A program made the position numbers and the translations under genes. From Cognatiyoonia sediminum (GTDB lineage Bacteria; Pseudomonadota; Alphaproteobacteria; Rhodobacterales; Rhodobacteraceae): a stretch of 64,000 nt of DNA. The notes beneath the pieces are model-generated. The model worked only from the letters and a program-made list of their open reading frames with translations, was not told the DNA's origin and did no database searches. How positions within the stretch are numbered: position 1 is the stretch's first letter; every line of letters begins with the position of its first letter. Positions 1-64,000 of this stretch are shown here, piece after piece. The stretch lies in NCBI RefSeq assembly GCF_900129845.1, contig NZ_FQXB01000002.1, positions 124,001 to 188,000 on the forward strand, read 5' to 3'.

Positions 1-15
1 GGAAGTTGACGAGGA

Positions 16-426
16 ATGGGACCCATTCGACGACGCCTGATCCTTGCCTTCTTGACGCTGATCCCATCCCAAGCCTTCGCGCAAGCCTGCGAAGTACTAC
101 GCCCAGGATGGGACGGAGAACCAGTCACCGCCCTCGGCGAAGCCATCGCGCTGTTCTCGACGCCACCGTCGCTCCTCCTGCTGATCGCCACGGCGTTTGT
201 GGTCAGACTAAAAAGCATGTGGGGCGGTCTCGCCGTTGTGGTTGGCTGGGCGGCTTGGATTTCCATCTTGGACTCGCCGGCGGTCTTTCCAGACAATGCC
301 GCGGCGGCAATCGAAGGCTGCATCGGGCCAGACACCTTGTTCATTGCGCTCGCGATTGCGATATGTGCTTTAATTGTGATTTTTACGTCCCCCCGACGCG
401 CGGCGGACAAGAACGGAGAAAACTAA
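16..426 (+). CDS. Small secreted/membrane protein upstream of ybaB, unknown function
   Basis: I do not recognise a family for this 136-residue protein. The first 22 residues form a signal peptide (arginines, then a hydrophobic run ending SQAFA). After it come a short region with one cysteine and about three hydrophobic segments (roughly residues 50-66, 68-85 and 108-125), so it is probably an inner-membrane protein. The start has a GAGGA ribosome site directly before ATG. The stop codon meets the ybaB start, so the two are translationally coupled. In Rhodobacterales dnaX usually lies just upstream of ybaB-recR, which suggests this gene sits inside the dnaX-ybaB-recR operon. Function unknown. 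Confidence 0.7.
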   Translation: MGPIRRRLILAFLTLIPSQAFAQACEVLRPGWDGEPVTALGEAIALFSTPPSLLLLIATAFVVRLKSMWGGLAVVVGWAAWISILDSPAVFPDNAAAAIEGCIGPDTLFIALAIAICALIVIFTSPRRAADKNGEN

Positions 427-771
427 ATGCTCAAAGGTCTCGGCGGACTTGGCGATATGGCCAAAATGATGAAACAAGCCCAAGAAATGCAGGGCAAAAT
501 GGAACAGATGCAGGAAGACCTGAATGACATCATGGTCACAGGCGAAAGCGGTGCTGGCCTTGTCAAAGCCACTGCAACGGCCAAAGGTGAACTCAAAGGC
601 CTCGACATCGATCCATCCATTTTCAACGGGGACGACAAAGAAGTCGTAGAGGACCTGATCCTAGCCGCCATTAAAGATGCACAGTCCAAAGCACAAGAGC
701 GCACGCAAGAAGAAATGGCCAAAATGGCAGAGGGCCTCGGCTTACCACCCGGCATGAAACTCCCTTTCTAA
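427..771 (+). CDS. ybaB: YbaB/EbfC family nucleoid-associated protein
   Basis: This 114-residue protein has the YbaB/EbfC pattern: an N-terminal helix rich in Met, Gln and Lys (MAKMMKQAQEMQGKMEQMQ), a central beta sheet with GAGLVKATATAKGEL, and a C-terminal helix ending in a Gly/Pro-rich tail. Family members are dimeric DNA-binding proteins that coat the nucleoid and are often linked to recombination or replication restart. It starts immediately after the preceding stop and is followed 75 bases later by recR, the usual ybaB-recR order. The length is normal for the family. Confidence 0.95.
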   Translation: MLKGLGGLGDMAKMMKQAQEMQGKMEQMQEDLNDIMVTGESGAGLVKATATAKGELKGLDIDPSIFNGDDKEVVEDLILAAIKDAQSKAQERTQEEMAKMAEGLGLPPGMKLPF

Positions 772-796
772 GGCACTCATGCGTCTATTGAGATCA

Positions 797-817
797 AATA
801 CCTTCGCCGAAGGCATG
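797..817. repeat. Variant copy of the ATACCT-CGCCGG-AGGCAT palindromic repeat
   Basis: The gap between ybaB and recR holds AATACCTTCGCCGAAGGCATG. It matches the dispersed element at 7446, 27083, 30551 and 52843, but both arms of the palindrome have changed together: CCTTCG pairs with CGAAGG here, where other copies have CCTCCG with CGGAGG. The pairing is therefore kept. Confidence 0.55.
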
Positions 818-846
818 GGTCTTTCGCCAGAAAGGCCCAAATCCTG

Positions 847-1440
847 ATGGCTCAAGGTACCGAAGATCTCGAAAATTTGATTGCGCTGATGGCCAAGCTA
901 CCTGGCCTCGGCCCACGGTCCGCGCGTCGCGCAGTGCTGCATCTGATCAAGAAACGTAGCCTGCAGCTGATCCCTTTGGCAGAAGCGATGCACCGCGTCG
1001 GCGCCACGGCGCGGGAATGCCTCAGCTGCGGAAACATCGGAACGATCGACATCTGCGATATTTGCGCCAACGAAAAACGCCAAAACGGCCAAATCTGCGT
1101 TGTCGAAGACGTTGCTGATCTATGGGCGATGGAGCGCGCCAACGTCTTCAAGGGCCGGTATCACGTCTTAGGCGGCACGCTCTCTGCACTCGACGCCATA
1201 GGCCCCGAAGAACTGCGCATTCCCAAACTGATCGATCGCTGCCAATCGGAAGGCGTCACCGAAGTGATCTTGGCGCTTGGTGCAACCATCGATGGTCAAA
1301 CCACAGCCCATTACATCGCTGACCAATTGCCCGGGATCACCGTAACATCATTGGCGCAGGGTGTGCCTGTCGGCGGCGAACTTGACTACCTTGATGATGG
1401 GACAATCACCGCCGCGCTCACGGCGCGCAAGTCGCTCTAA
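847..1440 (+). CDS. recR: Recombination mediator protein RecR
   Basis: A 197-residue RecR of normal length. It begins with a helix-hairpin-helix (about residues 15-30, [11 protein letters not shown]). Next is a four-cysteine zinc finger (C58, C61, C70, C73), then a Toprim domain (from about residue 82, [15 protein letters not shown]) and a C-terminal region with the Walker-B-like [11 protein letters not shown]. RecR works with RecF and RecO to load RecA on single-stranded gaps. It is co-directional with ybaB and is the last gene of this operon; a GC-rich stem-loop follows the stop. Confidence 0.96.
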
Positions 1441-1448
1441 AAGGCACA

Positions 1449-1468
1449 TGGCGGCAGCGTCGCCGCCA
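1449..1468 (+). terminator. Stem-loop after recR
   Basis: TGGCGGC and GCCGCCA form a 7-bp GC-rich stem with a 6-base loop nine bases after the recR stop. There is no clear T-run, so it may only be a 3'-end stabiliser or a weak terminator. The remaining stretch to 1673 shows no further gene. Confidence 0.45.
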
Positions 1469-1673
1469 CCGCCCGTTGCGCCAAATCTCTAAGGTGTAAA
1501 ACGTTGCGCACTCACGTTCCCCCCACCACTCATTAACGAACCAAAACATGGCACTCGATACTGGTCCAAACACTTGGACAGGGCCAATATATCGCCCCTC
1601 TTTGTACTTTATGTGAAAACGCAGTGTTTCCGTATGGTGGATTTCCCGACCTTGAGGTTTTCATCGTGCCAAA

Positions 1674-1705
1674 ATCAAAAAAACCCGCCAAACAAGTTGG
1701 CGGGT
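1674..1705 (-). terminator. Intrinsic terminator of trcR
   Basis: On the minus strand ACCCGCCAA and TTGGCGGGT form a 9-bp stem with a 5-base loop, followed by a run of seven Ts. It lies about 25 bases after the trcR stop, a textbook Rho-independent terminator. Confidence 0.9.
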
Positions 1706-1730
1706 CTTGAAAATCTGGTGTGACCTAGGA

Positions 1731-2495
1731 TCAATCTTCGTCGCTGTCGCTGCTTTCTGGAAGATTGAAGAAGCTGTCCGCATCCGCGACATCCACATTG
1801 GATTCTTCTTCCTCTGCGTCAGCATCTTCCTCGCGCGGATCACCCAAGCTGAAGGTTTCCAAGCCAGCGATGGCCGAAGGAATCTTGGGCTCCGCATCCA
1901 TGGTAAGGCTCTGCTCAGTGGACACCAACTTACGGCGTTCATCATCGGACATCACCGTGCCCTCTTTCGCCTTCTTCGCGTTGGCCTTCTGAACCGCAAG
2001 GTCCAATTCAGACTGTTTACACAGGCCCAAAGCCACAGGATCAATCGGCTCGAGGTTGTTGATGTTCCAATGCGTCCGCTCACGGATTGATTGGATCGTA
2101 GGTTTTGTTGTGCCAACCAGTTTGGAAATCTGACCATCGGACAATTCAGGGTGGAATTTCACCAACCAGTAGATCGACGCCGGACGATCCTGACGCTTAG
2201 AAAGCGGTGTATAACGCGGCCCACGGCGTTTCTCTTCGCCCGCACTGGCTGGGTTATAAAGCAACTTCAGCTTATGCAGCGGGTCCTTCTCTGCTTTTTC
2301 GATCTCTTCCTGCGTCAGCTGTTTGTTCGCAATTGGATCAAACCCTTTGACGCCAACAGCCACGTCACCATCGGCAATGCCCTGAACCTCAAGTTCATGA
2401 AACCCGCAGAAATCGGCGATCTGCTTGAACGTGATTGTGGTATTGTCGCACAGCCAAACAGCAGTTGCTTTGGCCATAATCGGTGTATTTGACAT
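1731..2495 (-). CDS. trcR: Cell cycle transcriptional regulator TrcR (DUF1013)
   Basis: This 254-residue protein matches the alphaproteobacterial DUF1013/TrcR family: N-terminal MAKATAVWLCDNTTITFKQI, a central helix-turn-helix-like region (about residues 118-145, SDGQISKLVGTTKPTIQSIR) and a long acidic tail rich in Asp, Glu and Ser. Family members are conserved DNA-binding regulators tied to the cell cycle; the exact targets here are unknown. The chosen ATG at 2495 has an AGGAG site 8 bases upstream. An internal ATG at 2477 fits the usual family start and is the alternative. It is monocistronic, with a strong terminator. Confidence 0.88.
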   Translation of the reverse strand: MSNTPIMAKATAVWLCDNTTITFKQIADFCGFHELEVQGIADGDVAVGVKGFDPIANKQLTQEEIEKAEKDPLHKLKLLYNPASAGEEKRRGPRYTPLSKRQDRPASIYWLVKFHPELSDGQISKLVGTTKPTIQSIRERTHWNINNLEPIDPVALGLCKQSELDLAVQKANAKKAKEGTVMSDDERRKLVSTEQSLTMDAEPKIPSAIAGLETFSLGDPREEDADAEEEESNVDVADADSFFNLPESSDSDED

Positions 2496-2627
2496 CTCTT
2501 AACTCCTATCAGGTGCGAACAGACTTTCCCTGCGCCCTTGAAGGGGCTGACCGCTGGGGCCGGGTTCGCATTGTCGGGGAACTTGAGGCGTATATAGTGA
2601 CATCAGCCTCGTTAGGAAAGGTCCAAA

Positions 2628-3257
2628 ATGCGCCGCCTTTTATCTGCGCTCTTGTGCGCCGCTTTGCCTGCGCAAGCCCAAGATACCGCAGGAGAATTTG
2701 ACTACTACGTCCTGTCTCTCTCTTGGTCACCATCATGGTGTGCCTTGGAGGGAGATGCGCGGCAATCGCCCCAATGCGACCCATCCGAAGACTTTGGCTG
2801 GATTCTCCACGGTCTCTGGCCACAATATGAAGAAGGCTGGCCCGCCAATTGCCGGACAGCTTTCCGCGCCCCATCACGCCGTCAAACCGGTGAAATGGCA
2901 GATATTATGGGCACCTCCGGCCTCGCTTGGCATCAATGGAACAAACATGGCACATGCTCAGGTCTGGACAGCGCCGCCTACTACGCGCTGTCCCGTCTCG
3001 CATACGAAAACATCACACGGCCACCAGTCCTCCGACGGCTGAGCCGCACCGTCACTCTTCCCGCAAGCGTGATCGAAGAGGCGTTCATCGAAGCAAACCC
3101 TGACCTAGAACCCGACCAAATCACCGTGACGTGTCGGCAGGGCTATATCCAAGAGGCGCGCATCTGCTTGACCCGTGACCTAGAATTTCGAGATTGTAAC
3201 CCTGATGTCAGGCGCGACTGCACCATGTCCAACGCCCAGTTCGACCCCATTCGATAG
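2628..3257 (+). CDS. Secreted ribonuclease T2 family protein
   Basis: A 209-residue RNase T2 homologue with an 18-residue signal peptide (ends PAQAQ), so it acts in the periplasm or outside. Both family motifs are present: CAS I HGLWPQ with catalytic His61, and CAS II WHQWNKHGTC with His102 and His107. The acidic residue of CAS II is Gln103 here, a substitution allowed by the family signature. Eight cysteines suggest disulfides. RNase T2 enzymes cut single-stranded RNA through a 2',3'-cyclic intermediate and can scavenge phosphate or nucleotides. It stands alone between trcR (divergent) and the TauE gene (convergent). Confidence 0.93.
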   Translation: MRRLLSALLCAALPAQAQDTAGEFDYYVLSLSWSPSWCALEGDARQSPQCDPSEDFGWILHGLWPQYEEGWPANCRTAFRAPSRRQTGEMADIMGTSGLAWHQWNKHGTCSGLDSAAYYALSRLAYENITRPPVLRRLSRTVTLPASVIEEAFIEANPDLEPDQITVTCRQGYIQEARICLTRDLEFRDCNPDVRRDCTMSNAQFDPIR

Positions 3258-3263
3258 GATGAA

Positions 3264-4022
3264 CTAGCCGAAGAAAGCCCGGCGTAACAAATTCAGCCCC
3301 ATCAGTAAGAACATCCAAAGCAGCGCTGTGCGGAACGTTTCCGCACTCATCCGCCGCCTCATCGCTTCCCCAATGGTAAAACCGAGCACCGCGGGGATCA
3401 CCATCACCGCCGACACCTGCGCGGTCTCCCCGCGAAACAATCCCGCCTGCCAAAAGCCAACCATCAAAGGCAGCCCGCCAACAAACAAAAACAAACCCGC
3501 GGCTTTGACAAATTCATCCCGCTCCACCCTCCGTGCCAAAAGATAGGTCACTAAGGGCGGCCCCCAGATGCTTGTGAGGCCACCAAGGATACCCGCTGTT
3601 GTTCCGGCTACGATTTGCCCAAGACGATCAAATCGCTCCGGCAATTCGGGTGTGGATTTGACGAGACTCGTAATCGCAAACACCGCGATCACAAATCCAA
3701 TGACGCCCAACAAAACATCCGGCGATGTCTGCACCACGAAAAATGTCGTGATCCAGAGTGACCCCGCAAGGGCCGCCATCAATCGCCAATAGGTTTTGAC
3801 GGTGTCCAAGCCCACGCGTTCGCGCAGCGCCTGCCAAAGGTTGGTCGTCAGCAGCGGAAACACCACCAAAGCGATCGCCAAATGCGGCGGGAAAAACTGC
3901 GACATCAGCCCAACCGCAACGGTCGGCAAACCGATCCCAAGCGTCCCTTTAATGACTCCAGCCGTCAGGAAAATCACAGCGAACAGCGGCAATGACGCCC
4001 AAAGGTCAAACGAAGCAAACAT
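3264..4022 (-). CDS. Sulfite exporter TauE/SafE family permease
   Basis: A 252-residue integral membrane protein with about eight hydrophobic segments and the TauE/SafE hallmarks: an N-terminal AGVIKGTLGIGLPTVAVGLM stretch and a second, related half with GGLTSIWGPPLVTYL. The family exports sulfite, sulfoacetate or other organosulfur anions; the substrate here cannot be read from sequence. It follows panB at a short distance on the same strand and may be the last gene of the fmt-panCB run. Confidence 0.88.
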   Translation of the reverse strand: MFASFDLWASLPLFAVIFLTAGVIKGTLGIGLPTVAVGLMSQFFPPHLAIALVVFPLLTTNLWQALRERVGLDTVKTYWRLMAALAGSLWITTFFVVQTSPDVLLGVIGFVIAVFAITSLVKSTPELPERFDRLGQIVAGTTAGILGGLTSIWGPPLVTYLLARRVERDEFVKAAGLFLFVGGLPLMVGFWQAGLFRGETAQVSAVMVIPAVLGFTIGEAMRRRMSAETFRTALLWMFLLMGLNLLRRAFFG

Positions 4023-4047
4023 CTGCGCGCCTTAATTTGCCGCCTGA

Positions 4048-4860
4048 TCAGCGATAAGTTTCGTCATCCCCAGGAAACGCACGCGCACGCACGTCATCCG
4101 CATAACGCTCAACCGCGCTTTCGATCGCCGGTCCAAGATCGGAATAGACCCGCACGAATTTCGGCGTCCATTCGTTCAGGCCCAACATATCCTCCAACAC
4201 AAGGATTTGTCCGTCGCAATCCACCGATGCACCGATCCCAATTGTCGGAATAGCGATCTCTTTCGTGATCTTGGCCGCCAATGGCTCGACCATACCTTCA
4301 AGCACAACCGCAAAAGCACCGGCTTCGGTCACTGCATGCGCGTCCGCAATATGTTCGGCCCAAGTATCCTCATCCCGGCCTTGGGTCTTGAACCCGCCCA
4401 TCACGTGGCTCGATTGAGGGGTGAGCCCGATATGCGCCATCACTGGAATCCCGCGCTCCACGAGAAACCGAATGGTCTCGGCCATCCGTGCACCGCCTTC
4501 GAGCTTCACCGCACCGCAGGATGTTTCTTTCATGATCCGCGCGGCATTGCGGAACGCCATGTTCGGGCTTTCCTCGTAGGTGCCAAAGGGCATGTCCACC
4601 ACGATCAATGCCTTCTGCGTCCCTCGCACAACGGCCTTGCCATGCATGATCATCAAATCAAGCGGAACACCCACGGTGCTTTCCATCCCGTGCATCACCA
4701 TCCCAAGGCTGTCGCCCACCAGAATGAAATCGGCATGTTTATCGACGATGGCCGCGGTATGCGCATGATAGGACGTGAGCGAGACAATCGGCTCCCCGGC
4801 TTTGCGCGCCCGAATTTGAGGAACCGTTGTGCGTCTTACGACTTCGACCTGTTTGCTCAT
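4048..4860 (-). CDS. panB: 3-methyl-2-oxobutanoate hydroxymethyltransferase PanB
   Basis: A 270-residue PanB, normal in length. Recognisable parts are [15 protein letters not shown], the metal-binding [25 protein letters not shown], a KLEGG segment, and [21 protein letters not shown]. It transfers a hydroxymethyl group from methylene-tetrahydrofolate to 2-oxoisovalerate, giving ketopantoate, the first step to pantothenate and CoA. Its ATG overlaps the panC stop by 4 bases (ATGA), so the two are coupled. Confidence 0.97.
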
Positions 4861-5711
4861 CGTGTCACTTCCCGCTGATCAATCAAAAGAACATCCCCAA
4901 ACTGGGCTGAGATCATCATACCAAGGGTTCCTCGGAAATCACCAGTGGCAGGTTCAAACGTTGCGGCATCCACGATGTCGATCGCTTTGAGGACCGCCAA
5001 AGGCTCACCCGCGACACGTGCTTTGATCATGGACACGATCGCTTCAACAGCAGCGCCGTCAAGCAACGCTGCTTCCGCCTCTACCAAAGCTTGGTTCAGC
5101 ACCGGCGCCGCCGCGCGATGCTCCGACGTCAACCGCTTGTTCCGCGACGACAGGGCCACGCCATCCGCATCCCGCGCGGTCGCAACATCGCGCACATCTA
5201 CGGCCATCCGCAAATCCCGCACCATACGTCGGATAACAGCTAACTGCTGATAGTCTTTCTGCCCAAAATAAACCCGATCGGGCTGCACGATGTTCAGCAA
5301 CTTACTCACGACCGTTGCAACACCCCGAAAATGCCCAGGACGCACTAGCCCATGAAACACATTGGCCAACTGCGTCGTCTCAACAATCGTTTCATCCCCT
5401 TCGGGATACATCTCCGCCACATCGGGCATGAACACTGCGGCAACACCCGCCGCGCGTAACGCCGCCAAATCCGCCTCATCGTCGCGCGGATAGGTTTCCA
5501 AGTCTTTCGGATCACCAAACTGAGTGGGGTTTACAAAAATCGAGGTTACAACTGACGCATTCTCCGCCATGGCTTGGGCAACCAAATTCATATGCCCGGC
5601 GTGCAGAGCCCCCATTGTCGGAACCAAACCAACATCGCCGCGTTCGCGCAATTGCGCCACTGTCGAACGCGTGGCTTCAACTGTCCGACATATCTCCATC
5701 TCAATACTCAT
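4857..5711 (-). CDS. panC: Pantothenate synthetase PanC
   Basis: PanC joins pantoate and beta-alanine using ATP. The protein shows [15 protein letters not shown] (HIGH-like nucleotide motif), [26 protein letters not shown] and the KMSKS-like SSRNKRL. I chose the ATG at 5711, which overlaps the end of the aldo/keto reductase gene by 11 bases. An ATG at 5699, four residues later, is equally possible, and a longer in-frame start at 5738 would overlap more. It is followed directly by panB. Confidence 0.95.
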
Positions 5712-6519
5712 CCCATTTCGGACACCAAGATCCGTCAACCAACCTCATCTTACGATCTAAGGCATCAATTTGAGCAATCTGATCCTTAGAGAGCTCCACA
5801 TTTTGCGCCTCAAAATTCTCTTGTATGCGTTCCCGCGCGCCAGCCGAAGGAATGACCCAATACCCTTTCGCTAAAAGATACGCCAAACCGACTTGGCTTG
5901 CGGTCGCACCGCACTCTTCCGCAATCGCCTGCAGAACCGGATCGGTCACCACTGCGCCTCGCGCCAATGGGCTAAAGGCCGTCAGACCAATCCCCATCTG
6001 ACGGCTGTGTTCGACAATCGGAGTATTCGCAACGAAAGGGTGCAGCTCGACCTGATTGGTCAACAACCGGCGCTCCCCCAACAGCTCTACCGCCCGGTCC
6101 AGATAGCGAATTGTAAAATTCGAAACGCCAATGTTTCGAGTGAGACCAGCGTCGTAGACTTGAGCGAATTGAGCCATGTAATCTTCGATATCGTACTCAT
6201 CGTTGATCGATGGGTAATGCAAAAGCAAAAGATCAACCGGGCCCACCCCTAGCTTTTCCAGAGAGGCCTCGACATGAGGCCGTACCTGACCGGGACCGAA
6301 ACTCTCAGGCGCGACTTTTGTCGTCACCCAAAGCTCATTTCTCTCCAATCCAGATACTGAAATCGCCCGTCCAACGTCGGCTTCATTCTCATACCCTTCG
6401 GCACAATCAAGATGTCGATAGCCAATTTCTAATGCGTCGAGCGCACATTGATACGCTGTCCCATCGGGCCGATTCCAAGTTCCAAACCCAATGTGCGGGG
6501 CAGATGTCATTCTATCCAT
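5701..6519 (-). CDS. Aldo/keto reductase
   Basis: An aldo/keto reductase of about 272 residues. The catalytic tetrad is visible: Asp and Tyr in DCAEGYENE, Lys in TTKV and His in LLLHYPS. The NADPH-binding end includes IPSAGARERIQENF. Such enzymes reduce small aldehydes or ketones; 2,5-diketogluconate or methylglyoxal reductase-like activity is possible but not provable here. An upstream in-frame extension (to 6603) would overlap fmt, so I chose ATG 6519, preceded by a GGGATTGGA sequence. It lies between fmt and panC on the same strand. Confidence 0.9.
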   Translation of the reverse strand: MDRMTSAPHIGFGTWNRPDGTAYQCALDALEIGYRHLDCAEGYENEADVGRAISVSGLERNELWVTTKVAPESFGPGQVRPHVEASLEKLGVGPVDLLLLHYPSINDEYDIEDYMAQFAQVYDAGLTRNIGVSNFTIRYLDRAVELLGERRLLTNQVELHPFVANTPIVEHSRQMGIGLTAFSPLARGAVVTDPVLQAIAEECGATASQVGLAYLLAKGYWVIPSAGARERIQENFEAQNVELSKDQIAQIDALDRKMRLVDGSWCPKWDEY

Positions 6520-6532
6520 ATTCCAATCCCGA

Positions 6533-7432
6533 CTATGAAATTGATTTTCCGAGGTCCAAGCCCTGCAAAATTTCGACTGAGTCCATCGCCCGCTTACCGG
6601 CACGCTGCGCCCGCGTAATCTCTACCGCGCCGTCGCCACATGCAATGGTAAAGCCGCCCAGAACCTGACCCGGATCACCTTGCCCATGCACCACCCGGCA
6701 TCCCAAAAACTTCACACGCTCCTCACCCACCATGCACCACGCGCCCGGAAAGGGAGACAACCCTCGGATCAACCGATCCACTTCAGGCGCCGTTCGTGAC
6801 CAATCCACCCGCGCCTCCGATTTATCAATCTTAGCCGCATATGTGACACCGTCTTCCGGCTGAACTGCTGGTTCCAACTTGTCCAATCGACCTAGCGCCT
6901 CAACAATCGCTACAGCTCCAAGCTCCGACAAACGATCATGCAACTGCCCCGTTGTCTCCTCGCTTTCAATCGCCACTTCGCGCTGCAGCAAGACCGGACC
7001 CGTATCCAATCCGGCTTCCATCTGCATGATGCAAACGCCCGTCTTTTGATCCCCCGCCATGATCGCGCGATGGATCGGCGCCGCCCCCCGCCAACGCGGC
7101 AACAGCGATGCGTGTATATTCAAACATCCGTGCTTGGGCGCATCCAATATCACCTGTGGCAACAACAAACCGTAAGCCACAACCACGGCAACATCCGCTT
7201 TGTGAGACTGGAACACCTCCAAAGCCTCACCGCTCTTCAACGAAACAGGCGTGAACACCGGCAAACCAAGCTCCAATGCTCGAGCATGAACCGGCCCCGG
7301 ACGCTCCTTTTTCCCGCGCCCAGCTGGCCGAGGCGGCTGAGAATACACAGCGACCACCTCATGCCCAGCATCGACCAAAGCATTCAAAACCGGCACTGAA
7401 AACACAGGCGAACCCATGAAGATGACACGCAT
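6533..7432 (-). CDS. fmt: Methionyl-tRNA formyltransferase
   Basis: A 299-residue Fmt with the N-terminal formyltransferase domain ([14 protein letters not shown]), the folate-binding and catalytic segment [20 protein letters not shown] (catalytic Asn-His), and the C-terminal OB-like domain ([13 protein letters not shown]). It formylates initiator Met-tRNA in the cytoplasm. It is the fourth gene of a def-def-def-fmt run. A palindromic repeat sits between it and the preceding def-like gene. Confidence 0.97.
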
Positions 7433-7445
7433 CGCGTTTTTCCTC

Positions 7446-7475
7446 TTGCCAAAAATACCTCCGCCGGAGGCATCC
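7446..7475. repeat. Dispersed palindromic repeat, family 2
   Basis: TTGCCAAAAATACCTCCGCC followed by GGAGGCATCC. The core CCTCCGCCGGAGG is a perfect inverted repeat. Related copies lie at 797, 27083, 30551 (inside cobN) and 52843. It fills almost the whole gap between the def-like gene and fmt, where it could affect transcript stability or stop transcription. Confidence 0.75.
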
Positions 7476-7964
7476 CTACTTTTGTTTCTGCGCCTTCTTC
7501 AGCAACATCTCGCGACGAGTCCGACTGAGACGATCAAAAAACATCTTACCTTCAAGATGATCAATCTGATGCTGAACAGACGTAGACCAAAGCCCGTCGA
7601 ATTCTTTGCGATCCCAAACGCCGTCTTCATTCAAAAACCGAACGGAGACCTTGGCAGGCCGCTTCAACGTTGCATGAACCCCCGGCAAGTTCGGGCTGGC
7701 TTCTGCATGTGCCCTGAGTTCGGGTCTCGTTGTCAAAATCTCTGGGTTCGCCAATCGGATAGCCTGACCCCGCTCAACGCTGGCATCCACAACCGCCAAC
7801 CGCAGCGGAACACCCAATTGAACGGCCGCCAGCCCATACCCGGGCATTGCATCCATTACTTCGATCATCTCATCCCAGATGGCGCGTATCTCCTCCGTAA
7901 TCTCGCCCACGGTTTCCGCCGGTGTGCGCAAAACCTTGTTCGGCCAAGGGACGATATTCCGCAT
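7476..7964 (-). CDS. Peptide deformylase-like protein lacking the Cys ligand and catalytic Glu
   Basis: A 162-residue member of the peptide deformylase fold. The first motif is kept ([11 protein letters not shown], residues 41-51). The EGCLS motif, which carries the metal-binding Cys, is replaced by ASPNLPG around residues 89-95, and HExxH has become HQIDH (His132, Gln133, His136). It therefore lacks one metal ligand and the catalytic Glu and is unlikely to be a normal deformylase. It is the third of three tandem paralogues, with its ATG overlapping the previous stop (TAATG). A role in binding formyl peptides or regulating the true enzyme is only a guess. Confidence 0.88.
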
Positions 7965-8425
7965 TAAGCCTGCCCCTCATAGTCCGTGCACAAAACACCG
8001 TTGAGGTGATCCAACTTGTGCTGAATGCAGGTCGCGGCGAAACCGCCAAACTGGTCTTCCCGCGCGTCTCCCTCAAGGGTCTGCCACCGCACAGTCACCT
8101 GAGCTGGCCGCTGCACAAAAGTGGTCTGGCCCGGGATCGAAAGACACCCCTCTTCATACGTCGATGTCTCTTCCGACTGGGACAGAATTTCGGGATTTAC
8201 GAACACCATAGGCGTCGTCTCACCCTCTTTCCACGTACAGTCCATGACAAAGATACGGTCTGTCACCCCAATCTGAGGCGCAGCCAAGCCTCGCCCTTTT
8301 GCCTCATACATCGTTGCCAACATATCGGTGGTCAAATCACTCAGTCGCTGATTGAAACTCTCAACCGGCGTGCAGATCTCTCGCAGCACCGGATTTGGAA
8401 CCGTCACGACCGCACGCGCACCCAT
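7964..8425 (-). CDS. Peptide deformylase-like protein with Glu-to-Lys change in HExxH
   Basis: A 153-residue deformylase paralogue. GRGLAAPQIG (residues 44-53) and EEGCLSIPG with the metal-ligand Cys94 are intact, but the metal-binding helix reads HKLDH (His136, Lys137, His140), so the catalytic Glu is Lys. The C-terminal helix found in the first gene is missing. It probably still binds metal, but normal hydrolysis should be impaired. Stop and start codons overlap with both neighbours (TGATG and TAATG), so expression is coupled to the true def. Confidence 0.9.
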   Translation of the reverse strand: MGARAVVTVPNPVLREICTPVESFNQRLSDLTTDMLATMYEAKGRGLAAPQIGVTDRIFVMDCTWKEGETTPMVFVNPEILSQSEETSTYEEGCLSIPGQTTFVQRPAQVTVRWQTLEGDAREDQFGGFAATCIQHKLDHLNGVLCTDYEGQA

Positions 8426-8946
8426 CAGCCGCGCGCCCGTTCTCGCTTTAGTTTTTGCATCTTGCGCGTGATCATTTGCCGCTTGAGCGGTTTCAGATAA
8501 TCAATAAATAGCTTCCCATTCAGGTGGTCGATCTCATGCTGCACGCAAGTCGCCCAAAGCCCGTCAAACGCCTCTTGATGGGTTTCGCCATCCAAGCCCA
8601 ACCACTCCACTTTTACCTCTGCGGGCCGTTCAACCTCGGCGTACTGGTCAGGGATCGAAAGACAGCCCTCTTCATAGGTGCCCCGTTCTTCGCTTTCCCA
8701 AATCACCTTAGGATTCAAAAGCACCATCGGACGCGGCGCTTCGCCCTCATCCTTGACGCAGTCCATCACAAGCATCTGCTTCATGACCGCGACCTGAGGG
8801 GCGGCCAACCCAATGCCAGGCGCGTCATACATCGTTTCCAACATATCATTCGCCAGGGCACGAATGTCATCCGTGACCTCAGCCACAGGCTCAGTCACCT
8901 TTTTCAAACGCGGATCAGGGTGGATCAATATGGGTCTTATGCTCAT
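8425..8946 (-). CDS. def: Peptide deformylase
   Basis: A 173-residue canonical deformylase: GIGLAAPQV (residues 44-52), EEGCLSIPD with Cys95, and QHEIDHLNG with His137, catalytic Glu138 and His141. It removes the formyl group from nascent proteins on the ribosome, normally with Fe2+. The long basic C-terminal helix (RQMITRKMQKLKRERARG) is the usual ribosome-contacting tail. It is the first gene of the def-def-like-def-like-fmt run and the only one of the three with a complete active site. Confidence 0.97.
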   Translation of the reverse strand: MSIRPILIHPDPRLKKVTEPVAEVTDDIRALANDMLETMYDAPGIGLAAPQVAVMKQMLVMDCVKDEGEAPRPMVLLNPKVIWESEERGTYEEGCLSIPDQYAEVERPAEVKVEWLGLDGETHQEAFDGLWATCVQHEIDHLNGKLFIDYLKPLKRQMITRKMQKLKRERARG

Positions 8947-9048
8947 GCGGCTGATCTAAACGCTGGCCCATGGCTCCGCAAGGCAATTGCCCCTTGCGTC
9001 CGCCGCAGAAGCCCGTAACCCTGCCAAAAAACCCCGAGTGAGACGACC

Positions 9049-10221
9049 ATGACGAATTTCGACACCCCAATCGACCGCCGCGGCACCCATTGCGTGAAAT
9101 GGGACAGTATGGAGGGGCTTTATGGCGTCTCCCCCGACGATGGCATCGCGATGTGGGTGGCGGATATGGATTTCGTAGCGCCAGATTGCATCCAAAGAGC
9201 CATTCAGGACATGAAAGACCACGGCGTCTATGGCTATTTTGGTGACGAAAGCACCTATCGATCTGCGATCCAATGGTGGATGGCTGAACGGCACGGTTGG
9301 CAGATTGATCCCTCTTGGATTTTCACCACCCACGGCTTGGTCAACGGCACGGCCATGTGTGTCGACGCCTATACCAATGAAGGCGACGGCATTGTCCTCT
9401 TTACCCCAGTTTATCACGCCTTCGCCCGTGTGATCAGCGCTGCCAATCGTAAGGTCGTCGAATGCGAACTCGTGAACGCGGACGGTCGCTATGAATTTGA
9501 TTTCGATGCCTATGACGCGCAAATGACGGGCAATGAACGAATGGTCATTCTTTGCTCACCCCACAACCCGGGCGGACGGGTTTGGACCAAAACAGAACTT
9601 CAGGCTGTCGCGGCCTTTGCCAAGCGGCATGAACTGATTTTGGTGTCTGATGAGATTCACCATGACCTGACGATGCCCGGCCATACCCACATCCCGATGT
9701 CGCATATCGACGGTATCACGGACCGGCTAGTGATGATGACGGCGACAACAAAGACCTTCAACATCGCAGGCAGCCACTCTGGCAATGTGATCATCGAAGA
9801 TCCTGACCTACGCGCACGCTTTGCCGCGCGGATGGCGGCGCTGGGCCTATCCCCCAACAGTTTCGGTCTTTTCATGGCAACAGCGGCTTACACACCTGAA
9901 GGCGCCGCATGGGTCGATGACCTTACGACCTACCTCGATGGCAACCGCAAGATTTTCGACGCAGGCATCAACGCGATTCCGGGCTTGGCCTCGATGGAAC
10001 TTGAAAGCACCTATCTCTCTTGGGTCGATTTTGAGAGCACCGGCATGGAGCGGTCAGAGTTCACCAACCGCGTCCAATCCAGCGCAAAACTGGCCGTCAA
10101 CCACGGCCCAACCTTCGGCAAAGGCGGCGAGTCCTTCCTTAGATTCAACATCGCAACCCAACGCGCAAATGTCATCAAAGCGGTCGAGCGCATGCAAGCT
10201 GCCTTTAGCGATCTGCAGTAA
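9049..10221 (+). CDS. patB: PatB/MalY-type pyridoxal-phosphate C-S lyase or aminotransferase
   Basis: A 390-residue fold-type I PLP enzyme of the MalY/PatB group. It shows the N-terminal RRGTHCVKWD and WVADMDF, CSPHNPGGRVW, the SDEIHHDL cofactor motif and TATTKTFNIAGSHSG with the PLP-binding Lys near residue 235. PatB-like enzymes cleave cystathionine or other cysteine S-conjugates. True aminotransferase activity cannot be excluded. It is transcribed away from def with about 100 bases between them. Confidence 0.9.
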   Translation: MTNFDTPIDRRGTHCVKWDSMEGLYGVSPDDGIAMWVADMDFVAPDCIQRAIQDMKDHGVYGYFGDESTYRSAIQWWMAERHGWQIDPSWIFTTHGLVNGTAMCVDAYTNEGDGIVLFTPVYHAFARVISAANRKVVECELVNADGRYEFDFDAYDAQMTGNERMVILCSPHNPGGRVWTKTELQAVAAFAKRHELILVSDEIHHDLTMPGHTHIPMSHIDGITDRLVMMTATTKTFNIAGSHSGNVIIEDPDLRARFAARMAALGLSPNSFGLFMATAAYTPEGAAWVDDLTTYLDGNRKIFDAGINAIPGLASMELESTYLSWVDFESTGMERSEFTNRVQSSAKLAVNHGPTFGKGGESFLRFNIATQRANVIKAVERMQAAFSDLQ

Positions 10222-10224
10222 AGT

Positions 10225-10581
10225 CTAAGCGCTGGCTTTTGTCAGCAACCCCGCAGGCACAGCATCCGGACGCACAAAGTCAGCTGCCGGATGGACTGAC
10301 ACAGGGTTCAGCCATTTGAAGTCAAAGATATACTCTTCGCCTTCAAGCCGCGAATTGATGATCAGGCATTGATAGAGGTGCCGAGCGCCATCATAGATCT
10401 CAACCCGACCGCGCAACTTATCGCCATGCTCTACATCCAAGGACAGCCCTGTGTCCCAAAACCGACGGACGCGATAGACATCATCGCCATCGTGCACGCA
10501 CAACCTGTCATTCCGCTTCAGGGATGCCTTTCGGGCGGCTTTCAAACCTTCCCGCACTTCAATTGGTAAAAAATCATTCAT
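10225..10581 (-). CDS. Conserved hypothetical protein, soluble, 118 residues
   Basis: I do not recognise a named domain. The protein has no signal peptide or membrane segment. It has a basic N-terminal helix (REGLKAARKASLKRNDRL), then a beta-rich middle with YRVRRFWDTGLSLDVEHG and DGARHLYQCLIIN. It lies just downstream of cobM on the same strand, but a gap of about 90 bases with a CGCTG-CAGCG inverted repeat (around 10644-10658) suggests a separate promoter. No function can be assigned. Confidence 0.7.
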   Translation of the reverse strand: MNDFLPIEVREGLKAARKASLKRNDRLCVHDGDDVYRVRRFWDTGLSLDVEHGDKLRGRVEIYDGARHLYQCLIINSRLEGEEYIFDFKWLNPVSVHPAADFVRPDAVPAGLLTKASA

Positions 10582-10674
10582 TACATTTCGTCTCCCCGCG
10601 CCAATAGGCTAGTCCGAGAAGGTAAAAATCAAGTGATAAATACCGCTGCACTGCAGCGTAAACCGCTGAAACCC

Positions 10675-11448
10675 CTATGAAATAACGGCCGCCTTCGGTC
10701 GCAGAACATGAGGCTTAGCTGCGTCATAAAGCGCGGAATCAGGAAAACCATGCGAATCGGCCAAAGCTGGGCCCACCATGATCAACGCAGTTCTTGTGAT
10801 TTTGGCTGCGCGCACCTTTTCCCGCACGGTCGACAATGTGCCTCGGATCAACATCTGATCTGGCCAACCCACACGGTAGACAACAACGCAGGGGCAATCC
10901 TCGCCATAGAGTGGGATCAGTTGACGCTCAATCTCTCGCAGCGCTCTCACGCCAAGATGGATCGCCAACGTCGCGCCTGTTCGCGCGAAATTCTCGAGCG
11001 TCTCGCCCTCAGGCATCCCCGTGGATTTCATCGACATGCGAGTCAGAATGATCGACTGCGCCACCTCCGGCACGGTCAGTTCTGTCCCCAGCGCCGCCGC
11101 CGCTGCGGCATAGGCCGGAACACCTGGGATAATCTGGTAGTCGATCCCATCCGCCTTCAGCCGACGGATTTGCTCTGCAATCGCGCCATAAAGCGACGGA
11201 TCACCCGAATGCACGCGCGCCACATCCTGACACGCTTGATGCGCCGCCAAAATCTCCGCATGGGTCTCATCTAAATGCATCGGCGCGGTGTCCATCACTT
11301 TGGCCCCTTCTGGCGCACAGGCAACAACTTCAGCAGGCACCAATGACCCCGCATAAAGGCACACTGGGCATTCCGAAATGATCCGTCGCGCCTTCAGCGT
11401 CAGCAATTCAGGATCACCCGGTCCTGCACCAATAAAATAAACTGTCAT
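10675..11448 (-). CDS. cobM: Precorrin-4 C11-methyltransferase CobM
   Basis: A SAM-dependent tetrapyrrole methylase of about 257 residues: N-terminal VYFIGAGPGDPELLTLKA, RVHSGDPSLYGA, IPGVPAYAAAAAALG and LILTRMS. It methylates C11 of precorrin-4. The long upstream extension is spurious. ATG 11448 has GAGGGA just upstream and gives the normal methylase start. It is the last gene of the cob operon, separated from cobJ by 61 bases that contain a palindromic repeat. Confidence 0.95.
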   Translation of the reverse strand: MTVYFIGAGPGDPELLTLKARRIISECPVCLYAGSLVPAEVVACAPEGAKVMDTAPMHLDETHAEILAAHQACQDVARVHSGDPSLYGAIAEQIRRLKADGIDYQIIPGVPAYAAAAAALGTELTVPEVAQSIILTRMSMKSTGMPEGETLENFARTGATLAIHLGVRALREIERQLIPLYGEDCPCVVVYRVGWPDQMLIRGTLSTVREKVRAAKITRTALIMVGPALADSHGFPDSALYDAAKPHVLRPKAAVIS

Positions 11449-11462
11449 AGCATATCCCTCAC

Positions 11463-11518
11463 GGGATGGTGGGCGGGGCGCATTGCGAAAGCAAAAGCGC
11501 CGAGCCCCATCACCCCGC
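11463..11518. repeat. Dispersed GC-rich palindromic repeat, family 1
   Basis: The sequence starts GGGATGGTGGGCGGGGCGCA and ends CCCCATCACCCCGCC, able to fold into a long GC-rich hairpin. Related copies lie at 14014, 23001, 31466 and 53949. The end of this copy supplies the stop codon and last bases of the cbiG-cobJ gene. Confidence 0.75.
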
Positions 11519-13327
11519 CAAATCCCCATCAATTTTGCGCGCATACCCGCGCGGCGTGTACATCCGTGGGCCCGTGCCCAAATGCGCCAACCGGCTGTGC
11601 GACGACCCAACCAAAACGACCGTCAACATATCAACCTCGTCGACATCCAGCTCATCGAGACGCCGATACCGAATATATTCCTCAGGCCGTCCCAGCGAAC
11701 TTGCCAGCAAGACCGGTGTCTCTGCTGGCCGGTGCTGCAACAGAATCTCCCGCGCCTCCGCCAAAAGCGTCCGGCGTCGTTTCGATACGGGGTTATAGAA
11801 CGCAATCACAAAATCCCCGTCCGCCGCAGCCGTCAACCGCTTCACAATGTCCTCACGCGGTGTCAGCAAATCCGATAAAGAAATCGCGCAGAAGTCATGC
11901 CCCAGTGGCGCACCCGACCGCGCTGCTGCCCCTTGCAAGGCACTCACCCCAGGCGAACAGACCACGTCGACTGCCTTTGCCGCCTGCGACACGCCCAGCA
12001 CGTCTTCATCGCGATCCATCAGCTCAAACACAAGCGCGCCCATCGCGTAAATACCCGCATCGCCTGAACAGACGAGAGCAACGTTCTTGCCCTTTGCCGC
12101 CTCTTCCAAGGCATAGCGGCAGCGATCCTCCTCTCCACCAAGTGGAAAATCAGTCCGGGTCTTACCCCCCGCCAAAGGCCCAAGCAAATCGATATAAAGC
12201 CCGTAGCCAACGAGTTCCTCTGCCTCAGACACCAGCTTCGAGACTTCCGGCGTCCGCCAACTTGACTGACCCGGGCCAATCCCCACAATCGACAACCGCC
12301 CTCGCGCCTGCCCTTGCAATTCAACCAAAGGCTGCGGCGCGATGCCAATCGCGCAGGTTGCATTTGCAGTCTTCTGTTTCGCAAACCACAAGGTGTTGTC
12401 GCCCGACTGCGACAAAGCCGCAGCCTCGGCCACCGAATGCGTGCCGATCTCCTCAAAAACTACCTCAGAGGGGTTCTGCACCCGACCTACTTGCTGTTCC
12501 AACTCTGCAGCAGAGAAGAACCGCAACGGCACTCCCAAACGCGCCGCAAGATCAAGGATCGCAGGCTCATCCGCTTTCAAATCCACGGTATTGATAGAGT
12601 GCAGCGCCTTTGGGTCCATCTCAGCCTCCGCAATCATGCGATTTACAAGCTCCGCCAACTCTTCCGGCGGGCAATTGCGCGAACATCCAACACCCAATGT
12701 CGCGCGTTGAGGGTGGAACGTCATCACGCCCTCAACCGCAGGCGCCATCGTCGCCGCAATCTCAACCCCCGCCTCGCCCTCAGCTTGAGGCAACGCCTGC
12801 AACCAATCGGCACCCTCAGCTTCGGCCCCAGTCAAACGCGCGGCCTTCCCGTCCAACAGCTCCGCCATCGTCTGCTTTGCCAAATCCGGCGTCCCAACAG
12901 ACCAGCCCAAGGGTGGTTCATCCAAAGCAATCCCAAGCGACACATCGCCTGCAGTTGTTACGGCTGCCGCGCCACCCAAAACCTCAGCAATTTCCTTCGC
13001 CAAACGGTTCGCGCCTCGATGACCGCCCAACAACGGCACAACAACTGAGCCGTCATCACTGACCGAGACCACCGGTGGCTCCGTTGTCTTATCCGACAAC
13101 AAAGGCGCGACCCCACGGATCAAAATCCCGCTGGCGCACACGCCCACGATCGGACGCCCCGCCGCAAACAAATCGCGGGCATGATCCAAGGCATTGGCAA
13201 AGAACGCATCGGCGCGTTCAACACGGCCTTCACGCCCATGCACCTGCGCACCGATCGCCGCAGCCACACGATGCGCGACATCCTCACCAGAACGCGACAG
13301 CGCCAAAACAACAGGGTTCAGAGCCAC
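11510..13327 (-). CDS. cobJ: CbiG-CobJ fusion: cobalamin biosynthesis CbiG plus precorrin-3B C17-methyltransferase
   Basis: This 605-residue protein joins two pathway enzymes. Residues 1-330 are CbiG-like: an N-terminal part with VGVCASGILIRGVAPLL and PLLGGHRGAN (about 61-107), and a CbiG C-terminal/CobE-like domain with LGVGCSRNCPPEEL (about 211-330). Residues 344-590 are a CobJ/CbiH methylase (LSIVGIGPGQ, CSGDAGIYAMG, SPGVSALQGAAARSGAPLGHD, AFYNPVSKRR), which methylates C17 with ring contraction. The start is GTG, overlapping cobI by 10 bases. CbiG is the lactone-opening enzyme of the cobalt-early pathway, so its pairing with a CobN-type chelatase is notable. Confidence 0.93.
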   Translation of the reverse strand: MALNPVVLALSRSGEDVAHRVAAAIGAQVHGREGRVERADAFFANALDHARDLFAAGRPIVGVCASGILIRGVAPLLSDKTTEPPVVSVSDDGSVVVPLLGGHRGANRLAKEIAEVLGGAAAVTTAGDVSLGIALDEPPLGWSVGTPDLAKQTMAELLDGKAARLTGAEAEGADWLQALPQAEGEAGVEIAATMAPAVEGVMTFHPQRATLGVGCSRNCPPEELAELVNRMIAEAEMDPKALHSINTVDLKADEPAILDLAARLGVPLRFFSAAELEQQVGRVQNPSEVVFEEIGTHSVAEAAALSQSGDNTLWFAKQKTANATCAIGIAPQPLVELQGQARGRLSIVGIGPGQSSWRTPEVSKLVSEAEELVGYGLYIDLLGPLAGGKTRTDFPLGGEEDRCRYALEEAAKGKNVALVCSGDAGIYAMGALVFELMDRDEDVLGVSQAAKAVDVVCSPGVSALQGAAARSGAPLGHDFCAISLSDLLTPREDIVKRLTAAADGDFVIAFYNPVSKRRRTLLAEAREILLQHRPAETPVLLASSLGRPEEYIRYRRLDELDVDEVDMLTVVLVGSSHSRLAHLGTGPRMYTPRGYARKIDGDLAG

Positions 13328-14064
13328 GGATCAGCCCCTTTCGTCAGCAAAATCATTGAAAAATAGGGCGCCTTCTCTGGCGCCTCTGACAACGGCAAAA
13401 CCACCTCTTCCGGCAGACTTGCCCGCTCCACATAGACAGCTTTGTCGGTCAAACCCAAAGCCTCGATCACCGACCAGATCTTTGGCAGATGCCGCCCAAC
13501 CTTCATAATGGCCACGCTCTCCGCACCTTCAATCCGCTTGGTAAGTTCCGCTTCATCCAGCGGGCCTGGCAAAATCGTCAACCGCTCATTCCGCGCTGCC
13601 AAAGGCATCCCCGCCCGCGCAGCACAGGTCGTCACGGAAGTGACACCCGGCACGACCTCAACGTCATAGCCATCCGATAACCGAGCGAAGAGATACATGA
13701 ACGACCCATAAAAGAACGGGTCCCCTTCGCAAAGGCACACCACATCTTCACCACGATCCAAGGCCGCCGCAATCTGCTCTGCCCCTAAGTCGTAAGCCTC
13801 CTGCGCAGGCGCACGCGCGACCGTCATCGGCACATCCATGACAATCTCGTCCACACCGTCAGGAATCACCTCCGCCGCAATCGATCGCGCAAAGCTTTCT
13901 GCCCCAGCCAGCGTCGGATAAGCGATAACTTTCGCCTCTGAAATCAACCGCACTGCCCGAACAGTCATCAACTCCGGATCACCGGGGCCAACCCCAACGC
14001 CATAAAGCGTGCCTTGGGACGGCGGGTGGGGCGATGGCGTCAGCCGAGCGTCACCTGTCGTCAT
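13318..14064 (-). CDS. cobI: Precorrin-2 C20-methyltransferase CobI
   Basis: A SAM-dependent methylase of 248 residues: GTLYGVGVGPGDPELMTVRA, VVCLCEGDPFFYGSFMYL, EVVPGVTSVTTCAARAGMPL and SVAIMKVGRHL. It methylates C20 of precorrin-2. ATG 14064 forms an ATGA overlap with the cobL stop. The first 16 or so residues before GTLYGVG (rich in Pro, Ser and Thr) are encoded by a copy of dispersed repeat family 1, so the N-terminus looks like a repeat insertion ahead of the normal family start. Confidence 0.95.
   Translation of the reverse strand: MTTGDARLTPSPHPPSQGTLYGVGVGPGDPELMTVRAVRLISEAKVIAYPTLAGAESFARSIAAEVIPDGVDEIVMDVPMTVARAPAQEAYDLGAEQIAAALDRGEDVVCLCEGDPFFYGSFMYLFARLSDGYDVEVVPGVTSVTTCAARAGMPLAARNERLTILPGPLDEAELTKRIEGAESVAIMKVGRHLPKIWSVIEALGLTDKAVYVERASLPEEVVLPLSEAPEKAPYFSMILLTKGADPWL
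14014..14056. repeat. Family 1 repeat inside the cobI coding sequence
   Basis: GGGACGGCGGGTGGGGCGAT continues to CAGCCGAGCGTCACC. It is closely similar to the copy inside cobN (31466) and the intergenic copies. Here it is translated as the N-terminal DARLTPSPHPPSQG of CobI. Confidence 0.75.
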
Positions 14065-15263
14065 CTCTTCACCAAGCTCCACTGCGTCACAGGCATCGCC
14101 GGACGCCAGCCTGTCAAACGACCAACAGGTTCCGCCCTTTGAACAGACAATCGCACCAATTCGCCGCCAAACTCTTTCGACAAGGCCAAAAGTTCCGCCT
14201 CAGATTCCAATGTCACCGCATTGGCCACCAAACGTCCCAAGGGACGCAACGCCTCCCAAGCTGCTTCAAACGTCTCGCGGCTCAACCCGCCCCCGATAAA
14301 AATCGCGTCGGGCGCTTCCAAACCGTCCAAAGCCTGCGGCGCTTGTCCCTCAACCAACGACAGCTTCGGCGTACCCAACGCCATTGCATTGGCCCCCGCC
14401 ATCGCCCGTCGGTCGTCCCTTGGTTCAATCCCAATCGCGCGGGCATATCGCGCCGCCCGCATCCATTCGATCGCGACAGAGCCGGACCCGCATCCGATGT
14501 CCCACAACAACGCCCCGCGCATCGGCATCAGCTTGGCCAAGGTCGCCGCGCGCACCTCTTGCTTGGTCATCGTGCCGTCGGATTGGAACAACACATCGGC
14601 CAATCCCGGAACACGCGGCAAAAGCGCCGCATTAGGGGCCGCCACACACTCCACCGCCAAGGTATTGAACGCAGGCACCTCATGCGCCCAATCTTCTGCG
14701 ATCCCATCAAAGCGTTGCTCGTTTTCGCCACCCATCGCAGCCAGAACACTCATCTTAGAAGCCCCAAACCCGCGCTCTGCGAGGAACTTAGCAATCTGCG
14801 CCGGCGTCTCCGCCCCCGTCGTCAAGACTAGCAACCGCGCGTCCGGCTGAATGAACGCGATCATCTGCTCCACGGGGCGGCCATGCACTGTCAACGTTTC
14901 CACATCCGCGAGCGACCAACCCATACGCGCTGACGCCAGCTGAAACGCCGACAATTGCGGGTGATACACGATTTCGTTTGGATCAATCGCCCGCCCGATC
15001 CGTGCTCCGACAGAGAACCAAAGCGGATCGCCCGTGACCAGAACCACGACACGACCGCCCTTGTGGCTTTCGATCGTGTCAATCATGGCATCAAAGGGCG
15101 ACGGCCACGCAACGCGCTCCGCTGAAACGCGGCCCGCCAAGTCATGATGCCTTTGACCGCCGATAATCACCTCAGCAGCTTCAACGACGGCTGTCGTTGC
15201 AGGCGTCAGGCCATCAAGCCCGTCTTCCCCGATCCCAACGATATGCAACCAAGGCGAGGTCAC
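14061..15263 (-). CDS. cobL: Precorrin-6Y C5,15-methyltransferase (decarboxylating) CobL
   Basis: A 400-residue two-domain CobL. The N-terminal half is CbiE-like (HIVGIGEDGLDGLTPA, VVLVTGDPLWFSVG); the C-terminal half is CbiT-like with a SAM-binding GALLWDIGCGSGSVAIEWMR. It methylates C5 and C15 of precorrin-6B and removes the acetate carboxyl from ring C. Start and stop overlap cobH and cobI by 4 bases each, as expected for a tightly coupled operon. Confidence 0.96.
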   Translation of the reverse strand: MTSPWLHIVGIGEDGLDGLTPATTAVVEAAEVIIGGQRHHDLAGRVSAERVAWPSPFDAMIDTIESHKGGRVVVLVTGDPLWFSVGARIGRAIDPNEIVYHPQLSAFQLASARMGWSLADVETLTVHGRPVEQMIAFIQPDARLLVLTTGAETPAQIAKFLAERGFGASKMSVLAAMGGENEQRFDGIAEDWAHEVPAFNTLAVECVAAPNAALLPRVPGLADVLFQSDGTMTKQEVRAATLAKLMPMRGALLWDIGCGSGSVAIEWMRAARYARAIGIEPRDDRRAMAGANAMALGTPKLSLVEGQAPQALDGLEAPDAIFIGGGLSRETFEAAWEALRPLGRLVANAVTLESEAELLALSKEFGGELVRLSVQRAEPVGRLTGWRPAMPVTQWSLVKR

Positions 15264-15901
15264 TTGTCTTGCCCCTCCGGTGTTCCAACCGCCAGAGCGT
15301 TCACCGCCGCCGAAGCAATGGCAGATCCACCTCGGCGCCCGCGCAAAGCAACAAACTCGCAGCCGCGCGGGTTGGCCGCCAACTCCGCCTTCGATTCCGC
15401 CGCGCCAACAAAGCCAACCGGAAACCCAAGGATCACCGCAGGTTTCGGCGCCCCCGCCTCAATCCGTTCCAGCAACCGAAACAAAGCAGTCGGCGCATTG
15501 CCAATCGCGACAACAGCCCCGTCCAGATGCGCGCCCCACAAATCGACCGCTGCCGCAGACCGCGTATTACCGATCTCTTTCGCCAGGGCAGGTACGCCAG
15601 CCTCATTCAGCGTCACAATCACCTGATTGCCCGCAGGTAGATACCGACGAATGATCCCAGCACCAACCATCTCGCAATCGCACAAGATGGACGCTCCAGA
15701 CATCAGCGCCTCATGGCCCGCCTGATAAGCGCCCTCTGACCACACCAAACGATCCGCCACCTCGATCATCCCGCAGGCGTGAATGACACGCGTGATCAGC
15801 GGGCGCATATCTTCCTGAAACCGCTCTAAACGCGCCTCTGCCCGCACGGTTTGAAAGCTTTCAGCATAGATCGCCTGAGGGTCTTTTAGATAGGGCCGCA
15901 T
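15260..15901 (-). CDS. cobH: Precorrin-8X methylmutase CobH
   Basis: A 213-residue CobH. It has VIHACGMIEVADRLVWS with the catalytic His, SGASILCDCEMVGAGI, and the ILGFPVGFVGAAESKAEL signature. It moves the C11 methyl group to C12, forming hydrogenobyrinic acid. It lies 8 bases after cbiX and overlaps cobL. Confidence 0.97.
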   Translation of the reverse strand: MRPYLKDPQAIYAESFQTVRAEARLERFQEDMRPLITRVIHACGMIEVADRLVWSEGAYQAGHEALMSGASILCDCEMVGAGIIRRYLPAGNQVIVTLNEAGVPALAKEIGNTRSAAAVDLWGAHLDGAVVAIGNAPTALFRLLERIEAGAPKPAVILGFPVGFVGAAESKAELAANPRGCEFVALRGRRGGSAIASAAVNALAVGTPEGQDK

Positions 15902-15909
15902 CGCCTCAC

Positions 15910-17163
15910 CTATGCCTTTGCCTTGCGCGCGCTCTCAGGCCCCAAAGGGTGCTTGGCGTGCGGATATGGGGCGTGGTGGTGATCATGATCGTGATGATGA
16001 TGGCCATGGTCATGACTTTGATCATGGTCGTGACCGTGGTGATGATGATGGTGGTGGTGGTCATGCGCCATTTCCAACCGGCAAACCCCTGTGCAGAAGG
16101 TGTCACAATGCGCACAGTCTTCGACATTCGACCCCGGCGCGTTCGCGCCTTGCCCCTCAACATGGTGGTGGTGGCTTTCTTGAACCGCGCCAACTTCCGC
16201 CTCAAATCCTAAAACCTGCGTGCGGTATTTGCACAAAACACATGTCGGTGGTGGCACATCGCCAAAGGCTGGATGCCCTTTGCCTTTTTCAGCGGCCAAA
16301 GCGATCCGCTGTTCGGGCGTGATCTGCAGAACATCCTGCCCCTCAATTGCAAGAACTTGCGTCCGATACTGACAGGTGCCGCAGTTTGGTGGAGGCGTTG
16401 CGCTATCCTGTTCCAGAATACGTTCGGCAAAAGTTTCCAGCACCTTCGGGTGATCCCCAAGATAGCCCGCTTTCACAAAATGAATGTCCGGATGCTCCGC
16501 TGCCACCTGATCCGTGAAGCCATAAATCCGGTCGATCAAAATGCCTGAGAACAGGAAGTAAGGGAATACAACAACGCGCTTATAAGTAAGCCGCGCCACA
16601 TGCTGCAAACACGGCTCCACAAGCGGGAAAGTCACGCCGGAATAGCCAACCTCACACCAACCAAAGCCCATTCCTTCCTGCAAAAGGCGGGCGATCTTGG
16701 ACACGTTGGAATTGGCATCGGGATCAGAGGCACCGCGACCAATGACAACCAAGCAGGTTTCGGTCAAAGGCACGTCACCTTGCTCTACATTGGCTTGTTC
16801 GATTGCTTCCTCGATCCGCCCTGCGGCGGCAGCAACCATCTTCGGGTCAACACCCAACTCACGACCGTAAGACACCTCCATGCCGTGTTTCGCGGCATAG
16901 GTGTTCAAAACGGTGGGAATGTCATTTTTGGCGTGCATTGCCGCGAACAGCATGCCCGGCACCGCCAGAATCCGTTCGCAACCGGCGGTCCGTAGCTTGT
17001 CTAAGCCATCACGAATGACGGGGTTCGCAAATTCAAGATAGCCATAGTCGGTCTGCCAATCTTCTGGCAGATAGGTGGGGAGTTTCTCTGCTAGGGTCGC
17101 GAATTCATCCACGGCAGATTGGCTGCGTGACCCGTGGCCACAAATCAAAACACCCGTCTTCAT
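15910..17163 (-). CDS. cbiX: CbiX-type sirohydrochlorin chelatase, long form with Cys motifs and His-rich tail
   Basis: A 417-residue long-form CbiX. Residues 1-125 and 133-255 are two chelatase-like halves; His10 (ICGHGSR) and His77 (FAAMHAKND) are the likely metal-handling residues. The C-terminal part has two near-identical segments, CGTCQYRTQVL (261-271) and CVLCKYRTQVL (308-318), and a third cluster CAHCDTFCTGVC (350-361), plausible Fe-S ligands. A His/Asp-rich tail (about 367-404) probably stores or delivers cobalt. CbiX inserts cobalt early in the pathway, whereas CobN here points to late insertion. A role in cobalt supply or siroheme is possible. Confidence 0.9.
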   Translation of the reverse strand: MKTGVLICGHGSRSQSAVDEFATLAEKLPTYLPEDWQTDYGYLEFANPVIRDGLDKLRTAGCERILAVPGMLFAAMHAKNDIPTVLNTYAAKHGMEVSYGRELGVDPKMVAAAAGRIEEAIEQANVEQGDVPLTETCLVVIGRGASDPDANSNVSKIARLLQEGMGFGWCEVGYSGVTFPLVEPCLQHVARLTYKRVVVFPYFLFSGILIDRIYGFTDQVAAEHPDIHFVKAGYLGDHPKVLETFAERILEQDSATPPPNCGTCQYRTQVLAIEGQDVLQITPEQRIALAAEKGKGHPAFGDVPPPTCVLCKYRTQVLGFEAEVGAVQESHHHHVEGQGANAPGSNVEDCAHCDTFCTGVCRLEMAHDHHHHHHHHGHDHDQSHDHGHHHHDHDHHHAPYPHAKHPLGPESARKAKA

Positions 17164-17372
17164 GCCGGCTCCTCCTCAAGCTCGTCCGCTTCGTCAGATT
17201 CGGCCTCGTCCTGCTGTTTTTCTTTGTGTTTTGCCCACAAAGCCGCCAAAGCAGCAGCCCCAATCGCACCCAAGGCAATCCAATGGTTATGACCACTCGC
17301 TTCGATGATATGACCAGGATGAGCAACAGCCCAAGAAGGCAAAAACATCCATAAAACAAGAAGATACCGCAT
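17160..17372 (-). CDS. Small membrane protein heading the cob operon
   Basis: A roughly 70-residue protein with a signal peptide or first membrane segment (MRYLLVLWMFLPSWAVA), a short histidine-bearing loop (HPGHIIEASGHNHW), one membrane segment (IALGAIGAAALAALWA) and a highly acidic tail. It resembles small Rhodobacterales proteins of unknown function (possibly DUF6732). ATG 17372 has GAGGGGG nearby. Its stop overlaps the cbiX start (ATGA). The histidines suggest a metal link, possibly cobalt, but this is inference. Confidence 0.7.
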   Translation of the reverse strand: MRYLLVLWMFLPSWAVAHPGHIIEASGHNHWIALGAIGAAALAALWAKHKEKQQDEAESDEADELEEEPA

Positions 17373-17399
17373 CTTTCCCCCTCTATCTCCAATCACAAA

Positions 17400-17568
17400 G
17401 AGGACCGCAAATCTGCAGCGCTATGACGATGTGTTGCGTCTGGTCCCCTGTTTGGGTCGACCGCAGCATCACCAACCTCTCCGGCCCATCCGAGCTTCGT
17501 CGTGCGAGGGGTATAGGTTCCCGCCTAGCAAGGCGCAATCGTAGAAACGCCGCGACACAGCGTAATCC
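17400..17568 (-). ncRNA. ssrS: Probable 6S RNA (SsrS)
   Basis: This gap upstream of the cob operon can fold on the minus strand as a rod with a central bubble. Pairs seen are GCGGCG (17553-17548) with CGCTGC (17420-17415), ACGAT (17542-17538) with ATCGT (17430-17426), and TGCG with CGCA, separated by symmetric internal loops. The apical part carries GGTTGGTGA (17477-17469), then GC and CGGTC, and about 35 bases later GACGCAACACAT. This matches E. coli 6S, which has GGTTGGTGA and GACGACACAT at similar spacing. Ends are approximate. Short reading frames across this region are not convincing genes. Confidence 0.6.
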
Positions 17569-17667
17569 CGACCTGTGCAACGACGCACCAACGCTATGCG
17601 TGGGCTGGCATTGGTGGCAAAGCACCACAGCGCTATCTGACTGCCAACAGAACGAAAGGAATGCGTC

Positions 17668-18642
17668 ATGGGTCAATTGGTAGACGGCGTCTGGCACGAT
17701 GTTTGGTATGATACGAAATCAACGGGTGGTGCCTTCAAACGAACCACGGCAAAATTCCGCAATTGGATCACTGCCGATGGCAGCGCCGGTCCCTCTGGTG
17801 AAGGTGGCTTTCCTGCAGAATCCGGGCGCTATCACCTTTACGTTTCCTACGCCTGCCCTTGGGCGCACCGAACACTCGTGTTCCGCAAATTAAAAGGGCT
17901 CGTAGACCATATCACGATCTCCGCCGTTCACCCTGACATGCTATCTGACGGTTGGACGTTTGAAACCGATGATAACGGCGCGACCGGCGATACTCTTTAC
18001 GGCCTCCCCTTTGCACGAGACATCTATACAAAAGCTGAACCTGAAGTATCTGGCCGCGTAACCGTTCCGATCCTCTGGGACAAACAGCGCGAGACGATCG
18101 TGTCGAATGAATCGTCAGAGATCATCCGCATGTTCAACTCCGCCTTTAACGATCTCACCGGAAATACTCTGGATTTATGGCCAGCAGAACTGCGGGACGA
18201 AATAGAGACGTTCAACGCTCGAATCTACGACACCGTCAACAACGGCGTCTACAAATCCGGGTTTGCCACCACGCAAGAGGCGTATGATGCAGCCGTTGGT
18301 CCGCTCTTCGACAGCCTAGACTGGTTGGAGGATCACCTCTCTTCCAACCGCTACATCATGGGCGATCAAATCACCGAAGCGGACTGGCGCCTATGGACGA
18401 CCCTCGTGCGGTTCGATCCGGTGTACCAGCTGCATTTCAAGTGCAACCGCCGCCGCCTGATCGACTACCCAAACCTATGGGCCTATACGCGAGAGCTCTA
18501 TCAATGGGATGGTGTCGCGGAGACGGTCAATATGGATCACATCGTGCGCCATTATCACTACAGCCACGAAAGCATCAATCCACATCGGATCATCCCGATC
18601 AATCCACTGCTAGACTGGATGGAACCTCATCGGCGCGGCTAG
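17668..18642 (+). CDS. yqjG: Glutathionyl-hydroquinone reductase (YqjG/ECM4-type glutathione transferase)
   Basis: A 324-residue xi-class glutathione transferase. The N-terminal thioredoxin-like domain has YVSYACPWAHRTLVFRKLKG with the catalytic Cys, then VPILWDK and SNESSEIIRMFN for glutathione binding. The C-terminal helical domain has GDQITEADWRLWTTLVRFD. These enzymes reduce glutathionyl-hydroquinones to free hydroquinones. It is monocistronic and starts 100 bases from the 6S candidate, on the opposite strand. Confidence 0.94.
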   Translation: MGQLVDGVWHDVWYDTKSTGGAFKRTTAKFRNWITADGSAGPSGEGGFPAESGRYHLYVSYACPWAHRTLVFRKLKGLVDHITISAVHPDMLSDGWTFETDDNGATGDTLYGLPFARDIYTKAEPEVSGRVTVPILWDKQRETIVSNESSEIIRMFNSAFNDLTGNTLDLWPAELRDEIETFNARIYDTVNNGVYKSGFATTQEAYDAAVGPLFDSLDWLEDHLSSNRYIMGDQITEADWRLWTTLVRFDPVYQLHFKCNRRRLIDYPNLWAYTRELYQWDGVAETVNMDHIVRHYHYSHESINPHRIIPINPLLDWMEPHRRG

Positions 18643-18652
18643 GAACGCTTCC

Positions 18653-19000
18653 TTAGTGGTAGACGATTTGCGCTAAATCCTTTGGCGGCGTGCCGCTTTG
18701 CACCAAGGCACGCGCGTTTCCACTATGCGCAAAGATCGACCCATCGGAAAAAAAGGTTGTGTTGGTCACAAAGATCACCTTGGCCTCTGGTTGGCGAAAA
18801 CAAGCCATGTCGGCAACGCTTAATGCGTTGCCGTCCTCTAACATCAGATCAAGCACAATGGCGTCAAACTGCGTGTCTTCGATCTGGGCGATGGCATCAA
18901 AGCCATTTTGAGCGATAGAGACCTCAGCACCCAATCTAACCAAATGACCACGCCATATTTCACCAAGTGCACGATTGCTTTGAACGATAAGCGTTCTCAT
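18653..19000 (-). CDS. Degenerate receiver-domain protein
   Basis: A single receiver-like domain of about 115 residues with no output domain. The phospho-acceptor Asp is kept (FDAIVLDLML), as is the following beta strand (VIFVTN). The acidic pair that binds Mg2+ after the first strand is missing (LIVQSNRAL where DD or DE is usual), and the conserved Lys near the end is not in its normal context. It may act without phosphorylation, as a docking or inhibitory protein. The region upstream contains a perfect CtrA-type site (19085-19100). Confidence 0.82.
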   Translation of the reverse strand: MRTLIVQSNRALGEIWRGHLVRLGAEVSIAQNGFDAIAQIEDTQFDAIVLDLMLEDGNALSVADMACFRQPEAKVIFVTNTTFFSDGSIFAHSGNARALVQSGTPPKDLAQIVYH

Positions 19001-19084
19001 GCCACCCCAACCCTTTCCGGGCAAATGACGGCTTGCCCATTAACTACACGTAAACACACCTAAACTCTCCATTTACTCAAAAAG

Positions 19085-19100
19085 TTAACGGGAAGTTAAC
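19085..19100 (+). promoter_or_regulatory. Putative CtrA binding site
   Basis: TTAACGGGAAGTTAAC matches the alphaproteobacterial CtrA consensus TTAA-N7-TTAAC exactly. It sits between the divergent receiver gene (start 19000) and the DUF1636-cobC-cobD operon (start 19200), about 85 bases upstream of the former and 100 of the latter. Confidence 0.55.
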
Positions 19101-19199
19101 GAGACGTAGCGATCTGAGCACTTCTTCTAAAATTTGCGCAACCGCTTGCGAAACAGGCGAGAATCCGCTTGAAAGCGCAGCAACAAAAAAGGTTTGACC

Positions 19200-19574
19200 A
19201 TGACGACATGGATTACAATTTGCGACACCTGCAAGCGCGATGGCTGGGACTCGGCGACCCAACCTGAAACGGATGGTGAGATTTTAGCAGGCTTGATCGA
19301 GGCCGCGGCTGAGGGGGCTCAAGACGTGCAAACGCGCCGTGTTTCTTGCCTGATGGGCTGCAAAAACGCATGTAATGTGGCGATCCAAGCCGATGGAAAG
19401 TTGAACTACACCCTTGGCTCTTTTGACCCAGCTCAGGAAGACGCGGAAGGGATCGTGGCCTACGCCGGCCTTCATGCCCAAAGCGAAACAGGCCAAGTGC
19501 CCTACCGCGAATGGCCACAAGCCATCAAAGGGCATTTCGTAACGCGGCACCCGCCGCTGCCGAAACCAGAATGA
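19200..19574 (+). CDS. DUF1636 metal-binding protein of the cobalamin cluster
   Basis: A 124-residue cysteine-rich protein of the DUF1636 family, with a thioredoxin-like ferredoxin pattern: ICDTCK (Cys8, Cys11) and SCLMGCKNACN (Cys50, Cys54, Cys58). The spacing suggests a 2Fe-2S cluster or another metal. Its precise reaction is not known to me; the place in front of cobC and cobD supports a B12 or cobalt role. ATG 19200 has AAGG upstream. The stop overlaps the cobC start (ATGA). Confidence 0.85.
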   Translation: MTTWITICDTCKRDGWDSATQPETDGEILAGLIEAAAEGAQDVQTRRVSCLMGCKNACNVAIQADGKLNYTLGSFDPAQEDAEGIVAYAGLHAQSETGQVPYREWPQAIKGHFVTRHPPLPKPE

Positions 19575-20503
19575 CAAAAACGCGCGACCATGGCGGCGGC
19601 CTTGATGCCGCGATGGCGCGTTGGGGCGGCCAGCGCAAGGACTGGGTTGACCTTTCGACGGGTATCAACCCACATCCCTATCCCATTGGACAGATACCGA
19701 GCCACAGCTGGACAGCACTTCCCGATGAGGCCGCATTCAAAAGTTTGGAGACTGCCGCCCGACGCTTCTGGAACATCCCACCGCAAGCGGACATCCTTGC
19801 AGCGCCCGGAGCGTCCGCTTTGATCGCACAAATGCCGTCAGCTCTCTCTGGCCAAAGCGTCTATATTCCCCCACCTACATACAACGAACACAAGGCTGCC
19901 TTTGACGAGGCCGGTTGGAATGCAAGCGACGACGCCGATGCGCTGGTCGTTGTTCACCCGAACAATCCGGATGGACATCTTTGGGAGGCCTCCTCCCTAT
20001 CCGCAAAGCAGATCATCATCGACGAAAGTTTTTGCGATGTAGCGCCTGACCAATCTCTCATTGATCTTTCCCGGCGCGAAGGTGTCATCGTGCTCAAAAG
20101 CTTTGGCAAATTCTGGGGCCTCGCCGGTTTGAGACTCGGGTTTGCCATTGGCGATCCAGACATCATTGCAAAGCTTCGCGCCAAACTCGGCCCTTGGCAG
20201 ATTTCTGGCCCGGCATTGGAAATCGGAGCAACCGCCCTCGAAAACTTCGATTGGGCGGAACAGACGCGCGCTGCTCTGTCAAACTCGGCAAACCGCCTAG
20301 ACGCGCTCATGCAAAATGCTGGTACAACAGCGTGCGGCGGCACGTCGCTTTTTCGCCTCTACGAAGTCGACGATGCTGCAATTTGGCAGAACAGGCTCGC
20401 AGAGCACCATATCTGGACCCGCATCTTCCCTTATTCGAAGACATGGCTCCGGCTAGGCCTTCCGCCGTCTGATCGCTGGGCACAGTTGGAGAACGCCCTG
20501 TGA
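19571..20503 (+). CDS. cobC: Threonine-phosphate decarboxylase CobC
   Basis: A 310-residue PLP enzyme related to histidinol-phosphate aminotransferase. Seen are GGGLDAAMARWGG, VDLSTGINPHPYP, VVHPNNPDGHLW, IIDESFCDV, and LKSFGKFWGLAGLRLGFAIG with the PLP Lys. It makes aminopropanol phosphate for the lower-ligand linker of cobalamin. An upstream in-frame start would lie inside the DUF1636 gene, so ATG 19571 is preferred. It is coupled to cobD downstream by a GTGA overlap. Confidence 0.94.
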   Translation: MTKTRDHGGGLDAAMARWGGQRKDWVDLSTGINPHPYPIGQIPSHSWTALPDEAAFKSLETAARRFWNIPPQADILAAPGASALIAQMPSALSGQSVYIPPPTYNEHKAAFDEAGWNASDDADALVVVHPNNPDGHLWEASSLSAKQIIIDESFCDVAPDQSLIDLSRREGVIVLKSFGKFWGLAGLRLGFAIGDPDIIAKLRAKLGPWQISGPALEIGATALENFDWAEQTRAALSNSANRLDALMQNAGTTACGGTSLFRLYEVDDAAIWQNRLAEHHIWTRIFPYSKTWLRLGLPPSDRWAQLENAL

Positions 20504-21399
20504 TCCTCGCGCTCGGGATGATCCTTGACGCGCTCTTTGGGGAACCCAAATGGCTCTGGTCCAAAGCGCCCCATCCAGCCATCTTGATGGGCCGATCGGT
20601 GGGGTATTTCGACAGAACTTTAAATTCAGGCACACATCGAAAACTGCGCGGTTGCCTGGCCCTCGTCCTCCTCCTCTTGATCGCGCTCCTCCTAGGGCTG
20701 GCGCTACAGGCGCTCCCCTACAAAATCGCCGAAGTCATCTGCCTCGCAATCCTTCTGGCCCAACGTTCATTGGTCGACCATGTGTCAGCCGTCGCCCGTG
20801 CCTTGCGTCTGTCACTCAATGACGGAAAGCGATCCGTCGCCATGATAGTCGGACGAGACACACAAGACATGGACACCTCAGACGTCAGCCGGAGCGCAAT
20901 AGAAAGCGCGGCTGAGAACCTCTCAGACGGCGTCATCGCCCCGATCTTTTGGTTCTTTCTCGCTGGCCTCCCCGGCCTTCTTAGCTACAAAATCACCAAT
21001 ACGGCTGACAGCATGATCGGCTATAAGACGGAACGCCACAAAGAGTTCGGCTGGGCCTCCGCCCGCTTTGACGACCTCCTGAACCTCATCCCTGCCCGCC
21101 TCACAGCGCTCTTAATCTGGCTCACCCAACCGCGACCGAACACTATCCAGTACATCCGAGCCGAAGCCCCCAAGCACCGCTCTCCCAACGCGGGTTGGCC
21201 GGAAGCAGCAGCTGCCTACAACCTCGATGTCGCTCTGAGCGGACCACGCACCTACGACGGGCGCAAGGTGGACTACCCCTTTGTGAACGCAGGGGGCCGC
21301 AAGACGCTTGGTCCATACGACATCGACGCCGCTGTTCGCCTCCTTTGGGCAACTTGGGCGCTATGCCTCTTCATCGTGATCGCAGTTTCACTCTTCTAA
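20500..21399 (+). CDS. cobD: Adenosylcobinamide-phosphate synthase CobD/CbiB
   Basis: A 299-residue integral membrane protein of the CbiB family: LDALFGEPKWLWSKAPHPA at the N-terminus, IVGRDTQDMD, SAAENLSDGVIAPIFWF, NTADSMIGYKTERHKEFGWASAR and DLLNLIPARLTALL. It attaches aminopropanol (or its phosphate) to adenosylcobyric acid. The start is GTG within a 4-base overlap with the cobC stop. It is the last gene of the DUF1636-cobC-cobD operon. Confidence 0.95.
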   Translation: MILALGMILDALFGEPKWLWSKAPHPAILMGRSVGYFDRTLNSGTHRKLRGCLALVLLLLIALLLGLALQALPYKIAEVICLAILLAQRSLVDHVSAVARALRLSLNDGKRSVAMIVGRDTQDMDTSDVSRSAIESAAENLSDGVIAPIFWFFLAGLPGLLSYKITNTADSMIGYKTERHKEFGWASARFDDLLNLIPARLTALLIWLTQPRPNTIQYIRAEAPKHRSPNAGWPEAAAAYNLDVALSGPRTYDGRKVDYPFVNAGGRKTLGPYDIDAAVRLLWATWALCLFIVIAVSLF

Positions 21400-21449
21400 C
21401 CTCCGACAGCCGTGCTACTTTCCACTCAACCTCAAGTGGGAGAAACAGG

Positions 21450-22619
21450 ATGAAACGCGCACTTGCCCTCGCTTTGGCCCTCACAGCTGGTAAGGCAACA
21501 GCTCAAACATGCGGCGGATCGGTCTCCGACTTTATCGCTGGTGTCAGCGAAGAAGCCGCTACGCGCGGTATCTCAGCCGAGACTTCGCGCCAATTCTTCC
21601 AAGGGTCCGGCATTGATCAATCCGTCCTGCGGGCCGATCGCGCGCAAGGGGTGTTCCAAAAGGATTTCATCAGCTTTTCGCGCGCCCTGATCAGTCAAAA
21701 CCGCATCGACAATGGTCGGATTTACGGCGACCGCTTCGACCGCACCTTTGACCGGATCGAAGCAGAATTTGGCATCCCAAGGGGCGTTCTTCTCGCCTTT
21801 TGGGCTTTTGAGACCGATTTCGGCCAAGTGCAAGGCAACTTCAACACCCGCAACGCCTTGCTCACCCTCGCCCACGATTGCCGCCGCCCCGAGCTTTTCC
21901 GCCCACAATTGATCGCAGCGATTGAGCTTTTTGAGCGCGGTGAATTTGACCCCGCAACAACCACAGGCGCGTGGGCTGGCGAAATCGGCCAAGTGCAGAT
22001 GCTACCGCAAGACATCATTGACCATGGAATGGATGGCGATGGCGATGGTCGTGTTGATTTGAAAGGCTCGTCGCCTGACGCCCTAATGTCCGGCGCTAAT
22101 GTTCTTTCGTCCCTGGGATGGCGTCCAAACGAACCGTGGCTCCAGGAAATACGCGTGCCATCTGATCTTGATTGGTCGATCACTGGCCTCAACAAAAAAC
22201 GCCCTGTGAGCGAATGGGCCGATCTAGGAATCACTCCCCGCGAAGGCGCGCTTGGCCCGTCAGATTTAGAGGCCGCCGTACTCCTGCCTCTGGGCCGCAA
22301 CGGCCCTGCCTTCCTCGCCTACCCAAATTTCGACGTCTATTTCGAATGGAACAAAAGCCTCGTCTACGTCACAACGGCTGCCTACTTCGGTACGCGATTG
22401 ATGGGCGCCCCCGTTTACGACGCAGGCAACCCGTCTGCGGCCTTGAGCGGTGAGGAGATCAAGGCGCTTCAAACGAAACTTGAGGCCCGCGGCTTCGACG
22501 TTGGCGGGATCGACGGAATCCTTGGCGCCAAAACACGCGACGCGGTTCAGACAGAGCAGCAGCGCCTTGGCCTACCTGCCGATGCTTGGCCCACAAAAGA
22601 CCTTTTGAACGCGTTGTGA
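21450..22619 (+). CDS. MltB-type lytic murein transglycosylase with peptidoglycan-binding domain
   Basis: A 389-residue secreted enzyme. The signal peptide is about 19 residues (ends TAGKATAQ). The transglycosylase (SLT_2/MltB) domain has AEFGIPRGVLLAFWAFETDFG with the catalytic Glu, plus AGEIGQVQMLPQDII, DGDGDGRVDL and NVLSSLGW. A peptidoglycan-binding domain 1 closes the protein (IKALQTKLEARGFDVGGIDG). It cuts glycan strands to 1,6-anhydro-muropeptides in the periplasm. ATG 21450 has AGAAACAGG upstream. It is coupled to the next gene. Confidence 0.94.
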   Translation: MKRALALALALTAGKATAQTCGGSVSDFIAGVSEEAATRGISAETSRQFFQGSGIDQSVLRADRAQGVFQKDFISFSRALISQNRIDNGRIYGDRFDRTFDRIEAEFGIPRGVLLAFWAFETDFGQVQGNFNTRNALLTLAHDCRRPELFRPQLIAAIELFERGEFDPATTTGAWAGEIGQVQMLPQDIIDHGMDGDGDGRVDLKGSSPDALMSGANVLSSLGWRPNEPWLQEIRVPSDLDWSITGLNKKRPVSEWADLGITPREGALGPSDLEAAVLLPLGRNGPAFLAYPNFDVYFEWNKSLVYVTTAAYFGTRLMGAPVYDAGNPSAALSGEEIKALQTKLEARGFDVGGIDGILGAKTRDAVQTEQQRLGLPADAWPTKDLLNAL

Positions 22620-23002
22620 TCCGCCCCCAATACCATTTTCGCTGGATCGACGGACAGCTCCACAGCTGGGACATACGCAAACTCGTACGCCTCGCCGAAG
22701 ACCAGCCGGTCATCGATGTCGCTTTGGACGACATAAAGGAAATCAACGAACCCTACTGGTTCGGCAAGGGCGGCGATATCCCGACCTGCAATCGCATTAT
22801 GGAACATGCCAAACAGGTAGAAGAGACCAATCTAAGCTACCCAATCCTGCTCTGTTCAGAAGGTCGCGTAATGGATGGAATGCACCGCATTATGAAGGCG
22901 CACGGGCTTGGCCATGTAACAATCAAGGCGAAGCGATTGCTCAAAACACCCCCACCGGACAACATCGGGAAAACACCGAACCAACTGAGTTACGACCCCT
23001 AG
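22616..23002 (+). CDS. ParB/Srx-like hypothetical protein
   Basis: A 128-residue soluble protein. It has a ParB/sulfiredoxin-like pattern (IRPQYHFRWIDGQLHSWDI, then RIMEHAKQVEETNLSYPILL and EGRVMDGMHRIMKAHGLG), where the DGMHR segment resembles the nucleotide-binding box of ParB-like domains. I chose GTG 22616, which overlaps the transglycosylase stop by 4 bases; an ATG at 22586 is the alternative. No function can be proposed beyond the domain resemblance. Confidence 0.75.
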   Translation: MIRPQYHFRWIDGQLHSWDIRKLVRLAEDQPVIDVALDDIKEINEPYWFGKGGDIPTCNRIMEHAKQVEETNLSYPILLCSEGRVMDGMHRIMKAHGLGHVTIKAKRLLKTPPPDNIGKTPNQLSYDP

Positions 23003-23053
23003 GGACGGTGGGAGGGGCGCATTGCCCAATCGGGCAAAGGCGGCTCCCCCGTT
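23001..23053. repeat. Dispersed repeat family 1, intergenic copy
   Basis: AGGGACGGTGGGAGGGGCGC then ATTGCCCAATCGGGCAAAGG and CGGCTCCCCCGTTC, foldable into a hairpin. It lies between two convergent genes and may end transcription of both. Confidence 0.65.
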
Positions 23054-23422
23054 CTACCGGGCCTCTTTCACCGGAAACCGATTGCCATCCTCGGTCAACA
23101 ACACCAACCGCGTCCCGTCATGCACATATTTGTCACAGCGCGAAAACCCGTTGTCGAAATTGGAACAGACGACGCCATCCTGACCATCATCCTTCAACGC
23201 GTAGCTGCCATAAGCGCGCGCGCCGTCAGTATAGGTGTAAGTATAGGTCCCGCTTACGGAAAAGAACGATACGCCACCGTCAAAAAACTCATGCGTGCGC
23301 CCCACAACATCCGCTGCCATTCCATCGGCATCCAACACCCGATCACTGTCTCGAACCGCAAAATCCTGCGCGGCTGCTGGCAGCCCCAGACACATCAAAA
23401 CGGCAGCAAACATCAATCTCAT
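23054..23422 (-). CDS. Secreted hypothetical protein
   Basis: A 122-residue protein with an 18-residue signal peptide (ends GLPAAAQ). The mature part is beta-rich and polar, with a Tyr/Thr repeat (SGTYTYTYTDG) and two cysteines (VVCSNFDNGFSRCDKY) likely to form a disulfide. No known family recognised. It lies alone between the ParB-like gene and smc, close to the family 1 repeat at its 3' end. Confidence 0.75.
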   Translation of the reverse strand: MRLMFAAVLMCLGLPAAAQDFAVRDSDRVLDADGMAADVVGRTHEFFDGGVSFFSVSGTYTYTYTDGARAYGSYALKDDGQDGVVCSNFDNGFSRCDKYVHDGTRLVLLTEDGNRFPVKEAR

Positions 23423-23488
23423 ACGAACCCTCCATGTCCCATGACCCTAGCGCAGCCACAGAAAACACCGCATCACGTTGCAGAGAGG

Positions 23489-26400
23489 TTAAGCGACGAG
23501 CTGTTCAGCCTTCTTGAGGTCAACCGACACCAGCTGCGACACACCCTGTTCGCCCATCGTCACACCAAAGAGCCGATCCATCCGGCTCATCGTCACAGCA
23601 TGGTGAGTGATGATCAGGAACCGCGTCTCGGTCCGGCGGGTCATCTCATCCAGCAAATCACAGAACCGCGTCACGTTGGCATCGTCCAAAGGCGCATCCA
23701 CCTCATCGAGCACACAGATCGGAGCTGGATTGGCCAAGAACACCGCAAAGATCAACGCAAGCGCAGTCAGTGTCTGTTCCCCGCCTGACAACAAACTCAG
23801 GGTCGACAGCTTCTTACCCGGCGGCTGACACATAATTTCCAACCCAGCCTCAAGCGGATCATCACTCTCAACCAGCACCAGCTTCGCCTCACCGCCGCCA
23901 AACAAATGGGTAAAGAGCAGGCCGAAGTTCTCGTTCACCTGTTCAAACGCGGTCAATAGCCGCTCGCGTCCTTCTTTGTTGAGGCTCGCAATCCCACTCC
24001 GCAAAGCCGCAATCGCTTCTTCCAAGTCGGACTTCTCTTTGACCAGCGTGTCATGCTCTTCCTGAACCTCAATCGCATCCTCTTCGGCCCGCAGGTTCAC
24101 AGCACCTAAAGCGTCGCGCTGGCGCTTGTATTGGTTGACTTGGTTCTCGATTACTTCCGCCGCAGGCATATCATCAGGGGACACATCCAACGTCTCAAGC
24201 AACGTCTCAGGCGTCACATCCTGCGCTTCCCTGATTCGCTCTGCTGCATAAGCGACAGTCTCTTTCGCCGCATCTGACCGCGCCTCAGACCGCGCCCGCG
24301 CCTCGCGCGCCTCCGATGCTTCGCGCTCCGCATCCCGCTCCGCAACTGATGCGTCCCGCAGAGCCGTATCGCCCTCCGCCAAACGATCAGACGCCGCTTT
24401 GCGCCGGTCTTCGGCCTCGTCAATCGCCGTCGCCAGCTCGTCGCGCTTGGCTGCAATCACCTCCGGCGCCGCGATGGCGTCTTTCAACTCCGCCTCAGAT
24501 GTCTCTTTGCGCTCCAACAATTCCGCGGTCCGCTTATGAGCTGTCTCCAACCGATGCTTCCAGCCAGACACCTCTTTCGTGATCTCCTGAGACCGCTTTA
24601 ACCGCGCCTCGCCTTCACGTCGCACTTCATCAAAGGCAGAGCGTTTCGACATCATCGTGATCCGTGCCGCCTCAACCGTCATTTTGATGTCTTCGACCTC
24701 AGCCCGCGCGGCATCCAGATCGCCCAGATCAGCAAAGGCCTTCTCTGCCTCGGTCAAAGCAACCCGCGCCGACAAGGCCTCATCCTCATGCCGCTTCACC
24801 GCGAGACCGGAAGATTCCAACTTGCCTTCCGCCAAATTCCGATCCGCTTCGGCGCGACTAGCCGCGCGATTGGCCTCAGCCACCAACCGGTCCGCATCTC
24901 GCCGCGCTTGCCGCGCTTTCTGATCTGCTTCGGTCAGCTCCGACAGCCGCGCTGTCAAAGCATCATGCGCCTGCGCCGCGCCAATGGCCTCCGCATTACG
25001 TTCTTCCAAATCCCGCTTTAATTCGACGAGCCGGTTCAACTGCTGCAACCGCAATGCTGCCGCCGATGGTGCATCTTCCGCCCCAGCGCGAAACCCGTCC
25101 CAACGCCACAAATCCCCTTCAAGCGACACCAACCGCTGCCCGGGTTTCAAATCAGCCTGCAACTTGGCGCCAACTTCGGCGTCAACCAAGCCGACTTGCC
25201 CCATGCGGCGCACCAGAACCTCTGGCACACTCACATAGTTGGTCAGCGATTTCACACCATCCGGCAAAACCGGCGGCTGTGTATACCCCGGCAAAGCCGC
25301 CCAACCAGACGCAGCATCATCCGCCACGGCGGGCGCACGCAAATCATCCGCCAAAGCCGCGCCCAGCGCCTTTTCATAACCGCTTTCAACGCGCAGCAAA
25401 TCAAGAACCTGCCCACCTTCTTGGGTATCCCGCTCCACCAACCGAGCCAAGGCCGCCACTTCCGCACGCAAGGCATTGGCCTCGCCCTCGGCTTCAGACC
25501 GGCGCCCGCGCGCCTCGCTCTCGCGCTCTTGCGTCTCAGCCCGCGCAGCCTCCGCCGTCACTAGCGTCTCATCGGCCTTCTCAGCCGTTGCAACCGCCGC
25601 GCGCTCCGCCTCTTGCGCGGCTTCATGGTCCGCTTCTGCTTTAGCCAAGTGCGCCTGTGCCTCAACTTGCGCAGCCTTCGCCCGCTCCGCCTCAGCCGCG
25701 TTCTTCTCAACCGTGGTGCGGCTGTCTTCCAACAACCGCTGTGCCGACTGGTGCCGCGCGGCCAGCCGCGCCACATCCTCGGTCAGCTGAGACAGATCAC
25801 CTTCACGCTCCTGCAACTTAGACGCCGCCTCGCTGGCCTCCAACTGCGCCGCCTCAAGCCGTCCATCGTGACCTTCGCCCGCCTTAGCGATCTCTTCCGC
25901 TTCCCACTCCAACCGCTTGATCGTTTCGCCCGCATCGCGGTTCAACCCGCTCTCACGCTCAATATCGTGACCCAGCTGCGCAATCCTCGCCTGCAATGTC
26001 TCGATGGTCGACACCGCCCGTGCCTCTTCATCGTTCAACGTATCACGCTGCACCTGCAACCGCTGCAAAACCGCCGCCGCCACAGCCTCTTCCTCGCGCA
26101 AAGGCGGCATCGCTTCTTCGAATTCCTGCCGTTGCTTCGCTGCCTGTCGCGCTGCGGTCTCCGCCTGAGCCGCCGCCGTCGTCCGCGCGCGCAGCTCATC
26201 AGCCGCTGCTGCCAAAGCCTCATCCGCCTCGCGCCAACGGCGATAAAGCAACATGCCCTCAGCCTTACGTAGCGCCTGGCCAATCTCGCGATACCGCGCC
26301 GCTTGCCGCGCCTGACGCGCCAACTGGCTCAACTGAGACGCCAATTGCTCAATCACATCGTCCACACGCGTCAGGTTGGTCTCCGCCCCTTTCAGCTTTA

Positions 26401-26944
26401 ACTCTGCCTCATGGCGCCGCTGATAAAGCCCCGAAATCCCCGCCGCCTCTTCCAAAATCCGCCGACGCGATTTTGGCTTAGCGTTGATCAGCTCCGAAAT
26501 CTGCCCCTGCCGTACCAACGCCGGCGAATGCGCACCGGTGGAGGCATCGGCAAATAGCATCTGCACGTCCCGCGCCCGCACGTCTTTCGCGCCAACCTTA
26601 TAGGCGGACCCAGCATCCCGCGTGATCCGACGAATGATCTCCAGATTATCCGTGTCATTAAAAGCTGCTGGCGCCAGCCGCTCCCCATTATCGATATGCA
26701 GCGACACTTCTGCAAAGTTCCGCGCAGGCCGCGTCGCAGCCCCGGCAAAGATCACGTCTTCCATGCCACCACCGCGCATCGCCGTCGGACGGTTCTCTCC
26801 CATCACCCACCGCAAGGCCTCAAGCAGATTCGACTTTCCACAGCCATTCGGCCCAACAACGCCCGTTAACCCATCCGCGATAATCAAATCGGTCGGGTCC
26901 ACAAAGCTTTTGAAGCCGTTCAGCCTGAGTTTAGAAAAGCGCAC
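23489..26944 (-). CDS. smc: Chromosome segregation ATPase SMC
   Basis: A 1151-residue SMC of normal length. Walker A is GPNGCGKSNLLEALRWVMGE (about residue 32). Two long coiled coils rich in Ala, Glu and Arg flank a hinge at about 520-640. The C-terminal signature LSGGEQTLTALALIF is followed by Walker B (PICVLDEVDAPLDD). It organises and compacts replicated chromosomes with ScpA and ScpB. The start is GTG (AGGGCG upstream). The Ala- and Arg-rich coiled coils give many spurious antisense frames. A DnaA box lies upstream. Confidence 0.97.
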   Translation of the reverse strand: MRFSKLRLNGFKSFVDPTDLIIADGLTGVVGPNGCGKSNLLEALRWVMGENRPTAMRGGGMEDVIFAGAATRPARNFAEVSLHIDNGERLAPAAFNDTDNLEIIRRITRDAGSAYKVGAKDVRARDVQMLFADASTGAHSPALVRQGQISELINAKPKSRRRILEEAAGISGLYQRRHEAELKLKGAETNLTRVDDVIEQLASQLSQLARQARQAARYREIGQALRKAEGMLLYRRWREADEALAAAADELRARTTAAAQAETAARQAAKQRQEFEEAMPPLREEEAVAAAVLQRLQVQRDTLNDEEARAVSTIETLQARIAQLGHDIERESGLNRDAGETIKRLEWEAEEIAKAGEGHDGRLEAAQLEASEAASKLQEREGDLSQLTEDVARLAARHQSAQRLLEDSRTTVEKNAAEAERAKAAQVEAQAHLAKAEADHEAAQEAERAAVATAEKADETLVTAEAARAETQERESEARGRRSEAEGEANALRAEVAALARLVERDTQEGGQVLDLLRVESGYEKALGAALADDLRAPAVADDAASGWAALPGYTQPPVLPDGVKSLTNYVSVPEVLVRRMGQVGLVDAEVGAKLQADLKPGQRLVSLEGDLWRWDGFRAGAEDAPSAAALRLQQLNRLVELKRDLEERNAEAIGAAQAHDALTARLSELTEADQKARQARRDADRLVAEANRAASRAEADRNLAEGKLESSGLAVKRHEDEALSARVALTEAEKAFADLGDLDAARAEVEDIKMTVEAARITMMSKRSAFDEVRREGEARLKRSQEITKEVSGWKHRLETAHKRTAELLERKETSEAELKDAIAAPEVIAAKRDELATAIDEAEDRRKAASDRLAEGDTALRDASVAERDAEREASEAREARARSEARSDAAKETVAYAAERIREAQDVTPETLLETLDVSPDDMPAAEVIENQVNQYKRQRDALGAVNLRAEEDAIEVQEEHDTLVKEKSDLEEAIAALRSGIASLNKEGRERLLTAFEQVNENFGLLFTHLFGGGEAKLVLVESDDPLEAGLEIMCQPPGKKLSTLSLLSGGEQTLTALALIFAVFLANPAPICVLDEVDAPLDDANVTRFCDLLDEMTRRTETRFLIITHHAVTMSRMDRLFGVTMGEQGVSQLVSVDLKKAEQLVA

Positions 26945-27041
26945 CTACGTCGCCCTTGCTTGATTCTTGGTTTTGACAAAGATGACGCCGCGCCGCGGCC
27001 CGAGTCAACGAAAACGCCCCGTATCTAGCCCCAGACGCCTA

Positions 27042-27050
27042 CTTATCCAC
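27042..27050 (+). promoter_or_regulatory. Single DnaA-box-like site upstream of smc
   Basis: TTATCCACA is the strongest form of the bacterial DnaA box. It lies about 100 bases upstream of the smc start. Only one copy was seen, so it is not an origin; control of smc by DnaA, or chance, are the options. Confidence 0.35.
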
Positions 27051-27082
27051 AACATATCGCGAATTTTTGCCCAAACCTTATC

Positions 27083-27121
27083 GTCTTTTGAGCTTAAATA
27101 CCTCTGCCGGAGGCTCCAACA
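27083..27121. repeat. Dispersed repeat family 2 between smc and the cobW leader
   Basis: TCGTCTTTTGAGCTTAAATA then CCTCTGCCGGAGGCTCCAAC. The similarity with the copy at 52843 extends to the TCGTCTTTTGA on the left, so the element is longer than the palindrome. Confidence 0.7.
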
Positions 27122-27217
27122 CCTCGACTCGCGCCGCAATTGACACAGGCGCGGTCGGAATCAATCTTGACGCCCCGCCCCACTAATCGCACACCTATTC
27201 TGCACGGTTCCTTGACA

Positions 27218-27396
27218 GGTGCGAAGCGCCTTGAGGATGAAACTGGGAATGTGGACGGGCCGATCCAATCCGGAGGCCCAAAGCCACAGCCGCCCCCGCG
27301 ACTGTATGCGCAGAGCAGGTGCCAATAACGCCACTGGGACAATCCCGGGAAGGCAGGCACTCGCATAGACACGCAAGCCAGGAGACCGGCCGCGCT
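27218..27396 (+). promoter_or_regulatory. Cobalamin riboswitch controlling cobW-cobN
   Basis: The leader of cobW has the conserved parts in order: GGTGCGAAGCGCC near 27218, GGGAATGTGG, the CCCGCGACTGTATGCG segment, GCCACTGGG (27330-27338) with CCCGGGAAGGC after it, and the B12 box AAGCCAGGAGACCGGCC (27375-27391). This class binds adenosylcobalamin and lowers expression when B12 is plentiful. The antisense frame over this region is not a gene. Confidence 0.93.
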
Positions 27397-27409
27397 GAAA
27401 CGAAACAAC

Positions 27410-27427
27410 CCCGTCGGGTGTGACGGG
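27410..27427 (+). promoter_or_regulatory. Expression-platform hairpin after the riboswitch
   Basis: CCCGTC and GACGGG form a 6-bp stem with a 6-base loop 13 bases after the riboswitch core, followed by AAAAGGAG. The lack of a U-run suggests masking of a ribosome site or pairing with the aptamer rather than simple termination. About 120 bases of leader remain before cobW. Confidence 0.55.
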
Positions 27428-27547
27428 AAAAGGAGCGAACGAAACCCAAACGCGATCCCGCGCAAAATGCGCCTTTTGACACCGTTCAAACGGTAGGATT
27501 GCCTATCGGCCCCCCTTCGCTCCTCATAACGAGATTGGACAGCTAGA

Positions 27548-28633
27548 ATGCCCGCAAAGATCCCAGCCACCGTCGTAACCGGTTTTCTTGGCGCCGGAAA
27601 AACCACATTGATCCGCCACATGCTCCAGAACGCGGAAGGCAAGAAAATCGCTCTGATCATCAATGAATTTGGCGATCTTGGTGTTGATGGCGATATTCTC
27701 AAAGGCTGTGGCGAGGAAACCTGCACCGAGGACGACATTGTTGAACTCTCCAACGGCTGTATCTGCTGCACCGTCGCCGATGATTTCATCCCCACCATGG
27801 AGCAGCTTCTATCGCGCGATGACAAACCCGATCACATCGTGATCGAGACCTCGGGCTTGGCCCTGCCACAACCGCTTGTCCGCGCTTTTAACTGGCCCGG
27901 CATCTCTACCAAAGTCACCGTGGATGGCGTTGTCACCGTCGTTGATGGCCGCGCTGTACACGACGGCCAATTCGCCCATAACGTCGCCGCCGTCGACGCC
28001 CAGCGCGCGCAAGATGAGAACCTTGATCACGAAACACCCCTGTCCGAACTGTTCGAAGATCAGGTTGCTTGCGCAGACATGATCGTGGTGAACAAAACTG
28101 ACTTGCTCGATGCTACCGAAGCAGAAGACCTCACCTCCAAACTGCAATCAGAAAGCCGCGATGGCGTGCAAGTTGTCAAAGCCAAAATGGGAGCGCTGCC
28201 CGTAGATGTCCTGCTCGGCCAAGGCATAGGTGCAGAAGCCGACCTCGACGCGCGGCACGAAATTCACCATCACCACCATCATGATGACGACCACCACCAT
28301 GACGATGATCACGACCATCATCACCACGATCACGAACACGCACATGGCCACGATGAATTCGAAAGCTTCACCGTGGATCGCGGCGAAATCACCGATCCCA
28401 ACGCATTTGCCGAACAAGTGGCCAACGTGATCCGGTCCCACAACATCCTGCGTCTCAAAGGCTTTGCGGCTGTCGCGGGCAAACCCATGCGCCTGACCCT
28501 TCAAGCCGTGGGCCCAAGAGTCGACACCTACTATGACCAGCCCTTCGGCGACGCCCCGCGCGCCACACGCTTGGTGGTCATCGGCCAAGCAGGTCTGGAT
28601 GAAGCCGCCATCACCGCCGCCCTGCAAGCATGA
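27548..28633 (+). CDS. cobW: CobW family GTP-dependent metal chaperone
   Basis: A 361-residue COG0523 protein. Walker A is TGFLGAGKTT (residues 11-20), the metal-binding CxCC is GCICC (Cys71, Cys73, Cys74), and Walker B-like segments include INEFGDLGVDG and NKTDLLD. A His/Asp-rich stretch lies at about 235-263, before the C-terminal CobW domain. It probably delivers cobalt to the CobNST chelatase using GTP. It is the first gene after the riboswitch and overlaps the GNAT gene by 4 bases. Confidence 0.95.
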   Translation: MPAKIPATVVTGFLGAGKTTLIRHMLQNAEGKKIALIINEFGDLGVDGDILKGCGEETCTEDDIVELSNGCICCTVADDFIPTMEQLLSRDDKPDHIVIETSGLALPQPLVRAFNWPGISTKVTVDGVVTVVDGRAVHDGQFAHNVAAVDAQRAQDENLDHETPLSELFEDQVACADMIVVNKTDLLDATEAEDLTSKLQSESRDGVQVVKAKMGALPVDVLLGQGIGAEADLDARHEIHHHHHHDDDHHHDDDHDHHHHDHEHAHGHDEFESFTVDRGEITDPNAFAEQVANVIRSHNILRLKGFAAVAGKPMRLTLQAVGPRVDTYYDQPFGDAPRATRLVVIGQAGLDEAAITAALQA

Positions 28634-29079
28634 TCATCGTCGAACAGACCGATCCCCATCACCCGCAAGCCACGGCTCTGCTACGCCAAAGCCATGCGCT
28701 GATGGAATCCTTGTTCCCGCCAGAGGATAACTTCTACCTCGACATTGATCAGCTCTGCGCGGAGAACATCCACTTCTTCACCGCACGCATCGGCGATGAC
28801 ATCTTAGGCACCGGCGCGCTTGCCAACCACGGAACCTATGGCGAGGTGAAATCGATGTTCGTTGATGACGCCGCCCGCGGCAAAGGCATTGCTGATGCCC
28901 TCCTGCGCCAGATCGAAGACACAGCCCGCGCCGAAGGCTTGACCTCGCTCAAGCTCGAAACCGGCAACGTTCTACACGCCGCCCACAAACTCTACCGCCG
29001 CCACGGTTTTGCCGACTGCGGCCCCTTTGGCGACTACGAACAGGCCAACAGCTCAATCTTCATGGAAAAGCCCCTCTGA
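28630..29079 (+). CDS. GNAT family N-acetyltransferase
   Basis: A 149-residue GNAT protein with the acetyl-CoA site VDDAARGKGIADALLRQIE (motif A, R/Q-x-x-G-x-G/A-like) and KLYRRHGFADCGPFG near the end. The substrate is unknown. Its start overlaps the cobW stop (ATGA) and its stop overlaps the cobN start (TGATG), so it is co-translated with B12 genes under the riboswitch. A direct role in cobalamin synthesis is not established; it may be a passenger. Confidence 0.88.
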   Translation: MIIVEQTDPHHPQATALLRQSHALMESLFPPEDNFYLDIDQLCAENIHFFTARIGDDILGTGALANHGTYGEVKSMFVDDAARGKGIADALLRQIEDTARAEGLTSLKLETGNVLHAAHKLYRRHGFADCGPFGDYEQANSSIFMEKPL

Positions 29080-32000
29080 TGCACCTGCTCGCTGCCACCC
29101 CCGGTGCCATCAACGACGGTGATGAGCCCTTTGATCTCGGCCAAACACCTGCCGACATCGTGGTGATCTCTGCCGCCGACACAGAACTCGCCGCCCTCTC
29201 CATTGCCCGCTCGGAAATGGAAGGTCCGCCCAACCTGCGCCTCGCCAATTTGATGCACCTTCAGCATCCCATGTCGGTCGATCTGCACATCGACAATTGC
29301 GCGTCGAAATCAAAACTAGTCATCGCCCGCATCTTGGGCGGCGCGGGCTATTGGAAATACGGCTTTGTGCAATACGCGGCACGGCTGAAAGAGGCAGGCG
29401 TGCCCTTCGTTGCCCTCCCCGGCGACGACAACGAAGACAGCGAGTTGCGCGATCTTTCCACGGTTTCAGACGCGGATTACGACGCGCTTTGGGCCTACTT
29501 CGTCGAAGGCGGCCCGGAAAACAGCGCCAATGTGCTGCGTTACGCTCAAGCCCTTCTCGACGACGCAGAAAAACCCGCCGCCGCTAGCCCGCTCTTGCGC
29601 GCCGGGGTCTATTGGCCCGGCGCAGGCATCGCCGACCTCAACACCATCAAGGATGCGTGGACCGAGGGCCAACCGGTTGTGCCTCTGATCTTCTACCGAG
29701 CACTCGTACAAGGCGCGGGCCTCAACCCGATCAACCGGCTAACCCGCAGCCTGTCCCGCGCGGGCCTCAACCCGCTGCCGATCTTCGTCGCCTCCCTGAA
29801 AGATCCCGTCAGCACCGCCACCCTCGACCAGCTGTTCCAAACCGCGCCACCGGCAGTCATCCTCAACTGCACCGCCTTCGCCACAGGCTCCCCGCACAGC
29901 GACGATGCACCCACCACCAACCCACTCGCCAGCGCCACAGCCAACAAGGCACCGATCTTCCAAGTCATCCTGTCAAGCGCGTCCGAGGAAGCATGGTCCG
30001 AGAGCCCACAAGGCCTCTCCGCCCGCGACATCGCCATGAACGTCGCCCTCCCCGAGGTTGACGGCCGCGTCCTCTCACGAGCCGTTTCCTTCAAAGGCGA
30101 GGCGTACTTTGACGAAGCAACCGAATGCCCAATCGCCACCTACCAAGCTCGCGGTGACCGCGTTGATTTCACCACCCAGCTGACCGCCAATTGGACCAAA
30201 CTTCGCACCACGAATGAAGCCGAAAAAAAAGTCGCCCTGATACTCGCCAACTATCCCAACAAAGACGGCCGCTTGGCCAACGGAGTCGGCCTCGACACAC
30301 CCGCCGCAACGGTTCACGTCCTGAACCTACTCAAATCCGAAGGCTACAAAGTCACCCCACCTGCCAACAGCAAGGCCCTGATGGATCAAATCATGGCCGG
30401 CCCCACCAACTGGTTGACCGACCGAGCAGACACAAAGGGCGGCGAAACCCTCCCACTCGACACCTACCTCACCTATTTCAATGACCTCCCATGGGAGCTG
30501 AAACAACAAATCACCGACCGCTGGGGCACCCCAGAGCAAGACCCTTTCCTATTGCCCCAAATACCTGCGCCGGAGGCATCCGACGACGCATCCGGCGCAG
30601 GCTTCAAACTCAGCATCCACCGCTTCGGCAACGCAGTCGTCGGCCTTCAACCCGCACGGGGCTACAACATCGACCCGACCGAGACCTACCACTCGCCGGA
30701 CCTCGTTCCGCCACACAACTACCTCGCCTTCTACTTCTGGCTCCGTCACCACTGGCGTGCTGACGCCATTGTGCACATGGGCAAACACGGCAACCTCGAA
30801 TGGCTTCCAGGCAAAGCACTGGCCTTGTCAGACACCTGCTGGCCCGAAGCCATCTTTGGCCCCACGCCCCATATTTACCCCTTCATCACCAATGACCCCG
30901 GAGAAGGCACACAAGCCAAACGACGTACCTCAGCAGTGATCATCGACCACCTGACGCCACCCCTAACCCGAGCTGAAAGCTATGGGCCCCTGCGCGATCT
31001 CGAAGCGCTGGTCGATGAATATTACGAGGCGGCCGGCGTCGATCCGCGCCGCATCGACCACCTGCGGCGTGAAATCATGTCCCTCGCCGATGTCTCCGGC
31101 CTCGCCAAAGACGCAGCCTTCACTGGCGACGAAGACACCGACCTCGCCAAACTCGATGCCTACCTGTGTGAATTGAAAGAGGCGCAAATCCGTGACGGCC
31201 TCCACATCTTCGGCCTGTCTCCAAAAGGCCCGCTAGCGCGCGACCTCGCCATAGCCCTCGCCCGCGCGCCGCGCGCCGACGGCAAAGGCGCCAACGCCTC
31301 GCTGCTCCGTGCCTTAGCGACCGACCTAAACCTCTCCATCGACCCGCTCGATTGCGATCTCGCGGCCCCAGCACTAGAAAAACCCACGGACCTTTCCGGC
31401 GCCAACCACTGGCGCACCAATGGCGACACCGTCGAACGGCTCGAAGAACTCAGCCAAGCACTCCTGCGGGACGGCGGGTGGGGCGAAGGCGACAGCCGAG
31501 CGGCACCCGGCCCCGCATCGCAAGCCGTCCTCGATGAGATCACCCAAACCATCCGTCCCCTTATCGAAACCTGCGGACCAAACGAGGGCGCGGGCCTCCT
31601 CACCGCCCTCAAAGGGCACTTCGTCGTCCCGGGCCCGTCTGGCGCACCCACGCGAGGCCGGCTGGACACACTGCCAACCGGTCGGAACTTCTATTCCGTC
31701 GACAGCCGGGCCGTCCCGACCCCAACCGCTTGGGCTTTGGGCTGGAAATCTGCGAACTTGCTCATTGAACAACACCTGCAAGATCATGGCGACTGGCCCC
31801 GCACCATGCTGTTGACCGCTTGGGGAACCGCCAATATGCGCACCGGCGGCGATGACATAGCGCAAGCCCTCGCCCTGATGGGGGTCAAACCCACATGGGA
31901 CAGCGCCAACCGCCGCGTCATCGGCTTTGAGGTCATCCCCCACACAACCCTTGGACGTCCCCGTGTCGATGTAACGCTCCGCATTTCCGGCTTCTTCCGC

Positions 32001-32861
32001 GACGCCTTCCCACAGCTTATCGCGCTTATGGATTCAGCTTCTCGAGCGGTCCAAGCACTCGACGAACCGGATGACATCAACCCTGCCGCCGCCCGGACCC
32101 GCCGCGGCGAAGACGCACACCGCGTCTATGGCTCCAAACCCGGAGCATATGGCGCAGGCCTACAAGCGCTGATCGACGAACGCATCTGGTCCGACCGCTC
32201 CGACTTTGCAGAAGCCTATCTCGAATGGGGCTCCTATGCCTATTCCGCCAAAGCAGAAGGCCATAAAGCCAAAGCCGCCTTCACCCAGCGCCTGTCGCAA
32301 ACCGAGGCCATCGTCCAAAACCAAGACAACCGCGAACACGACATCCTCGATTCTGACGATTACTACCAATTCGAAGGCGGGGCCGCGGCGGCTGTCTCAA
32401 CAATCCAAGGCCAAAACCGCCCAATTTATCACAACGACCATTCCCGCCCCGAACGCCCCCTGATCCGCATGCTCGACGATGAGATCGGACGCGTCGTCCG
32501 CTCCCGCGTGGTCAACCCAAAATGGATCGACGGTGTCAAACGCCACGGCTACAAAGGGGCTTTTGAGATCGCGGCCACCGTCGATTACCTCTTCGCCTTT
32601 GCCGCTACCACAGGCGTGGTCAAAAACCACCATTTTGATCTATGTGAAGAGGCTTTCCTTGCCGACGACGCCACCCGCGACTTCATCGCAGATCACAACG
32701 CCCCCGCCCTGCAAGACATCGCCAACCGCCTGCAAGAGGCCATCGACCGCAACCTCTGGACGCCGCGCTCTAACTCAGCGCGCGCGCGGATCGCCGCCAT
32801 CGCTGCGGGGAAAAATCCTGACGAACCAGAAGCCAAAGAAACCCAAACTCAGACGACTTGA
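29079..32861 (+). CDS. cobN: Cobaltochelatase subunit CobN
   Basis: A 1260-residue CobN, normal for the large subunit that inserts cobalt into hydrogenobyrinic acid a,c-diamide with CobS and CobT. Typical parts are FVALPGDDNEDSELRDLSTV, HMGKHGNLEWLPGKALALS, FITNDPGEGTQAKRRTSAVI, TAWGTANMRTGGDDIAQALA and EDAHRVYGSKPGAYGAGLQ. Two segments are encoded by dispersed repeats: about residues 493-508 (family 2) and 796-811 (family 1). Both lie in positions where loops would be expected. CobS and CobT are not in the window. Confidence 0.97.
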   Translation: MHLLAATPGAINDGDEPFDLGQTPADIVVISAADTELAALSIARSEMEGPPNLRLANLMHLQHPMSVDLHIDNCASKSKLVIARILGGAGYWKYGFVQYAARLKEAGVPFVALPGDDNEDSELRDLSTVSDADYDALWAYFVEGGPENSANVLRYAQALLDDAEKPAAASPLLRAGVYWPGAGIADLNTIKDAWTEGQPVVPLIFYRALVQGAGLNPINRLTRSLSRAGLNPLPIFVASLKDPVSTATLDQLFQTAPPAVILNCTAFATGSPHSDDAPTTNPLASATANKAPIFQVILSSASEEAWSESPQGLSARDIAMNVALPEVDGRVLSRAVSFKGEAYFDEATECPIATYQARGDRVDFTTQLTANWTKLRTTNEAEKKVALILANYPNKDGRLANGVGLDTPAATVHVLNLLKSEGYKVTPPANSKALMDQIMAGPTNWLTDRADTKGGETLPLDTYLTYFNDLPWELKQQITDRWGTPEQDPFLLPQIPAPEASDDASGAGFKLSIHRFGNAVVGLQPARGYNIDPTETYHSPDLVPPHNYLAFYFWLRHHWRADAIVHMGKHGNLEWLPGKALALSDTCWPEAIFGPTPHIYPFITNDPGEGTQAKRRTSAVIIDHLTPPLTRAESYGPLRDLEALVDEYYEAAGVDPRRIDHLRREIMSLADVSGLAKDAAFTGDEDTDLAKLDAYLCELKEAQIRDGLHIFGLSPKGPLARDLAIALARAPRADGKGANASLLRALATDLNLSIDPLDCDLAAPALEKPTDLSGANHWRTNGDTVERLEELSQALLRDGGWGEGDSRAAPGPASQAVLDEITQTIRPLIETCGPNEGAGLLTALKGHFVVPGPSGAPTRGRLDTLPTGRNFYSVDSRAVPTPTAWALGWKSANLLIEQHLQDHGDWPRTMLLTAWGTANMRTGGDDIAQALALMGVKPTWDSANRRVIGFEVIPHTTLGRPRVDVTLRISGFFRDAFPQLIALMDSASRAVQALDEPDDINPAAARTRRGEDAHRVYGSKPGAYGAGLQALIDERIWSDRSDFAEAYLEWGSYAYSAKAEGHKAKAAFTQRLSQTEAIVQNQDNREHDILDSDDYYQFEGGAAAAVSTIQGQNRPIYHNDHSRPERPLIRMLDDEIGRVVRSRVVNPKWIDGVKRHGYKGAFEIAATVDYLFAFAATTGVVKNHHFDLCEEAFLADDATRDFIADHNAPALQDIANRLQEAIDRNLWTPRSNSARARIAAIAAGKNPDEPEAKETQTQTT
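30551..30601. repeat. Family 2 repeat in frame inside cobN
   Basis: ATTGCCCCAAATACCTGCGC continues CGGAGGCATCC, then GACGACGCATCCGGCGCAGG. CCTGCGCCGG (30564-30573) and CCGGCGCAGG (30592-30601) make a perfect 10-bp inverted repeat. It is translated as LLPQIPAPEASDDASGAG. Confidence 0.75.
31466..31510. repeat. Family 1 repeat in frame inside cobN
   Basis: GCGGGACGGCGGGTGGGGCG continues AAGGCGACAGCCGAGCGGCACCC... and matches the intergenic copies at 11463 and 53949 and the copy in cobI. It is translated as DGGWGEGDSRAAPG. Confidence 0.75.
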
Positions 32862-32924
32862 AACCGGAAAACCGCTTGCGAAGAACCGACCAAGCCATGA
32901 AACTTAACAAAAAGGGGAACGATC

Positions 32925-33533
32925 ATGTCCAACGCTGATGAACGCCACGCCATGAAAATGGCCAAGAAAAAGGCCGCCCGCGATAAGATCATGGCGACAA
33001 AAACCGATAAGAAAGGTCTGATCATCGTTCATACCGGCAAGGGCAAAGGCAAATCCTCCGCCGCCTTTGGCATGATCTTCCGCTGCATCGCGCACGACAT
33101 GAAATGTGCCGTGGTGCAATTCATCAAAGGCGGGATGAGCACTGGCGAACGCGACCTGATCCTCTCCAAATTCCAAGACACCTGCGCCTTTCACACCATG
33201 GGCGAGGGATTCACCTGGGAAACCCAAGACAAATCTCGCGACATCGAGATGGCGCAAGCCGCGTGGGCCAAGGCGAAAGAACTGATCTTGGACGAAAGCA
33301 ACCACATGGTTCTGCTCGACGAGATCAACATCGCGATCCGCTACGATTACATCGACATCGCAGAAGTTGTGGCGTTCTTGAAAGACCAAAAGCCAGAGAT
33401 GACCCATGTGGTCCTGACAGGGCGCAACGCCCATGAAGACCTGATCGAAATCGCGGACCTCGTGACTGAAATGGAACTGGTCAAACACCCATTCCGATCC
33501 GGCATCAAAGCACAGATCGGTGTGGAGTATTAA
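32925..33533 (+). CDS. cobO: Cob(I)yrinic acid a,c-diamide adenosyltransferase CobO
   Basis: A 202-residue CobO/BtuR. The P-loop is HTGKGKGKSSAAFGM, followed by VVQFIKGGMSTGERDLI, NHMVLLDEINIAIRYDYI and VVLTGRNAHEDLIEIADLVTEM. It transfers adenosyl from ATP to cob(I)yrinate diamide, forming the Co-C bond. The first 30 residues are basic. GGGGA lies 7 bases before ATG. It follows cobN by 63 bases and is probably in the same riboswitch-controlled unit. Confidence 0.96.
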   Translation: MSNADERHAMKMAKKKAARDKIMATKTDKKGLIIVHTGKGKGKSSAAFGMIFRCIAHDMKCAVVQFIKGGMSTGERDLILSKFQDTCAFHTMGEGFTWETQDKSRDIEMAQAAWAKAKELILDESNHMVLLDEINIAIRYDYIDIAEVVAFLKDQKPEMTHVVLTGRNAHEDLIEIADLVTEMELVKHPFRSGIKAQIGVEY

Positions 33534-33543
33534 CTTCCCACTG

Positions 33544-34208
33544 ATGACGCTCGATGACCCCATCACGCTGAACAAAAACAAGCTCGTCGCTGAAGGCGTT
33601 GAACGAAGGATTTACGTTCATCCGAATGATCCCACGCGTTTGATCAAAATTCCAAAGATCAAATCGGATGACCACTACAAACGTTGGACCTTCGGAGACC
33701 TGACCAAGAGGTTTTTTCCCTCCACGCGGACACGGTCCATCACAAAGCAACACGAAGAGTATCAAAGACAGCTTCGCGAGAGTCAGCAGAGCGCCGCTTC
33801 GCTACCCGTTTCCCTCTTTTATGGGTTTGCTCCGACCAATCTCGGTACGGGAGAAATCTTCGAACGCGTTACCAATGACAGCGGAGAGAATGCTCCGACC
33901 CTTCGGGACGTTCACGATCAGGGCGACTTCGACATCAACAAACTCAACACGTTCGTTGAGCACCTCTATTCTTTAGCCATCTGCGTCAGTGACCTTAATC
34001 CAGCGAACTTCGTCTACGGGTATCGCCACACCGAAGCTGGTCAAAAAAGCCCTAACAAGTCTTGGGTCCTAATCGATGGATATGGCGACCGCTTCGCGAT
34101 CCCAATCCGAACGCTAAACGCAACCACGCGAAGGTACAGCATCGACGACGCGTTCAAGAGGAGCCGAAAGCTACCTAACCTTGAATGGAACGCGAAAGAA
34201 CGTCGGTT

Positions 34209-34230
<22 letters not shown>
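33544..34230 (+). CDS. YrbL-like (PhoP-regulated) kinase-fold protein
   Basis: A 228-residue protein of the YrbL/PhoP_reg type with an atypical kinase fold: EGVERRIYVHPNDPTRLIKIP (nucleotide-binding Lys), CVSDLNPANFVYG (catalytic loop with Asp and Asn) and WVLIDGYGDR (DFG-like metal-binding Asp). Such proteins may phosphorylate sugars or lipopolysaccharide core. ATG 33544 is chosen; a GTG at 33520 overlaps cobO. Its 3' end overlaps the end of ugd by 22 bases on the other strand. Proximity to sugar-nucleotide genes fits an envelope role, but that is inference. Confidence 0.78.
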
Positions 34231-35513
<1,283 letters not shown>

Positions 35514-35528
35514 GTCAATCTCTGCTCT

Positions 35529-36533
35529 CTAAGCGGCGCCATAATAATCGCGGAACCAATCAACATAGTTCTGCACGCCGTTTTCAATTGGTGTGGATGG
35601 AGTAAACCCCGTCAGCGACGACAACAAGGAGGTATCCGCCCAAGTCGCCGGTACGTCGCCTGGTTGAATATCCATCAGGTTTCGTGTCGCGGTCTTGCCA
35701 GTCGCTGCCTCAATCGCGGCAATAAAATCGCCCAGCTTCACCGGCGCGGCATTGCCGATGTTCACTATTCGATAGGGCGCAACTGGCGACCCGCTGTCGC
35801 CAGCATCTTTTTCTGGCACCGCATCAATCAACAGCCGGATCGCCTCGACCAGATCGGCGACATAGGTGAAGTCCCGCTTCATATCACCGTGGTTATAGAC
35901 GTTGATCGCCTCACCCTTCAGGATCGCACTGGTGAACAGGTAAGGCGCCATATCAGGCCGTCCCCAAGGACCATAAACAGTGAAGAACCGGAACATCGTT
36001 GTCGGGATGTTGTGCAAATGCGCGTAGGAATGCGCCATCGCCTCATTCGCCTTCTTTGTGGCCGCGTAAAACGACATCTGCGTGTCAACCTTGTCGGCCT
36101 CGCGATAGGGCATCTCTGTGTTCGCGCCATAGACCGAAGATGTCGAGGCCATCAGCAAATGCTGGCACCCAAACTCCCGCGTGCCTTCCATGATATTGAA
36201 AGTACCCACGAGATTGGCATCCACATAATCCCGTGGCGCCTTTAACGAATGCCGCACGCCTGCCTGTCCTGCAAGATGAACAACAACGTCAGGCCTATGA
36301 TCGTCAAAAATCGCCCGAACGGCTTCCGCATCCTCAACCTTCGCAGTGTGTTGAACGAAACCGTCACGTCCCGATAACTCATCTAACCGCGCCTGCTTTA
36401 ACCCAACGTCGTAATAATCCGACATGCTGTCGAGACCCACGACCTCAAACCCGGCGTCCAGCAAAACGCGGCTCAGCCAAAAGCCGATAAAGCCCGCGCT
36501 GCCTGTCACCAATGCTGTCCTGCTCTCGGTCAT
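35529..36533 (-). CDS. NAD-dependent epimerase, probable UDP-glucuronate 4-epimerase
   Basis: A 334-residue extended short-chain dehydrogenase with TGSAGFIGFWLSRVLLDAG (NAD site), VVHLAGQAGVRHSLKAPRDYV, STSSVYGANTEMPY and the catalytic SFYAATKKANE (Tyr-x3-Lys). The AGVRHSL segment and the partner ugd gene fit UDP-glucuronate 4-epimerase, giving UDP-galacturonate. Together they would feed lipopolysaccharide or exopolysaccharide synthesis. Confidence 0.93.
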   Translation of the reverse strand: MTESRTALVTGSAGFIGFWLSRVLLDAGFEVVGLDSMSDYYDVGLKQARLDELSGRDGFVQHTAKVEDAEAVRAIFDDHRPDVVVHLAGQAGVRHSLKAPRDYVDANLVGTFNIMEGTREFGCQHLLMASTSSVYGANTEMPYREADKVDTQMSFYAATKKANEAMAHSYAHLHNIPTTMFRFFTVYGPWGRPDMAPYLFTSAILKGEAINVYNHGDMKRDFTYVADLVEAIRLLIDAVPEKDAGDSGSPVAPYRIVNIGNAAPVKLGDFIAAIEAATGKTATRNLMDIQPGDVPATWADTSLLSSLTGFTPSTPIENGVQNYVDWFRDYYGAA

Positions 36534-36652
36534 ATCTGCCCTTCGACCTGTTTGATCCGACCTTTAGGACACCCGCACGATCACTGCAAAGGTCCGCGTT
36601 GATTTTCTTTCCCCACAGCGTAAGTAAGCAACAGGAAGACAGTGAGGCAAAA

Positions 36653-36997
36653 ATGGCAAAATGTCGGGTCCTGACAGAGTTCGGGATGGGATCATCGCTC
36701 AGGCGGCAAGATTATACACAGGCCGCAAAGCGCGCCTTGCAAGATGCGCTTTGGCACAATTCGATCAACATGGCCGAACTCTTTGGCTTCCCGAAAGAGG
36801 CGATGATCATTGACGTCGACATCGCTGTCCAGAATCCAAAGGCCGTCGATATCAACAGCCTCAAAGACATCTTCCCCTATGGCCAAGTCGCCATTGCCAC
36901 CAGCCATGGTGGCCTTGATGTTCCACGCCCTGACGGCAATCCTACCGTGATCGCAAACGCGGCCATCAATGTTTCCTTTGAGATGGAGCGGACATGA
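36653..36997 (+). CDS. Lin0512 family protein, first copy
   Basis: A 114-residue small protein of the lin0512/TIGR02058 family: EFGMGSSLRRQDYTQAAKRAL, then a basic-to-acidic helix and VIANAAINVSFEM at the end. The function of the family is unknown. ATG 36653 has GAGG 8 bases upstream; the longer upstream frame is not supported. Its stop overlaps the start of a second family member (ATGA), and the two products are similar throughout, so they may form a heterodimer. Confidence 0.82.
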   Translation: MAKCRVLTEFGMGSSLRRQDYTQAAKRALQDALWHNSINMAELFGFPKEAMIIDVDIAVQNPKAVDINSLKDIFPYGQVAIATSHGGLDVPRPDGNPTVIANAAINVSFEMERT

Positions 36998-37353
36998 CAG
37001 ATCAACGATTCATCATCGAAATGGGCATCGGCAACGACCTGCACGGCATGGATTACCAAAAGGCCGCTGCTCGCGCGATCGAAGATGCGTTTCGCCATTC
37101 CTCGATCCCGATGTTCAATGCACTCGACATCCCGCACTCAGACATGCGTGTTCAAGTGACAGTCGGCGTGCAGGAACCTGACAAGATCGACCCTGTCATT
37201 TTAGCCCAAAAACTCCCCCGCGGAGCGGCCACTGTGACCGCTGTGAAAGGTGGACAAAACGTCCCCAACCCGCATGGCGACACCATCGTCATCGCCACCG
37301 CTGCGATTGAGGCATTCCTCCCAAGCCAAGCCGGCAATTGGACCCAAACCTAA
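36994..37353 (+). CDS. Lin0512 family protein, second copy
   Basis: A 119-residue paralogue of the preceding protein with the same layout: IIEMGIGNDLHGMDYQKAAARAIEDAF, VQVTVGVQEP and IVIATAAIEAFL. Conserved Gly-Met/Gly-Asn positions at the N-terminus and the alternating beta-alpha pattern suggest a shared fold. It overlaps the upstream gene by 4 bases. Function unknown. Confidence 0.82.
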   Translation: MTDQRFIIEMGIGNDLHGMDYQKAAARAIEDAFRHSSIPMFNALDIPHSDMRVQVTVGVQEPDKIDPVILAQKLPRGAATVTAVKGGQNVPNPHGDTIVIATAAIEAFLPSQAGNWTQT

Positions 37354-37453
37354 ACAACCTGCACACCGCGCCTGCCTCTCTGCACATATCCGCATCTTGG
37401 ACCCGATGGAATTCGGTCTAACTACGACGGGACACCCAACAAAGGACGCACAC

Positions 37454-37984
37454 ATGACCACCCTCCTTGGCATCTCTGGTTCCTTGCGCAAAGACGCAAC
37501 CAACCGTCTCTTAATCCGTGCGGCGCGCGACGCATTCGCGCCGTACACTTACATCGAAGCTGATTTGCGCCTCCCGCTCTATGACGGTGACCTAGAAGCG
37601 TCCGAAGGCATCCCACCCTCGGTCCAAACCCTTTCGTATCAGATCAAGAACTCCGATGCGGTGGTGATCTCAACGCCCGAATATAACAAATCGATCTCCG
37701 GCGTGCTGAAGAACGCGCTCGATTGGGTCAGCCGCACAGAAGGCAGCCCATGGCGCGACAAACCCGTCGCGATCATGGCGGCAACAGCAGGCCGCGCAGG
37801 TGGGGAGCGCGCCCAATTCGCGCTGCGCCTGTGTATGACACCATTTCGGCCAAAACTGATCCAAGGGCCAGAGGTGCTTGTCGGATCAAACACCAAAGAG
37901 TTCGACGAGAACGGCAAGCTCACAAACGAACGCTACCTCCGCGCCATCAACGAACTAATGGAAGAACTGAAGGCCGAGATCTAA
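37454..37984 (+). CDS. NADPH-dependent FMN reductase
   Basis: A 176-residue flavodoxin-like protein: LLGISGSLRKDATNRLLIRAA (FMN phosphate site), ISTPEYNKSISGVLKNALDWVSR and IMAATAGRAGGERAQ. The family includes quinone, chromate and azo reductases and flavin reductases. ATG 37454 has AAAGGA 9 bases upstream. Its stop shares 4 bases with the stop of the convergent DUF2244 gene. Confidence 0.92.
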   Translation: MTTLLGISGSLRKDATNRLLIRAARDAFAPYTYIEADLRLPLYDGDLEASEGIPPSVQTLSYQIKNSDAVVISTPEYNKSISGVLKNALDWVSRTEGSPWRDKPVAIMAATAGRAGGERAQFALRLCMTPFRPKLIQGPEVLVGSNTKEFDENGKLTNERYLRAINELMEELKAEI

Positions 37985-38481
37985 GCGGAATAATCCACCG
38001 GCAAGGCGCTCTTGAGTTCATCATAAAGTGCAAGGCGCTCCGCCGGATCCAGAAACGCACCGATCTCAACCTCTCGGTCGCCACCGCGCAGCGTGATGTA
38101 GTTTTCGACCGGACCATCCTTAGGGTGCAGATGCACACTGACCCAATACCGATTGGCCTCCCACTCTTGCACCTGCCCATTCGGATTGTGCCGCACCAAA
38201 TGCGCGTGCGCTTCATCAACGCGCAATTCTTCCAACACCTCCCCGCGTTTGTAGCTGACGTGCAGTGCAAACCAGATGCTACCCAGCATAAGCAGCAAAA
38301 ACGGCAAGAGGCCCCAAAGAACGGGCGACCCAAGAACAGCGAGCAGTGGGAGCAGCACCAAAGCGCCAGTAGCTCCGATGAAGATCACAAAGTCCTTCCG
38401 CAGCAGCGACCGATAGGGCCAAAGCGAAAGTTCCCATCGGGTCGTTTGGTGCGGCGGTTCTGATGACCATTCATACGGCAT
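37981..38481 (-). CDS. DUF2244 integral membrane protein
   Basis: A 166-residue protein with a short N-terminal soluble segment (RWELSLWPYRSLLRKDF), two adjacent membrane helices (about residues 32-72) and a C-terminal domain with EVLEELRVDEAHAHLVRHNPNG and NYITLRGGDREVEIGAFLDPAER. This matches DUF2244. The role is unknown. It converges with the FMN reductase. Confidence 0.88.
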   Translation of the reverse strand: MPYEWSSEPPHQTTRWELSLWPYRSLLRKDFVIFIGATGALVLLPLLAVLGSPVLWGLLPFLLLMLGSIWFALHVSYKRGEVLEELRVDEAHAHLVRHNPNGQVQEWEANRYWVSVHLHPKDGPVENYITLRGGDREVEIGAFLDPAERLALYDELKSALPVDYSA

Positions 38482-38590
38482 GGGTCAGGAGGTAGCTTGC
38501 GGTCTGTATTGAAACAAGTGCGCCGATCCGCGCAGGTTGCGGGATCGCCGACAGCTCGCTAGCCTCAAGACCAGCCAAGTGAGAGAAAAG

Positions 38591-38971
38591 ATGCACACCG
38601 CGACCTGTCTTTGTGGAGCCGTCAAGGTGGAGGTCAATACCAACCTCCCAGCCCCAAATGCCTGCCATTGCAGCCAATGCCGCAAGCAGTCCGGCCATTA
38701 TTGGGCGTCCGTCGATCTGAAATCAGAAAACGTAACAATCTATGGCGAAGACAACGTCACTTGGTACCAAGCTTCAGAAAAAGTCCGACGGGGATTTTGC
38801 AAAACCTGCGGCAGCTTCCTGTTTTGGGATCCGATCCATCACGACACAATCGCCGTCGCGATGGGTGCCTTTGATGGCGCTACACACACCAAACTCGCCC
38901 TGCATATCTTTGTGTCCGACAAAGGCGACTACTACGACATCACAGACGGTTTAACGCAAAACCAGCAGTAA
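38591..38971 (+). CDS. GFA-family zinc protein (CENP-V/GFA domain)
   Basis: A 126-residue protein of the GFA family. Zinc-binding cysteines are in CLCGAV, CHCSQCRKQSG and FCKTCGSFLFW, with HIFVSDKGDYYDI near the end. The family includes glutathione-dependent formaldehyde-activating enzymes, but many members have unknown substrates. ATG 38591 has GAGAG upstream. The end meets the end of the VOC gene on the other strand with no gap. Confidence 0.92.
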   Translation: MHTATCLCGAVKVEVNTNLPAPNACHCSQCRKQSGHYWASVDLKSENVTIYGEDNVTWYQASEKVRRGFCKTCGSFLFWDPIHHDTIAVAMGAFDGATHTKLALHIFVSDKGDYYDITDGLTQNQQ

Positions 38972-39367
38972 CTAGCCCCGATTGCTCACCTCAATCAGAT
39001 TGCCATCCGGATCACGCAGATAGAGCGAGACTATGGGTCCAGTCGCCCCTGTACGCCCAACCGGCCCCTCCAAAACATCGACACCCGACACCTCGAAATG
39101 TGCCTGCCACTCCGCTAATGGCGTATCAGACAGGAAACACAAATCCGCACTGCCCGGCATGGGTCGATCCGCCTTAGGCTCAAAGGGTTTAGCGGCCGGA
39201 TGCAGGTTTATTTTCTGAGCGCCAAACGTCAACGCGGTACGGGTCGATCCATCACTCGGATGAAAAACCTCGACTTTCATGCCCAAAACCTGTTCATAGA
39301 ATGCCACCGTCCGATCAATATCGGCGACCGTAAGAACTAAGTGATCCAGTGAAGTAAGTTTCGGCAT
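38972..39367 (-). CDS. VOC family (glyoxalase/bleomycin-resistance) protein
   Basis: A 131-residue vicinal-oxygen-chelate protein: LDHLVLTVADIDRTVAFYEQV, KINLHPAAKPFEP, DLCFLSDTP and SLYLRDPDGNLIEVS with the second metal-binding Glu. Possible roles are dioxygenase, glyoxalase or resistance; the substrate cannot be told. ATG 39367 has a GGGGG run upstream; a longer start at 39415 would overlap the divergent gene. Confidence 0.9.
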   Translation of the reverse strand: MPKLTSLDHLVLTVADIDRTVAFYEQVLGMKVEVFHPSDGSTRTALTFGAQKINLHPAAKPFEPKADRPMPGSADLCFLSDTPLAEWQAHFEVSGVDVLEGPVGRTGATGPIVSLYLRDPDGNLIEVSNRG

Positions 39368-39395
39368 ACCGCCCCCGTTCGTGATGAGTACCACA

Positions 39396-40190
39396 ATGTC
39401 AGATGCCATAGGCAAAACGCAAACGCTTCAAGATGTCATCGACCCGGCCCGTGCGAACGCTCTGTTAGCCGCCCTCGGCAAGCCCGAGCGTTTGAGCAGC
39501 GGCGACCCGCTGGCTCCTTTCTTTCACCACATCTACTTTTGGGACGCACTAGCCCCGGAGGCATTAGGCCGAGACGGGCACCCTGCCACCGGTGGATTCA
39601 TTCCAGATGTCGGTCTGCCGCGTCGGATGTGGGCATCGGGCAAGCTCACCTTTCACCGCCCCCTTTTGGCAGGCGTGAGAGCAGAAAAGATCAGCACGAT
39701 TGAATCCGTCACCCACAAAGACGGACGCAGCGGACCGCTAGCTTTTGTGCGCATCCGGCACGACATCAAACAGCGTCACACGCTCGCTTTGACCGAATGG
39801 CAAGACTTGGTGTACCGAGAAGACACCCCACAAGCCGCCACCACGCCGCCACAAGCCCCTGATGGCGAAACCCGTTTGCGGCACGTGGACTTCGACAGCA
39901 CATTGCTCTTTCGCTACTCGGCGCTCACCTTCAACGGTCACCGCATACACTATGACGAAGCCTACGCCCGCGGCATCGAAGGCTATGACGGTCTCGTCGT
40001 CCACGGACCACTCATTGCCCAATTGCTGATGCTCTTTGCAGTTGAACACAACGGACCGCTCACCAAGTTCTCCTACCGCGCCACAGCACCCCTTATGCAC
40101 ACCGAACGCGCAACACTCTGCCTACAAGGCCGCAATGCCTGGGCCAGAGGGCCAGACGGTCGGCAACTGATGCTGGCCGATTTCGCTTAA
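39396..40190 (+). CDS. FAS1-like/MaoC dehydratase, mesaconyl-C4-CoA hydratase-like
   Basis: A roughly 264-residue protein with an N-terminal FAS1-like dehydratase half (residues about 10-130) and a C-terminal hotdog half with FRYSALTFNGHRIHYDEAYAR, the HTD2/MaoC hydratase motif. Homologues hydrate itaconyl- or mesaconyl-C4-CoA or dehydrate 3-hydroxyacyl chains. It could serve C5-dicarboxylate metabolism, but Mcl1 lies 13 kb away, so a link is loose. Starts at 39381 (GTG) and 39384 are possible; I chose 39396, which has TGAG upstream. Confidence 0.82.
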   Translation: MSDAIGKTQTLQDVIDPARANALLAALGKPERLSSGDPLAPFFHHIYFWDALAPEALGRDGHPATGGFIPDVGLPRRMWASGKLTFHRPLLAGVRAEKISTIESVTHKDGRSGPLAFVRIRHDIKQRHTLALTEWQDLVYREDTPQAATTPPQAPDGETRLRHVDFDSTLLFRYSALTFNGHRIHYDEAYARGIEGYDGLVVHGPLIAQLLMLFAVEHNGPLTKFSYRATAPLMHTERATLCLQGRNAWARGPDGRQLMLADFA

Positions 40191-41224
40191 AGGTTACAGC
40201 TGACGTCAAAGTCGTCCGGATAGGTCACGCGACCCTCAAGCACCAAGTCGACCATCGCCTCGCCGACTTTCGGGGCCATGCCAAAGCCGATCTTAAAACC
40301 CCCGTTGGCTACATACGCACCATCGATCTGTGGGTGTCGCCCCAACATCGGCGCTCGGCTCCGGCTGCGCGGCCTGACACCAGCCCACCGCTCCAAAACC
40401 TCAGAATCTGCCAACACTGGCATAGCGGCGCGCGCCTGATCTAGAACGTCGTCTAATGCTGCATCCGTTGCATCCGGCTCATTGAACTCACGCTCGGACG
40501 TAGACCCGACCGCCACTGACCCGTCTAAATGCGGAATGATGTGAAGCGCATCGGCAAAGAGCTGCGGCGCACCCGCCGCATCATACCGCACCAAAGCCGC
40601 CTGCCCCTTCACGCCATTCCCAATCTGACGAGGGGCTTTGTCGGACATCTCGACCAAGCCCTGCCAACCCGTCGCCCAGACCACGGCTCCCTCGTCAGAC
40701 CCGTCAGAAGCAATCTCACCACCCAAACCGCGCAGCGCATCGGCCAATGCCCTTGTTGCAGATCGCGGATGGATCAACGCCGAAAGTGTATCGCGCACCA
40801 AAAAGCCAGTGCCCGAAGGCGGTTCCCAAGCCGCGCCGCTCGCGTGAACAACCTCCCAAACGGCCTGCCCTTGCCACAGCTCTTGCGAAGTTTCCTCCCG
40901 CGCCCGCGCCAACTCAACCGCGTGGTCATCGGCCAAAGGCTGCAAACGCCCGCTGCGCACATATCCCGTCGACAAGCCGGACCGGTCTTCAACCTCGGCC
41001 CAAAACGCCTCCGACATCATCAGGCTTTCGAATTGAAACTGCTTCTTCGCGTTCCAATTCTCCGGCACATGTGGGGCCAATGCTCCGACCAATCCACCGC
41101 TTGCGCCAGCGGCTACTCCATTCGGGTCAATCACCCGCACCCGCGCCCCGCGCTTGGCGCAGGCATAGGCGACCGACAGGCCGAACACGCCGGCCCCTTT
41201 TACGGTCACATCCACAGTTGCCAT
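40187..41224 (-). CDS. FAD-dependent oxidoreductase, probable MnmC2-like (DAO family)
   Basis: A 345-residue DAO-family flavoprotein: VTVKGAGVFGLSVAYACAKRG (FAD Rossmann site), GVAAGASGGLVGALAPHVPEN, and the C-terminal WAGVRPRSRSRAPMLGRHP and VANGGFKIGFGMAPKVGEAM. This resembles the FAD half of MnmC, which removes the carboxymethyl group during tRNA wobble uridine modification. It is divergent from mnmD with only 48 bases between the starts. A glycine oxidase-like amine oxidase is the alternative. Confidence 0.82.
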   Translation of the reverse strand: MATVDVTVKGAGVFGLSVAYACAKRGARVRVIDPNGVAAGASGGLVGALAPHVPENWNAKKQFQFESLMMSEAFWAEVEDRSGLSTGYVRSGRLQPLADDHAVELARAREETSQELWQGQAVWEVVHASGAAWEPPSGTGFLVRDTLSALIHPRSATRALADALRGLGGEIASDGSDEGAVVWATGWQGLVEMSDKAPRQIGNGVKGQAALVRYDAAGAPQLFADALHIIPHLDGSVAVGSTSEREFNEPDATDAALDDVLDQARAAMPVLADSEVLERWAGVRPRSRSRAPMLGRHPQIDGAYVANGGFKIGFGMAPKVGEAMVDLVLEGRVTYPDDFDVSCNL

Positions 41225-41272
41225 TCGCCAAACCCCGCGCCATCTTCGCGCAAACACCTAAGGCAAATCACC

Positions 41273-41947
41273 ATGACCGACCAGACCGCACAGCTTGAAT
41301 GGCGCGACACCGACGCCGGTGCGGTCCCGATCTCGACCCGCTTCGACGATCCCTATTATTCGCTCGATAATGGGCTGGCCGAAACGCAGCATGTCTTTCT
41401 GTCGGGCAACGACCTGCCAAACCGCTTCACCGATGGGTTTCACATCGCCGAACTTGGCTTCGGTACCGGCCTCAACTTCCTCGCCACGCTGCAGTCCTTC
41501 CGCGCATCGGGCACCGAGGGCAAACTGCGCTTCACAAGCTTTGAAGCCTACCCCATGGCTTTCGCTGACCTGCAACAAGCGCTGCAACCATACCCCGACC
41601 TCCCGACAGATGTCTTCGCCTCAGACCCCACGGACGGCCTTAGCGGAGAGGACTTCGATTTGACCGTCATCACCGGCGACGCCCGCGAAACTCTTCCCAA
41701 CTGGCAAGGCCAAGCCGACGCATGGTTCCTTGACGGGTTTTCGCCCGCCAAAAACCCCGAACTCTGGGACGACGCCCTGATTAAAGAGGTCGGCCGCCAC
41801 ACCAAACCGAATGGCACCTTCGCGACCTACACCGCCGCCGGCCATGTCCGACGCGCCCTCACGGATGCAGGGTTCCAAGTTGAGCGAGCCAAAGGCTTTG
41901 GCCGGAAGCGTCACATGAGCGTAGGGACAAAACGCGATGCAGAATAA
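41273..41947 (+). CDS. mnmD: tRNA (5-methylaminomethyl-2-thiouridine)(34)-methyltransferase MnmD
   Basis: A 224-residue protein like the methyltransferase half of MnmC: LEWRDTDAGAVPISTRFDDPY, HIAELGFGTGLNFLATLQSF (SAM site), DAWFLDGFSPAKNPELWDD and FATYTAAGHVRRALTDAGF. It makes the last methylation in mnm5s2U34 of tRNA. In E. coli the two activities are fused; here the oxidase half is a separate divergent gene. It overlaps the next gene by 11 bases. Confidence 0.92.
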   Translation: MTDQTAQLEWRDTDAGAVPISTRFDDPYYSLDNGLAETQHVFLSGNDLPNRFTDGFHIAELGFGTGLNFLATLQSFRASGTEGKLRFTSFEAYPMAFADLQQALQPYPDLPTDVFASDPTDGLSGEDFDLTVITGDARETLPNWQGQADAWFLDGFSPAKNPELWDDALIKEVGRHTKPNGTFATYTAAGHVRRALTDAGFQVERAKGFGRKRHMSVGTKRDAE

Positions 41948-42797
41948 CCTCCGCCTCGGCATCGCATTCATGTGCCTCACCGCGTTCATCTTCGCGGTAC
42001 AGGACGGCATTTCTCGCCACCTCGCAGATGCCTACAACGTCTATATGATTGTAATGATCCGCTACTGGTTCTTCGCCGCCTTCGTGATCGCCGTCGCCCG
42101 TCGCCAGTCGGGCTCGATCAAAGCTGCTGCTGCCACTAGCCAGCCAATCCTGCAAATGGTCAGAGGCGCGCTGCTCGCATTAGAAATCTGCGTGATGGTA
42201 TCGGCTTTCGTGATCCTCGGCCTCGTCGAAAGCCACGCGATCTTTGCATGCTACCCACTTCTGATCGCCGCCCTTTCTGGCCCGATCTTGGGCGAACGCG
42301 TCGGCTGGCGCAGATGGGCCGCCATTGGCGTCGGCTTTATCGGCGTGCTTATCATCCTGCAACCGGGCCGCACCGTCTTTGCAGCCGGAGCCGTCATCCC
42401 CTTTGCCTCCGCCACCATGTTCGCACTTTACAGCCTGCTCACCCGCTACGCCGCACGCAAGGACACCGCCGCCACCTCTTTCTTTTGGACTGGCACCGTC
42501 GGAGCGGTCGTCATGTCTGCCATCGGTATCTGGTTCTGGGAACCCATGACCCCGCCCGATTGGGCGTGGATGGCCGCCTTGTGCGTCACCGGGGCCTTAG
42601 GTCATTGGGCGCTGATCAAAGCCTATGAAGCGGCAGAGGCCAGCGCGATCCAGCCCTTCGCCTACTTACAAATGGTCTTTGCGATCTTCATCGGCATCAG
42701 CATCTTCGGCGAAACATTGGAGCCCCATGTCGCGCTTGGTGGCGTGATCATCGTGGCCGCGGGCCTCTACACTCTCTTCCGAGCCCGTCGAGCCTAA
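41937..42797 (+). CDS. EamA-domain DMT family transporter
   Basis: A 286-residue membrane protein with about ten hydrophobic segments in two related halves (EamA repeats), including LGIAFMCLTAFIFAVQDGI and GPILGERVGWRRWAAIGVGFIGVLII. The family exports amino acids or other metabolites; the substrate is unknown. It overlaps the mnmD end by 11 bases and its stop shares 4 bases with the stop of slt. Confidence 0.9.
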   Translation: MQNNLRLGIAFMCLTAFIFAVQDGISRHLADAYNVYMIVMIRYWFFAAFVIAVARRQSGSIKAAAATSQPILQMVRGALLALEICVMVSAFVILGLVESHAIFACYPLLIAALSGPILGERVGWRRWAAIGVGFIGVLIILQPGRTVFAAGAVIPFASATMFALYSLLTRYAARKDTAATSFFWTGTVGAVVMSAIGIWFWEPMTPPDWAWMAALCVTGALGHWALIKAYEAAEASAIQPFAYLQMVFAIFIGISIFGETLEPHVALGGVIIVAAGLYTLFRARRA

Positions 42798-44836
42798 GGC
42801 CTGACCCGAGGCCGTACCTGATCATCACCCGCAGACCGAACCACAACTCCGTCGGATCCACCAATGATCCCGAAATCCGGCCGCGCAATAGGCCGCACCA
42901 AGGGTTTGAACCCGGTCAAAAGTTCCGTGAATTGCACCGGCCCAACTTCGCCCGTCAATCGCGCCTGATAAATCGGGATCGATTCCGTCACCCGCATCAC
43001 ATAATTCCGCGTCTCCCGAAACGGGATGTGCTCTATCCAGTCAATCACATCCACGTCGCCCAAACGCGGGTCACCGCGTTCGCTCATCCAAGCCTCTGGC
43101 CTGCTGGGTCCAGCGTTGTAGCCCGCTGCAATTTGCACCGGTGAAAACCCAAACCGATCTTCCAGCCCTTGCAAATACTGCGCCCCCAAACGTGCATTAT
43201 ACTGCCAATCCGCCGTCAACCGGTTCCGGCTATATGGCAGATCAAGCGACCCCGCGACCTCCTCTGCCGTGGCTGGCATCAACTGCATCAATCCAAGCGC
43301 CCCGACGGGGCTGCCCACCACCGCATTGAACTCACTCTCACGACGCGCAATTGACAAGGCCAGTTCCGGTTCCGAGGGCAGATCGAGAACAACAAGATCG
43401 TGAATCGGGAAGTAGTTCGACGGAACGATAACCCCCCGCACCACACCTTGCTTGCCGAGGATCAGCTCGTAAAAACTCTCCCCCATCTCATCGAGCAACC
43501 CACCGAGCCGCGCCAAATCCTCTTCATCCAGCGTCCGACCCAATTCAGCAAAAAACGTCACCGCAGCCCCGCGTTCCCCTGCCTCTAGCAAGGTCAAAGC
43601 CGCCCGAACCAACTCATTCTCGAACAGATCAGTCTCACGCCACTCCCGATCATCCTGCTGCCCTGTCCAAGCAGCGCTCAAAGGACGCGACAGTTTTTCT
43701 GACGCCATCAATCCATAGAACGCCGATTGATGCTCTGCCGCGCGTTGATAGGCCGCCGTGGCATCCGCCATGCCCAACACATCAAACGCTCGACCGGTCC
43801 AATATTCCATCCGTGCTATGGAAATCGGAGTATCCACCGCCGCCCGCGCTGTTTGGAAATGCCCAATCGCTGCACCGGGCTCGTTCAAATACGTCAGCGC
43901 GATATAACCCGCCAACCATTCCAAATCCGCAAAAGAAGACCCTTCGGTCAAAAAATGCTCAGACGCCAAACGATAGGCCCGCTGCGGGCTCCCCTCTCGC
44001 ATCTCTCGCCGCGCAATCGACCGCCGCCAGCTTGACCAGCGAAATGGTTGCCCCAAAGCCTCGGCGCTAGTCGACTGACTCAAAGCCAAATCCCGCGCGT
44101 CGGCATAGCGCCTGCGATCCGCCAGCCAATTGAACCGATCATATTGAAGCGCAGGCGTGTCTCGAAGCGCAGGCGGTACCGCCTGCACCTTCTCATCCAA
44201 GTCAGATTGATTACGAATGTAGGCGATCCGCGCCTCAGCCAGCGCCCGCTGATCGTCAGGCAACAGATCCAGCATCCACCCCGCTTCTTCCGTCCGCCAG
44301 CGCCAAAGCAAGTTGTCCACCCGCTCAGGGTGTTTCGGCTCGACCACAGCAGAATAGCGCTCAAGAATAGCTTCCTGCCCCTCTTCCGTCAGCCGCAGTT
44401 CAACCCATGCCGTTTCAATCACGTCCTGTGCGAGTTCATTCAGCCCGCGCGCCTCCAGCGCCTGCGCCAACCGAACCGCCCCAATGCCGGTGCGCGGGCG
44501 AATGTCACCATACCAAAGCAACACCTCCCCCGGATCGGCATCTTCGGGGATCACTTCCTCCCCCCGCGACCTGATCCGCGACAGCCCGGGCCAGTCCGGT
44601 CGGCGCGCTAGGAAATCACGATACTCGGCAAAATCGCCCTCACCAGCGCGTAAGCGAAGCCATTCGACAACATCCGCCGTGACCTGATCCTCAAGCCGTT
44701 CTTGCACAGCCGCCTCAGCCTCCTCCCACTTGTCGTCTCCTGCGAGCCGAACAGCTTCAACCGCCTGCTCAGGCATCACCTGAGACACCGCTGCCGTCGC
44801 GCCAAAGAGCGCCAAAATCAAAAGGATCGTTCGCAT
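42794..44836 (-). CDS. slt: Soluble lytic murein transglycosylase (Slt70-like)
   Basis: A 680-residue periplasmic protein with a signal peptide (about 19 residues), a long helical U-shaped domain made of repeats (about residues 25-480) and a C-terminal SLT domain: LALSIARRESEFNAVVGSPV (catalytic Glu), GALGLMQLMPATA and QIAAGYNAGPSRPEAW. It degrades glycan strands processively. Two transglycosylase genes in one window (the other at 21450) are of different families. Confidence 0.95.
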   Translation of the reverse strand: MRTILLILALFGATAAVSQVMPEQAVEAVRLAGDDKWEEAEAAVQERLEDQVTADVVEWLRLRAGEGDFAEYRDFLARRPDWPGLSRIRSRGEEVIPEDADPGEVLLWYGDIRPRTGIGAVRLAQALEARGLNELAQDVIETAWVELRLTEEGQEAILERYSAVVEPKHPERVDNLLWRWRTEEAGWMLDLLPDDQRALAEARIAYIRNQSDLDEKVQAVPPALRDTPALQYDRFNWLADRRRYADARDLALSQSTSAEALGQPFRWSSWRRSIARREMREGSPQRAYRLASEHFLTEGSSFADLEWLAGYIALTYLNEPGAAIGHFQTARAAVDTPISIARMEYWTGRAFDVLGMADATAAYQRAAEHQSAFYGLMASEKLSRPLSAAWTGQQDDREWRETDLFENELVRAALTLLEAGERGAAVTFFAELGRTLDEEDLARLGGLLDEMGESFYELILGKQGVVRGVIVPSNYFPIHDLVVLDLPSEPELALSIARRESEFNAVVGSPVGALGLMQLMPATAEEVAGSLDLPYSRNRLTADWQYNARLGAQYLQGLEDRFGFSPVQIAAGYNAGPSRPEAWMSERGDPRLGDVDVIDWIEHIPFRETRNYVMRVTESIPIYQARLTGEVGPVQFTELLTGFKPLVRPIARPDFGIIGGSDGVVVRSAGDDQVRPRVRP

Positions 44837-44985
44837 TCTGCCCGCCTGCTCATTTTGGACAGCCTTAAGGCTAGAACGAGACCCCCATCAAGGCCATACA
44901 AATTCTTGGCATTCGGCAGAAAGCCGTCTAGTAGTGTCCGCGATTTTAGAGGGCTTCCGCCCATTCCAAACAAAGGAAACGCGTC

Positions 44986-45858
44986 ATGTTTAAAGGATCT
45001 ATGCCTGCACTCGTCACGCCGTTCTCGAACGGCTCGATCGATATCGACGCGCTGAAAAAACTTGTGGAATGGCACATTGCCCAAGGCTCGCACGGTCTGG
45101 TCCCAGTTGGCACAACCGGCGAAAGCCCAACGCTCAGCCACGAAGAACACGATCTCGTTGTCGAAACCGTGGTGAAGCAAGTCGCGGGCCGTGTTCCTGT
45201 CGTTGCTGGCGCTGGCTCCAACAACACCGAAGAAACCGTGCGCCTTGTCAAAGCAGCGAAAGCGGCAGGCGCAGATGCGGCTCTTGTTGTGACACCTTAT
45301 TATAATAAGCCCACACAGCGCGGCTTGATTGCGCATTTCACAGCAGCAGCAGACTGCGGCCTGCCGATCATCATTTACAACATCCCTGGTCGGTCCGTCG
45401 TCGACATGACGCCGGATACCATGGCCGAACTGAGCAAGCATGAGATGATCGTCGGCGTCAAGGACGCTACCGGCGATCTGGCCCGTGTGCCACAGCAGCG
45501 CCATCGCAGCGGCAAAGATTTCATCCAGCTCTCTGGTGAAGACGCAACCGCCCTTGGCTTTAACGCACATGGCGGTGTTGGCTGTATTTCTGTCACGGCC
45601 AATGTGGCGCCAGCCCTCTGCGCCGAATTCCAAGACATGACCCTATCTGGCGACTTTGCGGGTGCATTGACTTTGCAAGACCGTTTGATGCCCCTGCACG
45701 AGGCCATCTTTGCAGAACCGGGTGTGTGTGGTGCCAAGTATGGTCTATCGCTCTTGGGGCATTGCAACGAAGATGTTCGGTCTCCGTTGACGCCCCTCAC
45801 AGACGAAACCAAAGCGCAAATCAAAGACGCTATGGTCTTCGCTGGCCTGATAAACTAG
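44986..45858 (+). CDS. dapA: 4-hydroxy-tetrahydrodipicolinate synthase
   Basis: A 290-residue Dap[52 protein letters not shown] (catalytic Tyr), [13 protein letters not shown] and [10 protein letters not shown] with the Schiff-base Lys. It condenses pyruvate with aspartate semialdehyde, the entry to lysine and meso-diaminopimelate. It is divergent from slt; lysA lies at 62.3 kb. Confidence 0.97.
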
Positions 45859-45890
45859 CGACTCACAACAAAAATCCCTGAAATTCCCAT

Positions 45891-45911
45891 CACGCCGCCG
45901 CGAGCGGCGTG
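45891..45911 (+). terminator. Stem-loop after dapA
   Basis: CACGCCGC and GCGGCGTG make an 8-bp GC stem with a 5-base loop 33 bases after the stop. The following sequence is not a clear T-run, so termination is probable but not certain. Confidence 0.55.
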
Positions 45912-46289
45912 ACATGATTTGACATGTTTGCTCACGGCGGTGCGACTGAGCAGAAATAATGCATCATCACAGGTTTGAGGGTGCATTTTTTTCGTGATCA
46001 CTGCGTCAGGTTTTGTGTCAAGATTGGTGTTGCTTCTGACCTGCAAACGAGCAGTTCTGCGCGCAGATAAGCTGCTTTCTGCGCGGAAATGCGCAGAAGC
46101 TGCCCAAAGGTCACCTTTGCGCTTTTTCAACCCCCATTACAGGTCAAATTCCGTCTCTTTTTCGTGATGGGCTTACCCCTTCACCAAACGCCTTTTCGAC
46201 CTCAATTGTTCCTCATCAACCGCGGCACCTCCCGCCGCACAAACAAACTAAACTGGTCCTTTCGACCTCCCAAATGAAGGAACTAAAAC
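45912..46289 (+). promoter_or_regulatory. Long leader of the secreted-protein array
   Basis: About 380 bases without a convincing gene lie before the array. It holds GACATG twice at 10-base spacing (45911-45926), TTTTTCGTGAT twice (near 45990 and 46160), a perfect palindrome TCTGCGCGCAGA (46056-46067) and a hairpin of the same half-sites, TTCTGCGC/GCGCAGAA (46077-46098, loop GGAAAT). This looks like a multi-site promoter region or structured leader. The first array gene has GAAGGAA before ATG. Confidence 0.5.
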
Positions 46290-46619
46290 ATGTCTATCAA
46301 AATGATCGCACTTGCAGCAGCAACCGTCGCAGCAACAGCTTCCGCTGCTTCCGCAGACAGCTACTTCGGCTTCGAAGATCGTCTGGAAAACTCTTCCACA
46401 TTGGAACTGGGAACAGTTCGCGCAGCAGCTGACGGCGTTGTTGAAATCTATGACGGCCGCTTTGGTAACCTCGGCGCTCTGCTCGGTACAGAAGAAGTTG
46501 CAGCCGGCGCTAACAAAGACGTTCGTGTGAACGTTGGCCACGGTCCAGATGCAGACGTTATCGCTGTTCTGAAAATCGACGGTCAGATCGTTGCTCAGCA
46601 AGAGTACGAAATCGACTAA
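46290..46619 (+). CDS. Small secreted protein, array copy 1
   Basis: A 109-residue protein. The signal peptide is MSIKMIALAAATVAATASA with likely cleavage after ASA (about residue 22). The mature part (about 87 residues) is acidic, has no cysteine and is beta-rich: LENSSTLELGTVRAAADGVV, EIYDGRFGNLGALLGTEEV and VRVNVGHGPDADVIAVLKID. The pattern resembles the Ig-like DUF7282 fold, but I cannot name a function. Codons such as GCA, GCT and CGT are favoured, fitting high expression. Copy 3 differs at only five residues. Confidence 0.88.
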   Translation: MSIKMIALAAATVAATASAASADSYFGFEDRLENSSTLELGTVRAAADGVVEIYDGRFGNLGALLGTEEVAAGANKDVRVNVGHGPDADVIAVLKIDGQIVAQQEYEID

Positions 46620-46627
46620 TCCCCCCC

Positions 46628-46674
46628 GGTTGGCCTGATCCCCTGTCTGTCCCCATGAATGGATCGGGCCAACC
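46628..46674 (+). other. Stem-loop after array copy 1
   Basis: GGTTGGCCTGATCC and GGATCGGGCCAACC form 14 continuous pairs (one G-T) with a 19-base loop, 8 bases after the stop. No T-run follows, so it may protect or process the transcript rather than end it. Confidence 0.7.
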
Positions 46675-46730
46675 ACCCTAACCTAACTAACGAAACCAAA
46701 CCTCCCAAACCCTTTGAAAGGATACCTCCC

Positions 46731-47060
46731 ATGTCTATCAAAATGATCGCACTCGCAGCAGCAACCGTCGCAGCAACAACAACAGCAGCATCTGCAGACA
46801 ACTACTTCGCATTCGGCGACCGTCTGGAAAACTCTTCCACTCTGGAACTGGGCACAATTCGTGCAGCAGCTGACGGCGTTGTTGAAATCTACGATGGCCG
46901 CTTTGGTGACCTCGGCGCTCTGCTCGGTACAGAAGAAGTCATGGCCGGCGCTAACTCTGACGTACGTGTAAACGTAGGTCACGGCCCAGACGCTGACGTG
47001 ATCGCCGTGCTGAAAGTCGACGGCCAGATCGTTGCTCAGCAAGAGTACGAAGTAAACTAA
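46731..47060 (+). CDS. Small secreted protein, array copy 2
   Basis: A 109-residue paralogue. The signal peptide is slightly changed (ATTTAASA), and the mature start reads DNYFAFGDRLENSS rather than DSYFGFEDRL. The rest is nearly the same as copies 1 and 3, with MAGANSDVRVNVGHGP and QQEYEVN at the end. The upstream AAAGGATACCTCCC-ATG block is shared with copies 3 and 4. Function unknown. Confidence 0.88.
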   Translation: MSIKMIALAAATVAATTTAASADNYFAFGDRLENSSTLELGTIRAAADGVVEIYDGRFGDLGALLGTEEVMAGANSDVRVNVGHGPDADVIAVLKVDGQIVAQQEYEVN

Positions 47061-47067
47061 TCTCCTT

Positions 47068-47103
47068 GGCAGCGCAGGCTCTTTCTTACCTGCCTGCGCC
47101 GCC
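47068..47103 (+). other. Stem-loop after array copy 2
   Basis: GGCAGCGCAGGC pairs with GCCTGCGCCGCC (11 of 12 pairs) across a 12-base loop, 8 bases after the stop. The position and fold match those after copies 1 and 3, but the sequence differs. Confidence 0.7.
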
Positions 47104-47151
47104 ACCCTAACCTAAACCAAACCTCCCAAACCCCTTGAAAGGATACCTCCC

Positions 47152-47481
47152 ATGTCTATCAAAATGATCGCACTTGCAGCAGCAACCGTCGCAGCAACAG
47201 CTTCCGCTGCTTCCGCAGACAGCTACTTCGGTTTCGAAGATCGTCTGGAAAACTCCTCCACTCTGGAACTGAGCACAGTTCGCGCAGCAGCAGACGGCGT
47301 TGTTGAAATCTACGATGGCCGCTTTGGTGACCTCGGTGCACTGCTTGGCACACAAGAAGTTGCAGCCGGCGCTAACAAAGACGTTCGTGTGAACGTTGGC
47401 CACGGTCCAGATGCAGACGTTATCGCTGTTCTGAAAATCGACGGTCAGATCGTTGCTCAGCAAGAGTACGAAGTAAACTAA
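47152..47481 (+). CDS. Small secreted protein, array copy 3
   Basis: A 109-residue paralogue almost identical to copy 1; the five changes are LS for LG, GD for GN, TQ for TE, and VN for ID at the end. The signal peptide is unchanged. Such closeness between non-adjacent copies points to recent duplication or gene conversion. Function unknown. Confidence 0.88.
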   Translation: MSIKMIALAAATVAATASAASADSYFGFEDRLENSSTLELSTVRAAADGVVEIYDGRFGDLGALLGTQEVAAGANKDVRVNVGHGPDADVIAVLKIDGQIVAQQEYEVN

Positions 47482-47488
47482 TCCCCTA

Positions 47489-47530
47489 GGCGGCGCGGGC
47501 GCATTCTCTCCCTCACTGGCCCGCGCTGCC
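47489..47530 (+). other. Stem-loop after array copy 3
   Basis: GGCGGCGCGGGC pairs with GCCCGCGCTGCC (12 pairs, one G-T) across an 18-base loop, 7 bases after the stop. Relative to copy 2, an A-T pair has become G-C, a paired change. Confidence 0.7.
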
Positions 47531-47589
47531 AACCATCACTCAGGAAACCTCCCTCTCTCATCCCAAACCTCCCCCAAAGGATACCTCCC

Positions 47590-47919
47590 ATGTCTTTCAA
47601 AATGATCACACTCGCTGCCGCTACTGTTGCAGCAACCGCAACTGCCGCTTCTGCTGACAACTACTTTGCCTTTGGCGAAACGCTTGAGAACTCTTCCACA
47701 CTAGAGCTCGGCACAGTCCGCGCAGCCGCTGACGGCGTCGTGGAAATCCGCACCTTCAATGGTGGCGTACCAGGCGCACTTCTTGGTACAGAAGAGGTTA
47801 TGGCCGGCGCAAACTCAGACGTCCGCGTCAACATTGGTCACCGTCACAACCTCGACGTTGTCGCCCAGCTGGTGATCGACGGTCAGGTTGTTGCAAGCAA
47901 AGACTACGACCTCGAATAA
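47590..47919 (+). CDS. Small secreted protein, array copy 4
   Basis: A 109-residue paralogue and the most divergent copy: MSFKMITLAAATVAATATAASA, then DNYFAFGETLENSSTLELG, EIRTFNGGVPGALLG in place of EIYDGRFG, and VNIGHRHNLDVVAQLVIDG with VVASKDYDLE at the end. Signal peptide and length are conserved. It has AAAGGATACCTCCC before the ATG, as in copies 2 and 3. Confidence 0.88.
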   Translation: MSFKMITLAAATVAATATAASADNYFAFGETLENSSTLELGTVRAAADGVVEIRTFNGGVPGALLGTEEVMAGANSDVRVNIGHRHNLDVVAQLVIDGQVVASKDYDLE

Positions 47920-47931
47920 GCTTTCTGGTTT

Positions 47932-47961
47932 GGTGTGCCACGCCGACGGGATGTGGCACCC
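47932..47961 (+). other. Stem-loop after array copy 4
   Basis: GTGCCAC and GTGGCAC form a 7-bp stem, extendable by two G-C pairs past a bulge, with an 11-base loop. It begins 12 bases after the stop and is weaker than the other three. Confidence 0.5.
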
Positions 47962-48065
47962 AATCAGGCGCTGCCGACCCACGCGTCTGGGAGGTCTGCG
48001 GCGCGGCTGGCAGCGCCCTCCTTTCCCTCCTGGCCGATCCAGCTTCGACCTCCCCTAAGTCCTCT

Positions 48066-48088
48066 CCCCGTCAGCCCAGCTGGCGGGG
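48066..48088. terminator. Terminator between the array and the convergent YcaQ gene
   Basis: CCCCGTCAG and CTGGCGGGG form a 9-bp stem (one G-T) with a 5-base loop. It lies between convergent genes, so it could act on both, though there is no long T-run. Confidence 0.55.
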
Positions 48089-48089
48089 C

Positions 48090-49295
48090 TCATGCTTTCC
48101 GCAGCCACCCGTCCTGAAATTGCACCTCTTGGCAGGCACCAAGCCCGCAGGCGCGCTGAAGTTCGGCATGCAACCGTGAAATGCGCCCAACTCCCATCCG
48201 AACGCCCTCTTCGGGCCAGAACGCCGTGACATTGAGAACTTTGCCCGGCCGATCGGCCTTCATATCGACCCGCCCGATCAACCGTTCGCCTTCCATCACT
48301 GGAAACACATAATAGCCGTAAGTCCGCTTTGCCGCTGGTACGAAGATCTCGATCCGATAGTTAAAGCCAAAGAGCCGCTCCGCCCTTTTCCGATCCCGCA
48401 AAGCCGGATCAAATGGAGACAAAAGCCGCACCCGCGGCGACAGCTCGTCAACCTGTTCGTCCATAAGTTCAGGTCGCGCGAAAGACCGCCTCAACGTCCC
48501 GTCGGTCCCTTCAACGTCGATTTCAACTATCCGCCCTTCCGACAGCTCCCGCGCGCACCATTCCTTGGCTTCCTGTTTTGTCACCGTCGCCCAAAACGCA
48601 GAGATCTCACCACTCGTCGCAAAACCCAGCCTGTCCAGCGCGGCATTACAATGCCAATCAATCGCGTCGCGTTCGTCGACATAGGCATTGAGATATTCAG
48701 GAGGAATCACCCGTTCGGTCAAATCGTAGATTTTCCGAAACCCTTCGCGGCGTACCACGCTCAGCTGACCAGAATGCCACAGATACTCCAACGCGGTCTT
48801 GCTCGGATGCCAATCCCACCAACCACCGGATTTCTTTTCCTCGTCACGGCCTACATCCGCACTGCAGCAACACCCTTCGTCGGAGATCTGCTTGAGGACA
48901 CCGTGAGTCTTCTCCAGAAACCCTGCCCGCCGATCTTTCGCCCAGCGCGCCTCAAGTTCCTTTGCCGCGCGTTCAAACCTGATCCGCCACATCGGAAAGA
49001 ACTGGATCGGAATGGTCGAGGCGTCATGGGTCCAATGCTCAAAGAGCTTGCGATCCCGTGACAGCAAGTTTTCCAAGGCTCGTGGTCGGTATTGCTGACG
49101 TCGCGACCACAAAATGAGATCATGCGCCCTCGCAAAGGTGTTTACGCTATCAAGCTGAACAAACCCAAGGTCTTCGATGACACCCGCCAGTTCATCGCCA
49201 CGCCCTTTTCCCGAAGGTGCATTAGCCAACAAATGCCGCTGCAAAAATATGCGGCGCGCCTTTTGGTTGGTAAGAACAGGAATCGTCCTAGTCAT
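48090..49295 (-). CDS. YcaQ/AlkX-type DNA glycosylase (HTH_42 winged-helix family)
   Basis: A 401-residue HTH_42 protein. The catalytic QxD-type motif is GFVQLDSVNTFARAHDLILW; other parts are LLSPFDPALRDRKRAERLFGF and IEIFVPAAKRTYGYYVFPV. The family unhooks DNA interstrand crosslinks and removes alkylated bases. Residues about 140-155 (GCCCSADVGRDEEKKSG) include three adjacent cysteines, which is odd. It is co-transcribed after the ion channel gene with an 8-base overlap. Confidence 0.9.
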   Translation of the reverse strand: MTRTIPVLTNQKARRIFLQRHLLANAPSGKGRGDELAGVIEDLGFVQLDSVNTFARAHDLILWSRRQQYRPRALENLLSRDRKLFEHWTHDASTIPIQFFPMWRIRFERAAKELEARWAKDRRAGFLEKTHGVLKQISDEGCCCSADVGRDEEKKSGGWWDWHPSKTALEYLWHSGQLSVVRREGFRKIYDLTERVIPPEYLNAYVDERDAIDWHCNAALDRLGFATSGEISAFWATVTKQEAKEWCARELSEGRIVEIDVEGTDGTLRRSFARPELMDEQVDELSPRVRLLSPFDPALRDRKRAERLFGFNYRIEIFVPAAKRTYGYYVFPVMEGERLIGRVDMKADRPGKVLNVTAFWPEEGVRMGVGRISRLHAELQRACGLGACQEVQFQDGWLRKA

Positions 49296-49716
49296 CTATA
49301 GGAACAACACGCGCCTGCCGTAGCAATTCAATCATAATGGCCGAGATCAGACCCACATTCAGCAGCCCATTCACCGCTGTCATGCCACCCAGCAAACGCC
49401 ATTGCTCGGGCAAGATCACGTCACCGTAGCCTAGTGTCGTATAAGACACGAGGCCGAAGTAGACAGCTTCTTCCATAGTGTCGAAAACAGCCAACTGCAT
49501 GAAGCACCATGCCCAAAGCCAAACGCCCACTGTAATCTGCAAAAGAGCCCAGAGTGCCGCAACCATAAGAAATATAACAACTTTCAGCCCTTGCCGAAGT
49601 GTCGCAAGAAATCGATTTAATTGTCGCAGCGCAGACTCAATTAGCCAAAATCCGGCAGCAGAAAAAATCATCGACACCATAAGTATCGCCGCCCCGATAC
49701 TGATTTGAACCAACAT
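49288..49716 (-). CDS. Two-helix potassium channel-like protein
   Basis: A 142-residue membrane protein. Hydrophobic segments are at about residues 7-25, 45-72 and 108-130, with a pore loop [14 protein letters not shown] containing the TxGYGD potassium filter. The pore domain sits without a cytoplasmic regulatory domain, so it would form tetramers. It overlaps the YcaQ gene. Confidence 0.88.
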
Positions 49717-49776
49717 TGGCCTTTGCTCCCTTCCAGTCTTGTTTCACGAGATCGATTGTCCTATCTCTCGCCAACT

Positions 49777-50250
49777 ATGGCTAAGAAACCGGAAAATAAG
49801 AACTACAAAGTTCTCGCTGAAAATCGGCGGGCCCGGTACGACTATGCGATTGAAGAAGATTTGGAGGTCGGGATCGTGCTTTATGGTTCCGAAGTGAAAT
49901 CCTTGCGTCTTGGACAATCCAATATCGCTGACAGCTATGCCTCGGTTGATGATGGAGAACTTTGGCTGACCAATGCCTATATCGCGCCTTACGATCGCGC
50001 CATGTTCAGTCATGAAGAACGACGGAAGCGAAAACTCCTCTGTTCAAAACGCGAAGTCGCGAAACTCTGGAACGCGACCAAACGCGAAGGGATGACGCTT
50101 GTACCGCTTGTGATGTACTTCAACGACCGCGGCTTGGTGAAACTCAAGATCGCCACGGCCAAAGGCAAAAAGAACCACGACAAGCGGGCCTCCGATGCCA
50201 AACGCGATTGGAACAGGCAGAAGCAGCGGCTCTTGCGGCACGATAGCTAA
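49777..50250 (+). CDS. smpB: SsrA-binding protein SmpB
   Basis: A 157-residue Smp[58 protein letters not shown] and a basic C-terminal tail ([20 protein letters not shown]). It binds tmRNA and rescues stalled ribosomes. A longer upstream frame begins inside the leader; ATG 49777 is the family start. tmRNA is not in this window. Confidence 0.96.
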
Positions 50251-50382
50251 AGCCACACCTTCCGAAAATTTCCAAAATTCCCCTTATTTCGAGCAAGTGG
50301 ATCGTTAGCCTGACCTTAATCGCGAGTGACGGGCCGCGCCGCAGATTACCAAAAAAACAAGTTTCGGTCCGACAGGAAGGGA

Positions 50383-50655
50383 ATGGGAACTATGGAATTG
50401 ATTATTCAATTGATCGCTGGTGCGGTCGGCGGAAACGCGATTGGGGCAGCAGGCAAAAGCATGTCGCTCGGCACCGCAGGAAACACGGTTGTGGGTGCAC
50501 TTGGGGGTTTAGGCGGTTCGCAATTGCTCGGAATGATCGGCGCGACCGCAGCTTCTGCAGGAGGAATTGACATCATGGGCCTGCTCGGCAGCGCCGGTGG
50601 CGGTGCCATTCTGACCGCAATCATCGGCTTGATCAAAAATAAGGCCATGAGCTAA
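50383..50655 (+). CDS. Small glycine-rich membrane protein
   Basis: A 90-residue protein almost entirely hydrophobic and Gly/Ala-rich: LIIQLIAGAVGGNAIGAAGK, VVGALGGLGGSQLLGMIGA and GGGAILTAIIGLIKNKA. It probably forms two or three tight membrane helices. No named family recognised. ATG 50383 has AGGAAGG just upstream; ATG 50392 is the alternative. A strong terminator follows. Confidence 0.75.
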   Translation: MGTMELIIQLIAGAVGGNAIGAAGKSMSLGTAGNTVVGALGGLGGSQLLGMIGATAASAGGIDIMGLLGSAGGGAILTAIIGLIKNKAMS

Positions 50656-50678
50656 GTTTAACGGACCTGAATTGTCTT

Positions 50679-50707
50679 ACGGGCGTTCCGCAATGGAGCG
50701 CCCGTTT
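50679..50707 (+). terminator. Intrinsic terminator after the glycine-rich membrane protein
   Basis: ACGGGCGTTCC and GGAGCGCCCGT pair (one unmatched base on each arm) with a 5-base loop, followed by TTT. It ends the short transcript and separates it from sseA. Confidence 0.8.
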
Positions 50708-50788
50708 CTGCGCGCCAACCCTTGAACGGCGACCCTGCCCACGTTAGGAGCAGCTAGACGGTCTCTTCCTGATGGCGCAGGTCCACAC

Positions 50789-51652
50789 ATGACAGATTTC
50801 ATCGACGATCCTAAAACACTGGTCAGCACGGATTGGCTTGCAGACCATATCAAAGACCCTGATCTCCGCATTCTGGACGCCTCTTGGTATCTGCCAGCGA
50901 TGAACCGTGACGCGAAGGCGGAATTTGCAAAAGCACATATCCCAAACGCGCGCTTCTTCGACATCGACGACATCAGCGATCACCGGTCAGAACTGCCGCA
51001 TATAGTGCCACCGGTGGAAAAATTCATGTCCCGCCTACGCGCGATGGGTGTCGGCGACGGTCACCTGGTCGTTGTCTATGACGGCGCGGGCCTATTCTCC
51101 GCCGCCCGCGTTTGGTGGCTCTTCCGCCTGATGGGGCAGATGAATGTCGCGGTGCTTGATGGCGGCCTGCCCAAATGGATTGCTGAAGGGCGCGAGGTGA
51201 ACGACCAGCCCCCTGTGATCCGCGATCGCCACATGACCGTGACCCGTAACAGCCACATGGTGCGGGACGTCACTGAAGTCGCCCGGGCAGCAAAACTTGG
51301 CGATCACACTATCCTCGACGCGCGCCCAGGCGACCGCTTCCGCGGCGAAGCCGAAGAACCGCGCGAAGGCATGCGTTCCGGTCATATTCCGAACTCTCAG
51401 AACGTCTTCTTCCGCGACCTGCTGAACGCGGATGGCACGATGAAATCCAACGCCGACCTGATCAAAGCATTCGAGGCCAGCGGCGCCGACCTCTCCAAAC
51501 CTGTGATCACCACCTGCGGCTCCGGCGTTACTGCAGCCGTCCTCAGCCTCGCGCTTGAGCGGATCGGCAAAACCGATCACAGCCTCTATGACGGTTCATG
51601 GTCCGAATGGGGCATGTACCACGACCTTCCCATCGCAACCGGTAACGACTGA
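50789..51652 (+). CDS. sseA: 3-mercaptopyruvate/thiosulfate sulfurtransferase SseA
   Basis: A 287-residue tandem rhodanese. The inactive N-terminal domain has LRILDASWYLPAMNRDAK and DGAGLFSAARVWWLF; the C-terminal domain has ILDARPGDRFRG and the active site TTCGSGVTA. The CGSGVTA form is that of mercaptopyruvate sulfurtransferases. It moves sulfur from mercaptopyruvate to a thiol acceptor. Its stop overlaps the start of the aminotransferase gene (TGATG). Confidence 0.95.
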   Translation: MTDFIDDPKTLVSTDWLADHIKDPDLRILDASWYLPAMNRDAKAEFAKAHIPNARFFDIDDISDHRSELPHIVPPVEKFMSRLRAMGVGDGHLVVVYDGAGLFSAARVWWLFRLMGQMNVAVLDGGLPKWIAEGREVNDQPPVIRDRHMTVTRNSHMVRDVTEVARAAKLGDHTILDARPGDRFRGEAEEPREGMRSGHIPNSQNVFFRDLLNADGTMKSNADLIKAFEASGADLSKPVITTCGSGVTAAVLSLALERIGKTDHSLYDGSWSEWGMYHDLPIATGND

Positions 51653-52836
51653 TGTTTGATAAACTCTCCCAACAACCCGCTGACAAAATTCTCGCACTCA
51701 TGGCGCAATATCGCGCCGACCCACGCGACAGCAAAGTCGACCTTGGCGTCGGCGTTTATAAAGACGCAAGCGGCAACACACCGGTCATGCGCGCCGTGAA
51801 AGAGGCGGAACGCCGCATTCTCGCTGACCAAGGCTCAAAGGCTTACGTCGGCCTCGCCGGCGACCCCGAATTTTCAAACGTCATGATCGACCTTGTATTG
51901 GGCGACACCATCCCGCGCGACCGCATCGGCGCGGTGGCGACCCCCGGCGGCACCGGCGCGATCCGTCAGGCGCTCGAGCTGATCAAACTGGCCGATCCTC
52001 AAGCGACCGTTTGGCTCTCCAACCCCACATGGCCAAACCACCCGTCGATCATCAAATACCTCGATATGCCAACCGCCGATTACCGCTACTTCGACAGCGA
52101 AACCCGCGGCGTGGATTTCGACGGCATGATCGAAGACCTCGGGCAGGTGAAAGCAGGCGACGTCGTGCTGCTCCACGGGTGCTGCCACAACCCAACCGGT
52201 GCCAACCTGACCGCAGATCAAATGGCCCAAGCCATCACTACAATCAAAGCCCAAGGTGCCATGCCCCTCGTCGACATCGCCTATCAAGGTTTCGGTGATG
52301 GCCTCGACCAAGACGCCGCTGCGACGCGCCAAATTGCAAGCGCTTTTGACAATTGTCTGATCGCCGCCTCTTGTTCGAAAAACTTCGGTATTTACCGCGA
52401 GCGCACCGGCATCCTCATGGCCATCGCCAAAGACGCCGACCAAGCGGCCCTCGCACAGCAAAACATGGCCTTCCTCAACCGCCAAAACTATTCCTTCCCA
52501 CCCGATCATGGCGCGCGGGTTGTCACCACCATCCTGCAAGACGCCGCCCTCCGTGCCGATTGGGAATCAGAACTGGACGAAACTCGCAACGGTATGTTGG
52601 CCCTGCGCCAGCAACTCGCCGATGAACTCAAGCGCCTCACAAACACCGACCGCTTCGATTTCCTCGCCGACCACCGCGGCATGTTCTCCCGCCTCGGCAC
52701 CACGCCCGAAATGGTCGAAAAACTCCGCGCCGATCATGGCATCTACATGGTGGGCGACAGCCGCATGAATATCGCGGGCTTGAACGAAAAGACCGTCCCA
52801 ATCCTCGCAAAAGCCATTGTCGAAGCCGGGATCTGA
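51652..52836 (+). CDS. Aromatic/aspartate-type aminotransferase
   Basis: A 394-residue class I aminotransferase of the AspC/TyrB kind: LGVGVYKDASGNTPVMRAV, QGSKAYVGLAGDPEF, GCCHNPTGANL, DIAYQGFGDGLDQDA, and SCSKNFGIYRERTG with the PLP Lys and phosphate-binding Arg. It transfers amino groups between aromatic or acidic amino acids and 2-oxoglutarate. Because it is translationally coupled to sseA, cysteine could be a substrate (giving mercaptopyruvate). Confidence 0.93.
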   Translation: MFDKLSQQPADKILALMAQYRADPRDSKVDLGVGVYKDASGNTPVMRAVKEAERRILADQGSKAYVGLAGDPEFSNVMIDLVLGDTIPRDRIGAVATPGGTGAIRQALELIKLADPQATVWLSNPTWPNHPSIIKYLDMPTADYRYFDSETRGVDFDGMIEDLGQVKAGDVVLLHGCCHNPTGANLTADQMAQAITTIKAQGAMPLVDIAYQGFGDGLDQDAAATRQIASAFDNCLIAASCSKNFGIYRERTGILMAIAKDADQAALAQQNMAFLNRQNYSFPPDHGARVVTTILQDAALRADWESELDETRNGMLALRQQLADELKRLTNTDRFDFLADHRGMFSRLGTTPEMVEKLRADHGIYMVGDSRMNIAGLNEKTVPILAKAIVEAGI

Positions 52837-52842
52837 CGCGTT

Positions 52843-52885
52843 CGTCTTTTGAAACATAAATATCTCCGCCGGAGGCATCCAACAC
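52843..52885. repeat. Dispersed repeat family 2 after the aminotransferase gene
   Basis: TCGTCTTTTGAAACATAAAT, then ATCTCCGCCGGAGGCATCC and AACAC. The palindrome is TCCGCCGGA. The sequence to 52984 otherwise shows no gene; the mcl1 start has AAGG about 10 bases upstream. Confidence 0.75.
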
Positions 52886-52984
52886 AAAAATGCTGCGACT
52901 GCAAAATGATCCTTGCGAGTCGCAGCGCAACAATCTATCCATCGCGCGACCCGTTTTGAAATAATCATACCCAAAGGCTGCTCG

Positions 52985-53941
52985 ATGTCCTTCCGTCTTC
53001 AACCCACTCCCCCCGCTCGCCCGAACCGCTGCCAACTCTTCGGCCCCGGCTCGAACGTGAAACTCTTTGAAAAGATGGCCGCCTCCGCCGCCGACGTCAT
53101 CAACCTCGATCTCGAAGACAGCGTTGCCCCCACCGACAAAGACGCAGCCCGCGCCAACGTCATCAAAGCCACGCATGAGGTTGATTGGAACACCAAGCAC
53201 CTCTCCGTACGCATCAACGGCCTCGACACGCCCTATTGGTACAAGGACGTCGTTGACTTGATGGAACAAGCCTCTGACCGCCTAGATCAGATCATGATCC
53301 CAAAGGTCGGTTGCGCCGCAGACATCTACGCGGTCGACGCCCTCGTCACCGCCATCGAAGCCGCCAAAGGCCGCACAAAACCCATCACTTTCGAGGTGAT
53401 CATCGAATCCGCCGCAGGCATCGCCCATGTGGAAGAAATCGCCGCCAGCTCCCCCCGCCTTGCCGCGATGAGCCTCGGGGCCGCAGATTTTGCCGCCTCC
53501 ATGGGCATGCAAACCACCGGCATCGGCGGCACACAAGAAAACTACTATATGCTGCACGGCGACACCCGCCACTACTCTGACCCATGGCACTGGGCGCAAG
53601 CCGCCATCGTCGCCGCCTGCCGCACCCATGGCGTCCTGCCTGTCGACGGCCCATTCGGCGATTTCTCTGACGATGACGGTTACCGCGCCCAAGCGCGCCG
53701 CAGCGCGACCCTCGGCATGGTTGGCAAATGGGCGATCCACCCGAAACAAATCGCGCTCGCGAACGAGGTCTTCACCCCCTCAGACGAAGCCGTCGCCGAA
53801 GCCCGCGAAATTCTGCAAGCGATGGAAGACGCCAAAGCCCGCGGCGAAGGCGCTACAGTCTACAAAGGTCGCCTTGTCGACATTGCCTCGATCAAACAAG
53901 CTGAAGTCATCGTGGCGCAATCGGAACTCATCAACGGCTAA
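52985..53941 (+). CDS. mcl1: L-malyl-CoA/beta-methylmalyl-CoA lyase Mcl1
   Basis: A 318-residue HpcH/HpaI-family lyase: RPNRCQLFGPGSNVKLFEKM, INLDLEDSVAPTDK (Mg-binding), FEVIIESAAGIAHVEEI and KWAIHPKQIALANEVF. The length and N-terminus match Mcl1 of Rhodobacter, which cleaves beta-methylmalyl-CoA to glyoxylate and propionyl-CoA and forms or cleaves malyl-CoA in the ethylmalonyl-CoA pathway. An upstream frame extension is not supported. Confidence 0.95.
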   Translation: MSFRLQPTPPARPNRCQLFGPGSNVKLFEKMAASAADVINLDLEDSVAPTDKDAARANVIKATHEVDWNTKHLSVRINGLDTPYWYKDVVDLMEQASDRLDQIMIPKVGCAADIYAVDALVTAIEAAKGRTKPITFEVIIESAAGIAHVEEIAASSPRLAAMSLGAADFAASMGMQTTGIGGTQENYYMLHGDTRHYSDPWHWAQAAIVAACRTHGVLPVDGPFGDFSDDDGYRAQARRSATLGMVGKWAIHPKQIALANEVFTPSDEAVAEAREILQAMEDAKARGEGATVYKGRLVDIASIKQAEVIVAQSELING

Positions 53942-53948
53942 ACCCCAA

Positions 53949-53992
53949 GGGATGGCGGGCGGGGCGAAAGCGCAGCTGAGCGTCGCCCCGCC
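53949..53992. repeat. Dispersed repeat family 1 between mcl1 and accA
   Basis: GGGATGGCGGGCGGGGCGAA then AGCGCAGCTGAGCGTCGCCC and CGCC. GGCGGGGCGA pairs with TCGCCCCGCC, giving a strong hairpin that may separate the two transcripts. Confidence 0.75.
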
Positions 53993-54046
53993 ATTGCAAA
54001 ACCCTGCCTCAAATGCCTATATCAACCGAAATGATACGGGGCAGAT

Positions 54047-55009
54047 ATGACGCAATATCTCGAATTCGAAAAACCATTGGCTGAAATCGAAGGCAAGGCC
54101 GAGGAACTCCGCGCCCTCGCCCGCGAAAACGATGAAATGGATGTCGAGAAAGAGGCCGCCGCCCTCGACAAAAAAGCCGATGACCTGCTGAAATCACTCT
54201 ACGCCGATCTCACCCCATGGCGCAAATGCCAAGTTGCACGGCACCAGGATCGTCCTCATTGTCAGGACTATATCGACGCGCTGTTTACTGAATATACGCC
54301 TTTAGCTGGTGACAGAAATTTTGCCGACGACCACGCCGTGATGGGCGGCATCGCGCGCCTCGACGATAAACCAGTCATGGTGATCGGCCATGAAAAGGGC
54401 AACGACACCAAATCCCGCATCGAACGTAACTTCGGCATGGCCCGCCCTGAAGGCTACCGTAAAGCGATCCGCCTGATGGAACTGGCCGATAAATTCGGCC
54501 TGCCCGTGATCACCCTCGTCGACACCCCCGGCGCCTACCCCGGCAAAGGCGCTGAAGAACGCGGCCAATCCGAGGCCATCGCTCGGTCCACTGAGAAATG
54601 CCTCGAACTCGGCGTGCCCCTGATCAGCGTAGTGATTGGTGAAGGCGGCTCCGGCGGCGCAGTTGCTTTTGCGACGGCGAATAAAGTCGCAATGCTCGAA
54701 CACTCGATCTATTCCGTGATCAGCCCCGAAGGTTGCGCCTCGATCCTCTGGAAAGACGCAGAAAAGATGCGCGAAGCCGCCGAAGCGCTGCGTCTGACCG
54801 CGCAAGATCTCAACAAACTCGGCGTATGCGACGAAATCATCAAAGAACCCTTAGGCGGTGCACACCGCGACCGCGCAGCAACCATAGAGGCCGTCGGAAA
54901 GGCTCTGACAAAGATGCTCGGCCAACTTGATGGGAAGTCCGCCGACAAAGTGCGCGGCGACCGTCGCAAGAAATACCTCGACCTTGGGTCAAAGGGCCTC
55001 GCCGCCTAA
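54047..55009 (+). CDS. accA: Acetyl-CoA carboxylase carboxyltransferase subunit alpha
   Basis: A 320-residue Acc[81 protein letters not shown] and [16 protein letters not shown]. With AccD it transfers carboxyl to acetyl-CoA for fatty acid synthesis. GGGGCAG precedes the ATG. A small M50 gene follows 3 bases after the stop. Confidence 0.97.
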
Positions 55010-55012
55010 GCG

Positions 55013-55690
55013 ATGCAAAAGGCAAAGGACCATTGGCAGCTCGGGCTCCTTCTGGTTCTAGTCTTTGCCCTTTGGTCCACCCCCGTCTCGATCCCGCTGA
55101 AAATCTTCGTCGTATTCCTGCACGAACTTTCACATGTGATCGCAACCGTCCTGACGGGCGGTGAGGTTCTCTCCTTAAGCGTTTCAGCCGATCAAGGCGG
55201 CGTCGTCTGGTCCCGTGGCGGCAATCGCTTCATCACACTTTCTGCGGGCTATCTCGGCTCGCTTCTCATCGGTTTGGCTTTGCTGCTGGGTGCACTCAAA
55301 ACAAAGATCGACAAAATCCTGATGATGGGCTGCGGCGTTGTCCTCTTGCTGGTCGCGGCGCTCTATGTCCGTGACAGTTTCGCCCTTCTCTTCACCTGCG
55401 TAACGGGCATCGCAATGATCGCAGTTGGCTATTTTCTGAGCTACGACATCAATGATCTGATCTTACGGCTCTTAGGCCTCTCCAGTATGATCTATGTGCC
55501 GTTCGACATCCTCTCCGACACGATCTTGCGCTCTGGCGCACGTTCCGACGCCCGTATGCTCGCAGAAGAGTTTGGAGGCGCAACAGTGATGTGGGGCGGT
55601 ATCTGGCTGTGTCTGAGCTTGCTCGCCATCTTCTACGCGCTCAAAATCGCGTTGAAAGAACCCAGCAACCTTACGTGGTCTCGAAACTAA
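55013..55690 (+). CDS. M50B-like membrane metalloprotease
   Basis: A 225-residue membrane protein with about six hydrophobic segments and the zinc motif HELSH (His37, Glu38, His41) in FVVFLHELSHVIATVLTGGE, then LSAGYLGSLLIGLALL and FDILSDTI. This matches the M50B peptidase family. The substrate is unknown. It starts 3 bases after accA and ends with a 4-base stop overlap with the convergent PPOX gene. Confidence 0.88.
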   Translation: MQKAKDHWQLGLLLVLVFALWSTPVSIPLKIFVVFLHELSHVIATVLTGGEVLSLSVSADQGGVVWSRGGNRFITLSAGYLGSLLIGLALLLGALKTKIDKILMMGCGVVLLLVAALYVRDSFALLFTCVTGIAMIAVGYFLSYDINDLILRLLGLSSMIYVPFDILSDTILRSGARSDARMLAEEFGGATVMWGGIWLCLSLLAIFYALKIALKEPSNLTWSRN

Positions 55691-56304
55691 TCGGCATTCC
55701 ACATGGTCTTCGCCGCGCGGGCATCCCATTCAATGTCGTAGGATTTTCCGTCGAAATCCGCCTTCATCGCGGCCAACATATCTCCAACGCTCGGTAAACC
55801 CTCAGACTGATCGCTAGCAGTCCACGTCCCCGAACGGATCAGAGCACGCGCACATTGGCTATAGACCTCGCCCACGGTGATCACGATAACGCTCCGGGGC
55901 CAGCGGCCTTTATCGTTAAACCGTGCGACCATATCCTCTGCCACAGACACCACACCGGTCCCGTTCACCCTGATCACATTGTTTGACCCAGGCACCATGA
56001 ACATCAGACTGACCCGCCCGTCGCGCACAATATTGCGCAGTGAATCCATGCGATTATTGCCGCGCCAATCTGGCATCAAGAGCGTCTTTTCATCGGCAAT
56101 CTGCACAACGGGGCCATCATCCCCACGTGGGCTGCCATCGGTGCCTTCCGGCCCCACAGTGGTCAAAATGCACAATTGCGATCGCCTGATCCAATCGGCA
56201 TAAACCGGAATGACCCGATCAGCGACTTTGATCAAAGACGCCTCGGAAGCAGTTCCATATATCGCTTCCAATTCCGCCACATCGCGAATGACGCCATCAC
56301 TCAT
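55687..56304 (-). CDS. FMN-dependent pyridoxamine 5'-phosphate oxidase-family protein
   Basis: A 205-residue PPOX-type flavoprotein (MSMEG_1061-like): YADWIRRSQLCILTTVGPEG, SPRGDDGPVVQI, LLMPDWRGNNRMDSLRNIV and SLMFMVPGSNNVIRVNG. It is not the vitamin B6 enzyme itself. The start at 56304 overlaps the plsC end by 8 bases; longer starts would run into plsC. Confidence 0.88.
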   Translation of the reverse strand: MSDGVIRDVAELEAIYGTASEASLIKVADRVIPVYADWIRRSQLCILTTVGPEGTDGSPRGDDGPVVQIADEKTLLMPDWRGNNRMDSLRNIVRDGRVSLMFMVPGSNNVIRVNGTGVVSVAEDMVARFNDKGRWPRSVIVITVGEVYSQCARALIRSGTWTASDQSEGLPSVGDMLAAMKADFDGKSYDIEWDARAAKTMWNAD

Positions 56305-57028
56305 CCGCTTTAAACCCCGCCTCAGCCGCCAAAGCATCGGACCGAGTTTCGATCCGCTCTTCCAATACTTCAAGGTATTCTGCTGTCGTCAGCCCCGGCT
56401 GGATCGGCTCCAAAAACTCAACAACTGCCAAACCCGGCTTGCGATAGAACCCACGCTTGGGCCAAAACACACCGACATTCGCCGCGACCGGCACGCAGGG
56501 CTGCTGCAATTCTTTGTAAAGCGCGGCCGTCCCAACCTTATAAGGCGCCTTCACGCCCGGCGGGATGCGCGTACCTTGCGGATAGATAATCAACTGTCCA
56601 CCCTGCGCGCGGCCTGCTTCGACGTCAGCCAACATCTTGCGAATTGCCTGCCCACGCTTACCGCGATCGACCGGAATACAGCCAATCCGAAGCCCGTATT
56701 GCCCAATGATCGGCGCATACTTCAAAATGCTCTTCATAATGAACTTGCCGCGCGGGATGGATCCGAAAATCATCAACACATCGAGAAAGGATTGATGCTT
56801 GGCGGCGATCATCACCTCACCTATGGGCGGCTCCCCCCGAACTTCAGTCTTGAGCCCGATCATCCAAGACGCGGACCACCGGACATAGCGGCAATAGGTA
56901 TGACAGGCTTTCAACGCACCATCCCGCGTGAGCAACGCATAAGGAAGGTAGACAATCCCCAAAACCAGCATCGCGAGATACATCGATGCGTTGAAAATAA
57001 TCGATCTGATCAATTGGATCACATACAT
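56297..57028 (-). CDS. plsC: 1-acyl-sn-glycerol-3-phosphate acyltransferase
   Basis: A 243-residue PlsC: an N-terminal membrane helix, the HX4D catalytic motif in AAKHQSFLD (His78, Asp83), GCIPVDRGKRGQAIRKM and YPQGTRIPPG (the usual FPEGTR form is changed at two positions). It acylates lysophosphatidate at the inner membrane. The longer upstream frame lies in ftsX, so ATG 57028 is used; it overlaps the ftsX stop (TGATG). Confidence 0.93.
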   Translation of the reverse strand: MYVIQLIRSIIFNASMYLAMLVLGIVYLPYALLTRDGALKACHTYCRYVRWSASWMIGLKTEVRGEPPIGEVMIAAKHQSFLDVLMIFGSIPRGKFIMKSILKYAPIIGQYGLRIGCIPVDRGKRGQAIRKMLADVEAGRAQGGQLIIYPQGTRIPPGVKAPYKVGTAALYKELQQPCVPVAANVGVFWPKRGFYRKPGLAVVEFLEPIQPGLTTAEYLEVLEERIETRSDALAAEAGFKADE

Positions 57029-57933
57029 CAGGACTGCTCCCTCAAAACCCTCAATGCGGCAGCGCGTGTGGCGAAAAAGGCGACGACCCCGATCAAAACG
57101 GGAATGGCCAACAACCAAAGCCATTCTATCCCGCGAAAGCCCAAACCGGTCAAGAAACCGCCAGTCGTGTCCGCCGACGGCAGGGTCAATATCGCGACAC
57201 CTGCCAAGATGGCACCAATCAACGCGCCTGCCAAAGCCCGCAGGGTAAAGCGTCGCACAAACGCACGCGCAATATAACCATCCTCAGCCCCAACAAGCCG
57301 CATCACACGGATCACCTGCGCATTCGCCGCCAAGGCCGATTGCGCAGCCAGTGTGATCATCGTGCCTGTTGCACCAATGATCAAAGCAATCGCAATCCAT
57401 CCCAGCAGCCGCAACCGCGACGCCGCATCAACCAAAGGCTCCCGCCAACGCGTGTGATCGTCCAATATCGCGCCCGGTACCTCTGCCTGCAAACGCGCGC
57501 GCAGGCCAGTCGTATCAAAGCCGTCGGAAGTCTCAACAACCTCGATCAATCGCGGGATCGGCAGCCGATCCACCGGCAAATCAGGCCCAAACCACGGCGC
57601 AAGTAACTCGCGCTGCTCAGCGTCCGTCAACGCCCTCGCCGATGCCACACCGGGCGTCGTCTCCAACACCCGCAACGCCGCTGCGACCTGCGCCTCTGCC
57701 TGCTCAGCAGGGGCTGAAATACGAATGGTCGAGGTTTGCGCCAACTCAGACGCCCATTGATCCGCTAAGCGATCCGTCGCCAAAGACAGCGCCAAAGCAA
57801 ACACCGATAGAAACGCCATCGCCGCAGCCGTAAACACCGTCAAACGCGCAGTAAAGCCGGTTGGTGGCACTGACCGTTCCGCCTCTGGATCACCGATCAC
57901 CATGCCGGTTGCTTCAGAGATCAACCGCTTCAC
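57028..57933 (-). CDS. ftsX: Cell division protein FtsX
   Basis: A 301-residue ABC permease of the FtsX type: one membrane helix at about 29-50, a periplasmic domain (residues about 55-170) and three more helices with GWIAIALIIGATGTMITLAA, RVMRLVGAEDGYIARAFVRR and a C-terminal pair. With FtsE it controls peptidoglycan hydrolases at the septum. It overlaps ftsE by 4 bases. Confidence 0.93.
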   Translation of the reverse strand: MKRLISEATGMVIGDPEAERSVPPTGFTARLTVFTAAAMAFLSVFALALSLATDRLADQWASELAQTSTIRISAPAEQAEAQVAAALRVLETTPGVASARALTDAEQRELLAPWFGPDLPVDRLPIPRLIEVVETSDGFDTTGLRARLQAEVPGAILDDHTRWREPLVDAASRLRLLGWIAIALIIGATGTMITLAAQSALAANAQVIRVMRLVGAEDGYIARAFVRRFTLRALAGALIGAILAGVAILTLPSADTTGGFLTGLGFRGIEWLWLLAIPVLIGVVAFFATRAAALRVLREQS

Positions 57934-58604
57934 AGCTCTGCCCCCGCTTGCTGCAACTGCCGATCTTTCAAACGCAACACCCGCGAACTCACCTGCGATT
58001 TCGCCGCCCGGATCAAGTTCAAATCATGGGTCGCAACCAAAATTGTCTTGCCCATCTTGTTGAGTTCAATCAGCAAAGACAGCAGCCTTTGGGACATCTC
58101 CCAATCAATATTGCCCGTTGGTTCATCCGCGATAATCACATCCGGCGACATAATGACCGCCCGCGCCAAAGCGGCGCGCTGCCGTTCGCCGCCCGACAAT
58201 TGCGGCGGCAATTGATCCGCCTGCCTGCGCAATCCGACCCAGGCCAACAGATCATCCAAATCCGCACTGAACGCGCTCGACCGCCCCGACACTGTCAACG
58301 GCAGCGCCACGTTGTCGCGCATCGTCAAATGATCCAAAAACTGACAATCCTGATGCACAACACCAATGCGGCGGCGCATCATCGCAACCTGATCTCGATC
58401 CAACCGCGCGGCATCTTGTTCAAACAGCATCACATGCCCAGAGGTCGCCAAAAGCTCCCCATAACACAGCTTCAAAAGCGTGGTTTTTCCCGCGCCAGAC
58501 GGTCCTGTCAGAAAGTGGAATGATCCCGGTGCCAGTTTCAGCGACAGCCCAGAGAATAACTCCGCCCCGCCGTAACTGTAGGCAACGTCTTCCAATTCGA
58601 TCAC
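57930..58604 (-). CDS. ftsE: Cell division ATP-binding protein FtsE
   Basis: A 224-residue ABC ATPase: Walker A GPSGAGKTTLLKLCYGE (about 34-50), Q-loop VVHQDCQFLDHLT, signature LSGGERQRAALARA, Walker B VIIADEPTGNID and H-switch THDLNL. It is the first gene of an ftsE-ftsX-plsC-PPOX run, divergent from the zinc-ribbon gene. Confidence 0.95.
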   Translation of the reverse strand: MIELEDVAYSYGGAELFSGLSLKLAPGSFHFLTGPSGAGKTTLLKLCYGELLATSGHVMLFEQDAARLDRDQVAMMRRRIGVVHQDCQFLDHLTMRDNVALPLTVSGRSSAFSADLDDLLAWVGLRRQADQLPPQLSGGERQRAALARAVIMSPDVIIADEPTGNIDWEMSQRLLSLLIELNKMGKTILVATHDLNLIRAAKSQVSSRVLRLKDRQLQQAGAEL

Positions 58605-58759
58605 GGCGGCTCCCTCGCTGGATCAGCGTTCGGGTCCGTTTTGCCTAAATTTGCAACAGGTTACAATGATCTCCAGACGGGAACACGCATCCAATATTGC
58701 GTTTGACCCAACCAATGGTAAGTATTTCCCAAGCTTGGGGAACGGCAGAGGATCATCAA

Positions 58760-59647
58760 ATGCGTTTGGTTTGCCCAAATTGTGGTGCGCAATACGAAGT
58801 TGCGGATGACGTCATCCCTGAAAGTGGACGCGACGTGCAGTGCTCGAACTGTGGTCACACGTGGTTCGAGCAAAAGGAAGGCGCGCCCGTTCAGGATGAG
58901 GTAGAAATGCCCGTTCCAGCGCATCAAGAACTGGAACCAGAGCCTCAGCCAGAACCGGAGCCAGCGCCCGAACCAGAAATGGAAGAGGTTGAAGAACCAG
59001 CGCCTGCTGCTGAACCAGCACCGTCTGACCTTGACCCAACCGTCGCAGAGATCCTTCAACAAGAGGCAGATCGCGAAGAAGCCGCGCGCGCCGCTGAACG
59101 CGGTGCCGCCATCGAAAGCCAGACCGAAATGGGTCTGGATGAAGCGGCAGAAGCCCAGCGCGAACAAGAATCCAAAGAACGCATCGCCAAAATCAAAGGC
59201 GAAGAGGCAGAGGCGAACATCGCCGCCGTCGCCGCAGCCGCAGCGGCGTCCCGCAAGGAAATGCTGCCAGATATTGAAGAGATCAACTCAACATTGCGGT
59301 CGAGCGAAGAACGCGGCGAAACCGTCGATCCAGAACCAGAAGTCATTGAAGAAGCCAAAAAACGTGGGTTCAAAGCTGGCTTCATGACCGTGATCTTGAT
59401 CCTGCTTATCCTGCTGATTGTCTACATGCTTGCAGATTGGATCATCAGCGCTCTGCCAGCGGCGGAAGGGCCGTTAAATTCCTACACCGACATCGTCGAT
59501 GAAGGCCGGCTCTGGCTTGACGGGCAGGTCGAGGCGCTAAGGGACTCAATGCAGTCCGCCGTGGACGAAACCGTACCACCTGACGCCACCGACACGACGG
59601 TCGAACCGACTGAGACCGACGATACGACAGCGACAGAAAGCAATTAG
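58760..59647 (+). CDS. Zinc-ribbon membrane protein (MJ0042-type domain)
   Basis: A 295-residue protein. The N-terminal zinc ribbon has CPNC (Cys5, Cys8) and CSNC (Cys28, Cys31) in the MJ0042/zinc_ribbon_5 pattern. Residues about 40-90 are rich in Pro, Glu and Ala (EPEPQPEPEPAPEPE), then a charged helical part and one membrane helix (about 208-230, FMTVILILLILLIVYMLADW). This layout is common in Rhodobacterales next to ftsE, but the function is not known. ATG 58760 has AGAGGA upstream. Confidence 0.85.
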   Translation: MRLVCPNCGAQYEVADDVIPESGRDVQCSNCGHTWFEQKEGAPVQDEVEMPVPAHQELEPEPQPEPEPAPEPEMEEVEEPAPAAEPAPSDLDPTVAEILQQEADREEAARAAERGAAIESQTEMGLDEAAEAQREQESKERIAKIKGEEAEANIAAVAAAAAASRKEMLPDIEEINSTLRSSEERGETVDPEPEVIEEAKKRGFKAGFMTVILILLILLIVYMLADWIISALPAAEGPLNSYTDIVDEGRLWLDGQVEALRDSMQSAVDETVPPDATDTTVEPTETDDTTATESN

Positions 59648-59656
59648 AGCTTTGAG

Positions 59657-62290
59657 CTAGAACCGATCTAGCAACCTTTTAAGATAATCCCGTTCGACCT
59701 CCGGTCGGGATTGCTCGCCTGATCTGCGGCGTATCTCACCAAGCAATTCATCCGCCCTGCGATAGACGTCCTCGCCATTCAGCAGGTTCTCATCGGTGCC
59801 AAACTGCCCCGAATTACCCACTTCCCGACCCAAAGGATCAGTCCGGTTCGGCTGCGTGCGCCCTGTTGCGTCACCCTGCTGGTTGCCTTGCCCAGGTTCC
59901 GTATTCTCGTTTTGAGCCAGCGCCTCACGCAAAGATCTCATCCCATTGCGCAGCGCATTCATCGCTTCGGCCTGTCGGTCAATGGCTTCCGCCAAGTCGC
60001 CTTCCCGCAGCGCCTCTTCGGCTCCGTCCATTGCCCCCTCGGCCTGCTCTAAGGAGCGGCGCGCAAATTCCCCGGCTTCACCCTCTAGGTTCGGCAAAAC
60101 CCGCTGCTGACGCTCCAATTCGTCGCGCAAAGCCTGCTGGCGATCCGCCAATGACTGCTCATCGCCACCTTGGCCGCTGTTGTCCGCACGCCCGCTGCCT
60201 TGACCCTCGCCATTTTGGTTCTGCTGGCCAAACTGATCACCCGCTTCCCCTTCTTGGCCAGAGCCGGTTTGACCGTTCTGCTGCCCCGGCTGCAACTGAC
60301 CTTGCTCGCGCCCTTGCTGCTGCCCCGGCTGTTGGCCGCTCTGCTGCTGCCCTTGCTGGCCCTGCTGCCCGCGGTTGGTCTCTTCTTGCAGATCGCGGAA
60401 CGCATCGTCTGATAGCTCTTCCTGCTCTCGCAACGTATCTGCCAAGTCCTGCATGGATTGCTGGCCCGGCGTGAGCGGTCCGCCCTCGCCCCCTTGGCCT
60501 TGCGTGATCTGCAAATTCTCCATCAGCTGATTGAGCTGTTCCATCAGCTGCTGCGCCTCAGCCATCCGGCCTTCTTGCATCAGCTCTTCGATGCGATCCA
60601 TCAGGGCCTGCAACTCATCCTGCGTGAATTCCATCGAATTCTCGGAGGTCTGCGGCTGGTCCGTGTTGTTCTGGTTCGGATCCATCTGATCGGCGAGCAT
60701 TTGCATATACTCGTTTGTTGCCTCACGCAGCTCATTCATCAGCTCCGCGATTTCCTCATCAGACGCCCCATTGCGCATCGCTTCCGACAACCGTTCCTGC
60801 GCCCGTCGCAACCGTTCGCGTGCGTCGGCCAAAGTGCCCTCTTCAAGCTGGATCGCCAAATCCCACAAGGCTTGCACGATTTCATCACGGTTTTCGTCGG
60901 TGAAACCGTTCTCAACAAAGGTATCCAGCCGCCGCGTGATCGCGCGCATCCGCAGGAACGTCACCTCGTTCGAAAACAGACCCTCAGGCCGATGCGCAAT
61001 CGCCTTCATGATCTGAACAACACGTTTCCCATTGTCCTTTGACCACAACAAATCGCGCCGCTGCTCAATGATCGCCCGTGCGAATGGTTGGAAGAACCGC
61101 CGACCCGGCAAAATGATCCGCTCCGGTTCCGTTACGCCCATCTGCTCAGCCTCATCCTGCACAGACAAGGTGATCGTCACCGGCAGGTTCGCAAACGGGT
61201 GCTCACTAAAGTCATCAATCAGCAATTCTTCAAAGTCGCTACGATCCCCGCTAAAGGGCATCGGTAAATCGATCACCACCGGTCCACGCGCCTCAGGCGC
61301 GATCGCCAGCCCGTGACGACGATCAACCGCCCCTAAGTCCAAAGCGATCTCGGCCGTCCCTGAAACTACACCATAGTCATCTTCCGCCCGGAACGGCTGG
61401 CTCATCTCTCCCAAAGCGTCCGCCTCAATCGGGCCGGTGAGTTCCACAAAGGGAGGCTGATCTTCAATCACATTGACCGCCCAAGCCGCACCGTTCTCGC
61501 CCTCAATCGCAATCTCACCCGATTGGGCCACGACAAATTCCTGCTGCGCATCAGATGCCGCGCCAAGATCCTCTGTCCGGCCCGACACCGTCTCGGCCAC
61601 GGTCAGCGCGCCAACTTCACCATAAAGGCGCAAGGCAATCTCTGACCCCACAGGCACCGGCAACGGCCCCGGCGGAATGTCATTTAGATAAAGCGTCGGC
61701 TTGCCAGTATAGGCCGGCGGGGTCACCCAGCCTTCCCACACAGGGCCCGCCGCCAAATTTGGCCCATCGGTCGAAAGGCTTTCACCTACCGTGGTAATCC
61801 GAAACAGCGATCCGAACGTCAACGCACAGACAAAGAACAATAACGCGATAAAGCGCAGCCCGTAGGGATCACGATCCGCGACTCGCAAATCTGGCTCAAC
61901 CGCCGCCGCGTCCTTTGTCCGCTCCGCCATCCGCGCCATATGCGCCTGCCAAACAGCCTCTGACGCCGCATCACCAGAGCCAATCGCCTGACTGTCCGCC
62001 ACAGCCGCAATTGGACGCCCCGGTAAGGCCGCATCGACCTTATCAACAGCCTCTTGCCGCGACGGCCATTTGAATTGCCGAATGCCCCAAACCAAAGCAC
62101 CAACAAGGGCCAAAAAAACGACAACAAAGAAGGTCCAAAGACCCTCCAATGACATGGTCTCATGCCAGCCGAACAAAATCGGGGCGAGGCCGACGAAAAT
62201 CACCGACCAAAGCGGCCAAAACGCCCGCACCACCTGCTCGGCCATCATGCCGAAACGGGTCAACGCGACAGGGCGCTTTAAGTGCTGCAT
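59657..62290 (-). CDS. TIGR02302/DUF4175 family membrane protein
   Basis: An 877-residue protein. Membrane helices lie near the N-terminus (about residues 27-43, 50-70) and at about 148-166. A periplasmic region follows, then long charged helices (DERLSEAMRNG-like segments about 480-560) and a Gln/Gly-rich stretch at about 610-710 (many GQQ repeats). The C-terminal part returns to helices (LEQAEGAMDGAEEALREGDL). This is the TIGR02302/DUF4175 family of alphaproteobacteria. Function unknown. It lies just after lysA on the same strand. Confidence 0.9.
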   Translation of the reverse strand: MQHLKRPVALTRFGMMAEQVVRAFWPLWSVIFVGLAPILFGWHETMSLEGLWTFFVVVFLALVGALVWGIRQFKWPSRQEAVDKVDAALPGRPIAAVADSQAIGSGDAASEAVWQAHMARMAERTKDAAAVEPDLRVADRDPYGLRFIALLFFVCALTFGSLFRITTVGESLSTDGPNLAAGPVWEGWVTPPAYTGKPTLYLNDIPPGPLPVPVGSEIALRLYGEVGALTVAETVSGRTEDLGAASDAQQEFVVAQSGEIAIEGENGAAWAVNVIEDQPPFVELTGPIEADALGEMSQPFRAEDDYGVVSGTAEIALDLGAVDRRHGLAIAPEARGPVVIDLPMPFSGDRSDFEELLIDDFSEHPFANLPVTITLSVQDEAEQMGVTEPERIILPGRRFFQPFARAIIEQRRDLLWSKDNGKRVVQIMKAIAHRPEGLFSNEVTFLRMRAITRRLDTFVENGFTDENRDEIVQALWDLAIQLEEGTLADARERLRRAQERLSEAMRNGASDEEIAELMNELREATNEYMQMLADQMDPNQNNTDQPQTSENSMEFTQDELQALMDRIEELMQEGRMAEAQQLMEQLNQLMENLQITQGQGGEGGPLTPGQQSMQDLADTLREQEELSDDAFRDLQEETNRGQQGQQGQQQSGQQPGQQQGREQGQLQPGQQNGQTGSGQEGEAGDQFGQQNQNGEGQGSGRADNSGQGGDEQSLADRQQALRDELERQQRVLPNLEGEAGEFARRSLEQAEGAMDGAEEALREGDLAEAIDRQAEAMNALRNGMRSLREALAQNENTEPGQGNQQGDATGRTQPNRTDPLGREVGNSGQFGTDENLLNGEDVYRRADELLGEIRRRSGEQSRPEVERDYLKRLLDRF

Positions 62291-62338
62291 CTGATCAGGA
62301 TGCTGGGTCAGGAAATCTCTCCACTCAGGGCCAGTGAA

Positions 62339-63604
62339 TCATAGCCACTCTGGTAAGGTATCCCGAGCAATCATTTCGTCAAAGGTCGGACGTGGGCGAA
62401 TAACCGCAAATTGATCACCATGAACCAAAACCTCTGGGATCAATGGCCGCGAGTTATATTCCGACGCCATCACCGCGCCATAGGCTCCCGCCGAGCGGAA
62501 GGCGATCAGATCATCCGATTCAACAGCCGCCATGGTCCGGCCCTTGGCAAAAGTGTCCCCGCTTTCGCAGACAGGCCCAACAATGTCATAGGTCGCAGGT
62601 TCCGCCCCGACCTCTGGCTCAACCACCGGCACAATATCATGATGCGCCTCATACATCGCAGGACGGATGAGATCATTCATCGCACCATCGATGATCAGGA
62701 ACTTCCGATCCTCACCCTCTTTGACGTAAATCACCTTGCTGACCATCAGCCCCGCGTTGCCGGAAATCAGCCGCCCCGGCTCTATCTCCACCTCGCAACC
62801 CAGATGCCCCACCGTGCGCTTGATCAGCGCACCGTAATCCATCGGCAATGGCGGTGCTTCATTCGAGCGGGCATAAGGAATGCCCAAACCGCCGCCCAAA
62901 TCTAGACGCGTGATCTCATGACCATCCGCGCGCAGAACCTCAGTCAACTCCGCGACCTTCTGATAGGCCAGCTCAAACGGTTCCAATTCGGTCAGTTGAG
63001 ACCCGATATGCACATCGATCCCGATCACCTTCAGCCCGGGAAGCTCCGCCGCCATCGCGTAAACCTCACGCGCGCGACTGATCGGGATGCCAAACTTATT
63101 CTCTGACTTCCCTGTCGCGATCTTGGCATGCGTCTTGGCATCCACATCAGGATTCACCCGCACCGTGATCGGGGTCACGACTCCCAACTCGCTCGCCACG
63201 CGACTGAGGACCAACATCTCTGGCTCGCTCTCGACATTGAACTGCCGAATGCCGCCTTCCAGCGCGATCCGCATCTCTTCGGCGGTCTTGCCGACGCCAG
63301 AAAACACGATCTTCTCACCGGGAACTCCAGCCGCTTTCGCCCGCATGTATTCCCCGACGGAGACCACATCCATACCTGCGCCAGCGTCTGCCAAGACCTT
63401 CAAAACCGCCTGATTGCTTAACGACTTCATCGCAAAACAAACAAGATGATCGAGACCCTCTAGAGCGTCATCAAACAGTTTGAAATGCCGCTGCAACGTC
63501 GCCGTGGAGTAGACATAGAACGGAGTCCCGACTGCCGCGGCAATCTCCGCCACGGGCACGTCTTCGGCATGCAAAACGCCGTTTCGATATAAGAAATGGT
63601 CCAA
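62339..63604 (-). CDS. lysA: Diaminopimelate decarboxylase
   Basis: A 421-residue LysA: DHFLYRNGVLHAEDVPV, CFAMKSLSNQAVL with the PLP Lys, GVGKTAEEMRIAL, IDVHIGSQLTEL, LDLGGGLGIPY, GPVCESGDTFAKG (active-site Cys) and GAYGAVMASEYNSRP. It makes lysine from meso-diaminopimelate. I chose a TTG start at 63604 with GGAGA 9 bases upstream. The upstream ATG at 63712 falls next to the previous gene's terminator and would add 36 unconserved residues. Confidence 0.93.
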   Translation of the reverse strand: MDHFLYRNGVLHAEDVPVAEIAAAVGTPFYVYSTATLQRHFKLFDDALEGLDHLVCFAMKSLSNQAVLKVLADAGAGMDVVSVGEYMRAKAAGVPGEKIVFSGVGKTAEEMRIALEGGIRQFNVESEPEMLVLSRVASELGVVTPITVRVNPDVDAKTHAKIATGKSENKFGIPISRAREVYAMAAELPGLKVIGIDVHIGSQLTELEPFELAYQKVAELTEVLRADGHEITRLDLGGGLGIPYARSNEAPPLPMDYGALIKRTVGHLGCEVEIEPGRLISGNAGLMVSKVIYVKEGEDRKFLIIDGAMNDLIRPAMYEAHHDIVPVVEPEVGAEPATYDIVGPVCESGDTFAKGRTMAAVESDDLIAFRSAGAYGAVMASEYNSRPLIPEVLVHGDQFAVIRPRPTFDEMIARDTLPEWL

Positions 63605-63708
63605 AGATACTGTCTCCGCGTCTTTCTGCCGGACCACATAACAGATCAGATCGAAACACCAACCCTTGTTAGGGCCGAATTCGAACCGCAATTGCTTGCC
63701 CTCAAGAA

Positions 63709-63736
63709 ACAAAAAGCCCGACCAATGGCCGGGCTT
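63709..63736 (-). terminator. Intrinsic terminator of the surface-protein gene
   Basis: On the minus strand AAGCCCG and CGGGCTT form a stem around an inner GGCC/loop region and are followed by TTTTT. It lies about 30 bases after the stop of the truncated gene. Confidence 0.8.
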
Positions 63737-63763
63737 AAGGAATTCTTTGCTATCTATCCCAGA

Positions 63764-64000
63764 CTAGCTGGCTTTTGCTTTCCGGCGCTTGACGTAAGCG
63801 GCAGCTCCAAAGGCGCTCAACAACAACAGCCCAGAGGCAGGTGTTGGAACAGGCGGCGGCGGGCTGCTGATCTTCGGATCGAACGAGGCGATTAAATCCC
63901 CTGTTGTATCTCCGTTTTCCTGCGTCAGAAAAGTACTGAAAGGCGTATCACCAATTTGGAAACCAACAATATTCAGGAAATACTCGAGACCACCGATCAT
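63764..64000 (-). CDS. C-terminal end of a VPLPA/PEP-CTERM-type surface protein (partial)
   Basis: The gene runs off the window edge, so only 78 residues are seen and the Met at the edge need not be the start. The end has the sorting-signal layout: a Pro-rich linker (SSPPPPVPTPASG), a hydrophobic helix (LLLLSAFGAAAYV) and a basic tail (KRRKAKAS). This matches VPLPA-CTERM or related PEP-CTERM proteins, which are anchored or exported by exosortase. The body before it is Gly- and Asp-bearing and not identifiable. Confidence 0.8.
   Translation of the reverse strand: MIGGLEYFLNIVGFQIGDTPFSTFLTQENGDTTGDLIASFDPKISSPPPPVPTPASGLLLLSAFGAAAYVKRRKAKAS

Follow-up and report, generated by a model that had tools for sequence, protein, structure and literature searches.

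The question raised by this locus is why a bacterium would keep four near-identical genes for a small secreted protein side by side, and what that protein might do. In the window, by which we mean the whole 64,000-nt stretch of DNA that was analysed, the four genes lie head to tail (Table 1) with start-to-start distances of 441, 421 and 438 nt, and a direct-repeat family of 300 nt, its members 72-87% identical to copy 2, spans them; this arrangement is far beyond chance. An earlier note on this DNA had described four 109-residue genes spaced at 421-441 nt, each with a signal peptide and a cysteine-free, acidic mature part of about 87 residues, and the description held in full: all four reading frames are open, frameshifts are absent, and the mature chain has 87 residues, no Cys and a pI of 4.05-4.34. 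The five residue differences that the note had counted between copies 1 and 3 were identified as G41S, N60D, E68Q, I108V and D109N; in copy 4, where the note had also seen a difference, EIRTFNGGV replaces EIYDGRFG.

Table 1. Features of the array and its surroundings (positions in the window)
Feature	Position	Strand	Remark
Inserted block, array plus upstream region	45859..48089	.	dapA/ycaQ tight in three relatives
Second TTTTTCGTGAT, ~300 nt before copy 1	45988..45998	+	exact match
Imperfect inverted repeat GCAGTTCTGCGC...GCGCAGAAGCTGC	46051..46103	.	seen in sequence
Conserved upstream module	46127..46168	+	TCAA starts 31 nt before TTTTTCGTGAT (46158-46168)
Copy 1, secreted Ig-like protein, 109 aa	46290..46619	+	signal peptide ~1-22, AxA site
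Intercistronic hairpin 1, no U-tract	46628..46674	+	spacer z -4.95
Copy 2, 109 aa	46731..47060	+	open reading frame intact
Intercistronic hairpin 2, no U-tract	47067..47104	+	spacer z -6.78
Copy 3, 109 aa	47152..47481	+	open reading frame intact
Intercistronic hairpin 3, no U-tract	47489..47530	+	spacer z -3.83
Copy 4, 109 aa, most divergent (71% to copy 1)	47590..47919	+	open reading frame intact
Stem-loop after copy 4	47926..47966	+	predicted fold, weaker excess over shuffles

A comparison along the length of the copies found copies 1 and 3 identical in two stretches, +0 to +75 and +210 to +315, over which copy 2 departs from them by up to 24%. Just 5' of the ATG and at the 3' end the relation is reversed: here copies 2 and 3 agree and copy 1 stands apart. 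This mosaic pattern points to gene conversion, by which the copies have probably been homogenised. In three arrays of relatives (L037, L038 and L070), third-position identity was 0.70-0.72 for the closest pairs within a genome, 0.53-0.61 for the other pairs within a genome and 0.57-0.69 for same-position copies between genomes, so that concerted evolution in this trio is weakly supported.

The codon adaptation index (CAI), calculated with eight of this genome's ribosomal genes as the reference set, was 0.835, 0.799, 0.831 and 0.748 for copies 1 to 4, compared to 0.66-0.80 for ribosomal genes and a median of 0.496 (90th percentile, 0.622) for 97 other genes of the genome. Since the array genes lie at or above the ribosomal genes, very high expression is indirectly suggested, and as judged by codon adaptation they would stand with the cell's most highly expressed genes. 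The favoured codons and high expression put forward in the earlier note are thus backed by index values of 0.75-0.84, which make such expression likely.

Each internal copy is followed by a GC-rich stem-loop that begins ~7-10 nt past the stop codon; the sequences of these stem-loops differ and their position is constant. None of 200 shuffled sequences was as stable as the internal spacers, while the region after copy 4 gave z values of -1.68 (144 nt) and -2.45 (70 nt). A T-run of at least four was present in 0 of the 10 internal spacers of close arrays (the window, L035, L037, L038 and L070), whereas many of the last genes of relatives' arrays are followed by a hairpin and then T-runs. This difference between U-less internal hairpins and U-tailed array ends fits a single polycistronic mRNA, and one polycistronic transcript with protected segments would be the simplest reading of the hairpins, although they could also act as partial terminators. 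A search for known RNA elements gave no Rfam match within 44000-50000. In the Rhodobacter puf operon, hairpins likewise lie between the genes of a highly expressed operon; in the array, a hairpin stands after every near-identical copy, which by analogy would serve dosage and not stoichiometry.

The earlier note had also pointed to repeated upstream blocks. These were found before copies 2-4, but the promoter-like element, a conserved module built around TTTTTCGTGAT, stands before copy 1 alone and is absent before copies 2-4. Among 23 upstream regions of first array genes, 14 contain TTTTTCGTGAT with at most one mismatch, compared to 0.007 expected (shuffle mean), and 20 of the 23 have a TCAA whose first letter lies 31-32 nt ahead of it; 15 nt ahead of the T-run in the module there is usually a TCAC. 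In the window as in distant relatives, TTTTTCGTGAT is located 100-175 nt 5' of the first array gene. The whole genome holds four exact sites of TTTTTCGTGAT, two of them upstream of the array and one inside a gene. The site at 45988-45998, with GTGTCAAG after it, precedes the first module by 170 nt; part of the region upstream of the array may have been duplicated as well. A TTCTGTGCA/TGCACAGAA repeat resembling the imperfect inverted repeat at 46051-46103 was seen by eye upstream of several other arrays (L035, L038 and L089).

A strict pattern of the module matched 38 sites in 395 genomes, 11 of them ahead of family members; the pattern read in reverse gave a background of ~14 matches. A wider regulon was considered and set aside, as the remaining loci examined lay mostly within reading frames. 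Since the array family was the only recurrent setting found for the module in these genomes, the module appears to belong to this family alone and to move with it. A sigma-70 scan found no plus-strand promoter, and the module is unlike a standard sigma-70 promoter; it points to a regulator that would recognise it.

The location of the array in this genome differs from that in its relatives. In ~17 genomes the family has a home locus with the order trpS...uspA-[array]-ICE-like box-nfu-tsaB-rimI, in which the identities of Usp and Nfu were confirmed by Pfam and the ICE-like box near nfu was assigned on visual resemblance to the ICE box consensus, TTTAGAA...TTCTAAA. The iron regulator Irr binds to ICE boxes (PMC3413700). 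The nfu site of the present genome lacks the array, and there uspA is followed directly by an ICE-like box and nfu; control of the array by Irr was rejected, because the box belongs to nfu and stays beside it where the array is absent. At this array-less locus (L109), the interval between rimI and bmp holds an exact TTTTTCGTGAT on the reverse strand (9949-9959), either by chance or as a remnant. The array itself is found between dapA and ycaQ, which abut in a genome of the same genus (G002) and in G034 and lie ~75 nt apart in G204. Because this junction is tight in relatives, ~2.2 kb including the upstream region is judged to have been inserted here; the block could equally well have come from another genome or have moved within this one. 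At L022 (7356-9056), where the gene order is array gene-uspA-array gene-nfu, two identical copies, each with a full upstream module, stand on either side of uspA, and this pair is a recent cassette duplication.

Arrays in other Rhodobacteraceae, which the earlier note had looked to for support, do recur. With a broad profile, family members were found in 57 of 395 Rhodobacteraceae genomes, and two- or three-copy arrays are spread over several genera (L022, L024, L033, L035, L037, L038 and L070). Carriers known by name are Flavimaricola marinus, Yoonia vestfoldensis and Pseudooctadecabacter jejudonensis. In a class-wide sample of 289 genomes, only two Rhodobacteraceae genomes were positive, apart from one DUF7282 match elsewhere. 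Because the arrays of four genomes (G289, G148, G204 and G353) run up to contig ends, their copy numbers are probably higher than counted; in G289 and G148 (L092-L095 and L100-L103) contigs stop inside arrays, and near-identical array ends recur across contigs. No match was found among phage records or viral contigs, and a phage origin was set aside. Spread by plasmids was likewise rejected, with a single distant match on an Octadecabacter plasmid: this member (L112) lies on pOA307_63 of Octadecabacter antarcticus at 60449-60787, near a recombinase gene, and is annotated as hypothetical. A literature search found no account of an array of this kind.

The earlier note had likened the proteins to DUF7282-like Ig folds, and the likeness proved to be a distant one. 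Against Pfam DUF7282 (PF23951), copy 1 scored 19.2 bits and copy 4 15.3 bits, with a gathering cut-off of 27, and no match was reported for copies 2 and 3; a clear match to a well-known family is therefore lacking. Nevertheless, a profile-profile comparison (hhalign) of the A3 family profile with alphaproteobacterial DUF7282 gave an E value of 6e-6 (prob 85, 63 columns), and a search with the A3 family profile retrieved a canonical DUF7282 protein at 8e-8, so that by sequence the family is distantly but significantly related to DUF7282. A bridging paralog of the same genome scored 24.6 bits, and its counterpart in G353 scored 30.4 bits, over the cut-off. This paralog (L034:4887-5234; C11:26886-27230 of the genome; CAI 0.802) lies between ihfB and msrB-rpsA, where msrB encodes methionine sulfoxide reductase; the ihfB/msrB neighbourhood recurs in G353, and msrB is a neighbour in G001 too. 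Both the array proteins and DUF7282 proteins are secreted and have a similar core pattern, but the array proteins are shorter, score below the cut-off and stand in tandem arrays. The C-terminal YDFG...DTP segment, which canonical DUF7282 proteins such as the L171 protein (162 bits) carry, is absent from the array family alignment, and because of this missing tail the array proteins are classed, on their sequences, as a sister subfamily and not as members.

The structure of the mature chain was predicted with a pLDDT of 88.2 and a pTM of 0.81 and has six long strands; it was used in place of a model including the signal peptide (pLDDT 72). The predicted fold is a confident Ig-like two-sheet beta-sandwich, in line with the beta-rich chain that had been expected. 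A PDB sequence search with the array proteins gave nothing significant, and many of the structural matches of the model were Ig/FN3-like. An Ig-like fold is common and reveals no function.

Overall, we consider it somewhat more probable than not that the locus is a portable gene-dosage operon for a very abundant secreted Ig-fold protein, most likely structural. In this model, the single module before copy 1 would drive one mRNA across the four copies, the hairpin after each internal copy would shield its segment from 3' decay, as the puf analogy suggests, and each copy would hence be translated many times. The product is predicted to be exported by Sec and, once its signal peptide has been removed, to fold as the acidic sandwich described above; additional copies would lift output, while gene conversion would keep them alike. 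The cassette would also be portable, having its home at uspA-array-nfu and having been moved or gained, together with its module, at dapA/ycaQ. As for the role, alignment of 70 members showed no conserved His, Cys or Trp column, the conserved residues being mostly Gly, Ala, Asn, Asp and hydrophobics. This absence, together with the apparent output and the export signal, favours a structural role, in which the product would be a major protein of the periplasm or of the surface or matrix; an enzyme or metal carrier is less likely. That most Rhodobacteraceae lack the family argues against an essential envelope component. A metal, heme or redox carrier was rejected for want of conserved His or Cys. 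Of the interpretation offered in the earlier note, the small secreted beta-rich protein, its likely very high expression, its DUF7282-like Ig fold and the arrays stand; the metal protein that it had listed as a candidate is disfavoured.

A more far-reaching reading, which we hold only tentatively, is that Rhodobacteraceae have a major protein of the envelope or matrix that has so far gone unrecognised. The portable cassette, under a promoter of its own with rigid spacing, would supply the Ig-fold subunit of this protein from tandem, homogenised copies, and the subunits would perhaps assemble into a surface layer or fibre. It is unlikely that the array encodes a stress- or iron-linked envelope protein, built beside uspA and the ICE-boxed nfu, whose copies are induced and protect the envelope. 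The conserved neighbours, a universal stress protein gene and an Fe-S scaffold gene that an ICE-like box separates from the array, would suit such a protein, as would the divergent codon-adapted paralog adjoining msrB; however, the box follows the last hairpin of the array and remains with nfu at the array-less site, the array has retained a module of its own at dapA/ycaQ, and metal or redox residues are not conserved.

That the product binds glycans, serving by itself as a carbohydrate-binding module for polysaccharides of algae or of the cell surface, seems improbable. The best structural match of the mature model was a porphyran-binding CBM (8wae; Foldseek E 1.5e-4), with an overall Ig-like sandwich that gave, for the model, a Z of 8.9 over 80 residues in the VIA comparison (rmsd 2.2), and domains of GbpA appeared as well. 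However, the same Z was reached by Ig domains of gingipain, BSP and complement domains, identity to 8wae is 14%, and the array proteins differ from it in being free-standing and arrayed and in lacking a conserved Trp: 63 of the 70 members are Trp-free, and a single Tyr column is at least 60% conserved (70%). An ordinary recent tandem duplication whose redundant copies are decaying with little functional meaning is very improbable, for although copy number ranges from 1 upward among relatives and most genomes lack the family, the copies here are all intact, codon-adapted, hairpin-spaced and mosaic, and arrays recur in several distant genera.

Compared to the earlier note, the measured CAI, the hairpins, the module before copy 1, the uspA-array-nfu home, the dapA/ycaQ insertion and the mosaic copies are new. 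If the gene-dosage operon is confirmed, its product would rank near the top in expression among the uncharacterised proteins of these bacteria, and the locus would be a clean natural case in which output is raised by multiplying a gene, giving it a promoter of its own and stabilising its mRNA with hairpins. The distant DUF7282 family would also gain a bacterial system open to genetics. Two other proteins (L171:3251-4174 and L173:2614-3885) each carry two DUF7282-like domains with Met/Asp/Glu-rich linkers between them.
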